Below, piece by piece: positions 1 to 64,000 of a stretch of DNA of 64,000 nt; positions within the stretch are counted from its first letter, which is position 1; each line of letters begins with the position of its first letter. The notes beneath the pieces are model-generated. The model ran no database searches. It saw nothing but the letters and a program-made list of their open reading frames with translations, and was not told the origin of the DNA. The position numbers and the translations under genes are program-made. Location: assembly GCF_010726245.1 (NCBI RefSeq), contig NZ_AP022561.1, positions 5,580,001-5,644,000 on the forward strand. Reading direction: 5' to 3'. The stretch is from Mycolicibacterium aichiense. Lineage in GTDB: Bacteria > Actinomycetota > Actinomycetes > Mycobacteriales > Mycobacteriaceae.

Positions 1-2
1 TG

Positions 3-1913
3 CTGCAGTGGTCCCGCCGAGCCGAGGCGACCCAATCGCGGTTCTGGACCCGCTGGGTCGGCGAGGTGATGCGACGGCCATGGCTGTCGGCGCTGGGTGC
101 CACGGCGGTCCTTCTGCTGATGGCCGCGCCGGCGTTCTCGATGGTGCTCGGCAACAGCATGCAGCGACAGTTCCCGGCCACCCACGAGGTCCGCGGCGGG
201 GTGGCCGCGGCCGCCCAGGCACTCGGGCCCGGCGCGCTGGGCCCGGTCCGGGTGCTGGTCACCTTTCCGGGCGGCGCGGCCTCCGACCCGAAGAACGCCG
301 CCGCGCTGGACGCGATCAACACCGAGATCTCGAAGGCGCCCGACGTCGTCTCGGTGTCGACGCCGGTGTTCGCCGACAACAACAGCAGCGCGCTGATCTC
401 GGCGATCCTGTCGGTGGACCCGGAGGATCTCGCCGCCCGCAATTCGATCGACTGGATGCGCAGCCACCTCACCGCACTGCCCGCGGCGAAGGGCGCGCAG
501 ATCGACGTCGGCGGCCCGACCGCACTGATCAAGGACTTCGACGACCGGGTCGGGCACACCCAACCGCTGGTGTTCGTGTTCGTCGCGGCGATCGCGTTCG
601 TGATGCTGCTGATCTCGGTGCGGTCGGTGTTCCTGGCCTTCAAGGGCGTGCTGATGACGGTGCTGTCCGTCGCCGCGGCCTACGGCAGCCTGGTGATGGT
701 CTTCCAGTGGGGCTGGCTGGAAGAGCTGGGCTTCCATCGGATCACCTCCATCGACTCGACGATCCCGCCGCTGGTGCTGGCGATGACGTTCGGCCTGTCG
801 ATGGACTACGAGATCTTCCTGCTCACCCGCATCCGGGAGCGCTACGTGCAGGTCGGTGACACCCGCGACGCGGTCGCCTACGGCGTGTCCACCAGTGCCC
901 GCACGATCACCAGCGCCGCGCTGATCATGATCGCGGTGTTCATCGGGTTCGCATTCGCCGGCATGCCGTTGGTCGCCGAGCTGGGGGTGGCGTGTGCGGT
1001 GGCCATCGCCGTCGACGCCACGATCGTCCGGCTGATCCTGGTGCCTGCGCTGATGGCGATGTTCGACCAATGGAACTGGTGGCTGCCGGCCTGGCTGGCC
1101 CGGATCCTGCCGTCGGTCGACTTTGAGAAGCCGCTGCCCAAGGTCGACCTCGGCGACCTCGTCGTCATCCCCGACGACATCTCGTCGCTGGTGCCGCCGA
1201 CCGCTGATCTGAAGATGGTGGTCAAGGGTGCGGCCAAGCTGAAGACCCTGGCCCCGGACGCGGTCAGCGTGGCCGATCCGCTGGCGTTCACCGGATGCAG
1301 CGAGCTGGCGGGCAAGGTCAAGGGCAGTGACGACGCCCGCGCCCGACCGGTGCGCATCGGCCCGGGCGGCACTTCGACGGTCAAGCTGATCCGCGGTTAC
1401 CGCAGTGCCAGGACGTCGACGCCGCGGCCGGTGCATCCGGTCACGATGTGGCGGGGCCGGCTCGCGATCGCCCTGGACGCGTTGGAGACCGGGGCCGCCG
1501 ACGACATGCATGGCGGCGTGGAGCGTCTCAGCCCGGTGGAGACCACCCACGTCCAGTTGCCGACCGGTGACCGGTTGCAGATCCCGACGTGTGCAGAGAC
1601 GCTGCGCATGCAGGCGTTTCTGATCATGTGCCGCAACAGCCGGTCGGATTTCGCCGAGTTCGCCGACCTGGTCGGCGGGATGGATACCGAGACCGCCGCG
1701 GTGGTACTCGCAGGGATGGACCGGTATTACTGTTCTGGACAACCTAAGCGACAATGGGTGGCGACTCAGCTGGTCCGCCGGCTGGCCGACCCCGACCCGT
1801 CCGATCTCGGCGACGACGAGCGGTGGGCTGGGCCGGAGGGGGCCGCCGAATGGGAGCGGATCAGGCAGCGTTGCCTTGCGGTGGCGGTGGCGATCCTGGA
1901 GGAGGCGAGGTGA
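3..1913 (+). CDS. mmpL11: MmpL-family RND lipid transporter, C-terminal part (MmpL11-like), cut by window edge
   Basis: The frame is open to the left edge, so the N-terminal part lies outside the window. What remains has one transmembrane segment near the start, a periplasmic porter-type domain of roughly 160 residues, then a second bundle of about five membrane helices. The bundle holds the motif GLSMDYEIFLLTRIRERY, whose Asp-Tyr pair is the proton-relay signature of MmpL/RND transporters. A soluble tail of about 270 residues follows. MmpL11 exports mycolic-acid-derived wax esters and long-chain lipids to the mycobacterial outer membrane. The assignment to MmpL11 rests on the next gene, which resembles Rv0201c as in M. 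tuberculosis, and on an inverted Rv0202c-Rv0189c order downstream. The stop overlaps the next start by GTGA. MmpL family is secure; the number 11 is by synteny. Confidence 0.85.
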   Translation: MQWSRRAEATQSRFWTRWVGEVMRRPWLSALGATAVLLLMAAPAFSMVLGNSMQRQFPATHEVRGGVAAAAQALGPGALGPVRVLVTFPGGAASDPKNAAALDAINTEISKAPDVVSVSTPVFADNNSSALISAILSVDPEDLAARNSIDWMRSHLTALPAAKGAQIDVGGPTALIKDFDDRVGHTQPLVFVFVAAIAFVMLLISVRSVFLAFKGVLMTVLSVAAAYGSLVMVFQWGWLEELGFHRITSIDSTIPPLVLAMTFGLSMDYEIFLLTRIRERYVQVGDTRDAVAYGVSTSARTITSAALIMIAVFIGFAFAGMPLVAELGVACAVAIAVDATIVRLILVPALMAMFDQWNWWLPAWLARILPSVDFEKPLPKVDLGDLVVIPDDISSLVPPTADLKMVVKGAAKLKTLAPDAVSVADPLAFTGCSELAGKVKGSDDARARPVRIGPGGTSTVKLIRGYRSARTSTPRPVHPVTMWRGRLAIALDALETGAADDMHGGVERLSPVETTHVQLPTGDRLQIPTCAETLRMQAFLIMCRNSRSDFAEFADLVGGMDTETAAVVLAGMDRYYCSGQPKRQWVATQLVRRLADPDPSDLGDDERWAGPEGAAEWERIRQRCLAVAVAILEEAR

Positions 1914-2398
1914 CGGTGGCAGCGGAACGCGATGCCGCACCGGCCGCGCAAACTTTCATCGACCCCCGTCCTGTCGAGTTCTGGCCAACGGCCTCCATCC
2001 GCGAGGCGCTCGAGACCGGCGACATCACCGTCTGGCAGCGGATCGTGATGGCCATCAAGCGCGATCCGTACGGCCGGACCGCCCGCCAGGTCGAGGAAGT
2101 GCTCGAGCACTCCCAGCCATATGGCATCTCCAAGGCACTGGCCGAGGTGCTGCTGCGCGCGCGCAGCCACCTGGAGGCCAACGAGCGCGCCGAGGCAGCC
2201 CGGCACGTGCGGCTGCTGCTCGACCGGTCCGGCTTGGCCGAGCAGGAATTCGCCTCCCGGATCGGGGTGGCCCAGTCGGATCTGGTCTCCTACCTCGACG
2301 CCACAGTCAGTCCCCCGGCGTCGCTGATGATCCGGATGCGCAGGCTGTCGGACCGGTTCGCCAAGATGCGCGCCCAGCGCGCGTCCGGCGGGCAATGA
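1910..2398 (+). CDS. Rv0201c-like helix-turn-helix-containing protein
   Basis: A 162-residue cytosolic protein with no membrane segment. The GTG start overlaps the mmpL stop by four bases, so the two are translationally coupled. The C-terminal third (about residues 95-150) has the pattern of a Cro/C1-type helix-turn-helix: LDRSGLAEQEFASRIGVAQS followed by a recognition helix and an Arg-rich end. The N-terminal part is helical and not recognised. In M. tuberculosis Rv0201c occupies the same place beside mmpL11. It may be a regulator or an accessory protein; no target can be read from the sequence. Confidence 0.8.
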   Translation: MTVAAERDAAPAAQTFIDPRPVEFWPTASIREALETGDITVWQRIVMAIKRDPYGRTARQVEEVLEHSQPYGISKALAEVLLRARSHLEANERAEAARHVRLLLDRSGLAEQEFASRIGVAQSDLVSYLDATVSPPASLMIRMRRLSDRFAKMRAQRASGGQ

Positions 2399-2402
2399 GC
2401 CG

Positions 2403-2822
2403 GTGAGTCCGAATTCAGCTGAGCTGGAAGCGATTCTGCGCGATACCCGCACGGTTGCGGTGGTGGGGGTCTCCGACAATCCGGCCAGGCCCAGCCATGA
2501 CGTGTATCAGTACCTGGCGCGGTTCAGCGATTTCGAGCTGTACCCGGTGAACCCGAACATCAGCGACATCGACGGCGTGCAGGTCTATCCGTCGCTGGCC
2601 GAACTGCCCGTCGTGCCGGACATGGTTGACGTGTTCCGCCGCTACGACGATCTGCCCGGGGTGCTGGCCGACACGCTCGCACTGAGCCCACATCCGAAAT
2701 ACCTGTGGCTGCAACAGGGTCTGTGGCACGACGAGGTGGCGGAGCAGGCGCGCGCCGCCGGGCTGAGTGTTGTCATGGACCGGTGTTTGAAGGTGGACTA
2801 CGCCCGGCTCATCGGGCGTTGA
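2403..2822 (+). CDS. CoA-binding domain protein (YccU family)
   Basis: A 139-residue single-domain protein with a Rossmann-like CoA-binding fold. A first strand TVAVVGVSDNPARPSHDV carries the GxSxxPxRxS nucleotide-binding loop, followed by YPVNPN and a late VVMDRCLKVDYARL segment, all typical of the succinyl-CoA-synthetase-type CoA-binding family (YccU). Members bind CoA but usually have no assigned reaction. It starts four bases after the Rv0201c-like gene and its last 14 bases overlap the convergent Mce-associated gene, so it is probably the last gene of the mmpL transcript. Confidence 0.88.
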   Translation: MSPNSAELEAILRDTRTVAVVGVSDNPARPSHDVYQYLARFSDFELYPVNPNISDIDGVQVYPSLAELPVVPDMVDVFRRYDDLPGVLADTLALSPHPKYLWLQQGLWHDEVAEQARAAGLSVVMDRCLKVDYARLIGR

Positions 2823-3498
2823 TCGGCGAGATGTCGAGAACCTGCCAGCGATCGTCCTGCTTGGCCAGGCTGACCCGCAACGCCAGCACCGCGGTACTGG
2901 GCTGCTGACCCGGCTGGCTCTGGGTGCCCCGCATCACCACCGCCACGCTGGCCGCCGTAGGGCCCAGCGCCTCCAGTCCGGCCGAGATGGTCTGCGCCGT
3001 GGCGGAGATGTTCTTCTTCGCCAGATCCGAAGTGGACTTGCCGAATTCGTTCTTGAACGCATCGGCCCGGTCGGGTGCCATGAACGTCGCAGCCCGGTCG
3101 ATGGACGACGTGGGGTCGGCCGGGGTGAACGTCGCCGTGGCTTCGGAGGCGGCGGTCGCGATGCGCACCACCTCGGCGGAGTCGCGGGTGAAATCCCGGT
3201 CCGGGCGCGTCCACTGGGTGTAGCCGACGACGACGGTGGCGACCAGCGCCGTGGTGGCCAGCGCGACGACGGCGAGGCGTAGGCCGGGACCGTCGTCGTC
3301 GGTGCCGACGGTCACCGAATCCCGGCGGAACAGCACGATGTTGACGATCACGCCCTCGACGATGAGCAGGCACAGCATCGAGCAGACCGCCACCCACCAC
3401 AGCGGCCAGCCGAGCACCACGCCGATGGCCAGCAGGGCCGCGATGGCGGCCAGCGGCGCGACTATGTCGAAGGCCAGGACGCGGGCCAGGTTCCTCAT
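2809..3498 (-). CDS. Mce-associated membrane protein (Rv0200-like)
   Basis: A 229-residue membrane protein with two or three hydrophobic segments in the first 100 residues (VLAFDIVAPLAAIAALLAIG, a Trp-rich segment, and LAVVALATTALVATVVVG), then an extracytoplasmic domain of about 120 residues that resembles the NTF2/SnoaL-like domain of Mce-associated (Mam) proteins. It matches M. tuberculosis Rv0200 in length and position. Its ATG overlaps the stop of the upstream Rv0199-like gene (ATGA), so the two are one operon. Such proteins stabilise or regulate Mce complexes (Rv0199/OmamA stabilises Mce1). Which Mce system this pair serves cannot be seen here. Confidence 0.85.
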   Translation of the reverse strand: MRNLARVLAFDIVAPLAAIAALLAIGVVLGWPLWWVAVCSMLCLLIVEGVIVNIVLFRRDSVTVGTDDDGPGLRLAVVALATTALVATVVVGYTQWTRPDRDFTRDSAEVVRIATAASEATATFTPADPTSSIDRAATFMAPDRADAFKNEFGKSTSDLAKKNISATAQTISAGLEALGPTAASVAVVMRGTQSQPGQQPSTAVLALRVSLAKQDDRWQVLDISPINAR

Positions 3499-4082
3499 CG
3501 CAACGACTCCAGCCGCGAGATCATCGGCTTGCCGTCCACGTCGGAAACGCCGAGGCGCAGGTTCCAGCGCACGGTCGTGGGCTTGTTGCCGGAGTTCTCG
3601 CTGACCGAAGTGGCGATCACCAACACGGAGTCGGTGCGGTTGGCCAGTTCCGGCGGCAGGGCGGGCGCTTGCGGGGCCTGACCCGGCTGGACATTCAGGT
3701 CGTGGTGGACCGCTTCGAAGGACACCGACTCGATCTGTCCGGTGGTGCGGGCCTGCAGGGTGCGGACCACCTCGCGGTAGGGCTTGATGGCGGCTTCGAA
3801 ATCGGAGTTGAGCTGGCCCGCGGTGCCGTCGTGCAGTTTGGCCAGGCTGGCGTCGACGTTGTCGACGTTCATGTTGATCAGAACACTTGTCCAGTTCGCG
3901 GCGGCTGACATCACCTTGGACTGATAGGCCCGCTCGTCGGCGGCGTCGTGGTGCCCGGACCAGATCAGCGCGCCGAGGACGACGGCCGCGACGGCCAGCA
4001 CACCGAGGACCGCGGAGGCGACACCGTAGCCGGTGAAGGTGCGCTCGTCGGCGCCGTCATCGGTCGGTTCGGCCTCAGGCAT
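3495..4082 (-). CDS. omamA: Mce-associated membrane protein (Rv0199/OmamA-like)
   Basis: A 195-residue protein with an acidic N-terminus, one membrane anchor around residues 22-42 (GVASAVLGVLAVAAVVLGAL) and an extracytoplasmic NTF2-like domain. A longer reading with an upstream ATG would run into the zmp1 start and adds a low-complexity Arg/Pro stretch, so the internal ATG before PEAEPTDD is preferred. Known role of the family: OmamA (Rv0199) is an orphaned Mce-associated membrane protein required for stability of the Mce1 transporter and cholesterol/fatty acid import. It is divergent from zmp1 and co-transcribed with the Rv0200-like gene. The symbol is assigned by similarity and context. Confidence 0.8.
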   Translation of the reverse strand: MPEAEPTDDGADERTFTGYGVASAVLGVLAVAAVVLGALIWSGHHDAADERAYQSKVMSAAANWTSVLINMNVDNVDASLAKLHDGTAGQLNSDFEAAIKPYREVVRTLQARTTGQIESVSFEAVHHDLNVQPGQAPQAPALPPELANRTDSVLVIATSVSENSGNKPTTVRWNLRLGVSDVDGKPMISRLESLR

Positions 4083-4152
4083 GAAGGCGAGGCTACCGGG
4101 CGGCCACCTGCGGGCCGGACGCCGAGGTCGGACCTCTGGTAAGGATGGTTGG

Positions 4153-6129
4153 GTGACGGTAGAAACGCTGCGCTCGGGCATCGACTTGTCCCACGTCGAG
4201 GCCCAGGTTCGCCCCCAAGACGATCTGTTCGGTCACGTCAACGGACGGTGGCTGTCCGAGTACACCATCCCCGGTGACCGGGCCACCGACGGCGCGTTCC
4301 GGACGTTGTACGACCGGGCCGAGGAGCAGGTGCGCGAGCTGATCATGTCCGCGGCCGGTGAGCCGGGGACGGATGCTCAGCGGATCGGTGACCTCTACGC
4401 CAGCTTCCTGGACGCCGAGGCCGTCGAGCGCCGCGGCGTGCAGCCGCTGCTCGACGAGCTGGCGCAGATCGATGCGGCCGCCGACCCGGCTGCCCTGGCC
4501 GCGGTGATCGGGGCACTGCAGCGCACCGGTGTCGGCGGCGGTGTCGGGCTCTACATCGACACCGATTCCAAGAACTCGATGCGATACCTGCTGCACGTCA
4601 CGCAGTCGGGCCTGGGCCTGCCGGACGAGTCGTACTACCGCGACGAGCAGCACGCCTCCATCCTGGGTGCCTACCCGGCGCATATCGCGGCGATGTTCGC
4701 GCTCGTGTTGGGCGGCAGCGCCGAGGACCACACCGAGCGGGCCGCGCGAATCGTCGCCCTGGAGACCAAACTGGCTGCCGCGCACTGGGATGTCGTCAAG
4801 CGCCGCGACGCGGACTTGACCTACAACCTGCGCAACTTCGCCGATCTGCCCGCCGAGGCGCCCGGCTTCGACTGGGCCGGCTGGATCGGCGCGCAGGGCA
4901 CCACCCCGGACGTGGTCGCCGAACTCGTTGTGCGTCAGCCTGATTACCTCACCGCCTTCGCCGAGCTGTGGTCGGGTCACGACTTCGCCGACTGGCAGGA
5001 CTGGGCGCGCTGGCGGCTGATCAACGCCCGCGCCGCCTATCTGACCGAGGCGGTGGTCGAGGCGAACTTCGACTTCTACGGTCGCACCCTGTCCGGTACC
5101 GAGCAGATCCGCGAACGCTGGAAGCGGGCGGTGTCGCTGGTGGAGAGTTTGATGGGCGACGCGGTCGGACGGCTGTATGTCGAGCGGCACTTCCCGCCGG
5201 ATGCCAAGGCCCGCATGGACGTGCTCGTCGACAACCTGCGCGAGGCCTACCGGGTCAGCATCAACGACCTGGAGTGGATGACGCCGGAGACCCGCAAGCG
5301 CGCTCTCGCCAAACTGGACAAGTTCACCGCCAAGATCGGCTACCCGAAGAAATGGCGTGACTACTCGGCGCTGGTGATCGATCGAAACGATCTGTACGGC
5401 AATGTGATCCGCGGCGCCGAGGTCGCGCACGACCGGGAACTCGCCAAGCTCGGTGGCCCGGTCGACCGCGACGAGTGGTTCATGACCCCGCAGACGGTCA
5501 ACGCCTACTACAACCCGGGTATGAACGAGATCGTGTTCCCCGCGGCGATTCTGCAGCCGCCGTTCTTCGACGCCGAGGCCGATGACGCGGCGAACTACGG
5601 CGGCATCGGGGCCGTGATCGGCCATGAGATCGGCCACGGATTCGACGACCAAGGCGCCAAATACGACGGCGACGGCAACCTCGTCGACTGGTGGACCGAC
5701 GAGGACCGCGCCGAGTTCGGCACGCGCACAAAGCAACTCATCGAGCAGTACGAAGAGTTCGTGCCGCGTGGCCTTGCACCGAGCCACCACGTCAACGGTG
5801 CGTTCACGGTCGGCGAGAACATCGGCGACCTCGGCGGGCTGTCGATCGCGCTGCTGGCCTACGAACTGTCGCTGGACGGCAAGGAAGCTCCGGTGATCGA
5901 CGGGTTGACCGGCCGGCAGCGGGTGTTCTTCGGCTGGGCGCAAGTGTGGCGTACGAAATCTCGTGAGGCCGAGGCGATTCGGCGCCTGGCGACCGATCCA
6001 CACTCGCCGCCGGAGTTCCGCTGCAACGGCGTGATCCGCAACATGGACGCGTTCTACGAGGCGTTCGACGTCAGCGAGGACGACGAACTGTACCTCGAGC
6101 CCGACCGGCGCGTCCGCATCTGGAGCTAA
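4153..6129 (+). CDS. zmp1: M13-family zinc metallopeptidase Zmp1 (neprilysin-like)
   Basis: A 658-residue protein, near the 663 residues of M. tuberculosis Zmp1 (Rv0198c). It has the M13 N-terminal helical domain and a C-terminal catalytic domain. The zinc motif HEIGH is at about residues 491-495 and the third ligand, in GENIGDLGG, is Glu at about 555. The substrate-binding motif NAYYNPGMNEIVFPA lies in between. It has no signal peptide, as in the tuberculosis enzyme, which is nonetheless found outside the cytosol. A GTG start is preferred because an AAGGA ribosome site precedes it and the upstream ATG reading would enter the divergent gene. Zmp1 cleaves peptides and in pathogens blunts inflammasome activation. 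The stop overlaps the convergent ArsR gene. Confidence 0.95.
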   Translation: MTVETLRSGIDLSHVEAQVRPQDDLFGHVNGRWLSEYTIPGDRATDGAFRTLYDRAEEQVRELIMSAAGEPGTDAQRIGDLYASFLDAEAVERRGVQPLLDELAQIDAAADPAALAAVIGALQRTGVGGGVGLYIDTDSKNSMRYLLHVTQSGLGLPDESYYRDEQHASILGAYPAHIAAMFALVLGGSAEDHTERAARIVALETKLAAAHWDVVKRRDADLTYNLRNFADLPAEAPGFDWAGWIGAQGTTPDVVAELVVRQPDYLTAFAELWSGHDFADWQDWARWRLINARAAYLTEAVVEANFDFYGRTLSGTEQIRERWKRAVSLVESLMGDAVGRLYVERHFPPDAKARMDVLVDNLREAYRVSINDLEWMTPETRKRALAKLDKFTAKIGYPKKWRDYSALVIDRNDLYGNVIRGAEVAHDRELAKLGGPVDRDEWFMTPQTVNAYYNPGMNEIVFPAAILQPPFFDAEADDAANYGGIGAVIGHEIGHGFDDQGAKYDGDGNLVDWWTDEDRAEFGTRTKQLIEQYEEFVPRGLAPSHHVNGAFTVGENIGDLGGLSIALLAYELSLDGKEAPVIDGLTGRQRVFFGWAQVWRTKSREAEAIRRLATDPHSPPEFRCNGVIRNMDAFYEAFDVSEDDELYLEPDRRVRIWS

Positions 6130-6470
6130 CCGCGGGCAGCGACCTCGCGGTTGGCGCCGTCGACCACCGACGCCAGCAGCCCGGGTAGTGCGGCGTCGAT
6201 TTCCTCGGCACGCAGCCGCTGGTGGGTGAGGCCGCCGAGAACCAATCGTTCGAGCAGTCCGGCTTCGCGCAGGATCTTGAAGTGGTGGGTGGCGGTGGAC
6301 TTGTTGATGCCGTCGTAGAGCGCACTGCACTGCATGGGTACGCCGGCGTTGCGCAGTCGTCGGATCATCTCCAGCCGAGCGGGATCCTGTAGCGCCGCGA
6401 GCACCTGATGCAGCGGCCCGACTTGATGGACGGGATAGCTGTCGGCAGGGAATGCCTGCACCTCAACCAC
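6126..6470 (-). CDS. ArsR-type winged-helix repressor
   Basis: A 114-residue winged helix-turn-helix protein. The ArsR pattern is clear: QDPARLEMIRRL (helix 2), CSALYDGINKSTATHHFKIL (recognition region) and a wing REAGLLERLVLGG. Typical metal-binding ELCVCDL residues are absent; only one Cys sits near the recognition helix. Its ligand is therefore probably an organic compound, not a metal. The GTG start has AGGAG six bases upstream. It is divergent from an MFS transporter, and two matching inverted repeats lie between them, so it most likely represses both genes. Confidence 0.88.
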   Translation of the reverse strand: MVEVQAFPADSYPVHQVGPLHQVLAALQDPARLEMIRRLRNAGVPMQCSALYDGINKSTATHHFKILREAGLLERLVLGGLTHQRLRAEEIDAALPGLLASVVDGANREVAARG

Positions 6471-6505
6471 GGTTGTCTCCTGTGTCCGCCATCACGGCCT
6501 GCGAA

Positions 6506-6523
6506 GTTTGATCAGCATCAAAC
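6506..6523. promoter_or_regulatory. Candidate ArsR operator 1
   Basis: Perfect inverted repeat GTTTGAT-CAGC-ATCAAAC with 7-bp arms and a 4-bp spacer, in the intergenic region between the divergent ArsR and MFS genes. A second copy with identical spacing follows 37 bp downstream, which supports a repressor-binding role. Confidence 0.6.
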
Positions 6524-6542
6524 CTAGCGTACGCTCGAACGG

Positions 6543-6560
6543 GTTCGATGACCATCAAAC
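6543..6560. promoter_or_regulatory. Candidate ArsR operator 2
   Basis: Inverted repeat GTTCGAT-GACC-ATCAAAC, the same architecture as operator 1 with one mismatch between arms. It ends 15 bp before the MFS start codon, a position where bound repressor would block transcription. Confidence 0.55.
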
Positions 6561-6575
6561 TACTCCGGAGTTGTC

Positions 6576-7796
6576 ATGGCCTGTGTGCAGGAGACGTCAC
6601 CCGCTGACGTCACCGGCCAGCGCTGGGCGTACCCCCTGCTTCTGGTGCTCAGCGGCGTCGCGCTCGGCGTCTCGGGCCTGCCCGCACCGCTGTACGGCAT
6701 CTACGAATCGAACTGGCATCTCTCGCCGCTCGCCACCACCGTCGTGTTCGCGGTGTACGCCTTCGCCGCGCTGGCGGCGGTGCTGGTGTCCGGCCGCATC
6801 TCCGACGTCGTGGGCCGCAAGCCGGTACTCCTCGGCGCGCTGATCGCACTGATCGCCGGCCTGGGCATCTTCCTGATCGCCGACAGCATCGAAATGCTGC
6901 TGCTGGCCCGCACCATTCACGGCGCCGCCGTCGGCTCGATCGTCGTCGCCGCGGCTGCCGCGCTGCTGGACCTGCGGCCGCACCACGGGGTGCGCAGCGG
7001 CCAGCTCAGCGGCGTGAGCTTCAACATCGGCATGACGGTGGCGATCGTCGGCTCGTCGCTGCTGGCACAGTACGTCGCGCACCCGCTGCGCACCCCGTAT
7101 GCGGTCGTCGCGGTGGTGTGCGCAATCGTCGGTATCGGCGTGGTGGCCCTACGGGAAACCCATGAGGGCCGCACCGGCGGCCGGATCCGGATCAGTAAAC
7201 CGGCTGTGCCGCAGGCGATCCGCGAGGACTTCTGGTTTGCCGCCCTCGGCGCGATGGCGTCCTGGTCGGTGCTCGGGGTGCTTTTGTCGCTGTATCCGTC
7301 GCTGGCCGCGCAGCAGACCCACATGCACAACCTGGTGTTCGGCGGAGGCGTCGTCGGGGTCACCGCATTCTCCGCGGCGATGGCGCAGCTGGTGGCTACC
7401 CGGGTTCCGGCCAAGCGCTCGGCGGTGATCGGCGACATCGGCATGGCCGCCGCGCTGCTGCTGACCATCCCGGTGCTGCTCACCCACCGCTGGCCGTTGG
7501 TGTTCGCTGCCGCGGCACTGCTGGGAGCGACGTTCGGACTCGGTTTCGGCGGCTCGCTGCGCCACCTGTCCGACGTGGTGCCCTCGGACCGCCGCGGCGA
7601 GACGATGTCGGCGTTCTACCTGCTGGCCTATACCGCGATGGCACTGCCGACGATCGCCGCCGGCTGGGCGGCCACCAGATGGCCGCTGGCGCAGGTGTTC
7701 CCGTGGTTCGCACTGATCGTGGCGCTGGCCTGCCTGGGGGCCGCCGCAGTGGGCCTCAGTCGGCGGGCCGGAGCGCAGCGACCCGGGAATGCCTAG
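6576..7796 (+). CDS. MFS drug/metabolite exporter
   Basis: A 406-residue integral membrane protein with about 12 hydrophobic segments. The MFS signature between helices 2 and 3 reads GRISDVVGRKPVLL. A GGAG ribosome site stands five bases before the ATG. It lies downstream of two ArsR-type operators and divergent from the ArsR gene, which points to substrate-induced efflux. The substrate is not readable. The stop overlaps the convergent esterase gene by four bases. Confidence 0.9.
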   Translation: MACVQETSPADVTGQRWAYPLLLVLSGVALGVSGLPAPLYGIYESNWHLSPLATTVVFAVYAFAALAAVLVSGRISDVVGRKPVLLGALIALIAGLGIFLIADSIEMLLLARTIHGAAVGSIVVAAAAALLDLRPHHGVRSGQLSGVSFNIGMTVAIVGSSLLAQYVAHPLRTPYAVVAVVCAIVGIGVVALRETHEGRTGGRIRISKPAVPQAIREDFWFAALGAMASWSVLGVLLSLYPSLAAQQTHMHNLVFGGGVVGVTAFSAAMAQLVATRVPAKRSAVIGDIGMAAALLLTIPVLLTHRWPLVFAAAALLGATFGLGFGGSLRHLSDVVPSDRRGETMSAFYLLAYTAMALPTIAAGWAATRWPLAQVFPWFALIVALACLGAAAVGLSRRAGAQRPGNA

Positions 7797-9253
7797 GCGG
7801 GCGAGTCCGTCGCGCCCGGCGTCCTGATCTGAGCGGCCAGCCATGGCAGCGCATCGGAGAAGGCCCGCTCGGCGAACTGCCAGGTGTGGAAGCTGATGAT
7901 GCGGTGCACCGAGCAGGAGATGCCGACCGTCTTCGCCGTCGCGCACAGATCGTCGGCCGCCCCGGCCTCGTCGGAATCCCTGAACTCGTCGTGCCCGCCG
8001 AAACCGGTGGGCGCGTCGGACTGCGGCCGGTGCCCGCCGCCCGCGCCGTACGGCGACGCGGTGTTGGTCGGTGTCACGGTGTCCTCGAACCAGCCTGCGA
8101 CACCCTGATACGGCCCGTGCCGCATCATCACGGTCCGCGGGTCGAACTCGTCCCACTTGGCCGCGTCGCCGCCGTACAGCCTGCTGATCGTCTGGTCCTT
8201 GGTCCCGGAGGTGGGGCCATGGTCGCCGGCGATGTCCTCGAAGGTGCTGAACAGATCCGGATGCATGACGGTCAGGTCGATCGCGCAGGTGCCGCCCATC
8301 GACCAGCCGACCACCGCCCAGTTGGCTGCCTGATCGGAGGCGCCGAAATGCTGTGCCACGTAGGGCCGGACGTCCTTGGTCAGGTGATCGGCCGCGTTGC
8401 CGCGGGGACCGTTGACGCACTCGGTGTCGTTGTTGAAGCTTCCGCCGGAGTCGACGAAGGCGAAGATCGGCGCTTGTCCGCCATGGGCTTTCGCGTAGCC
8501 GTCGATGATCGGCATCGCGTTGCCGGTGCGGATCCAGTCCGCCGGGGTGTTGAACTCGCCGGCGACCATCATGATGACCGGCAGGCGCGGCGGGGTCGCA
8601 CCGGCGAACCAGGCCGGCGGCAGGTAGACGTACTCACTACGGTGCTTGAATCCGCTTGCGTCGGCGGGGATGTCGACCTCGACGAGCTTGCCTGCCGTCT
8701 GCACGGTGTTGCGCAGGCCGGGCAGGTCGGCGACGTCGATCTGATTGGGCAACGGTCCGGCCGTCAAGGCCCCCCAGGCGGTCTGGACGCTCGGGTAATA
8801 GCCGACCCACTTGTTGAGCGCGAGCAGCGCGGCCACCAAGGTCAACGGGATGGTCAGCACGGCGACACCTCGCCGCCACCAGGAATTCCCCCGCCAGCCC
8901 AGGATCGCCACCGCGATCCCGGCCGCGAAAACCCCTACCCAGACCCACAAATAGAACGGCGCCGGGTCTGAGGCCAGACCCTCGGAGTTGACGTACGTGC
9001 GCGCGGCGAGCGCGCCGAGTAGGCCGACGACCACGCAGACCGGCAGCCACAGAAACCACCAGCGCCTGCTTCGCCGCCACCCGATCGCGACGACGAGCGC
9101 GATCGCTGCCACGATCTCGACGGTCAGCGGCAGCCAACCGCCCAGCAGTGAAACGCCGTGCGCGTACTGGTGAAAGTCAGGCGCGGGCAGCTGAGGCAGG
9201 GGTGCCGTTGGTGTCGGCGGCGGCGGTGTCGGGGTAGGCGGCACGAACCCCAT
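7793..9253 (-). CDS. Membrane-anchored esterase-D/mycolyltransferase-like alpha/beta hydrolase
   Basis: A 486-residue protein. The first 22 residues are Pro-rich, then about four membrane segments run to about residue 150, followed by an extracytoplasmic alpha/beta-hydrolase domain. The nucleophile elbow is GWSMGG; a C-terminal SFHTWQFAERAF segment supplies the likely catalytic His. Cys residues (in NDTECVN, GGTCAID and GISCSVH) suit an exported domain. The family (esterase D/antigen-85-like) includes enzymes acting on cell-envelope esters. The exact substrate is unknown. It is tail-to-tail with the MFS gene and stands alone in its orientation. Confidence 0.85.
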   Translation of the reverse strand: MGFVPPTPTPPPPTPTAPLPQLPAPDFHQYAHGVSLLGGWLPLTVEIVAAIALVVAIGWRRSRRWWFLWLPVCVVVGLLGALAARTYVNSEGLASDPAPFYLWVWVGVFAAGIAVAILGWRGNSWWRRGVAVLTIPLTLVAALLALNKWVGYYPSVQTAWGALTAGPLPNQIDVADLPGLRNTVQTAGKLVEVDIPADASGFKHRSEYVYLPPAWFAGATPPRLPVIMMVAGEFNTPADWIRTGNAMPIIDGYAKAHGGQAPIFAFVDSGGSFNNDTECVNGPRGNAADHLTKDVRPYVAQHFGASDQAANWAVVGWSMGGTCAIDLTVMHPDLFSTFEDIAGDHGPTSGTKDQTISRLYGGDAAKWDEFDPRTVMMRHGPYQGVAGWFEDTVTPTNTASPYGAGGGHRPQSDAPTGFGGHDEFRDSDEAGAADDLCATAKTVGISCSVHRIISFHTWQFAERAFSDALPWLAAQIRTPGATDSPA

Positions 9254-9310
9254 TGTGGAGTTCGTTTCTGTGCCTAAGCTTTGAAACCAGCTAGGCCAGT
9301 AGGGGACTGG

Positions 9311-10381
9311 CTACGCCAGCTGCCACTGCCAGTCGTCGGCGCCGTCGGGGTTGTTGTAGGTGCCGACGGAGTTCTTGACCACGATCGGGTCGCCGCTGCC
9401 GAAGTTGTCGTAGAACCACTTGGCATTGTCCGGGGACAGGTTGATACAGCCGTGGCTGACGTTCCGCTTGCCCTGATCGGCCACCGACCAGGGCGCGCTG
9501 TGCACGAAGGCGCCGCTGTTGTCGATGCGCACCGCCCACTGGACTTTCAGCTTGTAGCCTTCGGCCGAATTCACCGGCACCCCATAGGTGGACGAGTCCA
9601 TGATGATGTCCGGGAACTTCTCCAGCACGTAGTACGTGCCGTTCTTGGTCTCGTGCTTACCGTCCGGCTTGCCCATCGAGACCGGCATGGTCTTCTCCAC
9701 CTTGCCGTTTCGCGTGATCGTCATCTGATGGGTCTTGTCGTCGACGGTGGCCACCAGCGAATCACCGACGCGGAAGCTGGATTTGGCGCCGCTGGCGTCG
9801 ATGTTGACGACTGTGCCCTGCGGCCAGAAGTTGTACGGCCGCCAGCGGACCTGGGTGTCGGTGGTCCAGTAGAAGGCGCCCGGAACCGGTGGCACCGAGG
9901 AGATGTGGATGGCCTGCTCGGCCATCGGCCGGTTGGCGATCGGACGCGCGAAGTTGATGATGATTGGTTTGGCCACGCCGACCATGGCGCCGTTCACGGG
10001 ATTGAATGTCGGCGGCGCGAACACCGGATCCCCGGTGTAGGGCGTCGGGTTCTGGCCTTTGACCGGACCAGCGGCTGCCGCGGCGGCCTGCTGAGCGGCC
10101 ACCGGATCGACCGGCGGTGGCGCCGGCGGAGCAAACGGGTCGGGCGCCGGGACGGCCGGGTCGCCCACCGGGGCTGGCGGCGGGAACGCCGCGGGGTCGA
10201 CCGGTGGCGGCGCGAACGGATCGGGTGCGGGCACCTGGGCGGGAGGTACGTCGGCGATCCCGGGATCGGCGGGCGCCTGATCTGGATCGGCGAGCGCCGA
10301 ACCGCTGCCGAGACTGATTCCGGCGGCCACTCCGACCACGCACAGCGTGGTGGCGATGGCCCCCTTCACCCGCAGCGTCAT
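9311..10381 (-). CDS. L,D-transpeptidase (Rv0192 / LdtMt4-like)
   Basis: A 356-residue exported enzyme that makes 3-3 cross-links in peptidoglycan. Signal peptide [20 protein letters not shown] with cleavage near ALADPD; then a Pro/Ala-rich linker, an Ig-like domain, and the YkuD catalytic domain with [17 protein letters not shown], the nucleophile being Cys at about residue 312 and the paired His just before it. The ATG chosen has GAGGGAG eight bases upstream; a start 14 codons earlier would weaken the signal peptide. It occupies the place of M. tuberculosis Rv0192, next to the Rv0191-like exporter. Confidence 0.93.
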
Positions 10382-10526
10382 AACCAAAACTCCCTCGAAA
10401 CCGACGTTGACCCAGTCTGACATAACACGCTGGGTGCACTTCCCGAGTTCATTCGCCGGCGAACCCGGCCGCGAACTCCGTCACTGCCCTGAACTGTGCA
10501 GATCGTCGGGCGGGGGGTGAGAAGCG

Positions 10527-11768
10527 TTACTTTTCGCTGGTAGCCGGGCGGTCCGCGAACAGGCCCCGGCTGACCATCACGCAACCCAATGCGCCCAGCA
10601 TCAGCACGCATGACGCGGTGAGCATGGTCGCGACGCCGGCCCGTTGGTAGAGCAGCCCGCCGGTCAGCGAGCCGGCCATGATGCCGACCTGGAAGCACGC
10701 CACGTAGAGCCCGGAGGCGCCGTCGGGATCCTGCGGGGAATGCCGCATCGCGGCGGTCTGCAACATCGGCGGCATCGCGTTGGCGGTGGCACCCCACAGC
10801 ACGATCGCCACCGCCCCGGCCGCTGCGACGGCGGCGGTGTGCCAGCCGAGGTGACCCAGCGCTGCCAGTGCGGCGAACGCCAGCGACGACGCGGCCAGAC
10901 AACCCATCACCGCTGCCTTGGGCCGACGGTCCCCCGGCCGGGCCAGTAACGCCATGCCGGTCAGGCCGGCCACCCCGTACGCCGCGAGCAGCCAGGCCTG
11001 GTGCGCCCCGTGCACGCCGACCACGTCCCGGATGATCACCACGATGAACGTGTAGGAGATGAAGTGGGCGGTGACACCCACCAGCGTCAGCACGCTCAGC
11101 ATCAGCAGCGGGCGGTTGCGGTGGTGGACGACTCGCCGGGGCCGCGCACCGGCTGCCGCGTCGGTCAACGCCATCGCCGGAAGAGCCAGCCGTGCCGCGA
11201 CGAGCACGAGCACCGACGCCACGGCGATGGCACCGACGGCGGGCCGCCAACCCCACAGCTCGCTCATCGCCGCGGTCAGCGGGCTGCCGACCACGAGCGC
11301 CAGGCCGGTGCCGACGTAGACCGCCATCGTGGCGCGCCCGGCGTGGCTCGGCGGAACCAGCCGCGCACCGATCGGGGCGATCACCGACCACATCAACCCG
11401 TGCGTGAGCGCGCACAGCACCCGGCCGACGGCCAGCACCGTGAAGGTCGGCGCCAGCGCGGAGATCAGTTGCGAAATCGACAGGCAGGCCAGCGTCCACA
11501 ACAGCGTGCGCCGCCGCGGCCACGTCGCCGTCCACCGCACCAGCGGCATCGTGGCCAGTGCGGCCACCAACGCGTAGCTGGCCAGCAGGGTGCCCACCAT
11601 CGCTTCGCTGACGTGCAGGTCGCGCGCGATGGCGGACAGCGCACCGACCGGCATGATCTCGGCGGTGACGTAGATGAACGCCGCGGCGGCCAGCACGGCC
11701 AGCGCTGTGGCGACTCGCGGTGTCCACGTGCGCTGCACGGTGGGCACGGGTTCACGGTATCGGCTCAC
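10527..11768 (-). CDS. MFS exporter (Rv0191-like)
   Basis: A 413-residue membrane protein with about 12 helices, of the drug/sugar-efflux branch of the MFS. The N-terminal region carries the antiporter pattern SYALVAALATMPLVRWTATW and an Arg-rich RRR loop after helix 2. M. tuberculosis Rv0191 is syntenic and has been called a chloramphenicol or arabinose-type efflux permease. It lies between the copper unit and the L,D-transpeptidase, all on the same strand, though the 145-bp gap before the transpeptidase suggests a separate promoter for that gene. Confidence 0.88.
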   Translation of the reverse strand: MSRYREPVPTVQRTWTPRVATALAVLAAAAFIYVTAEIMPVGALSAIARDLHVSEAMVGTLLASYALVAALATMPLVRWTATWPRRRTLLWTLACLSISQLISALAPTFTVLAVGRVLCALTHGLMWSVIAPIGARLVPPSHAGRATMAVYVGTGLALVVGSPLTAAMSELWGWRPAVGAIAVASVLVLVAARLALPAMALTDAAAGARPRRVVHHRNRPLLMLSVLTLVGVTAHFISYTFIVVIIRDVVGVHGAHQAWLLAAYGVAGLTGMALLARPGDRRPKAAVMGCLAASSLAFAALAALGHLGWHTAAVAAAGAVAIVLWGATANAMPPMLQTAAMRHSPQDPDGASGLYVACFQVGIMAGSLTGGLLYQRAGVATMLTASCVLMLGALGCVMVSRGLFADRPATSEK

Positions 11769-11818
11769 GCGCCGACTCCGGCTGATCTGACCGCCCTATG
11801 TCGCCGCGCGGTGTTGGG

Positions 11819-12109
11819 TCAGGAGCGGACCAGGCGCGCGATCGCAGCCGAGGCCTCGGCCAGTTTCTTGTCGGCCTCGTCGCCGCCCTCGGCGACCGCA
11901 TGGCTGACGCAATGGCTGAGGTGTTCGTCGAGCAGGCCGAGCGCCACCGACTGCAGTGCACTGTTGACGGCGCTGATCTGGGTCAGCACATCGATGCAGT
12001 ACTTGTCCTCGTCGATCATCTTCGCGATGCCGCGGACCTGACCCTCGATACGCCGCAACCGCTTGGTGTAGTTGTCCTTTTGCGACGAATAGCCATGTGC
12101 GCCAGTCAT
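11819..12109 (-). CDS. ricR: Copper-sensing CsoR-family repressor RicR
   Basis: A 96-residue helical repressor of the CsoR/DUF156 family. The three Cu(I) ligands are present: Cys38 (KYCIDVL), His63 and Cys67 (DEHLSHCVSHAV). In M. tuberculosis, RicR (Rv0190) represses copper-resistance genes and leaves DNA when it binds Cu(I). It starts directly after the stop of the DUF305 gene, whose 3' end holds its GGGAGG ribosome site, so both are one transcript. A RicR-type palindrome upstream of that transcript indicates autoregulation. Confidence 0.92.
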   Translation of the reverse strand: MTGAHGYSSQKDNYTKRLRRIEGQVRGIAKMIDEDKYCIDVLTQISAVNSALQSVALGLLDEHLSHCVSHAVAEGGDEADKKLAEASAAIARLVRS

Positions 12110-12703
12110 TTAACCTCCCAGCATCTGCTTCATCTGATCGATCTCGGCCTGTTGAGCGGTGACGATGGACTTGGCCATCGCGGTCAGGTCGGCGCTCTGA
12201 CCGTTGGCGATCTCGGCCTTCGCCATCTCGATGGCGCCCTGGTGGTGGCCGATCATCGCCTGCAGCCACAGTGTGTCGAACTGTGGCCCGTTGAGCGATT
12301 TGAGTTTGGTCATCGTCGCGTCGTCGACCATGCCCTGCATGGCGGCGCCGTGCCCGCTGTGGTCTGTCGTCGCAGGGTCGACGTCCCACTGCTGCAGCAG
12401 TGCGTTCATCTGGTCGATCTCGGGCTGTTGTTCGTCGGCGATCTTGCCGGCCAGGATGCGGACGGCCTGATTGGTGGTGTGTACGGCAGCTATCGCCGCC
12501 AGGTCCACGGCCTGCTGATGGTGCGGGATCATCATCTGCGCGAACATCACATCGTCGGCGTTGTGCGCGGCCACCGCTTGGCTGGTCGGTACGGTCGACG
12601 CGGCGTGCTGGGTGTGGTCCTCGGTTTTGCTACAGGACGACACGACGACGGCGGTGGAGACGGCTGCGGCGACCGCCACGATGCGGGTGGGCGTGGATGT
12701 CAT
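12110..12703 (-). CDS. DUF305 copper-associated lipoprotein
   Basis: A 197-residue protein with a lipoprotein signal ending at VVSSC (Cys24). The mature part is helical with two halves, each holding a His/Met motif: FAQMMIPHHQQAVDLA and WLQAMIGHHQGAIEMAKAEI, the hallmark of DUF305. A HSGHGAAMQGM linker adds His and Met. DUF305 proteins are extracytoplasmic and occur beside copper-resistance genes; Cu(I) binding is likely but not shown by sequence. It is the first gene of the ricR transcript and the copper-box palindrome lies 19 bp upstream of its start. Confidence 0.9.
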   Translation of the reverse strand: MTSTPTRIVAVAAAVSTAVVVSSCSKTEDHTQHAASTVPTSQAVAAHNADDVMFAQMMIPHHQQAVDLAAIAAVHTTNQAVRILAGKIADEQQPEIDQMNALLQQWDVDPATTDHSGHGAAMQGMVDDATMTKLKSLNGPQFDTLWLQAMIGHHQGAIEMAKAEIANGQSADLTAMAKSIVTAQQAEIDQMKQMLGG

Positions 12704-12721
12704 GTTTTCACCGTACCTTCA

Positions 12722-12738
12722 ATACCCCTCGGGGGTAT
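12722..12738. promoter_or_regulatory. RicR/CsoR copper operator
   Basis: Palindrome ATACCCC-TCG-GGGGTAT, 7-bp perfect arms. It matches the TACCC-N5-GGGTA copper box bound by RicR. It lies upstream of the DUF305-ricR transcript on the minus strand and about 45 bp before ilvD on the plus strand, so ilvD could also be affected. Confidence 0.8.
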
Positions 12739-12782
12739 AAAAGAAATTTGGTGGGCACCCCCGACCACGGCATACTTGTCCG

Positions 12783-14480
12783 GTGAGCCAAACCCCCGAT
12801 CTCAAGCCCCGCAGTCGCGACGTCACCGACGGCCTGGAGAAGGCCGCAGCCCGCGGGATGCTCCGCGCGGTAGGCATGGGCGACGAGGACTTCGCCAAGC
12901 CGCAGATCGGGGTGGCGTCGTCGTGGAACGAGATCACTCCGTGCAACCTGTCGCTGCAGCGGCTCGCGCAGGCCGCCAAGGAGGGCGTGCACGCCGCCGG
13001 CGGTTATCCGATGGAGTTCGGCACGATCTCGGTGTCCGACGGCATCTCGATGGGCCATGAGGGCATGCACTTCTCGTTGGTGTCGCGCGAGGTGATCGCC
13101 GACAGCGTCGAGACGGTCATGATGGCCGAGCGCCTCGACGGCTCGGTGCTGCTGGCGGGTTGCGACAAGTCGCTGCCCGGCATGCTGATGGCCGCCGCGC
13201 GACTGGATCTGGCCGCGGTGTTCCTCTACGCGGGTTCGATCCTGCCGGGTCGGGCCAAGCTGTCCGACGGGACCGAGATGGACGTGACGATCATCGACGC
13301 GTTCGAGGCTGTCGGCGCGTGCGCGCGCGGGCTGATGTCGCGCGAGGACGTCGACACCATCGAGCGGGCGATCTGTCCGGGCGAAGGCGCCTGCGGCGGC
13401 ATGTTCACCGCCAACACGATGGCGTCCGCGGCCGAGGCGCTGGGGATGTCGCTGCCGGGCAGCGCGGCACCGCCTGCGACCGATCGGCGCCGCGACGGCT
13501 ACGCCCGCCGCAGTGGCGAGGCGGTCGTGGAGCTGCTTCGCCGCGGGATCACCGCCCGCGACATCCTGACCAAGGAAGCCTTCGAGAACGCGATCGCGGT
13601 CGTGATGGCGTTCGGCGGATCCACCAACGCGGTGCTGCACCTGATGGCGATCGCCCACGAGGCGAACGTGAAGCTGGATCTGGCGGACTTCACCCGCATC
13701 GGCGCCAAGGTGCCGCACCTGGCCGACGTCAAGCCGTTCGGCAAGCACGTGATGTTCGATGTCGACCGCATCGGCGGTGTGCCGGTGGTCATGAAAGCAC
13801 TGTTGGACGCCGGCCTCTTACACGGTGACGTCATGACGGTCACCGGTGAGACCATGGCCGCCAACCTCGCCCACATCGCGCCGCCGGACCCGGACGGCAA
13901 AGTCCTTCGCGCGCTGAGCAATCCGATTCACCCGACCGGCGGCATCACGATCCTTCACGGATCGCTCGCGCCGGAGGGCGCCGTGGTCAAGTCGGCCGGC
14001 TTCGACTCCGACGTCTTCGAGGGCACCGCACGGGTTTTCGACGGCGAGCGCGCGGCGATGGATGCGTTGGAGGACGGGACGATCGTGGCCAACGACGTCG
14101 TCGTCATCCGCTACGAGGGCCCCAAGGGCGGCCCCGGCATGCGCGAGATGCTGGCGATCACCGGCGCGATCAAGGGTGCCGGCCTCGGCAAGGACGTGCT
14201 GTTGATGACCGACGGCCGGTTCTCCGGTGGCACCACCGGCCTGTGCGTCGGGCACATCGCGCCGGAGGCGGTCGACGGTGGTCCCATCGCGTTCGTCCAA
14301 GACGGTGACCGGATTCGTCTCGACGTCGGCAAGGGCACGCTGGACGTCCTGGTCGATGAGGCCGAATTCGAGTCGCGCAAAGCGGGATTCACCCCGCCCG
14401 CGCCGAAGTACACCACCGGTGTGCTGGCCAAGTACCGCAAGCTGGTCGGCTCGGCGGCGAGCGGCGCGGTCTGCGGCTAG
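12783..14480 (+). CDS. ilvD: Dihydroxy-acid dehydratase
   Basis: A 565-residue enzyme of branched-chain amino acid synthesis, converting 2,3-dihydroxy-isovalerate/methylvalerate to the keto acids. IlvD/Edd family features are full: [12 protein letters not shown] (cluster Cys and catalytic region), [16 protein letters not shown] with further cluster Cys, [18 protein letters not shown], and [20 protein letters not shown] near the C-terminus. Length agrees with M. tuberculosis IlvD (Rv0189c, 575 aa). The GTG start has no clear ribosome site and may be leaderless. The enzyme holds an Fe-S cluster sensitive to copper, which gives its place beside the copper operon some biological logic. Confidence 0.96.
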
Positions 14481-14538
14481 TTCGCCGCATGCTCGGCGAT
14501 TTTGCAATAGTTCGAACTCGTCGGGTGGGTGGGTGTGC

Positions 14539-14582
14539 TGTTCGCCAACGCGATAGCACCAATGATATCGCGTTGGCGAACA
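14539..14582. terminator. Perfect 17-bp stem-loop between convergent genes
   Basis: Arms TGTTCGCCAACGCGATA and its exact complement, separated by a 10-nt loop. It sits between the 3' ends of ilvD and the minus-strand exported protein gene, so a bidirectional terminator is the simplest reading. There is no T-run, as is common for mycobacterial terminators. Confidence 0.6.
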
Positions 14583-14618
14583 ATCACATAGTGGCCTCCG
14601 GGGCGGGAGCGCCCGCAC

Positions 14619-16064
14619 CTAGCTTGCCCGCTTGGACCCGCCCACGCCCTTCTTGGCCGAGGGCTTCGGCGCTGAAGCCTTCTTGCTCGACGTCGAACTC
14701 GACTTCTTCGACGGCTTGCCGGACTTGGCACTCGGCGAGGGTACGGCCGCCAACGCCGGCGCCGCGGCTGCCGTCACCGAGGGCTCTGGCACGGGCACAG
14801 GCGTCGTTGTGGGCTTGCCGCTCAACACATCCCGGAATCCGGTGAACAGCGCCTTGACCACGTCCCCGGGGACCGCGGCCCACTCCTGCGGCGTCAGCGT
14901 CGCCCGCGACAGGAACGGAACGTATTGGGACGACTGGTCATACGTGCGGTTGTAGGTGCCACCCTCACTCGGTGTCTGCACGTCGGTGTAACCGATGTTG
15001 ACCAGAATCGACAACGCCGGCTGCAGCGCGTCAGCAAGCGGCGTGCCCAGCGTGATCGGGATCTTCGCCGCCTTGAACACCGCATTGAGGATGCGCGACG
15101 GCAGTCGCAGCGGTTCCAGCAGCGGCAGATCGGTGGGCACCAGTGTGCTGTACGTCGTGCTGGGGGTACCCAGGGTCAGCAGCGCGATGAGATTGCCCTC
15201 GATCGTGTTGATGCTGGTGCCCTTCAACTCCGCGCCGCCGAGCAGGTAGGTCGGCAGCACGCTCGCCATGACGGAGTTGACCAGCGAGAACGGGTTCAGC
15301 GTCTCCGGGAAGTCCGACAACATGTCGTAGCCGAGGGCGACGTTGACGAACGCGCCGTTGAATCGGATGCCGAGGCTCGATCCGGAGCCGGCGTTGGGAC
15401 TGACCGGATTCATCCCGAACAGGTTGAAGATCGGGGCGAATCGCGAATACAGGCCGCCGTTCGGTGTCTCGGGGTTGCGCACCAACGCAATCGGCAGGTT
15501 GGTCACGTTGGTGCCCTGGACACAGGTGATGCCCGACGAACACGGTTGGCCGGTGATCGAACTGACCTTGCCCGCGGCGACCAGCGGATCGTATCCCGGC
15601 AGAGTGTTGCCGTTGGCGCTGGACAGCAATGCCTGATAGGTCTGGAGCGCAGCGGGAACGCCTGTGCCCGAGGCGATCAGCAGCGGACCGGTGGGACTGC
15701 TGGCCAGGATGTTCGGCCGGGTCGCGGTGCCGAGGACGAACCCGCCGAACGGCTCCGCGTTCAGCAGGTTGTTCAGTCCGACCGGGTCGGCTTTCTGCCA
15801 GTCGAAGGCCAGCGTGATGGATCCGACGACGGGGATGTTGTCGAAGGTGTAGCTGTCCACTCCGAGCTGATTGATCAGCCACAGCAGCGGCCCGGTCGTG
15901 GTGGTGTCGAGGGTCAGGGCGTTTGCGGCAGGCGCCACGGGTTCGGCGACCGTGCCCATCGTCATGGCCACCGCGGTGGCGGCGGCCGCGCCCAGCAGCG
16001 CGGTCTTCCTTGTTCCGGCCGTCACTCCCTGCCGGATCTTCTTTGAAAACGCCGCAGCTACCAT
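14619..16064 (-). CDS. Exported mycobacterial protein with Lys/Ser/Pro-rich tail (PE-PPE-domain-like, function unknown)
   Basis: About 481 residues from the chosen ATG; another in-frame ATG 15 codons upstream with an AGGGG site is also possible. A basic N-terminus (FSKKIRQ) and a hydrophobic stretch ending near PAANA form a signal peptide. The body of about 390 residues has motifs common in exported mycobacterial proteins annotated with PE-PPE-type domains (GPLLWLINQLGVDSYTF, ILVNIGYTDV, GGTYNRTYDQ, LTPQEWAAVPGDVV). The last 80 residues are low complexity, rich in Lys, Ser, Pro and Ala, ending in SKRAS. Two Cys in PCSSGITC may form a disulphide. No reaction can be assigned; the PE-PPE link is tentative. 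Confidence 0.7.
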   Translation of the reverse strand: MVAAAFSKKIRQGVTAGTRKTALLGAAAATAVAMTMGTVAEPVAPAANALTLDTTTTGPLLWLINQLGVDSYTFDNIPVVGSITLAFDWQKADPVGLNNLLNAEPFGGFVLGTATRPNILASSPTGPLLIASGTGVPAALQTYQALLSSANGNTLPGYDPLVAAGKVSSITGQPCSSGITCVQGTNVTNLPIALVRNPETPNGGLYSRFAPIFNLFGMNPVSPNAGSGSSLGIRFNGAFVNVALGYDMLSDFPETLNPFSLVNSVMASVLPTYLLGGAELKGTSINTIEGNLIALLTLGTPSTTYSTLVPTDLPLLEPLRLPSRILNAVFKAAKIPITLGTPLADALQPALSILVNIGYTDVQTPSEGGTYNRTYDQSSQYVPFLSRATLTPQEWAAVPGDVVKALFTGFRDVLSGKPTTTPVPVPEPSVTAAAAPALAAVPSPSAKSGKPSKKSSSTSSKKASAPKPSAKKGVGGSKRAS

Positions 16065-16169
16065 CTGAAACCCCCGATCGCCGCCCCCACGAGGCTGTTT
16101 TGCGAACATAACCCCTCAGGTCGGCGGCGGTGGGGATTTGGCAATCTCTGTTGCCAGAGGTGACAGCGG

Positions 16170-16952
16170 TCAGGTTTCAGCGAACTCCGCGTAAATTCTC
16201 GGCAGGAAGCTCGCCAGGTGGTTCATCTCCTGCGCGCAGTGCACCAACAGATCCCGGGGCTCCGGCAGCTGGTGTGCGGCGATCGGCCGGATCACCGAAT
16301 CGGCCAGGCGGTTGCCGCGGCGCACCCCGATGTACGGACCGCCCATCCAGAACCGCGATCGCATCTCCGCGCCGCCCGGCACAGCACGGACGTGGTGGAT
16401 GAACCAGCCGATGTCGACCGGCACCTCGCTGGAGCCCAGCCGCGCGCACACCGCGACGTCCGCGCCCAGCCGGGCCGGGTCCAGACCCAGCGCGGACGGT
16501 TCGAGGAACGCGATGGCCGCCTTGGCATAGGCCGAGCCGAGGTATTCCTCGATGATCGAGGTCCGTCCGACGTAGTCGCCGTCGGGTCCGCTGTCGCCCC
16601 AATGCGCCGAGGCATGCGCACGCGGATGCCACAACTTGTAGCGGCTGGACTCGCTGCCGTGCCAGCCGAACCACCAGTCCCACATCGCCGGCGTGACGCC
16701 GGGCATGTCGGTGCGGATCGCGACGTGGAATCCGCCGCCGCGCAGCACACCGTAGCCGTTCTCGGTCTGTTGATATCCCTCATCGAGAAGCGTTGCAGCC
16801 GAGTCGAACCCGAGCATCGTCTGGTCGGCCTGCGGGCCGTGTTCGAGTGCGACGACGGCATGGCGGGGCAGCTCGGCCATCTGCGGGTCGAAGTACTTGC
16901 CCCACGCGGTGTCGCCGTCACCGGGGCGGTAACCCAGGTACGTCTCCGCCAT
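16170..16952 (-). CDS. PhlG-type DAPG/phloretin hydrolase family protein
   Basis: A 260-residue protein of the 2,4-diacetylphloroglucinol hydrolase (PhlG) family, zinc enzymes that cleave C-C bonds between a phenolic ring and an acyl group. Family marks include MWDWWFGWHGSESSRYKLWH and PRAHASAHW, supplying His and Glu residues of the metal site, and a C-terminal HCAQEMNHLASFLPRIYAEF. The start overlaps the stop of the upstream flavoprotein gene, so the two form one operon. Its substrate in this organism is unknown; an acylated or flavonoid-like phenol fits the family and the flavoprotein partner. Confidence 0.8.
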   Translation of the reverse strand: MAETYLGYRPGDGDTAWGKYFDPQMAELPRHAVVALEHGPQADQTMLGFDSAATLLDEGYQQTENGYGVLRGGGFHVAIRTDMPGVTPAMWDWWFGWHGSESSRYKLWHPRAHASAHWGDSGPDGDYVGRTSIIEEYLGSAYAKAAIAFLEPSALGLDPARLGADVAVCARLGSSEVPVDIGWFIHHVRAVPGGAEMRSRFWMGGPYIGVRRGNRLADSVIRPIAAHQLPEPRDLLVHCAQEMNHLASFLPRIYAEFAET

Positions 16953-18292
16953 CAGAGTCGTCCCATCCAGCTGTGGAATCGGCCGTCCGGGTCATATTGC
17001 GCTCGCACCCTATCCAGCCTGGCCATGTTCTCGTCGGTGACGAACTTGGCGGGACGGCGTCCCAGGTTCTCGTCGGCCAGCTGAATGCCGGTCGCCAGCG
17101 GTGCCATTGCCGCCATGTTGGATCGTGGCCAGTCGCTGTACTTTTCGTCGTCTTTGTCGTCCATCCAGCCGGCGTACAGCGCCAGGTAGATCTCGCTTTC
17201 CAAGCTGTAGGCCATGTCCTGGCGCTGCGGCGACGGACCCCAGTTCAGCCACAGGAAGTGCGCGGGGTGTGGCGGCAGGGTGTCCAGGATGCGGTGGATG
17301 CCCGGCATCAACTCGGCGGCCGAGGCGTTGGTCCACATGTTGTCGGCGGTGTAGCGGTGGTCCTCCAGATAGTTGCTCATCACCGCGGTGTACCAATCCG
17401 GCAGGCCCATCGGCGCATACGGCACGGCGATCAGCGCCTTGTCGACGACCGGGCATCGGTCGAGCAGTCCGAACGCTTCTTTTGCCTCCGCTTCGGTGTC
17501 GGCGAACGCCGGGGAGGCCATCACGATCGCCGGCCGGTCGATGCCCGCGTTGGGGACGCTGCGGGTGGCGACGATCTGCAACTCGACGCGACGGTCCACT
17601 TCCGCGGAAATGCCTCGGGCCCAGGTGAATATCTCGTCGGCGAGTTCGATGGGATAGGCGTAGAAGCTGCTGCCCAGCACCGCCGGTTTCGGGTAGAGCT
17701 TGAGGTGAAACGCGGTGACGACGGCGAAGAACCCCGGTCCGGCGCCTCGGGCGGCCCAGTACAGGTCGGGGTGATGCTCGGCGTCGATGTAGATCTTGTC
17801 GCCGTCGGCGGTCACCACGTCCAGCCCGATCACGCTTTCGCAGGCCGGCCCGACCACCCGGCTGTTCCAGCCGTAGCCGCCCTGCAGCAGATAGCCGCCG
17901 ATGCACACGCCCTTGCAGTGCCCGGCGGGAAAGAACAGTCCGACCGCATCGAGCTCGGCGGCCAGGGCACTGCCGCCCTTGCCCGGGCCTGCGACCGCTG
18001 TCATCGCGTCGGCGTCGATGCTGGTCTGATCGACCCGGCTCATGTCGAGCAGCACCGCGCCGTCGCGCAGATGGCTGGCCGCCCAGCTGTGGCCGCCGGA
18101 CTTGATGCTGACCTGCTTGTTGTTGGCCTTCGCGTAGCGCAGGGCTGCGACGACGTCGTCAGCGTCGACCGCCTGGACGATGACGTCCGGGTAGCGGTCG
18201 GGCACCCGCTGGTTCCACACCGTCGCCCGGCGTGCGCTCTCGTAGCCGTCGTCGCTGAAGAAGTAATGCCGACCCTCAGGAAGTGACCCCAC
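16952..18292 (-). CDS. BBE-type FAD-dependent oxidoreductase with bicovalent flavin motifs
   Basis: A 446-residue flavoprotein of the berberine-bridge-enzyme/oligosaccharide-oxidase type. The FAD-binding domain contains SIKSGGHSWAASH with the His for 8-alpha attachment and PAGHCKGVCIGGYLLQGGYG with the Cys for the 6-S-cysteinyl bond. The C-terminal BBE segment YDPDGRFHSWMG is present. No signal peptide is visible. The GTG start is chosen because AGGAGG stands five bases upstream; a TTG one codon earlier is too close. It is first in an operon with the PhlG-like hydrolase and divergent from an IclR regulator. Confidence 0.87.
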   Translation of the reverse strand: MGSLPEGRHYFFSDDGYESARRATVWNQRVPDRYPDVIVQAVDADDVVAALRYAKANNKQVSIKSGGHSWAASHLRDGAVLLDMSRVDQTSIDADAMTAVAGPGKGGSALAAELDAVGLFFPAGHCKGVCIGGYLLQGGYGWNSRVVGPACESVIGLDVVTADGDKIYIDAEHHPDLYWAARGAGPGFFAVVTAFHLKLYPKPAVLGSSFYAYPIELADEIFTWARGISAEVDRRVELQIVATRSVPNAGIDRPAIVMASPAFADTEAEAKEAFGLLDRCPVVDKALIAVPYAPMGLPDWYTAVMSNYLEDHRYTADNMWTNASAAELMPGIHRILDTLPPHPAHFLWLNWGPSPQRQDMAYSLESEIYLALYAGWMDDKDDEKYSDWPRSNMAAMAPLATGIQLADENLGRRPAKFVTDENMARLDRVRAQYDPDGRFHSWMGRL

Positions 18293-18311
18293 CAAAGCCT
18301 CCTATGGTTCA

Positions 18312-18328
18312 CATAGCGAATCGCTATG
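18312..18328. promoter_or_regulatory. 17-bp palindrome, candidate IclR operator
   Basis: CATAGCGA-A-TCGCTATG, perfect 8-bp arms around one base, in the 90-bp gap between the divergent flavoprotein operon and the IclR-type gene. It lies just upstream of the flavoprotein ribosome site, as expected for a repressor of that operon. Confidence 0.6.
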
Positions 18329-18381
18329 ATCCGTATTGCGGCACATTACCGCTGCGATCACGCCGACGGAAGGGATGTCAG

Positions 18382-19143
18382 TTGACTGACGCGAAAATTT
18401 CTATGGTCGGCGGCGGGCGCCCTTCCTCGACCCGGGACGACGGCATTCAGGTACTGCGGCGCGCCGCGGCCGCGCTCGACGAAATCGCCACCGCCCCGGG
18501 CCGGCTGCGCTTGGTCGACCTGCACAGCCGGTTGGGGCTGGCCAAGTCGACCACGCGGCGACTCCTCGTCGGTCTCGTCGAGGTGGGGTTCGCCGCGGTG
18601 GACGACGACGGCCGCATCGTCCTCGGGGATCGCCTGCTCGGGCTGGTCAACGCCGACGCCGCCCACATCACGTCCGCATTCCGGTCCACGCTGGAGCGGG
18701 TGGCCGAGGCCACCGGTGAAACTGTCGACCTCTCGGTGTATCGCGGCGGCCAGATGCTGTTCATTGACCAGATCGAGTCCCCGCACCGGTTACGCGCGGT
18801 CTCGGCGATCGGCGGACGATTCACCCTGTGCGACACGGCCAATGGCAAGGCCGTGCTGGCGTTGTTGGGCGATGACGACGTCGAGCAGGTGCTCGCCGCC
18901 CTTGAGCAGGGCCACGCCGACCGGGTGCGCGCCGAAATCCGGACCATCCGCACCGACCGGGTGGCGTTCGACCGCGACGAGCACACCGACGGCATCTCGG
19001 CCGCGGGGATCGCGGGCCGCGCGGCCGGCGGCAACATCGTCGCGATCTCGGTGCCCGCCCCCACCGTGCGGTTCAACGCCAACTCCGGCCGCATCGTCGC
19101 CGCCCTGCACGAGGCTTTGAAGTCACCGGCCTGGACGGGCTGA
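18382..19143 (+). CDS. IclR-family transcriptional regulator
   Basis: A 253-residue regulator. The N-terminal winged helix (about residues 15-75) has LRLVDLHSRLGLAKSTTRRL; the C-terminal GAF-like ligand domain has GETVDLSVYRGGQMLFIDQI and CDTANGKAVLALL. IclR proteins control catabolic operons, often for aromatic compounds. A TTG start is chosen since GGAAGGG stands seven bases upstream; an ATG seven codons later is an alternative. It is divergent from the flavoprotein/PhlG-like operon, with a palindrome between, so control of that operon is likely. Confidence 0.88.
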   Translation: MTDAKISMVGGGRPSSTRDDGIQVLRRAAAALDEIATAPGRLRLVDLHSRLGLAKSTTRRLLVGLVEVGFAAVDDDGRIVLGDRLLGLVNADAAHITSAFRSTLERVAEATGETVDLSVYRGGQMLFIDQIESPHRLRAVSAIGGRFTLCDTANGKAVLALLGDDDVEQVLAALEQGHADRVRAEIRTIRTDRVAFDRDEHTDGISAAGIAGRAAGGNIVAISVPAPTVRFNANSGRIVAALHEALKSPAWTG

Positions 19144-19275
19144 AAGCAAATCTGACCATCCGGTTGGTTGGGCTTGCCACCGGGGTCGGTCGCAGAGCAC
19201 AGTGGCAGTCATGAGCGACGCTTGCGGAGCGAATCAACAGCCGACATCTGGGACCCGAGCCTGCGAGGGGGCCAG

Positions 19276-21498
19276 ATGAGCCGCACCGCTTTGCGAATCT
19301 GCCCGTTCTGCGAGGCCACCTGCGGGATGGTCCTCACGATCGACGACAACGACCGGGTCAGTGCCGCCCGGGGTGATCGTGACGACGTGTTCAGCCATGG
19401 CTTCATCTGCCCCAAGGGCGCCAGCTTCCCCGAGTTGGACAACGATCCGGACCGGCTGCAGAAGCCCCTGGTGCGCCGCGACGGTGAACTGGTCGAGACG
19501 TCGTGGGCGGACGCCTTCGCCGCGGCGGCCGAGGGACTGCAGCGCGTCATCGCCGACACCGGCGGCTCGTCGGTCGCGGTGTACCTGGGCAACCCGAACG
19601 CGCACACCATCGCCGGGTCGCTCTACGGGCCGGTCGTGATCAAGTCGCTGGGCACCCGGCAGGTGTATTCGGCCAGCACGCTGGACCAGATGCCCAAGCA
19701 CGTGTCCTGCGGCTACCTGTTCGGCAATCCGCTGGCGTTCACCCTGCCCGACCTCGACCGCACCGACTATCTCGTCGTGATGGGCGCAAACCCGTTGGTG
19801 TCCAACGGTTCTCTGGCCACCGCCGCTGACTTCCCGGGCAAGCTCAAGGCATTGCGCCGTCGCGGCGGCACCCTGGTCGTGATCGATCCCAACCGGACCC
19901 GCACCGCCGAACTGGCCGACCGTCACATCGCGCCCCGGCCCGGCACCGACGCCGCACTGCTGTTCGCGGTCGCCCAAGTGCTCTTCGACGAGGACCTGGT
20001 CGATCTGGGCAGGCTGGCCGGGCACGTCTCCGGGCTGGAGCGGGTGCGGGCGGCGGCACAGGACTTCCCGCCGGAGGCGGTGGCCGAGCATTGCGGAGTC
20101 GACGCCGACGAAATCCGAACGCTGGCACGCGAACTCGCTGCGGCCCCGAGTGCGGCGGTCTACGGCCGCATCGGCACCTCGACGGTCGGGTTCGGCACGC
20201 TGACCAGCTGGCTGGTCGACGTGGTAAACATCTTGACCGGCAACCTGGACCGCCCGGGCGGAGTGATGTTCGCCAGCTCGCCGATCGCCGGGGCGCCGCG
20301 CCCACCGCGCCCGGGCCGGGGATTCGCCACCGGCCGCTGGCGCAGCCGGGTCTCCGGTCACCCGGAGGCACTGTCCGAGCTGCCCGCGGTCGCTCTTGCC
20401 GAGGAGATCGAAACCCCCGGCGAGGGACAGGTCAAGGCGATGATCACGATCGCGGGGAACCCGGTGTTGTCGGCGCCGGACGGCGCCCGGCTGTCCGAGG
20501 CCCTCGATGGCGTCGGCTTCATGGTGTCGGTGGATCCCTACCTCAACGAGACCACCCGGCACGCCGACGTGATCCTGCCGCCGCCTCCGCCTTCTCGCGC
20601 AGCGCATTACGACCTCGCGCTCAGTGGGGCGGCGGTGCGCAACAACGCCAGGTATTCACCGCCGGTACTGCCGCTGCCCGAAGGCAGGCCCGACGAGTGC
20701 GAGATCCTGGCGCGGCTGGCGCTGATCGTGCTGGGTATGGGCCCCGACGCCGATCCGGCCCTGGTGGACGAGCAGGTGATCGCGACCACCCTGGGCAAGG
20801 AGGTCGCCGACGAGCACTCGCCGGTGGCGGGCCGATCCGTCGAGGAGCTGACCGCGATGCTGCCCGAGGGCCGCGGTTTCGAACGACGGCTGGACATGAT
20901 GCTGCGGCTGGGCCCGTTCGGGGACGGTTTCGGCGCGAAGCCGGACGGCCTGACCCTGCAGCGACTGAAGGACACCCCGCATGGGGTGGACCTCGGCGCG
21001 CTGACCCCGCGGATCCCGGAGATTCTCCGGACGCCTTCGGGCACAATCGAATTGGATCCTGAGCCGATTCTCGCTGACGTCCCGCGGCTGCAGGCCGCGC
21101 TGACGTCGGAGCCGGGGTTCCTGCTGATCGGCCGGCGGCACCTGCGGTCCAATAACAGCTGGATGCACAATCTGCCCGCCCTGTCCGGCGGCACCAACCG
21201 CTGCACACTGCAGATCCATCCGGACGACGCCGCCCGGCTCGGCCTCGAGGAGATGGCTGTGGTCACCGGTCCGGGCGGGAAACTCGAAGTGCCCGTGGAG
21301 ATCACCGATGCGATCCGCCCCGGCGTGGTGTCACTGCCGCACGGGTGGGGGCACACCGAACCGGGCACCCGGATGCGGGTGGCGGCCCAGCACCCGGGCG
21401 TGAACGTCAACAACCTCAATGACGGCACGCTGCTGGATCCATTGTCGGGCACCGCGGTATTGAACGCGCTACCGGTGGAGGTGGCGCCCGCCGGCTGA
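19276..21498 (+). CDS. Molybdopterin-dependent oxidoreductase (FdhF/NarB-like catalytic subunit)
   Basis: A 740-residue molybdo-enzyme. The N-terminal 4Fe-4S site is CPFCEATC...CPKG. The Mo-bis-MGD domains follow (MGANPLVSNGSL; MITIAGNPVLSAPDG; VDPYLNETTRHADVILPPP), and the C-terminal MopB dinucleotide-binding domain ends with NVNNLNDGTLLDPLSGTAVL. No twin-arginine signal is seen, so it is cytosolic. The ATG has GAGGGG upstream. The substrate is not clear; similar actinobacterial proteins resemble Rv0197 of M. tuberculosis. Its last 490 bp are found again 5,213 bp downstream in a diverged copy, so this gene's 3' end was probably brought in with the adjacent island. Confidence 0.88.
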   Translation: MSRTALRICPFCEATCGMVLTIDDNDRVSAARGDRDDVFSHGFICPKGASFPELDNDPDRLQKPLVRRDGELVETSWADAFAAAAEGLQRVIADTGGSSVAVYLGNPNAHTIAGSLYGPVVIKSLGTRQVYSASTLDQMPKHVSCGYLFGNPLAFTLPDLDRTDYLVVMGANPLVSNGSLATAADFPGKLKALRRRGGTLVVIDPNRTRTAELADRHIAPRPGTDAALLFAVAQVLFDEDLVDLGRLAGHVSGLERVRAAAQDFPPEAVAEHCGVDADEIRTLARELAAAPSAAVYGRIGTSTVGFGTLTSWLVDVVNILTGNLDRPGGVMFASSPIAGAPRPPRPGRGFATGRWRSRVSGHPEALSELPAVALAEEIETPGEGQVKAMITIAGNPVLSAPDGARLSEALDGVGFMVSVDPYLNETTRHADVILPPPPPSRAAHYDLALSGAAVRNNARYSPPVLPLPEGRPDECEILARLALIVLGMGPDADPALVDEQVIATTLGKEVADEHSPVAGRSVEELTAMLPEGRGFERRLDMMLRLGPFGDGFGAKPDGLTLQRLKDTPHGVDLGALTPRIPEILRTPSGTIELDPEPILADVPRLQAALTSEPGFLLIGRRHLRSNNSWMHNLPALSGGTNRCTLQIHPDDAARLGLEEMAVVTGPGGKLEVPVEITDAIRPGVVSLPHGWGHTEPGTRMRVAAQHPGVNVNNLNDGTLLDPLSGTAVLNALPVEVAPAG
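21009..21498 (+). repeat. Direct repeat, left copy (3' end of molybdo-enzyme gene)
   Basis: This 490-bp segment, the functional end of the oxidoreductase gene, aligns without gaps to a second copy 5,213 bp downstream. By eye the copies are about 90% identical, with changes mostly at third codon positions. Similarity stops exactly at the stop codons. A 23-bp identical block lies at 21037-21059 and a longer identical block around the NSWMHNLPALSGGT codons. Confidence 0.9.
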
Positions 21499-21969
21499 AC
21501 CTCCCGGCGGTCATTTCCTCACGGCGAAGGTGTCAAGGTATCGGCCCCGCTGAGGAACGGCAATGCGTCGGCACTCGTACCAACAAGGGAATGAGCACCG
21601 GGTCGGAGTGACTGGCGTAGCGCGCGGAAGGTTCCGCCAACAACCTCCCGAGTTCCTTGGCTTCTGCGCGCACCGCGTCACCAGAGGCCTCGGTGGTTCG
21701 CTCGTAAAGCCCTACTAATGTCGTGGTGGCGCGGTTGGGCACTGACCGCGACTGCGGTGCGCTCTCTGCAGTTACACAGATCTCGCCTTAGTCTTTAATG
21801 GGGTCCACACGCCGGCGGCGCTGGCGTCAAGTGTGGTCCCGCCCAGTCGAGGCAGGTTCCTCTGGCCCTACGAGAGCGGCAACCTGCGCGTGTGCGGTGG
21901 CGGCCCAACTCAATCCGCATCTCCCAACGGCCGACCTGCTTTCGCAACGATTACGCACTATTTTGATTG
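21499..21969. other. Left end of island, no gene recognised
   Basis: A 471-bp stretch between the oxidoreductase stop and the hipA remnant. A 69-codon minus-strand reading (21533-21742, GTG) has a plausible amphipathic composition (YERTTEASGDAVRAEAKELG) but no family was recognised and no ribosome site is evident. It may be a fragment of a lost gene. Confidence 0.4.
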
Positions 21970-22573
21970 CTACGCGGAGATATACCCGTAGCTCGCGTCC
22001 GGGTTGAGTATTTGCCGGTGCCACAGGAACTTTCGCGGCGCTCGGGTCAGCTTGGCCATGTCAGCAGCCTCGTCGAAGTCATGCTTAATAACCGCGACTT
22101 GCGAATCGACGATCTCGCGTGCCTGTGCGGTGCTCAGGCCGTACACAGGCGCAGCGGCAACAACCGCGGCGAATGAACTCTCGCGGGCCCCCTTGCGGTC
22201 AAATGCCAGGGCCTGCGACGAGGTCTCACCGGAGCGGATCTGCGGGCACAGGTCATATGCGGGGGTGAGCTCCAAGGCGTGGCCGCCCCAGAACGCGGCG
22301 TGGTTGCGCGTGATCGTCGTTGTTGCCGATTGCCACGTTGAATACGATCCGCTCGAACAGCCGTCGGCCGATGGCGGCGTCGGTACCGGTGCGGCGCAGC
22401 ACATCGAGCAAATCCGGATAGGTGGCGTAGCGGCCCTCCATCTCGTCAAGCCCGAGCATCGTCAACGCCGAGACGATGATTCGCCGGCCGCCGCTTGCCG
22501 GGCGGTCGAACCGCTCGATGACGAGCAAATCGCGGCCTAGCGATTCGGTCAGAAACGATCTGTCAGAGCGCAC
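21970..22573 (-). pseudogene. hipA toxin remnant, N-terminally truncated and frameshifted
   Basis: Two overlapping minus-strand frames together give the C-terminal half of a HipA-type Ser/Thr kinase toxin. The first frame has LLVIERFDR, LERIVFNVAIGNNDDHA-like text ending at the DDHA of the catalytic region; the second resumes with RNHAAFWGGHALELTPAYDL and runs to a normal HipA end (FLWHRQILNP). The shift falls at about 22306-22310, where a GC pair appears lost from a GCGC run. The N-terminal half and any hipB antitoxin are missing; recognisable text fades into the start of the divergent nuclease gene. It cannot make an active toxin. Confidence 0.8.
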
Positions 22574-22588
22574 ATTTACGATCGCGTC

Positions 22589-24613
22589 ATGCCCAGACTT
22601 GGCGGATTCCCAGAGGACCGGCAGACCGGCTCAGAACGCATGCTCGAATCCGTGGCGAGGTCGGGACCCGGTGTAGTTCGGCGAACGTTGCCGCCGGGAC
22701 CCGAACGTGACGCGCTCCTAACCGAGATTCTGCAGGCGGTCCAAGCAGATGCCGGAGACCTATCCATCTTGGTCGAAGAGCTCCGCGACCTCCTCAAAGG
22801 TCGTGATCTGACGCAGCTGATTAACTCGGTTGCGGTGCCCGCCGCGATGGTCACGTTCGCCGACGGAGACAGCCTCGCCGACGGAGACACGACGGCGTCC
22901 TGGGCGGCGAAGGTCGAGTATCTAGTAGGCGTCGCACTGTCCATGGATCCCGGCGGCGACGCCGACACCCCACCCGACGTAACAGAGCGGGTGAGGCAAC
23001 TAATCAGCGACATCTTCGAAACCGATCAGCTGCGCATGCTCACTGACGGTTCGGCACGCGCCGATGCTGACGATCCGGACCGCGCGCATCTGCTGCAGCA
23101 GCTGCAGTTGGAGTACCAGGTGGACCGGATGCCCGGCTATGCGGTGCACCTCGAACGGGTCGACACCGAAGTATTCGGGCGGCACCACGACTACTACGTG
23201 AAGGGTCTCGGTTTTGATCCTGCGGACGTCGTCCGAGTTACTCGACTCCGTGCCCGTGGGGTGAACGAGGCATTCAAGGCAGCTCTCGAGGCACTGACCG
23301 ACGCACTGAACGGAAGCGAGCCAGATTCCGCAGCCGGAGAAGCCATACGCAACGGGCTTGCTCCGCCGACCTTGTGGGACCCCAATGACGTGGCGGCCTG
23401 CACCGACGTCCCGGTGGAGCAGATCACCGCGATGCTGGACTTCTTCTCGACTGAGTTCGGCTGCCAGCCCGAGTTCCGAACCCCTGGTGATGTAAACCGG
23501 GCACGCACTCATCCCTGCATCAAGCTGGACGATGGTAAGTACCTCGTCCCGGACTCGTGGTCATTGTCAGCCGTCCTCCACCAGCGTCTCGCGGTGGAAC
23601 CGAAACGAAGCGGCTACGACCCGCAGACGTACTACAAGCACCGTCAGGACGCACACGAACGCCTGGTCTGCAGCACGTTGAAAAAGGTATTCACCACCTC
23701 GAACGTCTATTCATCGCAGCACTACGCGCTGGCGTCCGGCGACAAGGGCGAGGTCGATGCGCTTGTCTGCGCCGACTGGCCTCTAGTAGTCGAGGCCAAG
23801 GCCATCGCACTGACTGAGCGAGGACGACGGGGCTACGCCGATCGGGTCGACAAGAAGCTGGGAGAAATCCTCGTGAAGGCGCTCGACCAGACGGACCGCG
23901 CTCTGACCTACCTGCTAGATGAAGGCGGACGGTCTTTCGCGCCCAAACAGGGCGGGCCGCAGGTCTCGCTGCTCCCCGACGATATCGCTGGCGGCACAGC
24001 GATCATCGTCACGTTCGAGAGGATAGACCCATTCGCTTCCGGCGGACTGGCGGTAGCCGGCGCCGTCAACCGTCCAACCTGGGTTGTGTCGCTAACGGAC
24101 CTGCTGATGGTCGCGGATATCCTCTCTGATCCAGCGGCATTCCACCACTACGCGCGGGTGCGTGCGGGTATGCATTCGGCCAACGCATCCGCTGCGTCGG
24201 AGGCAGACGCGCTCGGCGCCTATCTGCTCGATCGTCTCCGCATCGTGGACCAATCACGCTCCGAGGAGATGTCGCGCGTTCTCATCGGATACTCCTGCGA
24301 GTCGCTCAACGACTTCTACACAAGGCAGGAAATGGCGCTTGAGGCGAACAAGCCCACGGCGGGCGTGCCTGAAGCCGTCACGGGCGCGCTGACCAATGCG
24401 GTAGGCCAGCCGGGATGGGTGGTGTGTGTCGACGCTGTGATGACCGCGGGCTTCTCCGTCTGGAAGAAGTGGAACCGGTTCCGCAGCAAGCATCGACTTG
24501 GTGGAACCTTCGTACTTACCGACCGAGTGTGCCTCGTCACGCAGCCGAGTGTGGAGGATTCGCTTGAGAAGGTCGACGACGCGATCAGGCTCAAAGTTCC
24601 ATCCAGACGATGA
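22589..24613 (+). CDS. Large protein with PD-(D/E)XK-like nuclease motif, candidate defence protein
   Basis: A 674-residue soluble protein that I do not recognise as a named family. The first ~350 residues are helical and acidic. At residues 388-404 it reads EVDALVCADWPLVVEAKA, the Asp...Glu-x-Lys core of PD-(D/E)XK nucleases, with a preceding helix HERLVCSTLKKVF that could hold the fold's N-terminal Glu. The remaining ~250 residues alternate strands and helices (GGTAIIVTFERIDPF, GWVVCVDAVM). No helicase or membrane motif is seen. No ribosome site precedes the ATG, so the start is uncertain. It lies in the island, 115 bp before the ApeA-like gene and on the same strand, which supports a role in phage or plasmid defence. 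Confidence 0.75.
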   Translation: MPRLGGFPEDRQTGSERMLESVARSGPGVVRRTLPPGPERDALLTEILQAVQADAGDLSILVEELRDLLKGRDLTQLINSVAVPAAMVTFADGDSLADGDTTASWAAKVEYLVGVALSMDPGGDADTPPDVTERVRQLISDIFETDQLRMLTDGSARADADDPDRAHLLQQLQLEYQVDRMPGYAVHLERVDTEVFGRHHDYYVKGLGFDPADVVRVTRLRARGVNEAFKAALEALTDALNGSEPDSAAGEAIRNGLAPPTLWDPNDVAACTDVPVEQITAMLDFFSTEFGCQPEFRTPGDVNRARTHPCIKLDDGKYLVPDSWSLSAVLHQRLAVEPKRSGYDPQTYYKHRQDAHERLVCSTLKKVFTTSNVYSSQHYALASGDKGEVDALVCADWPLVVEAKAIALTERGRRGYADRVDKKLGEILVKALDQTDRALTYLLDEGGRSFAPKQGGPQVSLLPDDIAGGTAIIVTFERIDPFASGGLAVAGAVNRPTWVVSLTDLLMVADILSDPAAFHHYARVRAGMHSANASAASEADALGAYLLDRLRIVDQSRSEEMSRVLIGYSCESLNDFYTRQEMALEANKPTAGVPEAVTGALTNAVGQPGWVVCVDAVMTAGFSVWKKWNRFRSKHRLGGTFVLTDRVCLVTQPSVEDSLEKVDDAIRLKVPSRR

Positions 24614-24728
24614 AAGTATCTGGTTCTCGTGCGGTTTCGCGGCCGCGAGAAGGCATAGATCGGGCCCTGCTGCGTTCGCCGCGCCCTGAAACACCGTCGG
24701 CAAGCACCGAGCGTGTCATGCTTGGCCG

Positions 24729-25520
24729 GTGGCATTTGGCGAATATGCAGGACAATGGTGGGTCGCTGGCAATACCGAAGATAAACAGCCCGGGACCCTG
24801 GAACTGGAGCTCGGAAAATGGCCGCGACTAACTCTTATCGGCGGGTTCGATCTCCGAGCGCTACGTCAGTTAGGCGGCAGCGAAAGAAGAATTGCGGTCA
24901 CCGATGAGGAGCGAAGACTACCGGTATTGCACGGCGTTTCGCAAGGCAAGAAGATAACGATTCTGGACTGCAGGAGCATTCATGCCAACTATCCGATGGA
25001 CCTCGGCGCACCACCGCAATTCCAGATATTAGAGGCTAGTCAAGCATTCATAGGGCTCTACATTGACCAACCTGACGCCGCAGTATTCGACACCTGCCGA
25101 CTGCGGGTAGAAAACCAGCACAATCTCATGCAGGCAGGTGATATATCAATCATTACTCGAGAGCAATCGGCCAGTGAGTACTCAGTTCTCCTAGATGCGG
25201 TCGGGACCAGTGAATTAACAATCGACGATTTCACAATATCAATGAAACCCTGGGCCGATATAAAGTCGGACTCCACACTTCGCTCTCGATACGCACGATC
25301 CGAAGTTGGAGTAGAAATTGAAATTTCGTCGGCCATACCGAGGACCTACGAGGCTTTTGGAAAGTTGCGAAACGACTTAATCGATCTCACCGCCCTTGCC
25401 AGTGATAGGCGCTGTGGAATCATCAGCGAACACGTTCAGCTCGCGGAAAAAGAGCGGTTCAGCATCCCCACAGAGGGGCCGACGGGAAGATCAGCCGAAA
25501 GGAGATCGAACGCCCCGTAA
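24729..25520 (+). CDS. ApeA-like anti-phage protein, N-terminal half (frameshifted gene)
   Basis: A 263-codon reading from GTG. The text AGQWWVAG...GTLELELGKWPRLTLIGGFD and HGVSQGKKITILDCRS matches the pattern of the ApeA N-terminal domain (beta-rich, Trp near the start, GxLxxxxG and xGxxxGxxxTL motifs). ApeA is a single-protein HEPN defence system that restricts phage growth. The real frame is lost near 25470-25490, around a GGGG run. After it this reading becomes Arg/Ser-rich and stops, while the +2 frame continues sensibly into the HEPN half. Base composition is clearly more A+T-rich than its surroundings. Whether the frameshift is real or a sequencing error cannot be judged here. Confidence 0.7.
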   Translation: MAFGEYAGQWWVAGNTEDKQPGTLELELGKWPRLTLIGGFDLRALRQLGGSERRIAVTDEERRLPVLHGVSQGKKITILDCRSIHANYPMDLGAPPQFQILEASQAFIGLYIDQPDAAVFDTCRLRVENQHNLMQAGDISIITREQSASEYSVLLDAVGTSELTIDDFTISMKPWADIKSDSTLRSRYARSEVGVEIEISSAIPRTYEAFGKLRNDLIDLTALASDRRCGIISEHVQLAEKERFSIPTEGPTGRSAERRSNAP

Positions 25521-25528
25521 CTGCAGAA

Positions 25529-26176
25529 GTGCATACCGTTCGTACAGTTTTGCTAGATAGCTCTGAGACGCCAGCCCATTCAGATGATCTCTTTTTTTCC
25601 GTCGGCGACATGCCATTCGACGAGATGTTTAGTCGCTGGCTTCCGTTAAGACGTAAAATCGACGTCGCTGGAAATATGATTTTTGGTCTTCTCAACAGAG
25701 AACCAGCTTTCGTTCAGACCCAACTACTGACAATTGCCGTTGCGGCGGAGGCATTGAGTCGCGGCCTACGGCCTGGTGCTCTACCCATGACCCCTCGCGA
25801 CTTCGAGCGGTTACTTGCTGAAGCACTGAAAACGCTCGATCCGGGTGACCGCGAGCGGTTTGAGGGTCTTGTCCGAAACGAGCCAACGTATCGAGATCGT
25901 TTGCTAGATCTCGCGTCTATTCCCTCGCAAGTGGCCGTCGATCTCGTGCTTCCTGACCGCGAGGGATGGGCAAACAGTCTGAGAAACGTCCGCAACGGCC
26001 TCGCGCACGGCCTCGCTCGCGACATCGGCGAACTAGAAGAACTGCATCAGCTTTTTCTACGCACCAAGTACTTACTATATTTGGTGATCATGGCGGAGAT
26101 GGGCCTCTCCGGGAGCGTGCAGGAGCGCTGCATCCGCAATAATGCTCCACTGATGCATTTGAACAATGCTGGTTGA
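25529..26176 (+). CDS. ApeA-like HEPN domain, C-terminal half (frameshifted gene)
   Basis: A 215-codon reading from a GTG that is probably not the native start, since the frame is open and coding-like upstream (KISRKEIERPVTAEVHTV) back to the frameshift. The helical domain ends with RNVRNGLAHG, which holds the HEPN RNase motif R-x4-H (Arg codon at 25991, His codon at 26006). Joined to the upstream half it gives a protein of about 480 residues, in the size range of ApeA. HEPN domains of this kind cleave RNA, often tRNA, on phage infection. The catalytic motif is intact, so repair of one base would restore a full protein. Confidence 0.75.
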   Translation: MHTVRTVLLDSSETPAHSDDLFFSVGDMPFDEMFSRWLPLRRKIDVAGNMIFGLLNREPAFVQTQLLTIAVAAEALSRGLRPGALPMTPRDFERLLAEALKTLDPGDRERFEGLVRNEPTYRDRLLDLASIPSQVAVDLVLPDREGWANSLRNVRNGLAHGLARDIGELEELHQLFLRTKYLLYLVIMAEMGLSGSVQERCIRNNAPLMHLNNAG

Positions 26177-26221
26177 AAAGCTGCGGTCCCCTTGTCTGCC
26201 CGACAGCACGACTGTTCGCCC

Positions 26222-26711
26222 GTGGATTCCCGAGGCCCTCCGGACCCCATCGGGCACAATCGAATTGGATCCCGAACCGATCCTCGCCGATGTCCCACGG
26301 CTGCACGCGGCGTTGACATCGGAGTCAGGTTTCCTGCTGATCGGCCGGCGACACCTGCGGTCCAACAACAGCTGGATGCACAATCTGCCCGCCCTGTCCG
26401 GCGGCACCAATCGCTGCACGCTACAGATCCATCCCAACGACGCCGCCCGGCTCGGCCTCGATGAGATGGCGATCGTCACCGGTCCGGGCGGGAAACTCGA
26501 AGTGCCGGTGGAGATCACCGACGCGATCCGTCCCGGCGTGGTGTCCCTGCCGCACGGCTGGGGACACACCGAGCCGGGCACCCGGATGCGGGTGGCCGCA
26601 CAGCACCCGGGCGTCAACGTCAACAACCTCAACGACGGCACGCTGCTGGATCCGTTGTCCGGCACCGCGGTATTGAACGCGCTGCCGGTGGAGGTCGCGC
26701 CGGCCGGCTAG
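26222..26711 (+). pseudogene. Displaced 3' fragment of the molybdo-enzyme gene (right repeat copy)
   Basis: This fragment encodes the last ~163 residues of the oxidoreductase (from RTPSGTIELDPEP to the VEVAPAG end) but lacks the first ~578 codons. It is gapless with the left copy at about 90% identity. Its stop codon overlaps the stop of the convergent PPOX gene, a tight native-looking junction, so this is probably the original resident 3' end left behind by the island. A 26166 ATG opens the frame, but the ~19 codons before the homology look random. Confidence 0.85.
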
Positions 26712-27322
26712 TACAACACCTTGCGAATGTTGTCCTCGCAGTAGCGTTCCTCGAGCTCTGCCTCGGACCAGTCGTGCCGCAACGCCTTGGCCATCTGGGC
26801 GACGCTGGGCAACGCGGTCGGATTCCAGGTTTCCGGCTTCCAGGTGTCCGAGCGCAGGAATGCCTTGGAGCAGTGGAAGAACACCTCGTCGATGTCGACC
26901 TCCAACGCCAGCAGCGGCCGCTTGCCCTTGACCGCCATGGCGTCGAAGTAGTCGGCGTCGGCCAGGATGCGGCCCCGGCCGTTGATTCGCAGCGTGTCGC
27001 CGCGACCGGGGATCACGAACAGGGTTCCGACTCCGGGCCGCTGCAGCACGTTGAGATATCCGTCGACGCGCTTGTTGCCCGGCCGATCAGGGATGGCGAT
27101 GGTGCGGTCGTCGATCACGTGGACGAATCCCGCCGGGTCCCCCTTTGGCGAAATGTCAACGTGGCCTTGCGCATCGGTGGTCGCCACAAAGGCCAGCGGG
27201 GAATGCGCCAACCAGTCCTGTTGTACCGGCGACAGCCGATCCTTGACCTTGTTCGCCACGTAGGGGTCAGGTTCGCCCACGATCTCCCGAAGCTCGGCGA
27301 CGGTGGTCACTTCACGGTGCAT
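26708..27322 (-). CDS. Pyridoxamine 5'-phosphate oxidase-family flavin/F420 protein
   Basis: A 204-residue split-beta-barrel protein. Text such as DWLAHSPLAFVATTDAQGHVDISPKGDPAGFVHV (shown by its parts LAFVATTD and ISPKGDPAGF), IAIPDRPGNKRVDGYLN and a late FHCSKAFLRS matches the MSMEG_1061-like/PPOX subgroup of actinobacteria that bind FMN or F420. It probably reduces a small molecule or handles heme; the substrate is unknown. The ATG before HREVTTVAEL has a GGGGGAGG site about ten bases upstream. A much longer reading upstream is a shadow of the next two genes. Confidence 0.85.
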   Translation of the reverse strand: MHREVTTVAELREIVGEPDPYVANKVKDRLSPVQQDWLAHSPLAFVATTDAQGHVDISPKGDPAGFVHVIDDRTIAIPDRPGNKRVDGYLNVLQRPGVGTLFVIPGRGDTLRINGRGRILADADYFDAMAVKGKRPLLALEVDIDEVFFHCSKAFLRSDTWKPETWNPTALPSVAQMAKALRHDWSEAELEERYCEDNIRKVLY

Positions 27323-27348
27323 TGCTCGAGTATCCTCCCCCGAGCCGG

Positions 27349-27846
27349 TCAGCGGACACCTTCCTTGGCGTAGACGACGCGCAGCACATGGCCCACCTCC
27401 GGGCCCATCACCAGTGCGGCCAGCTCGCAGAATGTCGCGACGAAGGCCGGACCGTGGGCGGCGCCCTGCGGGGTCAGGTGGTGGGCGATCTCGTGCAGCA
27501 ACACCAGCTCCCGCATGGCCCAGTCGGCGGCCGAGCGGTCGGGGACGGCGATAACGCCTGTGCCATCGACGTTTTCGTAGTGCGCCGCGGTCGCCGCGCG
27601 GCGGGGACGCACACTGAGCGGTCCCGGGTCGGGCCAGCGTGCGGTCACGGCAGGCAGCGCGAGTACCTCGTCGACGTAACGCTGCACCGACGGTATCGAG
27701 GCGAATCGTCCTTCCGGCGGCAGGGTGAGCTGGGTGCCGAAGAAGTCGATGGTGCGTGAACTGTGCTGGGCGGCACGATCGAAGAGGGTCCGGACGAACT
27801 CTTCGGCCGCGTAGACGCGGGAGCGCTGGCTGTCGCGCGCCGTCAC
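27349..27846 (-). CDS. TIGR04338-family metallohydrolase (Rv0184-like)
   Basis: A 165-residue protein with the zinc motif HEIAHHLTPQGAAHGPAF, that is HExxH plus a further His, as in small putative metallopeptidases restricted to actinobacteria. No signal peptide. The GTG start overlaps the stop of the DUF2786 gene (GTGA), so they are coupled; the same gene pair is Rv0184-Rv0185 in M. tuberculosis. Its substrate is not known. Confidence 0.88.
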   Translation of the reverse strand: MTARDSQRSRVYAAEEFVRTLFDRAAQHSSRTIDFFGTQLTLPPEGRFASIPSVQRYVDEVLALPAVTARWPDPGPLSVRPRRAATAAHYENVDGTGVIAVPDRSAADWAMRELVLLHEIAHHLTPQGAAHGPAFVATFCELAALVMGPEVGHVLRVVYAKEGVR

Positions 27847-28592
27847 CGCGGCAGCCGGGTCCGCGCCCCCGGCAACTCGGGGCTGGAACCCAGCCGGGCC
27901 TGCTTGCCGGCGCGGTCACCGGCGCGCCTGGCCGCCGAGGAGTACCCCGCCGAGGCTCGGCTGGCCCGCCAGGTTCCGCGCGCCTTGGAGGTCTGGCGGT
28001 AGTGCTCGCGCAGTTCGAGTTCCTTGTTGCGCAGTGCCACAGCGGTTCCCGGCGCGGTCGTGCGATCGCGGGTGGCCTCCTGGCGCGCCTCGTCCCGCGC
28101 GTGCGACAGGCGCTGGGCCACGCGGGCGCCGAATGCCAACTGGAAATTGAGCCGCGCGGTGATCGTCGGCGTCGGCTTGTGCGCGCCGGTGGCCAGGTAG
28201 GCGTCGCAGCTGCGCACCATCTGCACCACGAGGCTGGCGTACAAGGCGTGGCTGGCGTCGATGTCCTCGGCGAACCCGTAGGCATAGACGAACGCCGAGT
28301 TCGAAGCGACATCGCACTGCACATCGTTGGCCGCGGCGATGCCGGCGAACAGCTGCACGTAGGTCCGCAGGCCGCGCGCGCCCGGCTCGCCGATGGTGAT
28401 CGTGCGCTGCGTCGGCGCCTGCGCCGCACTGCGGGTGGCGGAATGTGACCGTGCCACGGCCAGATCGATCGAGGTGGCGGTGGCCAGCCGCTGCGCGGCG
28501 GCCATGAACGCCTCCGCCTCGTGCGAGTTGTCGGTGCCCTCGGCCTGGCGCAGGAGCGCGGCGATGCGTGCCAGCATCTTGTCGTCGGTCAC
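27843..28592 (-). CDS. DUF2786 protein (Rv0185-like)
   Basis: About 249 residues. The N-terminal KMLARIAALLRQAEGTDN and HEAEAFMAAAQRLATATSID form the DUF2786 helical signature. The C-terminal third is Arg/Ala-rich and basic (RASAGYSSAARRAGDRAGKQ), which may bind nucleic acid. A GTG before TDDKML fits homologs; an ATG ten codons upstream or the ATG of MLARIA are alternatives, none with a strong ribosome site. It is paired with the TIGR04338 metallohydrolase, so the two probably act together in an unknown process. Confidence 0.8.
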   Translation of the reverse strand: MTDDKMLARIAALLRQAEGTDNSHEAEAFMAAAQRLATATSIDLAVARSHSATRSAAQAPTQRTITIGEPGARGLRTYVQLFAGIAAANDVQCDVASNSAFVYAYGFAEDIDASHALYASLVVQMVRSCDAYLATGAHKPTPTITARLNFQLAFGARVAQRLSHARDEARQEATRDRTTAPGTAVALRNKELELREHYRQTSKARGTWRASRASAGYSSAARRAGDRAGKQARLGSSPELPGARTRLPR

Positions 28593-28641
28593 GCTAGGCA
28601 ACCTAGCCGAGCCCGGCGACATCGGTGCGCCGGCAGATGGG

Positions 28642-30524
<1,883 letters not shown>

Positions 30525-30587
30525 CTAACGGGGTGCTCTCGCGCACGCCGGTTCCGGCTGTCGGTGCTCGTGCGTAAGCTCGGCACG

Positions 30588-31595
30588 GTGAGCGTGCTCG
30601 CCCATAATCTTGACGACGGGCTGGACCCCGGCCGCGGCGATTTCCTGGCTCAGGCCGAGCCGTACCGGCGTGAACTGCTGGCTCACTGCTACCGGATGAC
30701 CGGCTCCTTGCACGACGCGGAGGACCTGGTGCAGGAGACCTTCCTGCGCGCGTGGAAGTCCTATGACCGCTTCGAAGGCAAGTCCTCGGTCCGCACCTGG
30801 TTGCACCGCATCGCCACCAACACCTCGTTGACGGCGCTGGAGGGCAGGCAGCGGCGGCCGTTGCCGACCGGGTTGGGCGCGCCGAGTTCGAATCCGACCG
30901 ACGATCTCGTCGAGCGTGCCGAGGTGCCCTGGCTGGAGCCACTGCCCGATTCGCTGTACGACGACCCGGCCGACCCGTCGGTGATCGTCGGGTCCCGGGA
31001 ATCGGTCCGGCTGGCGTTCGTGGCCGCGCTGCAACACCTGTCCCCCCGTCAGCGCGCCGTTCTGGTGCTGCGGGACGTTCTGCAGTGGCGCGCCGCCGAG
31101 GTCGCCGACGCGATCGACACCTCGGTGGCTGCCGTCAACAGCCTGCTGCAGCGGGCGCGGGCCCAGCTCGAGGCCGTCGGGCCCAGCCAGGATGACGAAC
31201 TGTCACCGCCGGAGTCCGATGAGGCCCGCGAAAAGCTGGCCCACTACATCTCGGCCTTCGAGGATTACGACATCGATCGGCTGGTGAAAATGTTCACCGC
31301 CGAGGCGATTTGGGAGATGCCGCCGTTCGACGGCTGGTATCAGGGCGGCCCGGTCATCGGGGCGCTCATCCACCAGAACTGCCCCGCGGAGAAGGCCGGC
31401 GACATGCGGCTGTTGCCGCTGACCGCCAACGGCCAGCCCGCCGCGGCGATGTACATGCGTCTCCCGGAGACCGGCGGCCGGCACGTGCCTTTTCAGCTGC
31501 ACGTCCTGGACATGCGCGCCGACGGCGTCTCGCACGTGGTGGCGTTCCTGGACACCAGCCTGTTCGCGAAATTCGGCCTGCCGGAAGTGCTTTAG
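30588..31595 (+). CDS. sigG: ECF-type sigma factor SigG with C-terminal SnoaL-like domain
   Basis: About 335 residues from a GTG. Region 2 reads AHCYRMTGSLHDAEDLVQET and FLRAWKSYDRFEG; region 4 reads LSPRQRAVLVLRDVLQWRAA with AAVNSLLQRARAQL. A SnoaL/NTF2-like domain of about 120 residues follows (YISAFEDYDIDRLVKMFTAEA), which marks the SigG/SigJ (ECF41/56-like) type where this domain regulates activity without a separate anti-sigma factor. The position next to the Rv0183-like lipase equals that of Rv0182c, sigG in M. tuberculosis. Upstream in-frame text is a shadow of the lipase gene. The family role is in DNA-damage and stress response. Confidence 0.88.
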   Translation: MSVLAHNLDDGLDPGRGDFLAQAEPYRRELLAHCYRMTGSLHDAEDLVQETFLRAWKSYDRFEGKSSVRTWLHRIATNTSLTALEGRQRRPLPTGLGAPSSNPTDDLVERAEVPWLEPLPDSLYDDPADPSVIVGSRESVRLAFVAALQHLSPRQRAVLVLRDVLQWRAAEVADAIDTSVAAVNSLLQRARAQLEAVGPSQDDELSPPESDEAREKLAHYISAFEDYDIDRLVKMFTAEAIWEMPPFDGWYQGGPVIGALIHQNCPAEKAGDMRLLPLTANGQPAAAMYMRLPETGGRHVPFQLHVLDMRADGVSHVVAFLDTSLFAKFGLPEVL

Positions 31596-32563
31596 AGGCC
31601 CAGGGAGTGCTGGGCTTCTCGCAACGTGGTCGCCGACGCCTGCAGCCCGAGGAGTTCGGGAACCGCGAGCGGAACCTGCAACACCTCCCCGGCACCGGCA
31701 GCCGACACGACGGTCGGCAATGACAGTGCCACATCGGTGATCTCGTAGGCGCCGTGCTGGACGGTGGAGATCGGCAGCACTCGATGCTGGTCACCGAGCA
31801 CCGCTTCGATGATGCGCGCGGTGGACAGGCCGATCGCCAGATTGGTCGCGCCCTTACCCTCGATGATCTCGTACGCGGCGTTGACCACGGCTGCCGAGAT
31901 GGCCGTCTGAGTCGCCTCGTCGAAGACCACCTCGCCGTCAGCGCGGTACTGCGCGGCGGGCACACCGCCAATTGAGACGCTCGACCACAGCGAGATCTCG
32001 GAGTCGCCGTGTTCGCCCACGATGAACCCGTGCACGTTGCCGACCGCGAGCTGCGCACGCTGAGCGATCAGGTACCGAAACCGGCTGCTGTCCAACAGCG
32101 TTCCCGATCCGAAGATACGTCCGGTCGGCGCATCGACCGCCCGTGCGGCGGCGTAGGTGACGACGTCGACGGGGTTGGTGACGAATACGACCACCGCATT
32201 GGGGGACAACTCCAGTAGCTGCGGTGTGAGCTCTTGTGCCATAGCCACATTCGTGGCGGCAAGCTCCAGCCGGCTCTGCCCCGGATGTTGTTTGGCGCCG
32301 GCGGTCACCACGACGACCGCCGACCCGGCGGTGACGTCTATCTGGTCGGAACCTGTCACGGTGCAGTGCGGCACGAACTGGCTGCCGTGATTGAGGTCGA
32401 GTACTTCGGCCCGGACCTTCTTCGGATTGGTGTCGTAGAGCGCCAAAACGCCTGCCGATCCGCGGATCAGGCAGGCGTAGGCGATCGCGGTGCCGACACT
32501 CCCGGCTCCGATGATGGCGACTTTGCGGTTCCGGTGTACGAACACCTCACCATCATCGGGCAC
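31592..32563 (-). CDS. ldh: L-lactate dehydrogenase
   Basis: A 323-residue NAD-dependent enzyme interconverting pyruvate and lactate. The N-terminal Rossmann motif is VAIIGAGSVGTAIAYA with an acidic residue at the second strand (LYDTNPKK). Catalytic parts are SGTLLDSSRFRYLIA (substrate Arg) and VGEHGDSEISLWSS (active-site His). Text NPVDVVTYAAARAV is typical of LDH. The GTG start has a weak site; a second GTG six codons later is possible. M. tuberculosis lacks a close LDH of this type, so its presence fits an environmental species. Convergent with sigG, overlapping by four bases. Confidence 0.92.
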   Translation of the reverse strand: MPDDGEVFVHRNRKVAIIGAGSVGTAIAYACLIRGSAGVLALYDTNPKKVRAEVLDLNHGSQFVPHCTVTGSDQIDVTAGSAVVVVTAGAKQHPGQSRLELAATNVAMAQELTPQLLELSPNAVVVFVTNPVDVVTYAAARAVDAPTGRIFGSGTLLDSSRFRYLIAQRAQLAVGNVHGFIVGEHGDSEISLWSSVSIGGVPAAQYRADGEVVFDEATQTAISAAVVNAAYEIIEGKGATNLAIGLSTARIIEAVLGDQHRVLPISTVQHGAYEITDVALSLPTVVSAAGAGEVLQVPLAVPELLGLQASATTLREAQHSLGL

Positions 32564-32582
32564 AGCGCGCGGCCCTGGGCGG

Positions 32583-33545
32583 TCAGTCGATACCGACGAT
32601 CTCGGCAGCGATGGCGGCCACCCGGGTCTGGGCAGCCGAGACCAGCCGCTGACGATTCTTGTTGGCCTCTTCGTAGGCGATGATCGCCCGGATATCGGCA
32701 GGATCCTCGAGTTCCTTCACCGCAGCGACGGCCTCGCTGAGGTTGAGCTCGTCATAGCCGGCGATCGGCAGTTCCTCCGGCGACAGGATGCCGGTAGAGC
32801 TGCGCAGCGAATGGATCGCGTCCGCGGCGCCGTCGGCGCCCTCGCGACGGGCCACCTTCTCGGCAGTCTCCAACGCAGCATCACGGGCACCAGCCGCGGC
32901 CTTGACCGCGACCTCACCTGCGTGGGCGCTGCGGTTGACCAGCTGGTCCACTGCCGGCCGCGTGTGGCGCAGTGCCTCCAGCGCGCGGTCGATGCCGCGA
33001 ACCGAGGAGATCATCGGCCAGTTGGCCACCCGAACGGTCAGGCCGGTCAGGATCTGCAACGGCGTGCGCCGCAGTGCTGCCGGGCCGCCGAGCGCGTCTT
33101 CGGCCAGCACGGTGGTCAGCCAGTCGACGGTCGCGGAGTGGGCCGTGATCAGGCGATTGGCCAGGCTTTCGATGTCGGGGTTGCGAGCCGCAACGGCGAG
33201 CGCCTTGAGGTAGCGGGCGCGATCGAGCAGTTGGCCCTCGAGCGCCAGATCACCCAGCAGTGCTTCGTCGAACGGCTGCGCCTGCTCGGTCAGCGCCTTG
33301 ACGGCCGCGGCGGCACGCCCGAAGAACGGCCCGATCACGTCCGGGAATCCGCCGAGGTCGCGGATCGCGTTCTCGATGGCTTCGGCGCGCTCGCGGCCGT
33401 TGGCCGCATTCTGGGTGAGTTCGGTGCGCACGGCGTCGGTGCGAGCCTGGGTCACCCTGGTCTCGGCGATCTGAACTTCTGTGTTGGTCAGATCGAGAAT
33501 GGCCCGCAGCTGGGCGAGCAGAGTAGTGGTATCGGGTTGGGTCAT
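32583..33545 (-). CDS. Ferritin-like helical-bundle protein, function unknown
   Basis: A 320-residue soluble, almost wholly helical protein (ILDLTNTEVQIAETRVTQAR; NAANGRERAEAIENAIRDLG). The N-terminal ~160 residues resemble the ferritin-like domain often annotated in mycobacterial proteins of this type, but I do not see a clear di-iron ExxH pair. The C-terminal half has Ala-rich helices like those of heparin-binding or lipid-droplet-associated proteins (AVKAAAGARDAALETAEKVA). The ATG has GGGGAGAG upstream. It may be a surface or storage-body protein; no enzyme role is claimed. Confidence 0.75.
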   Translation of the reverse strand: MTQPDTTTLLAQLRAILDLTNTEVQIAETRVTQARTDAVRTELTQNAANGRERAEAIENAIRDLGGFPDVIGPFFGRAAAAVKALTEQAQPFDEALLGDLALEGQLLDRARYLKALAVAARNPDIESLANRLITAHSATVDWLTTVLAEDALGGPAALRRTPLQILTGLTVRVANWPMISSVRGIDRALEALRHTRPAVDQLVNRSAHAGEVAVKAAAGARDAALETAEKVARREGADGAADAIHSLRSSTGILSPEELPIAGYDELNLSEAVAAVKELEDPADIRAIIAYEEANKNRQRLVSAAQTRVAAIAAEIVGID

Positions 33546-34037
33546 CGTGTCTCTCCCCTAGTGCGTTGACGGATTGTGCCGGCGCGGGGTTTTGCACCTC
33601 GTAATGGCCTCTACCCGATCGCCCCGGTCGGTATACGCGTTCGGAGCGGACTCGCGGGTTTCTGCAAGCCATCTCACACTCTTCAGACACGCTGGCCACA
33701 CCGGCACCACCGGCCACCCGGTATTTCCAAAACCGTCAATTCCCTAGGGAATTCATCAGCCGGCAGCCGGGGGTTTGCCCGCATCACAGTTCGATAACAC
33801 TGGTGATCACGATCAATTAAGAGACTGGCGCGGCCATTAAGACTTCTCAGCGCGTGCCCAGTCCCGGTGCGACCAAGCGCGTGTGATTGAGAGGCATGTC
33901 ACCGGGTTGGGCTGTAACACTTCGCAATTCGGCTATCGTCGCTCGCTGCGTACGGGTTTGCCGCAAAACCTCATGGGTACTTTGGGTTTCAGGACGGGGA
34001 ACCAATCACCGACCACGCGTCGGAGAGAGAAGTGATC
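33546..34037. other. Intergenic region of ~490 bp with a palindrome and the hemophore promoter
   Basis: No convincing gene. It is more A+T-rich than its flanks and separates two divergent genes. It contains a 16-bp perfect palindrome (33738-33753). A 56-codon reading from 33896 exists but overlaps the hemophore gene in another frame and looks non-coding. Confidence 0.5.
33738..33753. promoter_or_regulatory. 16-bp perfect palindrome, candidate operator
   Basis: AATTCCCTAGGGAATT, perfectly self-complementary, in the gap between the ferritin-like and hemophore-related genes. It stands about 190 bp upstream of the ferritin-like start and 285 bp upstream of the hemophore start. No iron-box similarity to the IdeR consensus is evident. 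Confidence 0.45.
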
Positions 34038-34436
34038 ATGAAGTTCAGCGGGATCGCGTCAAGTAAGAGGACTGCGGCCGTGGGTACCGGTTTGCTCATG
34101 GGGGGCATGGCGGTGGCCGCGATGGCTGCGCCGGTGGCCTCGGCAGCACCGGATTGCAGTAGTGCCGGCGTCGCCAGCACCGTCAGCTCGGTGACCGGTT
34201 CGGCACACCAGTACCTGGCCGGACACCCCGGCGCCAATCAGGTTCTGACAGCTGCATACACCCAGCCGCGCCCGCAGGCCGAGGCCAATGTGCGCGGGTA
34301 CTTCACCGCCAACCCCGGTGAGTACTACGACCTGCGCGGCATCCTCGCCCCGATCGGCGACACCCAGCGGACGTGCAACGTCACGGTGCTGCCACCGGAT
34401 CTGGAGTCGGCATACACCATGTTCATGGCCGGCTGA
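34038..34436 (+). CDS. Hemophore-related secreted heme-binding protein (Rv0203-like family)
   Basis: A 132-residue secreted protein. Signal peptide with GTGLLMGGMAVAAMAAPVAS and cleavage near ASAAPDC. The mature protein of about 95 residues has the hemophore-related pattern: an early Cys (PDCSSAGVASTVSSVT), AHQYLAGHPGANQVLTAAYT, YFTANPGEYYDLRGI and a second Cys (QRTCNVT) forming a likely disulphide. Rv0203 of M. tuberculosis, a hemophore feeding MmpL3/MmpL11, belongs to this family. GGAGAGAG eight bases upstream supports this ATG, not the GTG two codons earlier. An MmpL11-like gene lies at the other end of the window, but not adjacent. Confidence 0.82.
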   Translation: MKFSGIASSKRTAAVGTGLLMGGMAVAAMAAPVASAAPDCSSAGVASTVSSVTGSAHQYLAGHPGANQVLTAAYTQPRPQAEANVRGYFTANPGEYYDLRGILAPIGDTQRTCNVTVLPPDLESAYTMFMAG

Positions 34437-34484
34437 TCCAGTACGGCGGCCACGCCGTCGATCGCGGCCTGGTCGATATCGAGA

Positions 34485-34530
34485 CAGAACTCAGGGCGGG
34501 AATTCTGCGAAAAACTCGCTCTGAGTTCTG
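34485..34530. terminator. Stem-loop between convergent hemophore and MarR genes
   Basis: Arms CAGAACTCAGGGCG and CGCTCTGAGTTCTG form a 14-bp stem with one G-U pair and an 18-nt loop. It sits between two convergent 3' ends, so it can terminate both. No T-run follows. Confidence 0.6.
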
Positions 34531-34548
34531 AATCGACGCAACCAACGA

Positions 34549-34998
34549 CTATGCGCTGTCGAGCCGGTCCAGCGCAGTGGTGATCACGGCGTCGAAGGCT
34601 CGTAGTTGCGTCGGTGTCATGCCGTCGAAGAGCACCCACCGAACCAGCGCCACATGGTCAGGTGCGGCCGCGCGAAGCGCGTCGGTCCCCGCGGCGGTGA
34701 TCTCGACAGTGGCCCCACGTCGGTCCTGCTCGGTGTCATGACGCTCGACCAGACCCTTGGCTCGCATCCGGCCGAGGTGATGCGAAAGCCTGCTCTGCTC
34801 CCAGCCCAGCGCCTCGGCCAGTTCGAGTACCCGGGCCGGGCCCTGCTCGGACAGTGTCACCAGCACCTCGTAATCGGCGAGCGACAGCCCGCACCGCGCC
34901 TGTAGCTGACGGTTCATCTCGGCCTGCAGGCGGCCGTTCAACGCCAGGTAATTACGCCAGATCCGCTGTTGGTCACCGGTCAACCAGCGCTGGGCCAT
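34549..34998 (-). CDS. MarR-family regulator
   Basis: A 149-residue winged-helix regulator. The DNA-binding part has LSLADYEVLVTLSEQ, LELAEALGWEQSRLSHHLGR and the wing AKGLVERHDTEQDRRGATVE, a standard MarR layout. The ATG before AQRWLTG is preferred; a start eight codons earlier would reach into the intergenic palindrome. Divergent from the pirin gene with a short palindrome in between, so it likely represses pirin and itself. Confidence 0.88.
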   Translation of the reverse strand: MAQRWLTGDQQRIWRNYLALNGRLQAEMNRQLQARCGLSLADYEVLVTLSEQGPARVLELAEALGWEQSRLSHHLGRMRAKGLVERHDTEQDRRGATVEITAAGTDALRAAAPDHVALVRWVLFDGMTPTQLRAFDAVITTALDRLDSA

Positions 34999-35020
34999 AC
35001 CGATCACCCTACCGGAATAC

Positions 35021-35032
35021 ATGACACGTCAT
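35021..35032. promoter_or_regulatory. Candidate MarR operator
   Basis: ATGAC-AC-GTCAT, perfect 5-bp arms, in the 92-bp gap between the divergent MarR and pirin genes. Short, so the evidence is mainly its position. Confidence 0.45.
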
Positions 35033-35090
35033 CTATGTTGTCGCAGGCAAGCCCGCCACCTAGGCTGGCAACGACCCAAGGGGTGATGAC

Positions 35091-35846
35091 ATGGCCGCAA
35101 CCGTCGACATCCGACGTGCCGCCGACCGCGCTGCGACGAAGATCAACTGGCTGGACTCGAAGCACTCGTTCTCCTTCGGCCACCACTACGACTCCGGGAA
35201 CACCCACCACGGCCTGCTGCTGGTGAACAACGACGACATCGTCAAGCCCGGCACCGGGTTTGACACTCACCCGCACCGCGACATGGAGATCGTCACGTGG
35301 GTGCTGCAAGGATCCCTCGTCCACCAGGACTCCACCGGACACTCCGGCGTGATCTATCCGGGGTTGGCGCAGCGGATGTCGGCGGGCCGCGGCATCCTGC
35401 ACTCGGAGAAGAACGACTCCTGGACGCTGACCGGCGACGAAACCCACAGTGAACCAGTGCATTTCGTGCAGATGTGGGTGGTTCCCGACGAAGCCGGGAT
35501 CGATCCGGGCTATCAGCAACTGGAGATCGATGACGAGTTGCTGCGCGGCGGGCTGGTGACGATCGCCTCCGGGATGCCGGAGCACAGAGACCAGACCGCG
35601 ATCGCGATCCGCAACCGGTACGCAGCGCTGCATGGCGCCCGGTTGCAGCCCGGCGAGGCCGTCGAGTTGCCCGAGGCGCCTTACCTGCACCTGTTCGTTC
35701 CGCGCGGTGAGGTGACACTCGAGGGCGCAGGCGAATTGCGCGAGGGCGACGCCGTTCGCTTCACCGCCGCCGGCGGTCAGCGGGTCACCGCGACCGCGCC
35801 GTCCGAGATCCTTGTGTGGGAGATGCATGCCGGGCTGGCGGGCTAA
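35091..35846 (+). CDS. Pirin-family cupin protein (Rv0181c-like)
   Basis: A 251-residue bicupin. The metal-binding His set is visible in GFDTHPHRDMEIVTWVLQGS and AGRGILHSEKN, and the pirin pattern continues with FVQMWVVPDEAGIDPGYQQ. Pirins of the YhhW type can act as quercetin 2,3-dioxygenases. It matches Rv0181c of M. tuberculosis in place. Regulated probably by the divergent MarR gene. Its end overlaps the start of the sorbosone-dehydrogenase-like gene by 20 bases. Confidence 0.92.
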   Translation: MAATVDIRRAADRAATKINWLDSKHSFSFGHHYDSGNTHHGLLLVNNDDIVKPGTGFDTHPHRDMEIVTWVLQGSLVHQDSTGHSGVIYPGLAQRMSAGRGILHSEKNDSWTLTGDETHSEPVHFVQMWVVPDEAGIDPGYQQLEIDDELLRGGLVTIASGMPEHRDQTAIAIRNRYAALHGARLQPGEAVELPEAPYLHLFVPRGEVTLEGAGELREGDAVRFTAAGGQRVTATAPSEILVWEMHAGLAG

Positions 35847-37107
35847 AGCCGCCTGCGCGGCGGCCGCGGCGCTGACGGCGGCGTGTGGACACTCCGCGCC
35901 GCCGGCTCCCCCGGCCTCGGCTCCCACCGGGCTGACGCCGGTCGTCGTCACCGTGCCGGCCGGCCTCGACACCGCGCCGTTCGACACGCCGCGCCAGGCC
36001 CTCGTCCCGCCGGGCTGGACCATGTCGGTGTGGGCCCGGGTGCCACGGGCCAGATTGGCGGCATGGGCACCGGACGGGGCACTGCTGGTGTCAGTGCCCG
36101 CGGCGGGCCAGGTAGTACGACTGGCGTCCGGCCAGTCTCAACCACGGAGCACAGTCTTGCTCGAGGGGCTGGACCAGCCGCACGGCCTCGCCTTCGATCG
36201 CGGCACGCTGTATGTGGCCGAAAGCGACCAGGTGGACGCCTTCGACTATCGCGGCGACCGGGCCGACGGCACCCGGGTGGTCGCCGACGGATTGCCCGAC
36301 GCGCGCAGTGCGGATCTCGGTGGCGCGTACGCCCATGCGCTCAAGAGCGTGGCCGTCGGTCGCGACGGGTCGGTGTACTTCTCGATCGGCTCAACCGGCA
36401 ACATCACCGCCGACGACCGGACGGCCGAACCGCCGCGGGCCACGATCATGCGGGTCCCGCCCGAGGGTGGGTCACCGGAACCTTTCGCCACCGGCGTGCG
36501 CAACGGGACCGGTCTTGCTGCCGCACCAGACGGCTCGCTGTGGACCGCGGTCAACAATCGCGACCAGGTTCCCGACCCACGAACCGGCCCGGAATACGGC
36601 GCGGTGACCGACTACGTCAACGACCACCCGCCGGAGTCGGTGGCACGGTTGACCCCGGGACGCGAACTCGGCTGGCCCTATTGCAATCCGGATATCGATA
36701 ACGGGCCGGCTTTCGTGCGGGACGTCCAGACCAATGCCGACGGCAGCAAGCTCGACTGCGCGGCGCTACCGCCTGTGGAGCAGACCCTCGGCGCGCACTC
36801 AGCGCCGCTGGGCCTGAGTTTCACCGTCGGCACGCTGCCCGCGCCATACGACTCCGGCGCCCTGGTCGGGGTGCACGGTTCGTGGAACCGTACCCCTCCC
36901 AGAGCGCCGGAGGTGTCGTTCTTCGCTTGGCGCGACGGAACTTTGGGCCCGCAGCAGACCCTGGTCGGAGGATTCCAAGACCAGGACGGGTCGCGCTGGG
37001 GTCGTCCCGTGGCGGCGGTCGCCGGCCCGGACGGCGCGGTGTACATCACCGACGACTACGCCGGTGCGGTGTATCGCCTCACGCCGCCGGGCCGCTTGAC
37101 CTCTTAG
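35827..37107 (+). CDS. Sorbosone dehydrogenase-family (PQQ-type beta-propeller) lipoprotein
   Basis: A 426-residue exported lipoprotein: lipobox ALTAAC near residue 20, followed by a Pro/Ala linker. The body is a six-bladed propeller of the soluble glucose/sorbosone dehydrogenase type: VLLEGLDQPHGLAFDRGTLY, YAHALKSVAVGRDGSVYFSI, VRNGTGLAAAPDGSLWTAVN, ELGWPYCNPDID, LVGVHGSWNRTPP. These enzymes use PQQ to oxidise sugars or aldehydes in the envelope; PQQ synthesis genes are not in the window. The ATG lies inside the pirin gene, so the two are translated from one message. Confidence 0.85.
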   Translation: MPGWRAKAACAAAAALTAACGHSAPPAPPASAPTGLTPVVVTVPAGLDTAPFDTPRQALVPPGWTMSVWARVPRARLAAWAPDGALLVSVPAAGQVVRLASGQSQPRSTVLLEGLDQPHGLAFDRGTLYVAESDQVDAFDYRGDRADGTRVVADGLPDARSADLGGAYAHALKSVAVGRDGSVYFSIGSTGNITADDRTAEPPRATIMRVPPEGGSPEPFATGVRNGTGLAAAPDGSLWTAVNNRDQVPDPRTGPEYGAVTDYVNDHPPESVARLTPGRELGWPYCNPDIDNGPAFVRDVQTNADGSKLDCAALPPVEQTLGAHSAPLGLSFTVGTLPAPYDSGALVGVHGSWNRTPPRAPEVSFFAWRDGTLGPQQTLVGGFQDQDGSRWGRPVAAVAGPDGAVYITDDYAGAVYRLTPPGRLTS

Positions 37108-37382
37108 TGGTGAACTCGGCTGCCGCGCCCGGTGACCGCGACGTAGATCGCGATCAACACCGCGGCGACCACGATGCCGACCAGGAAGGGGATGATCGCG
37201 AATCCGCCGTTGGAGTTCGCGTAGCCGACCTGATAGGTGATCCACGAACCCAGGAAGGAACCCACCGCACCGAGCAGGATCGTCATGATGATGCCGATGT
37301 TCTGCTTGCCGGGCATAACCAGTCGCGCCAGCGCGCCGACGATCAGGCCGACGACGATGGCTCCGATAATCGTTCCGATCAT
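37104..37382 (-). CDS. GlsB/YeaQ/YmgE-family stress membrane protein
   Basis: A 92-residue membrane protein with three hydrophobic helices and conserved Gly motifs (GAIVVGLIVGALARLVMPGK; LLGAVGSFLGSWITYQVGYA), the transglycosylase-associated/YeaQ family. Such proteins respond to envelope or acid stress; their reaction is unknown. The stop overlaps the convergent dehydrogenase gene. A 233-bp gap with no further feature separates its start from the next gene. Confidence 0.9.
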   Translation of the reverse strand: MIGTIIGAIVVGLIVGALARLVMPGKQNIGIIMTILLGAVGSFLGSWITYQVGYANSNGGFAIIPFLVGIVVAAVLIAIYVAVTGRGSRVHH

Positions 37383-37615
37383 TGCTGCTCCTCATGTTTC
37401 GGCGGGCCCAGGCGGGCGCCGCGTGGATCAGTGGTTCCCCACTCGAGGCACGGATAACCGCTCCGCCGGAAAATTGCGTCGCGGAAAGGCATTGCCGCAG
37501 GTCGTGACGACGCCGGTGCCGAACCGTCGCGCGACTGTTACCTAAGTTGACTGTGTGGTTGCTGAGAATGAGGGTGTACGTGCCGTAGGGATCCCACCGT
37601 CATGAAAGGGCAACT

Positions 37616-38695
37616 GTGCCAACCATCGCCGCGAAGCTGCGCCGCCTGGTCGCGGGCAGCATGGCCGCGGTGAGCGCTCTGACCCTGGCAGCCACCACCG
37701 GCACTCCCGTGGCGTCGGCCGACGCCCGCGCGCAACTGGCCCAGGCGATTGCCACCACGCGCGGTAGCTATCTGGTCTACAACTTCGGCAGTGGCTTTCC
37801 CGCGCCGATGCTCAACGCCGGCGGCAATTGGTACGAGCTCACCAACGGTGGCCACCTGATGATCATCAAGGCTGCCTCCAGTCGGCTGACGCCACGGCTG
37901 CTCGTCGACAGCCACTCCGGCTATCAGGCGCGCTGTGAGCGCACTCCCGGCACCCGAACGCGGGAGGGTCTGGTCCAGGCCTCGGAGACCTACACCCCGC
38001 TGCAGGCCTGGCAGGCGCTCGGCCAGCCCACCATCGCCATCAATGCCAACTTCTTCGATGTCCGTGGGCAGCAGGCCGGTTCGTGGAAGTCGACGGGCTG
38101 CAGTTCTCCGCTGGGCGCCTACGTCGACAACACCCAGGGGCAGGGGCGGGCCAATGCCGCGGTGACCGGAACCATCGCCTACGCGGGCAAGCAGGCGCTG
38201 TCCGGGGGCGACGAAGTGTGGACCGCACTGACCACGATGATCCTTCCCGTCGCCGGGGCGCCGTTTGTCGTGACACCCAAATCACCCGACGACTACGACG
38301 CCGCCACCCCGGTGATCCAGGGCCTGCTGGACAAGGGCACCCGGTTCGTCGCGGTCAGCGGGCTGGGACTGTTGGCCCCGGGTGACACCGGGCAGATGAA
38401 CGACGGCGGGCCAAGCGCGGCGCGCACCGCGCTGGCCTACGCCCGCGACAAGGACGAGATGTACGTGTTCCAGGGCGGCAGCTACACGCCGGACCAGATT
38501 CAGGATCTGTTCCGCGGTTTGGGCAGCGACACCGCGATCCTGCTCGACGGCGGCGGCTCGTCGGCGATCGTGCTCCGCCGCGACACCGGCGGGATGTGGG
38601 CGGGTGCCGGTGTGCCGAAGGGCTCATGCGACACCATGGCTGTGCTGTGCGATTCGCGTGAGCGCGCCCTGCCCGCCTGGCTTGCCTTCAACTGA
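37616..38695 (+). CDS. Exported phosphodiester glycosidase (NAGPA-domain) protein
   Basis: A 359-residue secreted protein with a signal peptide ending near PVASADA. The NAGPA/phosphodiester glycosidase domain shows AINANFFDVRGQQ, ARTALAYARDKDEMYVFQGG and the hallmark AILLDGGGSSAIVLRRD near the C-terminus. Members remove GlcNAc or other sugars from phosphodiesters, so it may trim wall polymers. GTG start preceded by a weak AAAGGG site. It stands alone between convergent and divergent neighbours. Confidence 0.88.
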   Translation: MPTIAAKLRRLVAGSMAAVSALTLAATTGTPVASADARAQLAQAIATTRGSYLVYNFGSGFPAPMLNAGGNWYELTNGGHLMIIKAASSRLTPRLLVDSHSGYQARCERTPGTRTREGLVQASETYTPLQAWQALGQPTIAINANFFDVRGQQAGSWKSTGCSSPLGAYVDNTQGQGRANAAVTGTIAYAGKQALSGGDEVWTALTTMILPVAGAPFVVTPKSPDDYDAATPVIQGLLDKGTRFVAVSGLGLLAPGDTGQMNDGGPSAARTALAYARDKDEMYVFQGGSYTPDQIQDLFRGLGSDTAILLDGGGSSAIVLRRDTGGMWAGAGVPKGSCDTMAVLCDSRERALPAWLAFN

Positions 38696-38707
38696 TCAGG
38701 GTTTACG

Positions 38708-39532
38708 TCAGGGCTGGCCGAGCACCCGGCGCAGCACCGCGTCGCGTGGGCCGGTCGGCAGCTTGGTCATCAGGGTCATCTGCAGCGCGGCGGGCAGGCC
38801 CACGGGATAACGCGCGCGAGGCTTGCGGGCGGTCAGCGCCTGGAGCACCACCTTGGCCACCTTCTCCGGATCCACTGCCATGCGCTGCGACGCCGGGATC
38901 GACTTGCGCATCCCCGCAACATGTTTGGAGTACAGCACGCGATGCTGTGGCGACAGGGCGGCCTCCATTTCGACGACACTGCGATCGGCATCGCGCCACA
39001 GGTCGGTGTCGGTCTGGGCCGGCTGGACCACGCTGACCGCGATCCCCCACGGCCGCAACTCGATTCGCAAGGCGTCGGCGGCCGCCTCGAGGGCGAACTT
39101 CGACGCGCTATAGGCACCCATCATCGGTGCCGAAAGTTGGCCGTTCACACTGGAAATGAACACAATCCGGCCGCGCGACTGGCGCAGCAGCGGAAGCACC
39201 GCCTGCGTGACGGCGAGCTGACCGACGACGTTGACCTCCAGTTGCCGACGGATCTCGGCTGGGGTCAGTCCTTCCAGCGGCCCGCTGACCGCGATGCCGG
39301 CGTTGTTGACCACCGCGTCGAGCCGGGCGGGTAGCGCGTCGGCAAGCGCGGCGACCTGGGCGTCGTCGGTGATGTCGAGGGTGACCGCCCGGACGCGGGG
39401 CAGCTTTGACAGAGCTTCGGCATCGGCGTCGCTGCGCACCCCGCCGATGACGTCCCAGCCCGCGGCGACCAGGTGATCCACGATCGACTTGCCGATTCCC
39501 CGGGCGGCGCCGGTGACCAGAACAGTGGGCAT
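38708..39532 (-). CDS. Short-chain dehydrogenase/reductase
   Basis: A 274-residue classical SDR. Cofactor motif VLVTGAARGIGKSIVD at the N-terminus, NNAGIAVSG, the catalytic Ser in FISSVNGQLS, and the YSASKFALE active site. The C-terminal ~80 residues are basic (KPRARYPVGLPAALQMTLM) as in membrane-associated mycobacterial SDRs. The ATG just before PTVLVTG is chosen; the reading starting eight codons upstream has no support. The substrate is unknown. Confidence 0.9.
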   Translation of the reverse strand: MPTVLVTGAARGIGKSIVDHLVAAGWDVIGGVRSDADAEALSKLPRVRAVTLDITDDAQVAALADALPARLDAVVNNAGIAVSGPLEGLTPAEIRRQLEVNVVGQLAVTQAVLPLLRQSRGRIVFISSVNGQLSAPMMGAYSASKFALEAAADALRIELRPWGIAVSVVQPAQTDTDLWRDADRSVVEMEAALSPQHRVLYSKHVAGMRKSIPASQRMAVDPEKVAKVVLQALTARKPRARYPVGLPAALQMTLMTKLPTGPRDAVLRRVLGQP

Positions 39533-39542
39533 GGGCGCGACT

Positions 39543-40247
39543 CTAGTGATTCGCATCCGGTGCCGTCACGGGTTGTGGCCCGTAACGGAAGACGGCGAGA
39601 CCTGCCGCCACCACGACCGCGGCCAGTGCGATCACCGGCGCGACCATGAACCGCGACATCGTCGCGCCGACGGTAGCGCCCGCGCACATCGTCACAACGA
39701 CGGTGTAGCGCAACTTTTCCCGTTGCCCGGTGCCCCCGGCGAGCCGGCTGTCGAAGCCGATGCCCACCAGTGTCGTGGTCAGCACCGTGGTAGAGAGTTC
39801 CTGGATGCCGAATTGTCGGGCCACGGCATTCTGCCCACCGAAAGCCAACGCCAGCCCGGCGATCAGGATCAGTTTGCCGTCGTCGTGGTAGTCGACGACA
39901 CCGCTGCCGGCGACCGCGGCCAGCACCGCCAGCAGCACCACCTCGGTGCCCAGCGCGGCGGTCAGCCACACCCGCACCGCCACCTCATGGTCGAGGTGAC
40001 GCGCGAAGCGCCCGCCGAGCACCGTGCCGGCGAGGAAGCTGACGAAAGCGACGACCGCGGCGGTCAGATCGACCCCGGAATGCGGCACGAACCAGAAGCC
40101 CAGGAAGATCACGTTGCCGGTCATGTTGGCCACGAACACGTGGCCGAGCACCAGCACACTGATCGCGTCGACGAGTCCGGTGGCGAACGTCAGCAGCAGC
40201 AGCGCGACGACGGTGGATCGTTGCGAGACGGGCGAGGCGACGGCCAT
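39543..40247 (-). CDS. YoaK/DUF1275-family membrane protein
   Basis: A 234-residue protein with about six hydrophobic helices. The DUF1275 pattern is clear: TFATGLVDAISVLVLGHVFV, ANMTGNVIFLGF and a Q-N-A segment (FGGQNAVARQFGIQELSTTV). Possible transporter; no substrate known. It lies directly after the mce1/mam1 genes where M. tuberculosis has lprO (Rv0179c). Its start is 21 bp beyond the last mam gene, on the same strand, so it may be read from the end of the mce1 transcript. Confidence 0.88.
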   Translation of the reverse strand: MAVASPVSQRSTVVALLLLTFATGLVDAISVLVLGHVFVANMTGNVIFLGFWFVPHSGVDLTAAVVAFVSFLAGTVLGGRFARHLDHEVAVRVWLTAALGTEVVLLAVLAAVAGSGVVDYHDDGKLILIAGLALAFGGQNAVARQFGIQELSTTVLTTTLVGIGFDSRLAGGTGQREKLRYTVVVTMCAGATVGATMSRFMVAPVIALAAVVVAAGLAVFRYGPQPVTAPDANH

Positions 40248-40268
40248 GCGCCCAGTATCGCCAAGGAC

Positions 40269-40931
40269 CTACAGCTTGGGCGTCAGGTCCAGTGAGGTCA
40301 CCGTCGTCATCTTGGTGACCAGCCAGTGCGAGCCGTCGCGGGTGAGTTGCACGCGGTACGACAGATACTTCGTCGCGGGAATGTCCTTGGTCAGCGGGCT
40401 CTTCGACGTCGTGTTGGTGTAGACGATCGCGGTGGCTTCCGAACCGGTCAGCGATTCGACGGCCGCGCCGACCACCTCGGTGCTGTTGGTGACCTTGGCC
40501 TGCTTATTGGTCGGCACGATAGCGTCGACGTACTTGCGGTACTGATCCTCGAAATCACCGGACAGGTACTTCGCCGATCGGTCCGGCAGCTTGTCCATGT
40601 CGTCGGGGGTGTAGGTCCACAGTGTCGTGATCGCATCGGCGGCCGTCCGGGCGATCGCGAGCTTGGTGTCGACGGCGGCCTTGTCCGCCAGGTACGGCTG
40701 GACGGCGGCACCGGCGAAGGCGCCCCCCGCGACGAACACGACTGCCGAGGCTCCCACTGCGAGCGCAGTCTTGTTGCGGCTCAGCCAATTCGGCCGCTTC
40801 GGTGACTCCGCGGCCGTCGGCTCGGCGGTCTCGGTCTCGGTCTCGGTCTCGGCTTCGGTCGCCTGGTCCTCGGGCGTGGCCTCGGGTGCGGCGTCGGTCA
40901 GATCACCTGCAGCAGGTTGCTGATCTTCCAC
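40269..40931 (-). CDS. mam1D: Mce-associated membrane protein Mam1D (Rv0178-like)
   Basis: A 220-residue protein: an acidic N-terminus with a Glu-Thr repeat (AETETETETAE), one membrane anchor (ALAVGASAVVFVAGGAFAGA) and an extracytoplasmic NTF2-like domain of about 130 residues. It is last of four mam genes after mce1F. Mam proteins support assembly of the Mce1 fatty-acid importer. The GTG start has AGGAGG three bases upstream and overlaps the previous gene by 34 bp. Confidence 0.87.
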   Translation of the reverse strand: MEDQQPAAGDLTDAAPEATPEDQATEAETETETETAEPTAAESPKRPNWLSRNKTALAVGASAVVFVAGGAFAGAAVQPYLADKAAVDTKLAIARTAADAITTLWTYTPDDMDKLPDRSAKYLSGDFEDQYRKYVDAIVPTNKQAKVTNSTEVVGAAVESLTGSEATAIVYTNTTSKSPLTKDIPATKYLSYRVQLTRDGSHWLVTKMTTVTSLDLTPKL

Positions 40932-41455
40932 GGACCTCCTGCACCTCCTTCTTGGGTCGCGGTGACCACCCAGCGGCTACCGCTTTCGATGGTCTTGCCG
41001 TCGGGCATGCGGGTTTTCGTCGTTGCGGCCACCACCACGTCGGCGCTGCCGTCGCGGTTCCAGCGCTCGATACCGAGGTCCTGAACGGTTCCGGTCGTGG
41101 GTTCGGCCCGGGCCACCTGGATGACGACCTCATTCATCTTGTCCTGGTACAGCTTTGCGAACTGTCCGGTGCCCTGCGCCAGCACCTTGTCGGCGTAGTC
41201 GTTGGCGTGGAACGGGTCGATCGAGGTGTAGTGCGTAACGAATCCGCGAACGAAGCTGAGCACGGCCACATCTCGGACCGCGTCGTGTCGCTGGGTTTCG
41301 CGTTTCACCAGCAGCAGCGTGCTTACGGTGACCGCGGCGATGATCAGCACCGCAGCCAGCCCAGCGACCAGGGGCAGAACCCAGCGCCGCGGTTGCGGAT
41401 CAGGCAACCGGAACAGATCCCGGTGATCGGCCTCGAGCTTGCGGCGCGGGCTCAC
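40898..41455 (-). CDS. mam1C: Mce-associated membrane protein Mam1C (Rv0177-like)
   Basis: A 185-residue protein with a short basic cytosolic part, one membrane helix (VLPLVAGLAAVLIIAAVTVS) and an NTF2-like extracytoplasmic domain (VQDLGIERWNRDGSADVVVA). The GTG start overlaps the mam1B stop (GTGA), which rules out the 19-codon upstream extension that overlaps the previous gene more deeply. Confidence 0.87.
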   Translation of the reverse strand: MSPRRKLEADHRDLFRLPDPQPRRWVLPLVAGLAAVLIIAAVTVSTLLLVKRETQRHDAVRDVAVLSFVRGFVTHYTSIDPFHANDYADKVLAQGTGQFAKLYQDKMNEVVIQVARAEPTTGTVQDLGIERWNRDGSADVVVAATTKTRMPDGKTIESGSRWVVTATQEGGAGGPWKISNLLQVI

Positions 41456-42447
41456 TTCCGCTCCCCCGCCGGGTTCGGCTTGGCCAGCACCGACAGGTTC
41501 GCGACCTGCCACTGGCCGGCCGCCGACCTCTCGAAGTTCACCCGCACGGTGGCGGTGATCAGCCGTTGCTTGGGCGCCTCACCGCGCTGGCCCTGCATGA
41601 GCAGCAGCATCACGGCCTTGTCGCGGGTGTTGGTCAGCACGGCGCTGTTGGTCACCCAGTAGTCGTTGTCGACGGGTCCGGCCTTGCGTACGGCGTCCTG
41701 CTGTGCGACCAGCTGCGGCCGGTACGCGTCGGTGGCCAGCCCGCGGGCCCGCGCGAAGTCGTTGTCTATCGACGCCACGTCGTAGCTCAGCATCTGCGCG
41801 ACGATCCGGGGGCCGCCCACCGCCAGCTGCTGGCGAGCCTGTTCGACCGCGAGCTCGGGTCGGTACACAGCGAAGTAGGCCAGCGTGGTGGCGCAGGCGG
41901 CCACCACGGCGAGCAGCGCCAAGACCACACCGGCCAGCCGTCGCCGGTTGGGGCGCTCGCCCTCGACGCGGCGGACTTCGGTGCGGGTGAGCAGGTCGGC
42001 AAAGGTGCGACCGCGCGAGTCGAACAGCGGCCACAGCCAGCCGAGGAAGACCGCGGCGGTGTCGAGCAGATGGGCCAGATCGCGGACCAGCAGCCGCCAC
42101 GGCCCAACCGGCGTGCCGTCCCTGCCGACCACGACGATGCCCGCCAGCGAGCGGCCCAGCGTCCACCCGGTGATCGCCGGTAGGAGCAGCCGGTTGACCG
42201 CGACCGCCAAGAACACCACACCGGCCAGGGCGACCGCGACCCACCACAACCATCCGCGCAGCGGCGCAGTCCACGCCACCAACAGGCAGGTGATCACGAC
42301 GCCGATACCGAAGAACACGTCGACGGCGAACGCGCCGGCCCGCGCCGACCAGCCGGCCGGCACTCCGGCGGAAGCGTCGTGAGCGGCCTCAGGTGCGTCG
42401 ACGTCGGCCTCGGCGCCGGTGTCCGCGTCGGGGACCGTCACCGTCAC
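41452..42447 (-). CDS. mam1B: RDD-domain Mce-associated membrane protein Mam1B (Rv0176-like)
   Basis: A 331-residue protein. After an acidic start, an RDD domain with three membrane helices (residues ~30-150) contains GWTLGRSLAGIVVVGRDG and a RDLAHLLDT helix; the later Arg-Thr-Phe-Ala-Asp-Leu-Leu segment is typical. A fourth helix (LAGVVLALLAVVAACATTLA) leads to a C-terminal NTF2-like Mam domain. RDD domains often take part in transport, so this is the Mam member most likely to sit within the membrane complex. GTG start overlaps mam1A by four bases. Confidence 0.87.
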   Translation of the reverse strand: MTVTVPDADTGAEADVDAPEAAHDASAGVPAGWSARAGAFAVDVFFGIGVVITCLLVAWTAPLRGWLWWVAVALAGVVFLAVAVNRLLLPAITGWTLGRSLAGIVVVGRDGTPVGPWRLLVRDLAHLLDTAAVFLGWLWPLFDSRGRTFADLLTRTEVRRVEGERPNRRRLAGVVLALLAVVAACATTLAYFAVYRPELAVEQARQQLAVGGPRIVAQMLSYDVASIDNDFARARGLATDAYRPQLVAQQDAVRKAGPVDNDYWVTNSAVLTNTRDKAVMLLLMQGQRGEAPKQRLITATVRVNFERSAAGQWQVANLSVLAKPNPAGERK

Positions 42448-43079
42448 TTGCTCACCTGGTCGAGGTTGGCGATCTTGTACGTGCCTCCCTCAGGCGCCAT
42501 TTTGACCCGCAGCCGGTACCCCTGCTCCTGGTCCTGGGTCGCGGAGTTGGACACCTTGACCCGGACCGCGACCAGCACATCCATCGAGCCGTCGTCGTTG
42601 TGCCGTTCCACGGCCGCGCGCATGTTGGAGACCTGCACCTGAACCTTGGCGGCCTGGTAGGCATCCACCAGCAGCCCGCTGTACAGGCTGGCTTGCGCCG
42701 CGAAGTCACCGGTCGAGCATTCGATGATCTTCTGCTGGCTGGCGGCCATCGCGGTCGCATCCGGTGCCTGGGTGGCGGTGACGCAGTCCTTGGCGGCGGC
42801 CAGCGCGACCGATTCGGCCCGCGCTGCCGCAGCGCTCTTCTGGTGCGACCGCAGTGCGAAGAACCCGCCGGTGGCGACGAGCAGGCCGGCGATCACCAGA
42901 GCGACACACACCACGGCCAGGCGGCGTCCGCTCAGCCGCGAGCCGCGCGGGGGGGTGCCGTCGCTCGGTTCGGTCTCGTCGACCGGTGGGGTCGGATTCG
43001 CCGTCTCCTGCGCCGCACTGTGGTCGGCATCGTCGGTTGGCGGTGGGGTCAGCCGGCCGGAGCCAGCATCTCCTTCCAT
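42444..43079 (-). CDS. mam1A: Mce-associated membrane protein Mam1A (Rv0175-like)
   Basis: A 211-residue protein with a Pro/Thr/Asp-rich cytosolic stretch of about 50 residues, one membrane anchor (LAVVCVALVIAGLLVATGGF) and an extracytoplasmic NTF2-like domain that has two Cys (AKDCVTATQ and IIECSTG), a possible disulphide. It begins inside the last 31 bp of mce1F, an unusually long overlap for this operon. Confidence 0.87.
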   Translation of the reverse strand: MEGDAGSGRLTPPPTDDADHSAAQETANPTPPVDETEPSDGTPPRGSRLSGRRLAVVCVALVIAGLLVATGGFFALRSHQKSAAAARAESVALAAAKDCVTATQAPDATAMAASQQKIIECSTGDFAAQASLYSGLLVDAYQAAKVQVQVSNMRAAVERHNDDGSMDVLVAVRVKVSNSATQDQEQGYRLRVKMAPEGGTYKIANLDQVSK

Positions 43080-44614
43080 CCGTCGTCTCCTGTACTGCTC
43101 GAGTTCTTGACGTCGTACTTCACGCCATCGGGACCGGTCAACTCCCCATTCTGCGGGGTGTAGACGGCCGTATTACCCGGTGCCGGACTACCTGCTGCCG
43201 GGGTATACGTGCAGGGGTTCGGTTGTTGACCGTTGCACTGAACGGTGCCGGTCCCGGGTGGAGTGAGCGGGTCACTCGTCGGCGGTGTCGGGCCCGGCAG
43301 CAGATCGGCCGGCAACGGGTTCATCCCGTTGTTGATCGACGGTGCCGGTATCACGGTACCGGGGTTCACTGGCTGATCACATCGAGCACCGGGCGCGGGG
43401 CAGTTCAACACCTGGTTGGGGTCGCCGTACCAGGGGTTGTTGCCCAGCGGGGTGTAAGGCTCGGTGCTGCGGCACTCCATCGGCGTCGCGGCGCGCTTAC
43501 CGGGCACGTCGGCGCACGGGAAGTTACGGGCGCCGCGGACCACGTTCGCCGGGGTGTCCTTCGGGATCTTGCAGTAGAGGTTGTTCTCCACCGGCATCGG
43601 CCGCAGGTCCGCCGGAGCACGCCACTGGCTGGCCGGCAGGAAGCCGGTCAGACACGGCGGCGGCTGGTTGATCGTCAAACCGAAGTCCAGCGCGGCCTGC
43701 CGCGGGTACGGCGCCGACACCGACTGGGCCACCGACGCGCCCTGCGGAAGGAGCACCAGCGACTGCTCGACGCCCTTGTGATAGCGCTTGAGCATGTCGA
43801 GGACGATCTCCAGGTTGGCCAGCGTCTGCGGCAGCGCTTCCTGCACATCGCTGAACACCGCGTTGACCGCATCCGCGGTCGGCGCAGCCTGACTCAGGCC
43901 ATTACGCAGCGCCTGATCCTGCTGGGCGGTCTGCGTGGTGATCGTGTCGAGGTTGGCCGCCCACCGCTGGATCGCGTCCGAGGAGTTGACCTGGCTGTCG
44001 ACGACGGGTGCCGAGTTCTGGATGATGTCGTTGACGTCCTGGATGTTCGTCTTGAAGTCAGTGACGATCGCCTGCGTGCCGTCGACAAGACGTTGCAACG
44101 CCGGCCCCAAACCGCCTACCGCCTGGGCGGTTTCGTTCAGCAGCATCGGGATCTTGTCGGCCGGTAGCGCCGCGAGCCCCTTGTTGGCGGCGTCCAGCGC
44201 CGGGCCGATCTCCTCCGGCACCGTCGACTTGGTGATCGTCTGCCCGGGCGAGAAGTACTGGCCCGGATTTCCGTCCGACACCAGGTCGAGGTACTGCTCG
44301 CCGACCGCCGACACCGAATGCACGTTGGCAGTGGCGTCGGCCGGGATCTTGTACTTGTCGCTGATGCTCATCGTCGCCCGGACACCGGTCTCGGTGGGTT
44401 CCACGTCGGTGACGCGGCCGATCGTGATGCCCCGGTAGGTGACGTTGGCGGTCGTGTACAAGCCACCCGAGGACGGCAGATTGGCCTTCAGCTCGTACTG
44501 GCCGATGCCCGCCAGTGTGGGCAGGCGCAGGAAGTACCAGCCCAACACCAGCAGAGCGATCACGGTCAGCACGCCGAACATGACGAGCTGCGTCTTGATG
44601 AAACGGGTCAACAT
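43049..44614 (-). CDS. mce1F: Mce1F substrate-binding protein
   Basis: A 521-residue MCE protein: N-terminal anchor (LVMFGVLTVIALLVLGWYFL), MlaD-type beta-barrel domain (GLYTTANVTYRGITIGRVTD), a helical tube-forming region (FKTNIQDVNDIIQNSAPVVD) and a Pro-rich C-terminal tail. Six Mce1 proteins form a hexameric tunnel that moves fatty acids across the periplasm. Cys pairs occur in the C-terminal part (PCLTGF; NFPCADV; MECRST). Confidence 0.95.
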   Translation of the reverse strand: MLTRFIKTQLVMFGVLTVIALLVLGWYFLRLPTLAGIGQYELKANLPSSGGLYTTANVTYRGITIGRVTDVEPTETGVRATMSISDKYKIPADATANVHSVSAVGEQYLDLVSDGNPGQYFSPGQTITKSTVPEEIGPALDAANKGLAALPADKIPMLLNETAQAVGGLGPALQRLVDGTQAIVTDFKTNIQDVNDIIQNSAPVVDSQVNSSDAIQRWAANLDTITTQTAQQDQALRNGLSQAAPTADAVNAVFSDVQEALPQTLANLEIVLDMLKRYHKGVEQSLVLLPQGASVAQSVSAPYPRQAALDFGLTINQPPPCLTGFLPASQWRAPADLRPMPVENNLYCKIPKDTPANVVRGARNFPCADVPGKRAATPMECRSTEPYTPLGNNPWYGDPNQVLNCPAPGARCDQPVNPGTVIPAPSINNGMNPLPADLLPGPTPPTSDPLTPPGTGTVQCNGQQPNPCTYTPAAGSPAPGNTAVYTPQNGELTGPDGVKYDVKNSSSTGDDGWKEMLAPAG

Positions 44615-44629
44615 CTAGCCGTCACCCCT

Positions 44630-45784
44630 TCACTCGCCGCGCTCGACATACGGTCCCCCGTCGGTCATGTTCGGGTGAGGCGTGAACCGAACATCCGGGA
44701 TCATCGTCTGCGGATCGCGACCCCATGCCTGCTCGAGCGCACGCAGCATTCCAGACACACCGGTACCGGTGAGGAACGCGTTGTCGATCGAGCTCAGCGT
44801 CAGGTCGAAGGTGGCCGACGTGTTGATGTAGTCACCCCGGATCACCTTCGGGATGTTGTCGATCGGGTACGGCGCCGTGATGACCAGCTTCAGCGAGTCG
44901 ATCAGGTAGGGCGCCGCCCGGCCGAGCTGCTTCAACGGCCGCTGCAGCAGCGCCAGGTTGGTGTCGAAGTTGGACCGCGCCTCCGAGAAGGTGTCGGCGG
45001 TGACCTTGCTGAACCGGCCGAGCGCCTCGACGGCACCGGTGAACCGGTCCCTGGCGTCGGCGAAATACTTGATCAGCGGCGGGAATTCGGTCAGCACCCG
45101 GTCGAGGGTGTTGTTCCGCGCGGCCACGATCGAGACCAGTTCGTTGGTCTTGTCGATCGCCCGGGTCAGGTCGTCCCGCTGCTGATTGAGCTGGTCGGTG
45201 AAGGTGTCCAGCTTGGTCAGGAAGTCACGGATCTGTTCGCCGTTGCCGTCCAGGATGTTGGCGACCTCGGTCTGGATGACATCCAAGTTCGAGATGCCAC
45301 CGCCACGCAGCACCGTGGCGATGCTGGCCAGGGTGCGTTCGGTGGTCGGGAACGACTGTGAGTTCTTCAGCGGAATCGTCGCACCGTCCTTCAACGGCTC
45401 GGGCGACGGGTTCGGCGGCGGATCGAGCTCGACGTGCTGGGTGCCCAGCAAGCTGGTCTGGCCGATGCGGGCAATGGCGTTGGCGGGCAACTTGACTCCG
45501 GGTTGCAACCCGAGTGTCAGTGTCGGGATCCAGTTCTTCAGCTCGATGGCGCGCACCGTACCGACGAAGACGTCCGCGACCCGGACCCGGCTGTTGACGT
45601 TGAGCGCCAACGTGTCCGGCATCTGGACGTACACCGTCATGGCTTTCTCACCGGTGCCGGGACCACCCGGGATCGGGACGTTGGCGATACCGCGCCAGCC
45701 GCACGACGTCAGGATCAGGGCCGTCAGCACCAGCACGAAGCCACGCCAGCCGTACCGACGGGTGGTGCTCAGAATCGTGCTCAC
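44630..45784 (-). CDS. lprK: Mce1E lipoprotein (LprK)
   Basis: A 384-residue MCE protein and the only lipoprotein of the set: the lipobox ALILTSC lies at about residue 28. The MlaD domain (LNVNSRVRVADVFVGTVRAI) and the helical part (VANILDGNGEQIRDFLTKLD) follow. The short C-terminal tail lacks the Pro-rich extension of Mce1C, D and F. GTG start overlaps the mce1D stop (GTGA). In M. tuberculosis this is Rv0173 (lprK, mce1E). Confidence 0.95.
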   Translation of the reverse strand: MSTILSTTRRYGWRGFVLVLTALILTSCGWRGIANVPIPGGPGTGEKAMTVYVQMPDTLALNVNSRVRVADVFVGTVRAIELKNWIPTLTLGLQPGVKLPANAIARIGQTSLLGTQHVELDPPPNPSPEPLKDGATIPLKNSQSFPTTERTLASIATVLRGGGISNLDVIQTEVANILDGNGEQIRDFLTKLDTFTDQLNQQRDDLTRAIDKTNELVSIVAARNNTLDRVLTEFPPLIKYFADARDRFTGAVEALGRFSKVTADTFSEARSNFDTNLALLQRPLKQLGRAAPYLIDSLKLVITAPYPIDNIPKVIRGDYINTSATFDLTLSSIDNAFLTGTGVSGMLRALEQAWGRDPQTMIPDVRFTPHPNMTDGGPYVERGE

Positions 45785-47409
45785 TGTCCGCCTCCCATCT
45801 CAGCGGGTAGCGGCGGACCAGCGGGTGCGGCCGGAGCCGGGCCGGCCGGGGGCGGCGCCCCACCGTTGATCTGCTGCGAGACCGGCAACGGTCCGGGGAT
45901 CACGTCCGGACCCGGCGGTGGCGGCGGGATCGCGCCCGGGTACCACGGTGGCGGCAGCGGGTTGTTCTGGTCATAGGAGTTCGACGGCGCGCCACCCCGC
46001 GGACCACCCGGCGGGTAGTTCACCGGGTCCGGCCCACCCATCAAGGCGGCCAGTGAGTCCGGGGTCAGCATGTTGGCGGTGAACGCCTGCACGTCGACAC
46101 CCTGCATACCCGGCGCCACGATCCAGCCCTGCTCGTGGTTGCCGTGCGAGAACAACGTGTCGCGCGACCAGATGCCCGGCACCGTCGTGTCCTTGTATCC
46201 CGGCGGCGGCCGCAGCCGTTCCTCCGAGTAGGCGATGTACTTCGGCAGCGTCTCGGCGGTCGAGAACTGGTTCACGCCGAACGGCGGGAAGTTGAACTTG
46301 ATCGCATCCATGATCGGCGCCAGGTATTGCGCGCACATCTCCGCCGAATCCTGGTAACCCAACCGGCTGCCGGATTGGATTGCGCTACAGATGAACTGCA
46401 TCGGGTTGGCGAAGCTCGCGATCGTCGGAATGGCCACCAGCGCACCATGTGTCGGGTGGTAGATGTTCTGCAGGTTGGCGGCCAAGTTCGGGTAGACGTG
46501 CAGCACCGTCTCCAGGCCGTTGCGTGACTCCGGCTGCAGCACCTGGGTGGTGACGTCGGAGAGGTTCTGGATGTCCTTGGTCAGCACCGAACCGTTGTCG
46601 TTGACGAACTTGCGCGCGGTGGTCAGCAAGGTGTCGATGTCCTTGACCGCCTTGGCCACTTCCTGATCTGAGTTGGAGAACGAGTTCGTGAACGTGGCCA
46701 GGTCGGTGTTGAGCGCCACCAGCTGCTGATCGCTCTTGTGCAGCGCGTTGACGAACAGCGCCAGGCTCTTGAGGACGGCGAAGAAGTCGCCGCGGCCCTC
46801 GTTGAGCGCGCTGACCGCGTCGGACAGCGCCTTGAACGTGGTGTTGATCTGCTGGCCCTTGCCCTCGAGCCCATTGGCGAAGGACTCCAGGACGTCACCG
46901 AACGGGCCCTTGGGTTGTTCGGGCGTCGGGCCGAGCTTGGTGACGAGGTCAGAGATCTGGTTGCGCAGGTCGTCCCATTCCACCGGCACCTGCGTGCGGT
47001 CGATCGGGATGACGGCGTTGTCCGCCATCACCGGGCCACCGGTGTAGGCGGGCGCCAGCTGGATCACGCGGGAGGCGACCAGGCTCGGGTTCAGAATTGT
47101 GGCGGTCGCGTTGGCGGGCACCTTGTACTTGTTGTCGTAGTGGAAGGTGACCTTCATCTTGTCGCCGGCGGGCTCGATCTTGTCGATGCCGCCGACCCGC
47201 ACGCCCATGATCTGCACCCGGTCGCCGGGATAGAGGGCCAACGCTTCGGGGAAGTAGGCCACCACGGTGTTGGTGGTCAGCTTCTCGTAGAGCTTGTAGC
47301 CGACCACCGCCACGACCAGCGCGATGATCACCACGAGGGTGCCGACAATGACCGACGTCCGAGACATCTTGGGCAGGCCCAGATTACGAATGTTGAAGAC
47401 TGTCGACAT
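45781..47409 (-). CDS. mce1D: Mce1D substrate-binding protein
   Basis: A 542-residue MCE protein: anchor (VIVGTLVVIIALVVAVVGYK), MlaD domain (ALYPGDRVQIMGVRVGGIDK), a long helical part (LLTTARKFVNDNGSVLTKDI) and a Pro/Gly-rich tail of about 70 residues. The start abuts the mce1C stop region on the operon's reading strand. Part of the Mce1 hexamer. Confidence 0.95.
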   Translation of the reverse strand: MSTVFNIRNLGLPKMSRTSVIVGTLVVIIALVVAVVGYKLYEKLTTNTVVAYFPEALALYPGDRVQIMGVRVGGIDKIEPAGDKMKVTFHYDNKYKVPANATATILNPSLVASRVIQLAPAYTGGPVMADNAVIPIDRTQVPVEWDDLRNQISDLVTKLGPTPEQPKGPFGDVLESFANGLEGKGQQINTTFKALSDAVSALNEGRGDFFAVLKSLALFVNALHKSDQQLVALNTDLATFTNSFSNSDQEVAKAVKDIDTLLTTARKFVNDNGSVLTKDIQNLSDVTTQVLQPESRNGLETVLHVYPNLAANLQNIYHPTHGALVAIPTIASFANPMQFICSAIQSGSRLGYQDSAEMCAQYLAPIMDAIKFNFPPFGVNQFSTAETLPKYIAYSEERLRPPPGYKDTTVPGIWSRDTLFSHGNHEQGWIVAPGMQGVDVQAFTANMLTPDSLAALMGGPDPVNYPPGGPRGGAPSNSYDQNNPLPPPWYPGAIPPPPPGPDVIPGPLPVSQQINGGAPPPAGPAPAAPAGPPLPAEMGGGQ

Positions 47410-48957
47410 TTACGCTCCCCCTCCCTGGTCGACGGGCGCCAAGTCGCCGACCGGCGGCACCTGCGGTCCCGGTCCCGGCGGCGGGATCGGCCCGATCAAG
47501 GCGTTGGGCGGCGGGGCGTATCCGGGGATGTCGGTGGCCGGTCCCGGTGTCGGGGAAACCGGCACCGTGCGTGCCCCCGGCGGCCCGGGTGCCAGCGGCG
47601 GGGCGGGCACCCCCTGGATGGCCGGCGAAAGTTCACCCGGGAACGCGGCGCTCGGAACACCAGGCGCGTAGCCCGCGTCGGGGTTGGGCGCCGAGATGGG
47701 CACGTCGGCGCTCGGGTAGCCCGGCCCCCCGAACGGTCCCTGGGTCAGCCCGGCACACGGCAGCGGGTTGGCGTTCGTCGGGATGCCGTCCGGCGGCGGG
47801 GTGTACGAGCACGGCGAGCCGGGTCCGACCGCGGGACCGGGATGGTCCGGCGTGCCCTCCAGCGGAATCGGGGCCGGCGGCGGCGCGCCGTTGGGCTGGC
47901 GCTGACCGTTGGGATCCGGGAAGCGGAAGGCCGGCAGGCCCGCGTTACGCCAGAACTCCTCGGGATCGATACCGCGCTTCTTGAAGGCGGCGTCCACCCA
48001 CGGCTGCAGGATCTGGTACGGCAGCAGGTTGACCACGAGCACCTTGAAGTACGGGCCGGAACCGATCGCCTCGGCCAGTGCGCCCATGAACTTCGAGGCG
48101 GTGATCAAGACGTCGGACAGATCCGTCTTGTGCTTGACCAGCACATCGCTGATCGTCTTCAGCTGTTCCAGAACGTGATTCAGGTTCGGGTTGTCGTTGA
48201 CGAAGCCGGTGAACTGCTCGGAGATCAGCGACACATTGGACAGCAGCGCATCGACCTCGGCGCGGCGCTCGTTGACCGCGGCCAGCAGCGTCTGGGCGTT
48301 GACCGCCAGGCGGTTGATCTGCTCGCTGCGGTTGCCAAGCACCGCTGCCACCTTGTTGGCGTTGGCCAGCAGCTGCTTGAACTGCTCGTCGCGCTTGCCG
48401 ATGGTGTCGGAGAACCGGGCCACCCCGTCGAGCGCCGCACTCAGGTGCGGGTAGGTCTGATCGATGGTCTCCGACAACACATTCAGCGATTGCTTGACCG
48501 TGTCGATGTCCCATCCCTGCGCGGCCTTGGTCACGTCGAACACAGCGTCGTAGATCTGGTAGGGCGTGGTGGTCTGGCCTAGCGGCAGCACCCCGCTGGC
48601 CTGCAACAGCTTGCTGCCGCGGGGCTCGATCTCCAATACGCGCTTGCCCAGGATCGTCTCGGTGCGGATGGCCAGCCGGCTCTCGGTGCCAATCTGCCTG
48701 GCGCCCAAGTCGAATCCGATCAGCACCTTGTCGCCGTCAATCTTCAGCGACTTCACGGTGCCGACATCCATACCGGCGATGCGCACCTTGTCGCCCGGGT
48801 TCAGCCCGGCGCTGTCGGTGAACTGGCCGTAGTAGGCCGGCTGGGCGAACAGCTGCGGGATGCCGGAAAAGCTCTGCCCCACCCCGATTACCAGGATGAC
48901 GATCAGCATGCCCGCCAGGCCATTCCTGATGCGGTTGGAACCCTCTAGCGTCCTCAT
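47410..48957 (-). CDS. mce1C: Mce1C substrate-binding protein
   Basis: A 515-residue MCE protein with anchor (GLAGMLIVILVIGVGQSF), MlaD domain (AGLNPGDKVRIAGMDVGTVK), helical part (LNVLSETIDQTYPHLSAALD) and a Pro-rich tail of about 150 residues, the longest in this operon. The ATG before RTLEGSNRIRN overlaps the mce1B stop (ATGA), so the earlier in-frame ATG is not needed. Confidence 0.95.
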   Translation of the reverse strand: MRTLEGSNRIRNGLAGMLIVILVIGVGQSFSGIPQLFAQPAYYGQFTDSAGLNPGDKVRIAGMDVGTVKSLKIDGDKVLIGFDLGARQIGTESRLAIRTETILGKRVLEIEPRGSKLLQASGVLPLGQTTTPYQIYDAVFDVTKAAQGWDIDTVKQSLNVLSETIDQTYPHLSAALDGVARFSDTIGKRDEQFKQLLANANKVAAVLGNRSEQINRLAVNAQTLLAAVNERRAEVDALLSNVSLISEQFTGFVNDNPNLNHVLEQLKTISDVLVKHKTDLSDVLITASKFMGALAEAIGSGPYFKVLVVNLLPYQILQPWVDAAFKKRGIDPEEFWRNAGLPAFRFPDPNGQRQPNGAPPPAPIPLEGTPDHPGPAVGPGSPCSYTPPPDGIPTNANPLPCAGLTQGPFGGPGYPSADVPISAPNPDAGYAPGVPSAAFPGELSPAIQGVPAPPLAPGPPGARTVPVSPTPGPATDIPGYAPPPNALIGPIPPPGPGPQVPPVGDLAPVDQGGGA

Positions 48958-49994
48958 TGCGGCGTGCACCTACCCGTGGGCTGCTGAGTGATCTTCACGG
49001 TGCGGACCGGGCCACCCGGCTGCAGGCCGTTGAGCTTGAGGTTGATGTCGCACAGATAGAAGTTGAAGAAGTCGCCGTAGATACCGCCGGCGCGACCGAT
49101 CATCTTCACGGCTGCCGGGAGCTTGGTCAGCAGGTCGTCCAACCGATCCTGACCGTCGGCCAACGGCTGCTGAATGGTTTCCAGCTTGGCGATGGTGTTC
49201 TGCAACTGCGGACGGTCGTCGGCCAGCAGATCCCCCAATGTTCCTGTCGCATTGCTGATATCGGCAACCGACTGGGCCAGCGGGTCGGCGCGGTTCTTGA
49301 GCCCGGTGATCAGCACCTCGAAGTTGTTGACCGTCTGGTCGAATTCCTTCTCGTGCTTGACCGTGGTGTCCAGGACGGTATTCAGGTTCGTGATCACCTC
49401 ACCGATGGCCTGGTCTCGATCGGCCAGCGTGGAGGTCAGCTGAGCGGTCTGGTCCAGGATGTCGTTGATGGTGCCGCCCTGACCCTGGAAAACGGTGACC
49501 AGCGAGGAGGCGATGGCGTTGACCTTCTGCGGATCCAACGCCTTGAACAGCGGCTTGAATCCGCCGATGAGTGCGTCGAGATCGAGCGCCGGCTGGGTGC
49601 GCGACATCGGAATGAAGCCGCCTGCAGGAAGGATTCGGTCGGCGCCCTCGCCGGTGCCGCGGTCGAGATTGACGTAGCGGTTGCCGATCAGGTCCTGGTA
49701 GCGGATCTGGGCGGTGGTCGACTGGTACAGCGGCAACGAGCGGTCGACGTTGAGCGTGACCTGTACCCGGTCGCCGTTGCCGATGAGCTTGATGTCGGAG
49801 ACCTTGCCGACCTCGACGCCGCCGGCGCGGACGAACTGACCGTCCCGCAAACCGCTCGCGTTACTGAATTCGGCTGTGTAGGAGGTCGTTCGGTCGAAGC
49901 GGAACTGCCCGAAGACGACGATGATGATCGCCGTGAAGAGCAGCAGCACGAACGAGAATGCCGCGAGTTTGACTGCTGTGCCGGTGATTCTCAT
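48954..49994 (-). CDS. mce1B: Mce1B substrate-binding protein
   Basis: A 346-residue MCE protein: anchor (LAAFSFVLLLFTAIIIVVFG), MlaD domain (LRDGQFVRAGGVEVGKVSDI), helical part (LLDQTAQL-type segment, LDTTVKHEKEFDQTVNNF) and a short tail with two Cys (FYLCDINL; GRCTPQ). No Pro-rich extension. The ATG before RITGTAVKL overlaps the mce1A stop (ATGA). Confidence 0.95.
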   Translation of the reverse strand: MRITGTAVKLAAFSFVLLLFTAIIIVVFGQFRFDRTTSYTAEFSNASGLRDGQFVRAGGVEVGKVSDIKLIGNGDRVQVTLNVDRSLPLYQSTTAQIRYQDLIGNRYVNLDRGTGEGADRILPAGGFIPMSRTQPALDLDALIGGFKPLFKALDPQKVNAIASSLVTVFQGQGGTINDILDQTAQLTSTLADRDQAIGEVITNLNTVLDTTVKHEKEFDQTVNNFEVLITGLKNRADPLAQSVADISNATGTLGDLLADDRPQLQNTIAKLETIQQPLADGQDRLDDLLTKLPAAVKMIGRAGGIYGDFFNFYLCDINLKLNGLQPGGPVRTVKITQQPTGRCTPQ

Positions 49995-51202
49995 GGGTTG
50001 ATCGTGTTCTCCCCGACTTGGCGACCCCACACGTACTCGGTGAGGATGGGCTGGCCGAGTTCGAAGTGGTTGTACGGCGCGAGGGAGGCACCGTCGTCGA
50101 CCACCAGATGCGGCGCAGGCCAGAAGTTCCTATCGATCTTCTGCCAGCAACCCGGCGCACCGCCGGGACCGCCGTGCCCGTTGATCCTGGGCAGGTTGTC
50201 CGGATAGACGTAGGGGTTGGGGGCACCGAGGAACTCGGTGACGGTGTCCAGCGAATAGCCGTTGCCGCCGAAGGCATCCAACGCCTGCGGTAAGGCCTCG
50301 GCCTCACCCTTGATCTGGCAATACAGCTGCGGGCTGTAGGTGTCGAGCAGCTGGGCGGTCGGGACGAGGTCGGCCTGGCCGCGGACGAAGTACGGGCCGC
50401 CGCGCTCGAAGATGTCGGCGCCGGTGTTGCCGAACCCGGTGGAGGCCAGCAGCGCGGCGTCGAGATCCCTCTGCTGGGCGTTGAGCGTGCTGGCGGTGGT
50501 GACCGCGTGGTCCAGGGAGTCCCAGAACTGCGGGCTGGCCTTGATGTAGACGTCGGCCAGGTTCGACAGCTGCCTGATGTTGGTGCGGATCTGCGGCATC
50601 TGCGGGTTGACGTCGTCGAGCACCGCGTTGCCGTTGACGATCGACTGGCCGAACTTGGTGCCCAGACCGTTGAGCGCCTCGGCGGCCGCGCTGAGGGTCA
50701 AATTCAGCTTGACCGGATCGACCTTCTCCGAGATCGAGGTGAGCGTCTCGAACAACGTGTTGAACTCCGTCGTCACGTGGGACACGTCGATCACGTCGTT
50801 GCTCGAGATCCGGGTCTTCACCGGATCCTTCGGGCTGGTGAATGCCACGTACTTGTTGCCGAAGACGGTGCTGGCCTTGATTTGCGCGTCGACGTTGGCC
50901 GGGATCAGCGAGATGTAGTGCGGGACAACCTCGAGTGTCAGCTCGGCCACGGAGTTGCCATCGCGATTCGCCGAGGCGACCTTGGTGACGCGGCCGATCT
51001 CGACGCCGTTGTAGGTGACCTTGGAGCCCACGTCCATCACCAGACCGGCGCGGTCGGACACCATCGTCAGCGTGGTCTTGCGGGTCAGGTCGCCCCGGAA
51101 TTGGAGGTACACCAACGTGGCCAGCACGAGGGCCAGCAGCAAGAACACCACGCCCGCGAGCTTGAGCGGCGGGCGCCGGGATGAGTTGAGCGGCGTCGTC
51201 AT
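49991..51202 (-). CDS. mce1A: Mce1A substrate-binding protein
   Basis: A 403-residue MCE protein, first of the six. Anchor (LAGVVFLLLALVLATLVYLQ), MlaD domain (LVMDVGSKVTYNGVEIGRVT), helical part (SLDHAVTTASTLNAQQRDLD) and a C-terminal region with paired Cys (QLYCQIK; APGCWQK). Mce1A in M. tuberculosis binds fatty acids and can promote cell entry when surface exposed. Confidence 0.95.
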   Translation of the reverse strand: MTTPLNSSRRPPLKLAGVVFLLLALVLATLVYLQFRGDLTRKTTLTMVSDRAGLVMDVGSKVTYNGVEIGRVTKVASANRDGNSVAELTLEVVPHYISLIPANVDAQIKASTVFGNKYVAFTSPKDPVKTRISSNDVIDVSHVTTEFNTLFETLTSISEKVDPVKLNLTLSAAAEALNGLGTKFGQSIVNGNAVLDDVNPQMPQIRTNIRQLSNLADVYIKASPQFWDSLDHAVTTASTLNAQQRDLDAALLASTGFGNTGADIFERGGPYFVRGQADLVPTAQLLDTYSPQLYCQIKGEAEALPQALDAFGGNGYSLDTVTEFLGAPNPYVYPDNLPRINGHGGPGGAPGCWQKIDRNFWPAPHLVVDDGASLAPYNHFELGQPILTEYVWGRQVGENTINP

Positions 51203-51207
51203 CGGAG

Positions 51208-52077
51208 CTACACCGTGAGGTTGAAGTTCGGGTTGGTGCCGTAGAGCGCCAACGAGGCAAGGAGAACCACGGTCGCGACGGCGACCAGCGATGCGCGCAT
51301 CGAGATGCCGACCGCCTCGCCGACGCCGACCGGACCGCCGCTGGCGTTGTAGCCGAAATAGCAGTGATTGATCATCACGAAGACGGCGATGATGATGGCG
51401 ACGACGAACGACCAGAACACGTCGTCGGGCCGCAGGAAGGTGCGGAAGTAGTGGTCGTAGGTGCCCGTCGACTGGCCGTAGAACACCGTCGTGGTGAGCT
51501 GCGCGGCCAGGAACGACAGCAGCAGCGCCATCGCGTACAGCGGAATGATCACGACCATGCCGGCCAGGATGCGGGTGGACACCAGGTAGCTGATGGACTT
51601 GATGCCCATCACCTCGAGGGCGTCGATCTCCTCGGCGATGCGCATGGCGCCGAGCTCAGCAGTGGCACCGGCACCCACGGTCGCGGCCAGTGCGTGCCCG
51701 GAGACCAGCGGCGCGACGACGCGCACATTCACCAGCGCCGCGACGAATCCGGTGAACGCCTCGACACCGATGTTGCCCAGTGACGCGTAGCCCTGGATGG
51801 CGATCAGCGAGCCGCCGGACAGCGTCACGAAACCGACGATCGCGATCGTGCCGCCGATGACGGCCATCGCGCCGGTGCCCATGCCGATCTCGGCGATCAG
51901 GCGCAGGGTGGCCCGGCGGTAATAACGCAGTGCGTGCGGAATCTGGCCGACCGCGGTGACGGTGAACCAGGCGACGTCACCGACCCGGTCGACGAACCGG
52001 CCGGGGGCCGACGCCCACTTGGTCGCGCTGGTGTACGCGCGGGGGTAGCGGGACCGAAGGACTGCCGCAGTACTCAT
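51208..52077 (-). CDS. yrbE1B: YrbE1B permease
   Basis: A 289-residue MlaE-type permease with about five membrane helices. Signature text: LGAMRIAEEIDALEVMGIKS, the EIDALEVMG coupling helix for the ATPase MceG, which is encoded elsewhere. With YrbE1A it forms the membrane channel under the Mce1 tunnel. One base separates its ATG from the yrbE1A stop. Confidence 0.95.
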   Translation of the reverse strand: MSTAAVLRSRYPRAYTSATKWASAPGRFVDRVGDVAWFTVTAVGQIPHALRYYRRATLRLIAEIGMGTGAMAVIGGTIAIVGFVTLSGGSLIAIQGYASLGNIGVEAFTGFVAALVNVRVVAPLVSGHALAATVGAGATAELGAMRIAEEIDALEVMGIKSISYLVSTRILAGMVVIIPLYAMALLLSFLAAQLTTTVFYGQSTGTYDHYFRTFLRPDDVFWSFVVAIIIAVFVMINHCYFGYNASGGPVGVGEAVGISMRASLVAVATVVLLASLALYGTNPNFNLTV

Positions 52078-52078
52078 T

Positions 52079-52891
52079 TCAGTGCCCCGTTCCGAACCGA
52101 ACACCGATGGTGGTCAGGACGACGTTGACGGCGAACAAAGCGACCACGGAGAGCACGAGCGTTTCGTTCACCGCGGTACCCAGACCCTTGGCGCCGCCGG
52201 AGACGGTCAGGCCGCGGTAGCAGCCGACCAGGCCGGCGATGAGACCGAAGGTGAGTGCCTTGACGATCGAGATGATGACCTCCGGCAATCCGGTGATCAG
52301 GGTGAGCGTGGAGACGTAGGCGCCGGCGGAGATGTTCTGCATGTAGACGCCGAAGATGAAGCCGCCGACCAGGCCGACGGTGATGACCGCGCCGTTGAGG
52401 AGCACGGCGACGAACGTCGCGGCAACCACCCGGGGCAGCACGAGGCGGTGGATCGGGTCGATGCCGAGGACCTCGAGGGCGTCGATCTCTTCGCGGATGG
52501 TGCGGGCGCCGAGGTCGGCACAGATAGCCGTCGACCCGGCGCCGGCGACGACCAGCACGGTCACGATCGGGCCGAGCTGGGTCACCGCGGCCAGTGCCGC
52601 ACCGGCACCGGAGACGTCAGCCGCACCGAACTCCACCAGCAGGATGTTGATCGTGAAGATGATCAGGATGGTGTTGGGGACCGCGACGGCGATGGTCGGC
52701 AGGAAGGTCACCCGGAACTGGAACCAGCCCTGCAGGATGAACTCGCGCCACTCGAAGGGCCACTTGGTGGTCGCCTTGGCGGTCAGCACGCACATGCGGA
52801 AGAAACCGCCGATGGCGGTCAGCGCCGGACGGGCCTTGTCCTGGAGGTAGCCGCCGACGCCAGTGGTCGCGGCGGTCACCGGTTCACCCAC
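52079..52891 (-). CDS. yrbE1A: YrbE1A permease
   Basis: A 270-residue MlaE-type permease. It has about five membrane helices and the coupling motif TIREEIDALEVLGIDPIHRL. GTG start (first of two in-frame GTG codons, four codons apart). A gap of about 220 bp to fadD5 holds a palindrome and may contain an internal promoter. Confidence 0.95.
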   Translation of the reverse strand: MGEPVTAATTGVGGYLQDKARPALTAIGGFFRMCVLTAKATTKWPFEWREFILQGWFQFRVTFLPTIAVAVPNTILIIFTINILLVEFGAADVSGAGAALAAVTQLGPIVTVLVVAGAGSTAICADLGARTIREEIDALEVLGIDPIHRLVLPRVVAATFVAVLLNGAVITVGLVGGFIFGVYMQNISAGAYVSTLTLITGLPEVIISIVKALTFGLIAGLVGCYRGLTVSGGAKGLGTAVNETLVLSVVALFAVNVVLTTIGVRFGTGH

Positions 52892-52982
52892 ATGACGGGA
52901 CCACGTCGGTCGTCGCGTGGCGGCAGTCCGACTGGCACGTACCCTCCTTGCCCCGACCCGCAGTGAGTGAGTGTCGTCTCCC

Positions 52983-52997
52983 TACTACTCAGTAGTA
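52983..52997. promoter_or_regulatory. 15-bp palindrome between fadD5 and yrbE1A
   Basis: TACTACT-C-AGTAGTA, perfect 7-bp arms. It lies in the gap between fadD5 and yrbE1A, about 90 bp upstream of the yrbE1A start. A related half, CTACTCG, follows about 75 bp away. It could be an operator for an internal mce1 promoter. Confidence 0.45.
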
Positions 52998-53109
52998 AGG
53001 CGGACCACAGGAATGTACCCGATGCCTCACGGGCCGTGCGCCGCATCTGCACTATTGACCCTCCATCCCCACTACTCGATTTTTGTCGCATCCGTAATAC
53101 GTCGTTCCG

Positions 53110-54735
53110 CTAGCTGGGATCCGGTGCATCCGAACCGGATTCAACGCTCCCATCGGCCGGGGAGCTGCCGCTGAAACGAATCCGCAATTCCGTCTTCAGC
53201 ACCTTGCCCGCGGGGTTGCGGGGCAACGCGTCGACGATCTCAAGTCCCTTGGGGTGTTTGTACCGGGCCAGACGTTCGGTCAGAAATTCGTCAAGTTCTT
53301 CCAGGCGCAGCGCGGCGGCGTTGATCGCGGCGACCGCCACCGGCACCTCACCCCATTTGGGGTGGGCCCGGCCGATGACCGCCACCTCGACGATCGCCGG
53401 GTGGGCGGCCAGCACGTTCTCGACCTCGGCGCAGTAGATGTTCTCGCCGCCGGAGATGATCATGTCCTTCTTGCGGTCGACCACCCAGATGTAGCCGTCG
53501 GCATCCGCGCGGACCAGGTCGCCGGAATGGAACCAGCCGCCCGCGAACGCCTCTGCGGTGGCCTGCGGGTTGTTCCAGTAGCCGGCCATGAGAGTCGGTG
53601 CGCGATAGACGATTTCACCAACCTCCCCCACCGGGACGTCGTTCATGTCTTCGTCGACGATGCGCGCGGCCACGGTCGGGATGACCTTGCCCACCGACCC
53701 GCGCTTCCGGATCGCGTCGTCGCCGAGAAGCATGCACGTCACCGGAGACATCTCGGTCTGGCCGAACGCGGCGAGGATCTTGCTGTCCGGGAACGTTTCC
53801 GACATCTCGCGCAACAGGGTGTCCGACGCCGGGGCCGCACCCCAGGACAGCGCCCGCAACCGGATATCGCGCGGCTTGGCTTTCTGCGCCGCGCAGACCG
53901 CCTGCCATTGGGCGGGCACCAGGAAGATGCCGGTGACCCGCTCGGCCTCGAGCACGTCGAGCAGCTGGCCCGGGTCGAAGCCGCCGAGCGGGTGGATGAC
54001 CGTCGGCGTGCCGAGCATCAGGCCGCCGAGGGTGTTGCCGATGCCGGCGATGTGGAACAGCGGAACCCCGATGAACCCGACGTCACTGTTGATGTCGGGG
54101 CCGGTGGTGTACATCCCGGTCATCGCCTGACCGGCCAGATTGGTGTGGGTGAGCACCGCACCCTTGGGCCGCCCGGTGGTGCCCGAGGTGTACATGATCA
54201 GCGCCGGGCTGTCATTGGGGATGTCCACCGGCGGGTGCTGCTCACCGTCTTCGACGATCAGGTCCTCGTAACCGAGCACCCCGTCCTCGGTCGCGCCACC
54301 GGCGACGATCACGGCGGACAGCCCCGGCGCGAGGTCGCGAACGGCCTTGGCGACATCGGCGAGCACCGATTCGGTGACCAGCACGGCCGCTTCGCAGTCC
54401 TGGACCAGGAACGCCAGTTCCGGCGGTGTCAGCCGGAAGTTGACCGGCACGGCAATCGCCCCGAGCTGGTTGGCGGCCAGCGTGGCCTCGACGAACTCCG
54501 GGCGGTTGAGCATCAGGATCATCACCCGATCGCCGAAGCCGACCCCGCGGCGGCTCAACGCGTCGGCGAGCTTGGTGACCCGGTGGTCGAACTCGGCCCA
54601 GGTGGTCGTGCGTCCCATGAATCGCAGTGCGGTGGCGTCGGGTTGCATGAGAGCATGGCGCGCCAGCTGGTTGGTCCAGTTCTGCCGGCGCGCCAGATAC
54701 GGCTGCTCGGTCGTCGTGGTCAGCTGGCTGGTCAC
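53110..54735 (-). CDS. fadD5: Fatty-acid-CoA ligase FadD5
   Basis: A 541-residue acyl-CoA synthetase. AMP-binding motifs: IMYTSGTTGRPKGAVLTHTN, AAFGQTEMSP and YWNNPQATAEAFAGGWFHSGDL; the C-terminal KDMIISGGENIYCAEVENVL is typical. It activates fatty acids imported by Mce1 to acyl-CoA. First gene of the mce1 operon as in M. tuberculosis (Rv0166). The GTG at TSQLTTTTEQ is chosen; upstream in-frame codons read through the regulatory gap and are unlikely to be translated. Confidence 0.94.
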   Translation of the reverse strand: MTSQLTTTTEQPYLARRQNWTNQLARHALMQPDATALRFMGRTTTWAEFDHRVTKLADALSRRGVGFGDRVMILMLNRPEFVEATLAANQLGAIAVPVNFRLTPPELAFLVQDCEAAVLVTESVLADVAKAVRDLAPGLSAVIVAGGATEDGVLGYEDLIVEDGEQHPPVDIPNDSPALIMYTSGTTGRPKGAVLTHTNLAGQAMTGMYTTGPDINSDVGFIGVPLFHIAGIGNTLGGLMLGTPTVIHPLGGFDPGQLLDVLEAERVTGIFLVPAQWQAVCAAQKAKPRDIRLRALSWGAAPASDTLLREMSETFPDSKILAAFGQTEMSPVTCMLLGDDAIRKRGSVGKVIPTVAARIVDEDMNDVPVGEVGEIVYRAPTLMAGYWNNPQATAEAFAGGWFHSGDLVRADADGYIWVVDRKKDMIISGGENIYCAEVENVLAAHPAIVEVAVIGRAHPKWGEVPVAVAAINAAALRLEELDEFLTERLARYKHPKGLEIVDALPRNPAGKVLKTELRIRFSGSSPADGSVESGSDAPDPS

Positions 54736-54833
54736 TGGTCTTCGTTGCCCTCTCAACAGTTCCGAATGGCGACAGTTCCCTATGTCGTAAAGGATGCGTG
54801 AACCCGGTGGCTGGAGAACGCAATAATCGTTAT

Positions 54834-54845
54834 ATTTGATCAAAT
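54834..54845. promoter_or_regulatory. Candidate Mce1R operator
   Basis: ATTTGATCAAAT, a perfect 12-bp palindrome inside an A+T-rich stretch of the 171-bp gap between the divergent fadD5 and mce1R genes. GntR/FadR-type repressors often use such TnGTnnnACnA-like or A+T-flanked palindromes. Position alone makes it the best operator candidate for the mce1 operon. Confidence 0.55.
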
Positions 54846-54906
54846 CTGTTGTTGCTTGGGTCACACTATTGCTTGACCGCTCGCCACACAAGTCCCCGGA
54901 GGTCAC

Positions 54907-55599
54907 GTGAACGCACCGGCTTCCACACGGGTCGGCAACCGCCGAGGAAGCCGTCGATCACAGCTGTCCGACGAGGTCGCAGCGCACCTTCGCGAAGGGA
55001 TCATGACCGGCGTCCTGCGGCCCGGGACCTTCATCCGGCTCGACGAGACGGCGGCCCGGCTCGAGGTCAGCATCACCCCGGTGCGGGAGGCACTGCTGAC
55101 GTTGCGCGGCGAGGGCATGGTCGCACTCGAGCCGCGGCGCGGCTACGTGGTGCAGCCGCTGAGCCGCCAGGACATCGCCGACATCTACTGGCTGCAGGCC
55201 ACCATCGCCAAGGAACTGGTGAGCAGTGCGGCCGACCGGCTCACCGACGAGCAGATCGACGAACTCGAACGCGCCAACGAGGCGTTGGAGGCAGCGGTGG
55301 CGCAGGGCGATCCGGCCACCGTGGGTGCTGCCGAGTTCGCCTTTCACCGGCTGCTCAACCGCGGGGCGGGCCGGATAAAACTGGCCTGGTTCCTGCTGCA
55401 CGCCGCCCGGTACATGCCGCCGCAGATCTACGTCACCGACCCGACGTGGGGTGCGGCCGCGGTGGACACCCACCGCCGCTTGATCGAGGCGCTGCGCAGG
55501 CGCGACCGGGAAACCCTCGCGGAGCTGTCCGCGGCGGAGTTCAACGACGGCGTGCACCGGCTGCTGGAACAGCTCGAGCGCAACGGGATGTGGCGCTAG
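54907..55599 (+). CDS. mce1R: GntR-family repressor Mce1R
   Basis: A 230-residue regulator. The winged helix reads QLSDEVAAHLREGIMTGVLR and RLDETAARLEVSITPVREAL; the C-terminal FCD ligand domain has about six helices with ADRLTDEQIDELERANEALE and FAFHRLLNRGAGR. In M. tuberculosis Mce1R (Rv0165c) represses the mce1 operon during infection. GGAGG precedes the GTG by four bases. Divergent from fadD5. Confidence 0.93.
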   Translation: MNAPASTRVGNRRGSRRSQLSDEVAAHLREGIMTGVLRPGTFIRLDETAARLEVSITPVREALLTLRGEGMVALEPRRGYVVQPLSRQDIADIYWLQATIAKELVSSAADRLTDEQIDELERANEALEAAVAQGDPATVGAAEFAFHRLLNRGAGRIKLAWFLLHAARYMPPQIYVTDPTWGAAAVDTHRRLIEALRRRDRETLAELSAAEFNDGVHRLLEQLERNGMWR

Positions 55600-55611
55600 C
55601 CGGTCGCGCGG

Positions 55612-56055
55612 CTACGAGCTCGCGGACAGCTGCTCGGCGCGGGTCTTGAGATTGTCGGCCAGGTGCTCGAGCACATCGTTGATCAGCTTCTTGACCATCA
55701 TGTCCGGCACCGGCAGGGACACCTCGACCTCCAGGTCGACGGTCAGCAGGCTCGAGGGCCCCATCGCGACCACCGAGAACAGCTGGTCCTGTTTGGTGAA
55801 CACCTCGCCCTGCTGCAGCACGGTCTGGATCTGCCCCTCGCCGGGGTAGTACACCGCCTGGATGAACGTGCCCGACTGGCCCTGGATCTCCATGTCGAGC
55901 CGCAGCTGGCTGGGCCGGCCGTCGTCGTAGCGGGCCAGCACGTAGACAGCCTTGGCCTCGGGATTCCATTCGGGATAGGTCTCGAAGTCGGCGACTATCC
56001 GAAGGATCGTGTCGGCATCGGCGTTGACTTCAACGGTCTTGCTGACGAGCGGCAT
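55612..56055 (-). CDS. SRPBCC/polyketide-cyclase-like lipid-binding protein (Rv0164-like)
   Basis: A 147-residue START/SRPBCC-fold protein: VEVNADADTILRIVADFETY, PEWNPEAKAVYVL, and a C-terminal long helix (VKKLINDVLEHLADNLKTRA). Its place beside mce1R equals M. tuberculosis Rv0164 (TB18.5). Such proteins hold hydrophobic ligands; its cargo may be lipid, but this is inference. Convergent with mce1R, 12 bp apart. Confidence 0.9.
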   Translation of the reverse strand: MPLVSKTVEVNADADTILRIVADFETYPEWNPEAKAVYVLARYDDGRPSQLRLDMEIQGQSGTFIQAVYYPGEGQIQTVLQQGEVFTKQDQLFSVVAMGPSSLLTVDLEVEVSLPVPDMMVKKLINDVLEHLADNLKTRAEQLSASS

Positions 56056-56073
56056 CGGCCGATCATATCGGCC

Positions 56074-56733
56074 TCAGGCGGGCGCCTTCTTGGCCGCGCC
56101 CGCCACGTCGGGCGTGCCCAGCGGGGATTCCACCCGGACCGTCTCGTCCCGAATCAGGCCGCGCAGCAAAGCAGTACTGAACTCCGCGGCGATCTCCTTG
56201 GCGGTCCGCCTGCCGTCCGGCCGCAGCCACCGGTAGGCGCCCAGCGTCATGCCGATGTAGCCCAGGGCCACCACATGGGTATCGCACTCGAAGAACTCGC
56301 CGCTGGCGATCCCGCGGTCGATCAGACCGTGCACGTGCTCGTAGACCTGGGTTTCCTTCTCCCGGACCTCGGCAACCTGCTCCTCGGTGAACCACTCGGT
56401 GATGTAGGGCGCCTCCTGGAAGTACACCGCCGCGCCCTCGGGGTTCTCGGCGATGTTCGTCAGGAGCCGCACGGTGTACTGGTAGAGCGCTTCGCGGGCG
56501 GTCCAGGACGGATCGTCGTGTACGGCTTCCAGAGTGTTCTCGGCCGCCCGGCGGTAGATGTCGAACAGGATCAGCGACTTGCTCGCGTAATAGTGGTAGA
56601 CCGTCGCCTTGTTCAGGCCGACGACATCGGCGACGTCATCCATCCTGGTTCCGTGATAGCCGCGCGCGGCGAAGAGCTTCGTGGCGACGGCCAGCAGCTC
56701 TTCGCGCCGGGTCATCCCGTTCTCGGATGCCAT
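56074..56733 (-). CDS. TetR/AcrR-family regulator
   Basis: A 219-residue regulator. The HTH is standard: ELLAVATKLFAARGYHGTRM, DDVADVVGLNKATVYHYYAS. The ligand domain resembles that of mycobacterial lipid or acyl-CoA regulators (YTVRLLTNIAENPEGAAVYF). It is read with the SRPBCC gene 18 bp downstream, so the two may be one unit. An imperfect repeat around AACTGGTTGGATAGTT lies about 70 bp upstream and may be its operator. Confidence 0.88.
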   Translation of the reverse strand: MASENGMTRREELLAVATKLFAARGYHGTRMDDVADVVGLNKATVYHYYASKSLILFDIYRRAAENTLEAVHDDPSWTAREALYQYTVRLLTNIAENPEGAAVYFQEAPYITEWFTEEQVAEVREKETQVYEHVHGLIDRGIASGEFFECDTHVVALGYIGMTLGAYRWLRPDGRRTAKEIAAEFSTALLRGLIRDETVRVESPLGTPDVAGAAKKAPA

Positions 56734-56901
56734 GATGTCCTCGCTTGTCCTGTGCCGGCGCCGGCCGGCACGGCGTCATTTTGTTCACCGACAACGTCGG
56801 CTCTCTATCAACTGGTTGGATAGTTTAATGACCGGTGTCGCGGTTGGGGCCCGCGGACTACACTCCGGCTTATTGCGGTGACGCTCAGGGAGGTGCGAGG
56901 G

Positions 56902-57012
56902 ATGGATCCGAATCCGGACTATGACGCGAGCGACGAGGTCGAGTACTTCTTCAGCTGGCTGCCCTGGGCGCTGCGCGGTGTCTACCCACCGCCCGCCTAT
57001 CCGCCGGTTTAA
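56902..57012 (+). CDS. Small 36-residue protein, Pro/aromatic-rich
   Basis: ATG preceded by AGGGAGG at eight bases, an excellent ribosome site. The product starts MDPNPDYDASDEVEYFFSWL and ends in RGVYPPPAYPPV; it is acidic first, then aromatic and Pro-rich, without a membrane helix. Codon use has the strong G/C third position expected for real genes. No family recognised. It lies 41 bp upstream of the LtrA gene on the same strand and could be its leader or an independent small protein. Confidence 0.65.
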   Translation: MDPNPDYDASDEVEYFFSWLPWALRGVYPPPAYPPV

Positions 57013-57052
57013 TCACCGCTGAACCGCACCTTTGCCGGCCGGCCTGCGGGCG

Positions 57053-58180
57053 ATGCTCGCCCGCGACCCCGATGAACCGCACCGCGCGGCCAGCTCACTC
57101 GAGCTGCTTTTCGACCTCGTTTTCGTGGTCGCCGTATCTCAGTCTTCCGGTGCGCTGCACCATCTTTGGGAGGAACAGCATTTCGCCGCAGGTATAGCGG
57201 CCTATGCGATGGTCTTCTTCGCCATCTTCAACGCCTGGATGAACTTCACCTGGTTCGCCAGCGCCTACGACACCGACGACTGGCTCTACCGGATGACCGT
57301 CTTCGTTCAGATGGCCGGCGCCCTGGTGATCGCCGCGGGCGCGCAGAGCGCGATGCTGTCCAACGACTTCGGGGCGATCGTCGCCGGGTACGTGATCATG
57401 CGGGTAGCCACCGCCGCGCAGTGGATCCGGGCGGCGATCAGCGATCCGGACTACCGCGGCACCAGCGTGCGGTACGCGATCGGCATCGTCGTCGTGCAGG
57501 TGCTGTGGGTGTCGTGGTGGTTCCTGGACGGCCCGGTCTGGTTGTTCCCGCTACTGGCGCTGGTCGATCTGTCGGTGGCACTGATCGCCGAGCGGTACCG
57601 GGCGACGGCCTACCACCACCATCACATCGCCGAACGATACGGGCTGTTCACCCTGATCGTTCTCGGCGAATCGATTCTGGCAGCGGCCAATTCGATCATC
57701 GGCGGGCTGTCGAACGACGACGCCCGTATCGGTTTGATCGGGGTTGCGGTCTGCTCATTGGCGATCGTGGCCTCGATGTGGTGGATCTATTTCGACCGAC
57801 CGCAGCATCACCAGACCGCGACCAGGCGCCGCTCGTTCTACTGGGGTTACCTGCACTACTTCATCTTCGCCTCGGCCGCGGCGTTCTCGGCCGGGGTGGA
57901 GGTCGTCGTCGCCGAACATCTCGGCGAGAGCCATTTGCCCCATGCGGTCGCCGGTCTGACCTTGACGATCCCGCTGGCGGTGTTCCTCCTTGCGACGTGG
58001 CTGGTCCTGGACACGGGGCGCCGCGACGTGATCCAGGCCGTCGGGGTGGTGCTGTTGGCCGCGGCGATGCTGGCCGCGGCGCTGCTGCCCGAGCCGACGG
58101 TCGCTGCGGCCCTGATCATGGTCGCGGCCGCGGCGCTGGTCAGCTGGCGGCACGCGGCCGATAAGCTTGCGCACTTGTGA
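57053..58180 (+). CDS. Low temperature requirement protein A (LtrA)-like membrane protein
   Basis: A 375-residue membrane protein with about ten helices. LtrA family text: SSLELLFDLVFVVAVSQSSG near the N-terminus, AERYGLFTLIVLGESILAAA in the second half. The role is unknown apart from the low-temperature phenotype that named the family. The ATG is preferred over a TTG seven codons upstream that lacks a ribosome site. The stop overlaps the thioesterase start (GTGA). Confidence 0.88.
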   Translation: MLARDPDEPHRAASSLELLFDLVFVVAVSQSSGALHHLWEEQHFAAGIAAYAMVFFAIFNAWMNFTWFASAYDTDDWLYRMTVFVQMAGALVIAAGAQSAMLSNDFGAIVAGYVIMRVATAAQWIRAAISDPDYRGTSVRYAIGIVVVQVLWVSWWFLDGPVWLFPLLALVDLSVALIAERYRATAYHHHHIAERYGLFTLIVLGESILAAANSIIGGLSNDDARIGLIGVAVCSLAIVASMWWIYFDRPQHHQTATRRRSFYWGYLHYFIFASAAAFSAGVEVVVAEHLGESHLPHAVAGLTLTIPLAVFLLATWLVLDTGRRDVIQAVGVVLLAAAMLAAALLPEPTVAAALIMVAAAALVSWRHAADKLAHL

Positions 58181-58647
58181 GCGACTGGACAACGACCGCG
58201 GCCCGTCCGCACGAGATGCGGCTGCGGCTGGACTCCTATCCCGTCATCGGCGCCGTCGAGGCGCGCTACGGCGACATGGATTCCAACGCCCACCTGAACA
58301 ATCTGGCGCTGGAGGCGATGCACGAGAACGCCCGGGCGACCATGAACCGCAGCCTGTTTCCCGATATCTACGACGTGACCGCCCGGCGGCTGCGCCTGGT
58401 CACCTCACAGAACGCCGTGCACTTCCTTGCCGAGGCGCACTGGCCGGGGACCATCCAGACCGGCGCCGGGGTCGGACGGGTCGGGCGCACCTCATTCGTC
58501 GCGTCGACCGGATTGTTCGTCGACGGTCGTTGCATCGGGGTCTGTGACACCGTGCTGGTGTTACTCGGCGACGACGGACCGGTCCCGATTCCCGACGACG
58601 CGCTCGCGGCGCTGGAGACCGTGCGGCTCGCTACGCCGCGGGCATAG
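58177..58647 (+). CDS. Hot-dog-fold acyl-CoA thioesterase family protein (Rv0163-like)
   Basis: A 156-residue hot-dog protein. The 4HBT active-site pattern is ARYGDMDSNAHLNNLALEAM (Asp then N-x-H-L-N-N). It likely hydrolyses acyl-CoA. GTG start overlapping the ltrA stop shows co-translation. M. tuberculosis Rv0163 lies in the same neighbourhood. A short G+C-rich gap follows before the convergent CsbD gene. Confidence 0.86.
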   Translation: MSDWTTTAARPHEMRLRLDSYPVIGAVEARYGDMDSNAHLNNLALEAMHENARATMNRSLFPDIYDVTARRLRLVTSQNAVHFLAEAHWPGTIQTGAGVGRVGRTSFVASTGLFVDGRCIGVCDTVLVLLGDDGPVPIPDDALAALETVRLATPRA

Positions 58648-58690
58648 GCCTCGATGGGCGGCGCGGGCGTACCCCGCGCCGCCCGTCCGG

Positions 58691-58927
58691 CTACTGCTCG
58701 GCCTGCTGGCGCGCCTCGTGGACCTTGGCTTGCGCCCGGGCCTTCTCGGCCTCGGCTTCCTTGGCCGCCGCTTCCCGCATCGACGCGGCCTTGTCTTGCT
58801 GGGCCTTACCTTCGCGCACCAGATCGTCGCGTCCGGTCACCGAGCCCACGACCTCTTTGGCCTTGCCCTTGAGGTCCTCGATGATGCCGCCGGCAGCATC
58901 CTTGGCGGTGTCCTTTGCATCTGACAT
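58691..58927 (-). CDS. CsbD-family stress protein
   Basis: A 78-residue hydrophilic protein. CsbD pattern: DAAGGIIEDLKGKAKEVVGS with TGRDDLVREGKAQQDK, then an Ala/Glu/Lys-rich helix likely coiled-coil. CsbD-like proteins are general-stress-induced. GGAGGAGGA precedes the ATG. A longer reading upstream is not supported. Location next to the sigma factor and Asp23 genes suggests shared control. Confidence 0.9.
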   Translation of the reverse strand: MSDAKDTAKDAAGGIIEDLKGKAKEVVGSVTGRDDLVREGKAQQDKAASMREAAAKEAEAEKARAQAKVHEARQQAEQ

Positions 58928-59067
58928 GACATCCTCCTCCTTTGCGCCGCAACGCAATTGCGGCCTGGGGACCGGCGCGTTGTTGCGCCGACAGGAGTTG
59001 GACGGTGGCGCCGCGCGCAACCGAACGCCGCGTCGCCGTGTCGTCGATCACATAGCGGCCACCGCCA

Positions 59068-59505
59068 TCACCGGTGAACGTCGACCACCGTGACGCTAAT
59101 GGGGACAGCGGTACCCGGTCCGATCACGTCGGAGAGAACACTTTCGGCCCGCTGTCGGACACGCTCGGTGACCGTCACCAAGTCGGCCCCGTACAGGCCG
59201 CTCAGCTGGATCTGAACACCTTGCAGCACTTCGTCATTGGAGGTGGCTTCGATCCGGTCGACAAAACAGTCCGGCTCACCGGCAAGCGCCCGGCTCAGGG
59301 CCGCGGTCAGCACGAGATCACTGACCCGGATGCGCCCGGAGGCGGCGTCGGGCTCGGGGTCCACGACCGTCAGGGGCCAGCCACCCCGAGGGGTGGCGCG
59401 CACCGCGGCCAACACCGCGGGCTCGATGGCCTGCCAGTCCGGTTCCGGGACTGCGCGCAAGAGCCGTCCGGCGTTGTCGTAAATCTCGAGATCTCCTATC
59501 GCCAT
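59068..59505 (-). CDS. Asp23-like small protein coupled to ECF sigma factor
   Basis: A 145-residue cytosolic protein. The C-terminal ~65 residues (GVQIQLSGLYGADLVTVTER, VLSDVIGPGTAVPISVTVVD) have the strand-helix-strand pattern of Asp23/Gls24 proteins. The N-terminal half (NAGRLLRAVPEPDWQAIEPA) is unlike them. The ATG lies ten bases inside the end of the sigma gene, so the pair is coupled. No anti-sigma motif (zinc HCC or membrane helix) is seen. It might act on the sigma factor or on the envelope proteins of the divergent operon. Confidence 0.8.
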   Translation of the reverse strand: MAIGDLEIYDNAGRLLRAVPEPDWQAIEPAVLAAVRATPRGGWPLTVVDPEPDAASGRIRVSDLVLTAALSRALAGEPDCFVDRIEATSNDEVLQGVQIQLSGLYGADLVTVTERVRQRAESVLSDVIGPGTAVPISVTVVDVHR

Positions 59506-60074
59506 TGCTGAAGCCTCTGCTGAAGGGTTACCCGCGCCCGGTGATGATGCCCCCGGGCGGCATCCGGGCTCAAATTCAGGATGTTGCCAACTTCCGGGAA
59601 CGTCAACATTTCGATCTCCCGCAGCATCCAGACCGCTCGTTGCCGTGGCGGCAGTTCGGCCAGCGCCTCTTCCATCGCGTCGAGGAAAGCTCTGTTCGAC
59701 GCGAAGTTGAACGGGCTGGACGCGGCGTCCTGACTGATCGGCTCGATGAGACGGTCGTCGATCGGGATGGCCCGCTTGACGCGGTGAGAATCGGTGACCT
59801 TGCGCGCGCAGATGGTGAACAGCCACGTCAGGATGGCGCTGTCGCCGCGGAAGTTCCCGATCTGCCGCCAGGCGGCGACAAAGGTCTCCTGGACGATGTC
59901 GTTGACCGCGTCGGCATCTCGGGTCATGCGTCGCGCATAGCGATACAGCGCGGGACCATGTCTGCGCACCAGTTCCTCGAACGCGTCGATGGACCCCGCC
60001 GCGGCGGCGGCCGCCAGCTCGCGGTCTCGGTCACCGGCAGGCGGCGGCATCCCGGTTGCGTCGTCGCTGAGCAA
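59496..60074 (-). CDS. ECF RNA polymerase sigma factor
   Basis: A 192-residue sigma-70 family protein. Region 2: ALYRYARRMTRDADAVNDIV and QETFVAAWRQIGNF; region 4: LPPRQRAVWMLREIEMLTFP, EVGNILNLSPDAARGHHHRA. A TTG start is chosen because GGAAGG stands six bases upstream; an ATG eight codons later is the alternative. It is divergent from the Asp23/AmaP operon and probably drives it in response to envelope stress. No cognate membrane anti-sigma gene is present next to it. Confidence 0.88.
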   Translation of the reverse strand: MLSDDATGMPPPAGDRDRELAAAAAAGSIDAFEELVRRHGPALYRYARRMTRDADAVNDIVQETFVAAWRQIGNFRGDSAILTWLFTICARKVTDSHRVKRAIPIDDRLIEPISQDAASSPFNFASNRAFLDAMEEALAELPPRQRAVWMLREIEMLTFPEVGNILNLSPDAARGHHHRARVTLQQRLQQWR

Positions 60075-60147
60075 TGGTCGCCTTCCGCACCTGCATCGAA
60101 CGTCGCGGCAGTGGCCGGACTGGAGTAATTCGGTGCCGACCGCGATT

Positions 60148-60177
60148 CGGATGTGTGGTGCACGCCACAGACATCCG
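60148..60177. promoter_or_regulatory. Inverted repeat in divergent promoter region of the Asp23/sigma module
   Basis: CGGATGT-GTGG...CCAC-AG-ACATCCG: outer 7-bp perfect arms and inner 4-bp arms around TGCACG, with a two-base bulge. It lies in the 171-bp gap between the sigma operon and the asp23 operon, closer to the sigma start. It could be an operator or a leader hairpin. Confidence 0.45.
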
Positions 60178-60245
60178 GCGTTCGGTTCGCGCCGCCCGCG
60201 CCGTCTCACTGGGTGTACGCAACGAGGACAGAGAGGATTCCCCCG

Positions 60246-60707
60246 ATGAGCACCACTGCAACGACCACCCCGGCCACCGTGGCGCCCGCTCCCGCAGCCA
60301 ACGGTCCACTCACGACCAGCCACGGGCGCACCACCATCGCCGACACCGTCGTCTCCAAGATCGCCGGGCTGGCCGCACGCGAGGTCAACGGCGTCCACGA
60401 TCTCGGCGGCAACGCCAGCCGCGCAGTGGGCGCACTGCGGGAGCGCATCCCCGGCGCGTCGACGAACTATGCGCAGGGCGTCTCGGTCGAGGTCGGTGAG
60501 AAGCAGGCTGCCGTCGACCTCGACATCGTCGCCGAGTACGGCGTGTCGATCGCCGACCTGGCCACCGGGATCCGCCGCAACGTCATCGCCGCCCTGGAAC
60601 GGATGACCGGCCTGGAGGTCGTCGAGGTCAACATCACCGTGCACGACATCTTCGTCGACGATGACGGTGCCGACGACGCTGCCGGCCAGCTGACTCGGGT
60701 CGAATAG
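60246..60707 (+). CDS. Asp23/Gls24-family envelope stress protein
   Basis: A 153-residue protein, the clearest Asp23 member here: RTTIADTVVSKIAGLAAREV, GVHDLGGNASRAVGALRERI, YGVSIADLATGIRRNVIAAL, GLEVVEVNITVHDIFVDDD. Asp23 in other bacteria is tethered to the membrane by AmaP and responds to alkaline or envelope stress. First gene of a five-gene plus-strand operon with overlaps. GAGAGGA lies upstream of the ATG. Confidence 0.92.
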   Translation: MSTTATTTPATVAPAPAANGPLTTSHGRTTIADTVVSKIAGLAAREVNGVHDLGGNASRAVGALRERIPGASTNYAQGVSVEVGEKQAAVDLDIVAEYGVSIADLATGIRRNVIAALERMTGLEVVEVNITVHDIFVDDDGADDAAGQLTRVE

Positions 60708-61030
60708 TGCACGACGATCCGACCACCGCGGACACGGTCGCGAGCGTCGCTCGCGCCGTGCCCGGCGTGGCGGACCTGCACCCCGGAATGTTCGGCGAGG
60801 TGGGGACCTACCTGCCCGGCCGGCGTGTGACGGGGGTCCGCATCCGCGACGACCGGGTGGAGGTCCACATCACGATCACCCCGAGTGCGCACGTCCGCCA
60901 GACCGCCGCGGCGGTCCGCTCGGCGGTCAGGGCCGCGATGCCCAACACGCGGGTGGACGTGACCGTCGAAGAGATCGCCGGAGCTTCACCGAACAGCGGA
61001 ACCGACCCGACATCCCAGGAGGATTCATGA
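60707..61030 (+). CDS. Second small Asp23-like protein
   Basis: A 107-residue cytosolic protein from GTG, overlapping the previous stop by one base. The pattern VARAVPGVADLHPGMFGEVG, RVTGVRIRDDRVEVHITITP, VRSAVRAAMPNTRVDVTVEE is that of a compact Asp23 fold. An acidic tail ends it. The duplicate of the upstream gene's fold suggests hetero-oligomer formation. Confidence 0.8.
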   Translation: MHDDPTTADTVASVARAVPGVADLHPGMFGEVGTYLPGRRVTGVRIRDDRVEVHITITPSAHVRQTAAAVRSAVRAAMPNTRVDVTVEEIAGASPNSGTDPTSQEDS

Positions 61031-61206
61031 CCACCGCTACCGCCGGCATGCTCGCCGGAATTCTTCTCGGCGTCGCCGCCGCAGCCGGCGGCTTCACCGG
61101 CTTTCTGCTGGCGCTGCTACTCGGCCTGATCGGCTACGTCATCGGCGGCCATCGGGACGGTGAGTTCGACGCCACCGCCTGGCTCAGGAGCCGGGGCCGT
61201 GGCTGA
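61027..61206 (+). CDS. 59-residue membrane protein (DUF2273-like)
   Basis: Starts ATGA over the previous stop. Two hydrophobic segments (MLAGILLGVAAAAGGFTGFL, LALLLGLIGYVIGGHRDG) form a hairpin; the tail FDATAWLRSRGRG is cytosolic. Small proteins of this kind, related to DUF2273, accompany Asp23 and AmaP in Gram-positive bacteria. The gene is easily missed because of its length. Its 3' end overlaps the next start by eight bases. Confidence 0.8.
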   Translation: MTTATAGMLAGILLGVAAAAGGFTGFLLALLLGLIGYVIGGHRDGEFDATAWLRSRGRG

Positions 61207-61804
61207 GCACAGCGCCGCTTCCGTCGAGCAGGCTCCAGAGGATCGCCCGCTCGCCGAGTCCCGGTGCCGACCCGCGGCGGCGCCGCTGGCCCCGGCGGGG
61301 GCCAGCTATGCCGCGGCCGCTCTCGCGATTCTGCTGATCGCGGTCGGCGCCGTCTGCTTGCGCGACACCGCCGTCCAGGCCGGCCTGGCGGGCGGTGAAC
61401 CGTGGCTTCCGGTGGCGGTCAAGGCCGTTGACGGTCTGCAACCATCGCCCATCGTGCTGGCCGTGACCATCGCGGCGGGCGTCCTCGGCATTCTGCTGAC
61501 CGGGCTCGCGGTCAAGCCGCGCCGGGCCACCGCGGTGCCGGCCCGCAGCGACAGCGGCGGGGCCGTCTACGTCCGCCTGCGCGACGTCGCCCAGGCCGCC
61601 GCGACCGCCGCCCGGGACGTGCCCGGCGTCGAGCGGGTCGACAGCACCGCGACAACCCGCAAGGTCTCGTTGCGATGCGTGGCGTCGGCACCCGAAATCG
61701 CCGAGATCAGGCATCTGGTCGCACGAGCGGTCCGCGACGAACTCCAGCCGCTGGCCCGGCCACCCCGCATCACCGTGCGCGTCCGACAGGAGTCCCGGCG
61801 ATGA
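61199..61804 (+). CDS. DUF6286-type membrane protein with Asp23-like C-terminal domain
   Basis: A 201-residue protein from GTG, two membrane segments (YAAAALAILLIAVGAVCLRD; VLAVTIAAGVLGILLTGLAV) and a cytosolic C-terminal domain (VYVRLRDVAQAAATAARDVP, GVERVDSTATTRKVSLRCVA, LVARAVRDELQPLARPPRIT) that again follows the Asp23/AmaP topology. It would serve as one of two membrane anchors for the Asp23 layer. Confidence 0.82.
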   Translation: MAEHSAASVEQAPEDRPLAESRCRPAAAPLAPAGASYAAAALAILLIAVGAVCLRDTAVQAGLAGGEPWLPVAVKAVDGLQPSPIVLAVTIAAGVLGILLTGLAVKPRRATAVPARSDSGGAVYVRLRDVAQAAATAARDVPGVERVDSTATTRKVSLRCVASAPEIAEIRHLVARAVRDELQPLARPPRITVRVRQESRR

Positions 61805-62358
61805 CCCGTTTCGCCATCGGCGTCGACCGTGCCGTCACACTGGTCGTCGGCCTGAGCCTGATCGCACTGCCCATCGCCGCCTGGCAGTGGCACATCGGAA
61901 AACTGAACGGCGGCAAGGCACTTCGTATGTCCGAGGTCTACCAGGTGCTGCATGCCTCCTGGTGGCCGCTTACCACCGGGGCGGGCGGGCTCATCCTGGT
62001 TCTGGTGGGCCTGCGCTGGCTGGCCGCGCACCGTCCGGCACGGCGCGCCACCCGAGTGGCCCTCGATTACGACGACGATCACACGGTCACCGTGAACGCC
62101 AACGCGGTGGCCCGGGCATCGGCCACGGCCTTGAAATCGAATGCCCAGGTTCTGAAAGCCAGTGGCGGCGCCGCCGTTCGCGGCGGCATCCCCACCGTGA
62201 CGTTGACCGCGACGGTCCCGGCGCGGCACGGACTTCACGCCGGCATCCGGGCCGCCGACGCCACCATGCGCACCGCCGGGGCGATGCTCGGCGACACCGT
62301 TGCCATCCGCACGGTCCTGCGGACCGACGCCAACCACCGTCAACGCCGGGTCAGCTGA
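61801..62358 (+). CDS. AmaP-like alkaline-shock membrane anchor protein
   Basis: A 185-residue protein overlapping the previous stop (ATGA). Two membrane helices (AVTLVVGLSLIALPIAAWQW; WPLTTGAGGLILVLVGLRWL) flank a short loop, followed by a cytosolic domain (DYDDDHTVTVNANAVARASA, VRGGIPTVTLTATVPARHGL) as in AmaP. AmaP recruits Asp23 to the membrane. It ends the operon, and a strong hairpin lies downstream. Confidence 0.84.
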   Translation: MTRFAIGVDRAVTLVVGLSLIALPIAAWQWHIGKLNGGKALRMSEVYQVLHASWWPLTTGAGGLILVLVGLRWLAAHRPARRATRVALDYDDDHTVTVNANAVARASATALKSNAQVLKASGGAAVRGGIPTVTLTATVPARHGLHAGIRAADATMRTAGAMLGDTVAIRTVLRTDANHRQRRVS

Positions 62359-62520
62359 ACGGCTACAGCGCCTTGGGCTGGTCTGGGAGACGCTCCCCTG
62401 TGCTCGTGACACGAGTAACCACATCGGCGGGCTTCTGCCCCAAGCCAGAACGGCCCGCATCGCTACAAGTCCCCATCTGGGGGAGGCTGCGGGCCAGTTC
62501 AGAATTGTCGCGCCCGACGG

Positions 62521-62569
62521 GACCGATGACGACGCGGCGCGTCCCCCGGGGCGCGCCGCGACATCGGTC
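62521..62569. terminator. Long stem-loop after the AmaP operon
   Basis: Outer arms GACCGATG/CATCGGTC and inner arms GCGGCGCG-T-CCCC/GGGGCGCGCCGC with one bulged T and a small internal loop. It lies between the 3' ends of two convergent genes and is the strongest hairpin in the window, so a bidirectional terminator is likely. The rest of the 216-bp gap holds only a short palindrome (62403-62415) and no gene. Confidence 0.65.
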
Positions 62570-62574
62570 TAGGG

Positions 62575-64000
62575 CTACAGGTTCGTCGCGGTATCGATCA
62601 CCGTGATCGAAGGACCTTGGCCGGTGGTATGGACTGCGCTCGTCACGTAAAGCTTCCCGTCGGGACCAATATCGAGGCCGACCGGAAAGGCAACAGCGGC
62701 GAGGTCACTGACTGTGCCGTCCTGGCCGACGGCGAGCACGTGGCCGGTGACGTCCGCAATGTAGGCGGTGCCGTTCGGGCCCACCGTCACGTTGTAGCTC
62801 GCCCTATTCGGTAGCGCGATGGTCTTCTGAAGCACGCCGCCGGAGCTGAAGATCAGCAACGCCCCATCGATGCTCGTACCACTGTCACTCGACGCCGTGA
62901 CCACATAGACGCGGCCGTCCGGGCCAACGCTGACCCCCAGTGCCGCAGCATCGAGATCGACGGTCGTCATCAGCGAGCCGTCGCCATTGAGGACGGTCAA
63001 CTTGCCGCTCTGCGGTGTATCGGTGTTGGTGATGACGCTGCTGACATAGATCCGGCCGTTGCCGAGGGCGAGCCCGGCAGCACCGGCGATCGACCGGATC
63101 AACTGCGGTGCGTAGCCGTTGACCGGGTCGTACGCCGTAACCGTGCCGAGAGCGACATCAGTGACCAATAGGCGACCGTCCGGCCCGATCTCGACGTCGA
63201 GCGCACCACTGCCGGGACCGAGGTCGGCCAATTGGGTGACCGATGTGCCGTCGGCACTGACCACCACAAGTTTGGAATGGCTGCTGCCAGAAGAGTCGTA
63301 GTTGTAGCCAAGGACGTACTTCTGACCGCCACTATCGACGGCGATTCCGTACAAGCCGACGAACTCGTTGAGACCGTTGCTCGTTCCGTCCTCGACCAGA
63401 TCGGTCGGGTCGAGGACCGAGATCGAGCTGGTCACGGTTGCCTGTGTGTAGTCGTTGACGGCGACGTAGAGCAACCCGTCGTTGCCGACCGTGATCATGG
63501 TGGGCACGGCCGCGAGACCCGAACCAGACCGTACGGTGCCGATGGGACCGCTCGAATCGACCGCGATCACTCGTCCGTTATTGATCACATAGGCAGTGCC
63601 ATCGGCACCGACCGCCAACCCCGTGGAGCCGCCGCTACCCAGCGGCACAGTCGATTCGACAGTTCCGTCGGACTGCAGGATCGTCATTTCGGCGCTTCTC
63701 GTGTCGCTGACATAGCTGGTCAGGTAGATCCGCCCGTCTGGACCAACCGCCAACCCGGTGACTTCGTGGGAAGTCTGGTCGCCGAGATTTACCGGAGGGA
63801 GAACGACGTTGCCGTCGGAATCTATGGCCGACAGATAGCCGGCGACGGTGCCGCTGTCCGGGTCATAGTGGTAGCCGGTGAAGTAGATCGCGCCGTCCTG
63901 GCCGACGGCCACGTGGGACGCTCCACCGGAACGGACCGCAATGATCGCCCGCGAACCGGTGACAGGGTTGATCACGGTGATCCCGCCGGGTCCGGCGGTA
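62575..64000 (-). CDS. Beta-propeller repeat protein, C-terminal part, cut by window edge
   Basis: At least 474 residues, with the frame open to the right window edge, so the GTG at 63975 need not be the start. About eight to ten blades of a repeated pattern are seen: VAVGPDGRIYLTSYV, LAVGADGTAYVINNG, ITVGNDGLLYVAVND, VEIGPDGRLLVTDVA, VSVGPDGRVYVVTAS, VTVGPNGTAYIADVT, LDIGPDGKLYVTSAV. This is an NHL/YncE-like propeller with few Cys. Similar domains in mycobacteria end large exported surface proteins with Ig-like or cadherin-like repeats. No enzyme role is claimed. Codon use is less G+C-biased than in the operon before it. Confidence 0.75.
   Translation of the reverse strand, partial: TAGPGGITVINPVTGSRAIIAVRSGGASHVAVGQDGAIYFTGYHYDPDSGTVAGYLSAIDSDGNVVLPPVNLGDQTSHEVTGLAVGPDGRIYLTSYVSDTRSAEMTILQSDGTVESTVPLGSGGSTGLAVGADGTAYVINNGRVIAVDSSGPIGTVRSGSGLAAVPTMITVGNDGLLYVAVNDYTQATVTSSISVLDPTDLVEDGTSNGLNEFVGLYGIAVDSGGQKYVLGYNYDSSGSSHSKLVVVSADGTSVTQLADLGPGSGALDVEIGPDGRLLVTDVALGTVTAYDPVNGYAPQLIRSIAGAAGLALGNGRIYVSSVITNTDTPQSGKLTVLNGDGSLMTTVDLDAAALGVSVGPDGRVYVVTASSDSGTSIDGALLIFSSGGVLQKTIALPNRASYNVTVGPNGTAYIADVTGHVLAVGQDGTVSDLAAVAFPVGLDIGPDGKLYVTSAVHTTGQGPSITVIDTATNL

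Follow-up and report, generated by a model that had tools for sequence, protein, structure and literature searches.

Repeats of a gene end around a genomic island are usually read as the attachment sites of a mobile element. Attachment sites located in gene ends have a recurrent form: the repeat ends where the gene ends, and its other end varies. In the phage 21/e14 type of integration into icd, the insert has the 3' end of a coding gene at either border, and that gene remains intact. According to the accessible text of the papers concerned, homology-facilitated illegitimate recombination was proposed for the T6SS effector–immunity arrays of Vibrio cholerae (PMC5361080); such recombination was reported during Escherichia coli conjugation (PMC3240628), and related recombination processes were discussed for small variable segments in E. 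coli (PMC2884548). The same holds for integrase-free hotspots with recombination at the flanking core genes (Oliveira et al., PMC5635113) and for mycobacterial distributive conjugal transfer, which is RecA-dependent, leaves mosaic tracts and can admit non-homologous donor DNA (PMC3706393). In the available portions of the literature searched, mostly open-access, no report of the locus described here was met.

We analysed 64,000 nt of Mycolicibacterium aichiense (GCF_010726245.1, contig NZ_AP022561.1, positions 5,580,001 to 5,644,000, forward strand), called the window below; all positions refer to it. An island separates a molybdopterin oxidoreductase gene, which we call fdh for convenience (its NCBIfam matches were all far below the cut-offs), from a convergent PPOX-type flavoprotein gene (Table 1). 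The end of fdh occurs on both sides of this island as a direct repeat. The two copies are offset by 5213 bp and, compared base by base, are gapless and identical at 443 of 493 bases; blastn aligned 491 bp without a gap at 90.2%. Judged by eye, the similarity of the right copy starts at about 26217, which gives a repeat of ≈ 495 bp. The 486 nt compared contained 48 codon-level changes, 40 synonymous and 8 nonsynonymous. A single CTAG contains both the TAG of the right copy and the stop of PPOX. These measurements bear out the original prediction of a gapless, ≈ 90% identical duplication of the last ≈ 490 bp, 5,213 bp apart, with mostly synonymous differences, in which the left copy completes the reading frame and the stop of the right copy overlaps that of PPOX. 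No tRNA or Rfam family was found at the junction in the window.

Table 1. Features of the fdh/PPOX region (positions in the window)
Feature	Position	Strand	Remarks
fdh, molybdopterin oxidoreductase gene, intact	19276..21498	+	740 aa from 19276; longest frame from 19168; TGA stop
G024-like tract of fdh (nt 1387-1802)	20662..21077	+	4 mismatches/416; boundaries picked post hoc
Left copy, fdh 3' end	21006..21498	+	repeat search, blastn, base-by-base comparison
Island, left part	21499..21982	.	no match among those listed, 396 genomes of the genus
Truncated hipA remnant, two frames	21970..22573	-	DNA similarity 21983-22559; relatives' frames 423-439 aa
674-aa gene, intact	22589..24613	+	no Pfam/NCBIfam domain; DNA similarity from 22561 in best relatives
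ApeA N-terminal domain, first part of split gene	24729..25520	+	domain match
Apea-like HEPN domain, second part, other frame	25529..26176	+	three relatives within open frames of 488-497 aa
Right copy, fdh 3' end	26219..26711	+	repeat search, base-by-base comparison; 5' part of fdh absent; no internal stop; ends CTAG
PPOX-type flavoprotein gene, convergent	26708..27322	-	stop within CTAG 26708-26711 common to right copy
TIGR04338 metallohydrolase gene	27349..27846	-	served as flanking marker

The genome is closed (one contig of 5,925,482 bp), and only the left and right copies matched the repeat closely in it; the other matches were partial (68% and 71%, plus 46 bp at 83%). In a self-comparison of 864 kb (14.6% of the genome, window included), it was the sole same-strand direct repeat that reached 120 bp and 80% identity with 1 to 25 kb between the copies; the five further repeats listed were below 80% identity or had copies closer together. 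The same genome also carries tandem 655-bp copies, 87% identical and 12 bp apart (L279:16168-17485).

To judge from the similarities, the cargo of the island is a mosaic. In the best relatives, matches to the hipA remnant stop at 22559 and those to the next gene start at 22561, which indicates that the island was assembled from pieces. The ApeA N-terminal and HEPN domains, expected in one frame in an ApeA defence protein, lie in two frames in the window. The 674-aa protein belongs to a family of 106 proteins (7994 candidates scored), whose named members are nearly all from Mycobacteriales and one of which is labelled a NERD-domain protein by one source; no solved structure matched it in sequence up to E 1. 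Two relatives of its gene lie on Mycolicibacterium plasmids (L184:6029-8053 and L185:6109-8040). A site-specific integrase gene is present in one of these plasmid stretches and a TniQ-family gene in the other. As a carrier of the entire island, a plasmid was rejected (no place covering at least 80% of it among 72,556 plasmid records), and so was a phage (a single phage record, matching the hipA part alone).

Searches of 148 and 396 genomes gave 30 loci, fetched from the best matches and not to be taken as a census. In seventeen, fdh and PPOX were arranged as in the window; 11 contained fdh and the metallohydrolase gene without a PPOX match between them, and one each contained fdh alone and PPOX alone. 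With the window, this makes 18 syntenic pairs: the stops overlapped as CTAG in 10, were separated by 10 to 11 bp in two (G184 and G156), and were pushed apart by an insertion in six. Relatives with an empty site, as foreseen by the original prediction, therefore exist (12 of 18 empty or nearly so). The distance from left to right stop was 5213 bp in the window, 5311 in G053, 9598 in G172, 4646 in G176, 635 in G315 and 87 in G004; the remnant of the fdh end before the right stop measured 490, 6, 33, 12, 19 and 8 nt, respectively. Compared with 5000 random positions, five of these remnants were reached at ≤ 0.04%, and the 6-nt one of G053 is weak (2.5%). Each of the six repeats extends to the fdh stop, and its opposite end varies. 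The left stop is TGA in the window, G004, G315 and G176, and TAG in G053 and G172; all 10 overlapped empty sites have TAG as the fdh stop.

The genes scanned in the larger insertions encode a two-component system, MspA and an FkbM methyltransferase in G053, an ABC transporter in G176, and an AMP-binding enzyme, a lipase, a PucR-like regulator and a DUF3556 protein in G172. The cargo of G176 also includes two-component (79%) and MspA (77%) regions related to those of G053. These related regions (G053 L116:10326-13127 and G176 L187:7036-11639) occupy the same junction in two genomes that the fdh tree does not place close together. Given this related cargo, an occupied site may not always represent a fresh insertion. 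Relatives of the two-component genes were found in four further genomes of 248, away from fdh in G156, G098 and G241, the fourth being G149. The G315 and G004 inserts have just 74 bp in common, and a search of 198 genomes for the source of the G315 insert returned mainly this dispersed element. Its two copies (G315 L188:6961-7034 and G004:C1:333102-333175) are 88% alike, and parts of it occur elsewhere in G004, G136, G098, G024, G172 and G013; it may be a small dispersed repeat. The fdh/PPOX junction is an insertion hotspot, with mostly different cargo in each genome.

The near relatives of the window are G024, G293, G151, G053 and G315, with a mean identity to it of 92.3 to 93.1% (61 to 116 blocks of 500 bp); a search of 119 extra genomes gave no more. 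In a tree of the repeat, both copies fell among these five (support 87/88, not strong), the left copy as sister to G024 (96/90), and the placement of the right copy lacked resolution. Sistership of the left and right copies was rejected for columns 1-490 (AU p 0.002) and 1-380 (p 0.008), and not for columns 74-490 (p 0.18); a group of the right copy, the left copy and G024 was not rejected (p 0.27). A recent in-species tandem duplication, which the original prediction had named as a refutation, does not fit and was rejected over the full repeat. Relative to a consensus, nonsynonymous and synonymous changes numbered 7 and 29 in the right copy, 1 and 24 in the left, and 2 to 4 and 16 to 24 in the five relatives. 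The right copy's ratio indicates that its evolution was largely that of a functional gene, with perhaps some decay later on; for dating, this decay offers a rough excess of changes only. On this evidence, the two copies look like two diverged orthologous alleles placed side by side. Elsewhere in the window, at 9501-11000, blocks are 97 to 98% identical to G293 versus 83 to 94% for the other near relatives, and this stretch is likely another exchange tract.

The explanation that we favour, with moderate confidence, is a homology-anchored illegitimate insertion at a hotspot that has no integrase of its own. DNA of a sister lineage would enter the cell, probably via mycobacterial chromosomal conjugation, and would cross over inside fdh by homologous recombination. 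The newcomer would supply an entire 3' end of fdh, TGA stop included, along with the mosaic cargo; at its far end, an illegitimate join to the resident chromosome would form ≈ 490 bp short of the fdh stop. The resident 3' end would remain as the right copy, and PPOX would keep its overlapping stop. The same two steps, with shorter remnants, could account for the other occupied sites. The route, the order of the steps, the donor and the choice of resident copy are what we infer. Because the stops overlap, a spare gene end is a condition for keeping both genes whole. The G024-like tract in fdh lies near the island (boundaries chosen post hoc), and at the right junction, about 26217, only a short likeness between the island end and fdh could be seen by eye. 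In E. coli, the threshold for homologous crossover is given as ≈ 30 bp in the accessible text of PMC2884548. Repeats of 6 to 33 nt would be too short for an easy crossover of this kind, and a crossover further up in fdh would have ample homology.

The original prediction suggested that the right copy is the resident end and that the left copy probably arrived with the island. We lean to the former, on indirect grounds: the right copy runs into PPOX, an fdh remnant is fused to PPOX in six of six occupied sites, and the left copy, as in four of six, ends with TGA. The latter counts because the overlapped ancestor (the empty site) must have had TAG. The relatives speak less clearly. The single 3' end of an empty site was expected to match the right copy, a match to the left being named as refutation, and taken literally the latter was found: the single end of G024 is identical to the left copy at 470 of 493 positions and to the right copy at 445. 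Counted over the full length, the left copy is the nearer one for four of the five near relatives, and the right copy is nearer to G053 by a single base; blastn identity puts all five slightly nearer to the left copy. The closeness of G024 is not decisive, since its likeness to the window peaks in a tract that lies largely before the repeat and, within the repeat, falls back to background. There are 85 mismatches to G024 in the first 1386 nt of fdh, 4 in the next 416 and 21 in the following 421. The G024-like tract thus ends inside the repeat, short of the island. In a breakpoint scan, the pair of window and G024 ranked second of 136 (p 0.005, uncorrected for the 136 pairs). As donor of the left end, G024 was rejected, as it fits just this tract; a search of 396 genomes turned up no donor in which fdh-TGA is followed by this island. 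The entry of a foreign fdh end with the insertion is supported; the right copy may be the resident one.

The placement of G024 would also suit a Campbell-type single crossover, in which circular DNA bearing ≈ 490 bp from the fdh end of a sister species is integrated by recombination near the stop; the left copy would then be largely resident and the right copy largely foreign. We consider this doubtful: the other five sites have just 6 to 33 nt of repeat, short for a homologous crossover, and the plasmid and phage records described above include none that covers 80% of the island. Convergent pairs with overlapping stops might form a general class of landing sites, where an insertion is retained only if it carries a spare gene end. 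This is unlikely in our estimate; if true, selection alone creates gene-end repeats that resemble attachment sites, with no recombinase involved. In a bolder form, an unknown enzyme acting in trans could recognise the fdh/PPOX junction.

The six repeats, with one end fixed at the fdh stop and the other varying, have the form of attachment sites in gene ends. A site-specific integration at the fdh end, by an element that carries the 3' end of its target and whose recombinase was lost or acts in trans, would explain this. Neither Phage_integrase (PF00589) nor Resolvase (PF00239) profile matches were obtained inside any of the six insertions, although such genes are present elsewhere in each of the six occupied genomes, and the island genes scanned with Pfam (part of the ORFs) included no recombinase. 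The original prediction was correct that no integrase is visible. Its reading by the logic of a target-restoring element, whose hallmark is an integrase of its own, gives way to recombination at a hotspot: no recombinase was found, the cargo mostly differs between sites and the repeat length varies. We regard site-specific integration as quite unlikely. An old duplication within the lineage, with both copies diverging from one fdh end in the same genome and the island lost in relatives, is very improbable; the test of columns 74-490 allows it and the related cargo of G053 and G176 suggests that some occupation may be old, but sistership fails over the full repeat and columns 1-380, and 7 nonsynonymous changes against 29 synonymous make a small number for a copy that would have had no function from the origin of the group onwards.

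We return to homology-anchored illegitimate insertion as the preferred explanation. At a single site, six insertions have gene-end repeats that vary in length and cargo that mostly differs, and no integrase was found in them; this points to ordinary recombination and not to a mobile element. If the explanation holds, flanking repeats alone are no proof of a mobile element, and homologous recombination on one side only gives mycobacteria a way to acquire accessory genes.

The locus resembles phage 21/e14 in icd in that a gene 3' end flanks the insert on both sides and the gene stays complete; it differs in that those elements have an integrase, whereas none was found here and the repeat length varies between sites. 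With distributive conjugal transfer it would share mosaic tracts in mycobacteria and the possible entry of non-homologous DNA; that process was described as replacement within M. smegmatis, and the available portion of the text contains no word starting with 'duplicat' (PMC3706393). As in the hotspots of Oliveira et al., accessory genes change between the same two core genes (6 of 18 junctions occupied) and no mobility genes (here PF00589 or PF00239) were found in the inserts; the double homologous recombination at both flanks proposed in the accessible part of that study would by itself give no repeated gene end (PMC5635113). In the V. cholerae T6SS arrays, again from the accessible text, new toxin–immunity modules displace old ones, whereas here a homologous gene end would arrive, the gene stays complete and the case is known from sequence only. 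Under the explanation proposed here, both would have a homology-anchored end, an opposite end joined in the absence of homology, and a resident sequence that remains downstream of the newcomer (PMC5361080).
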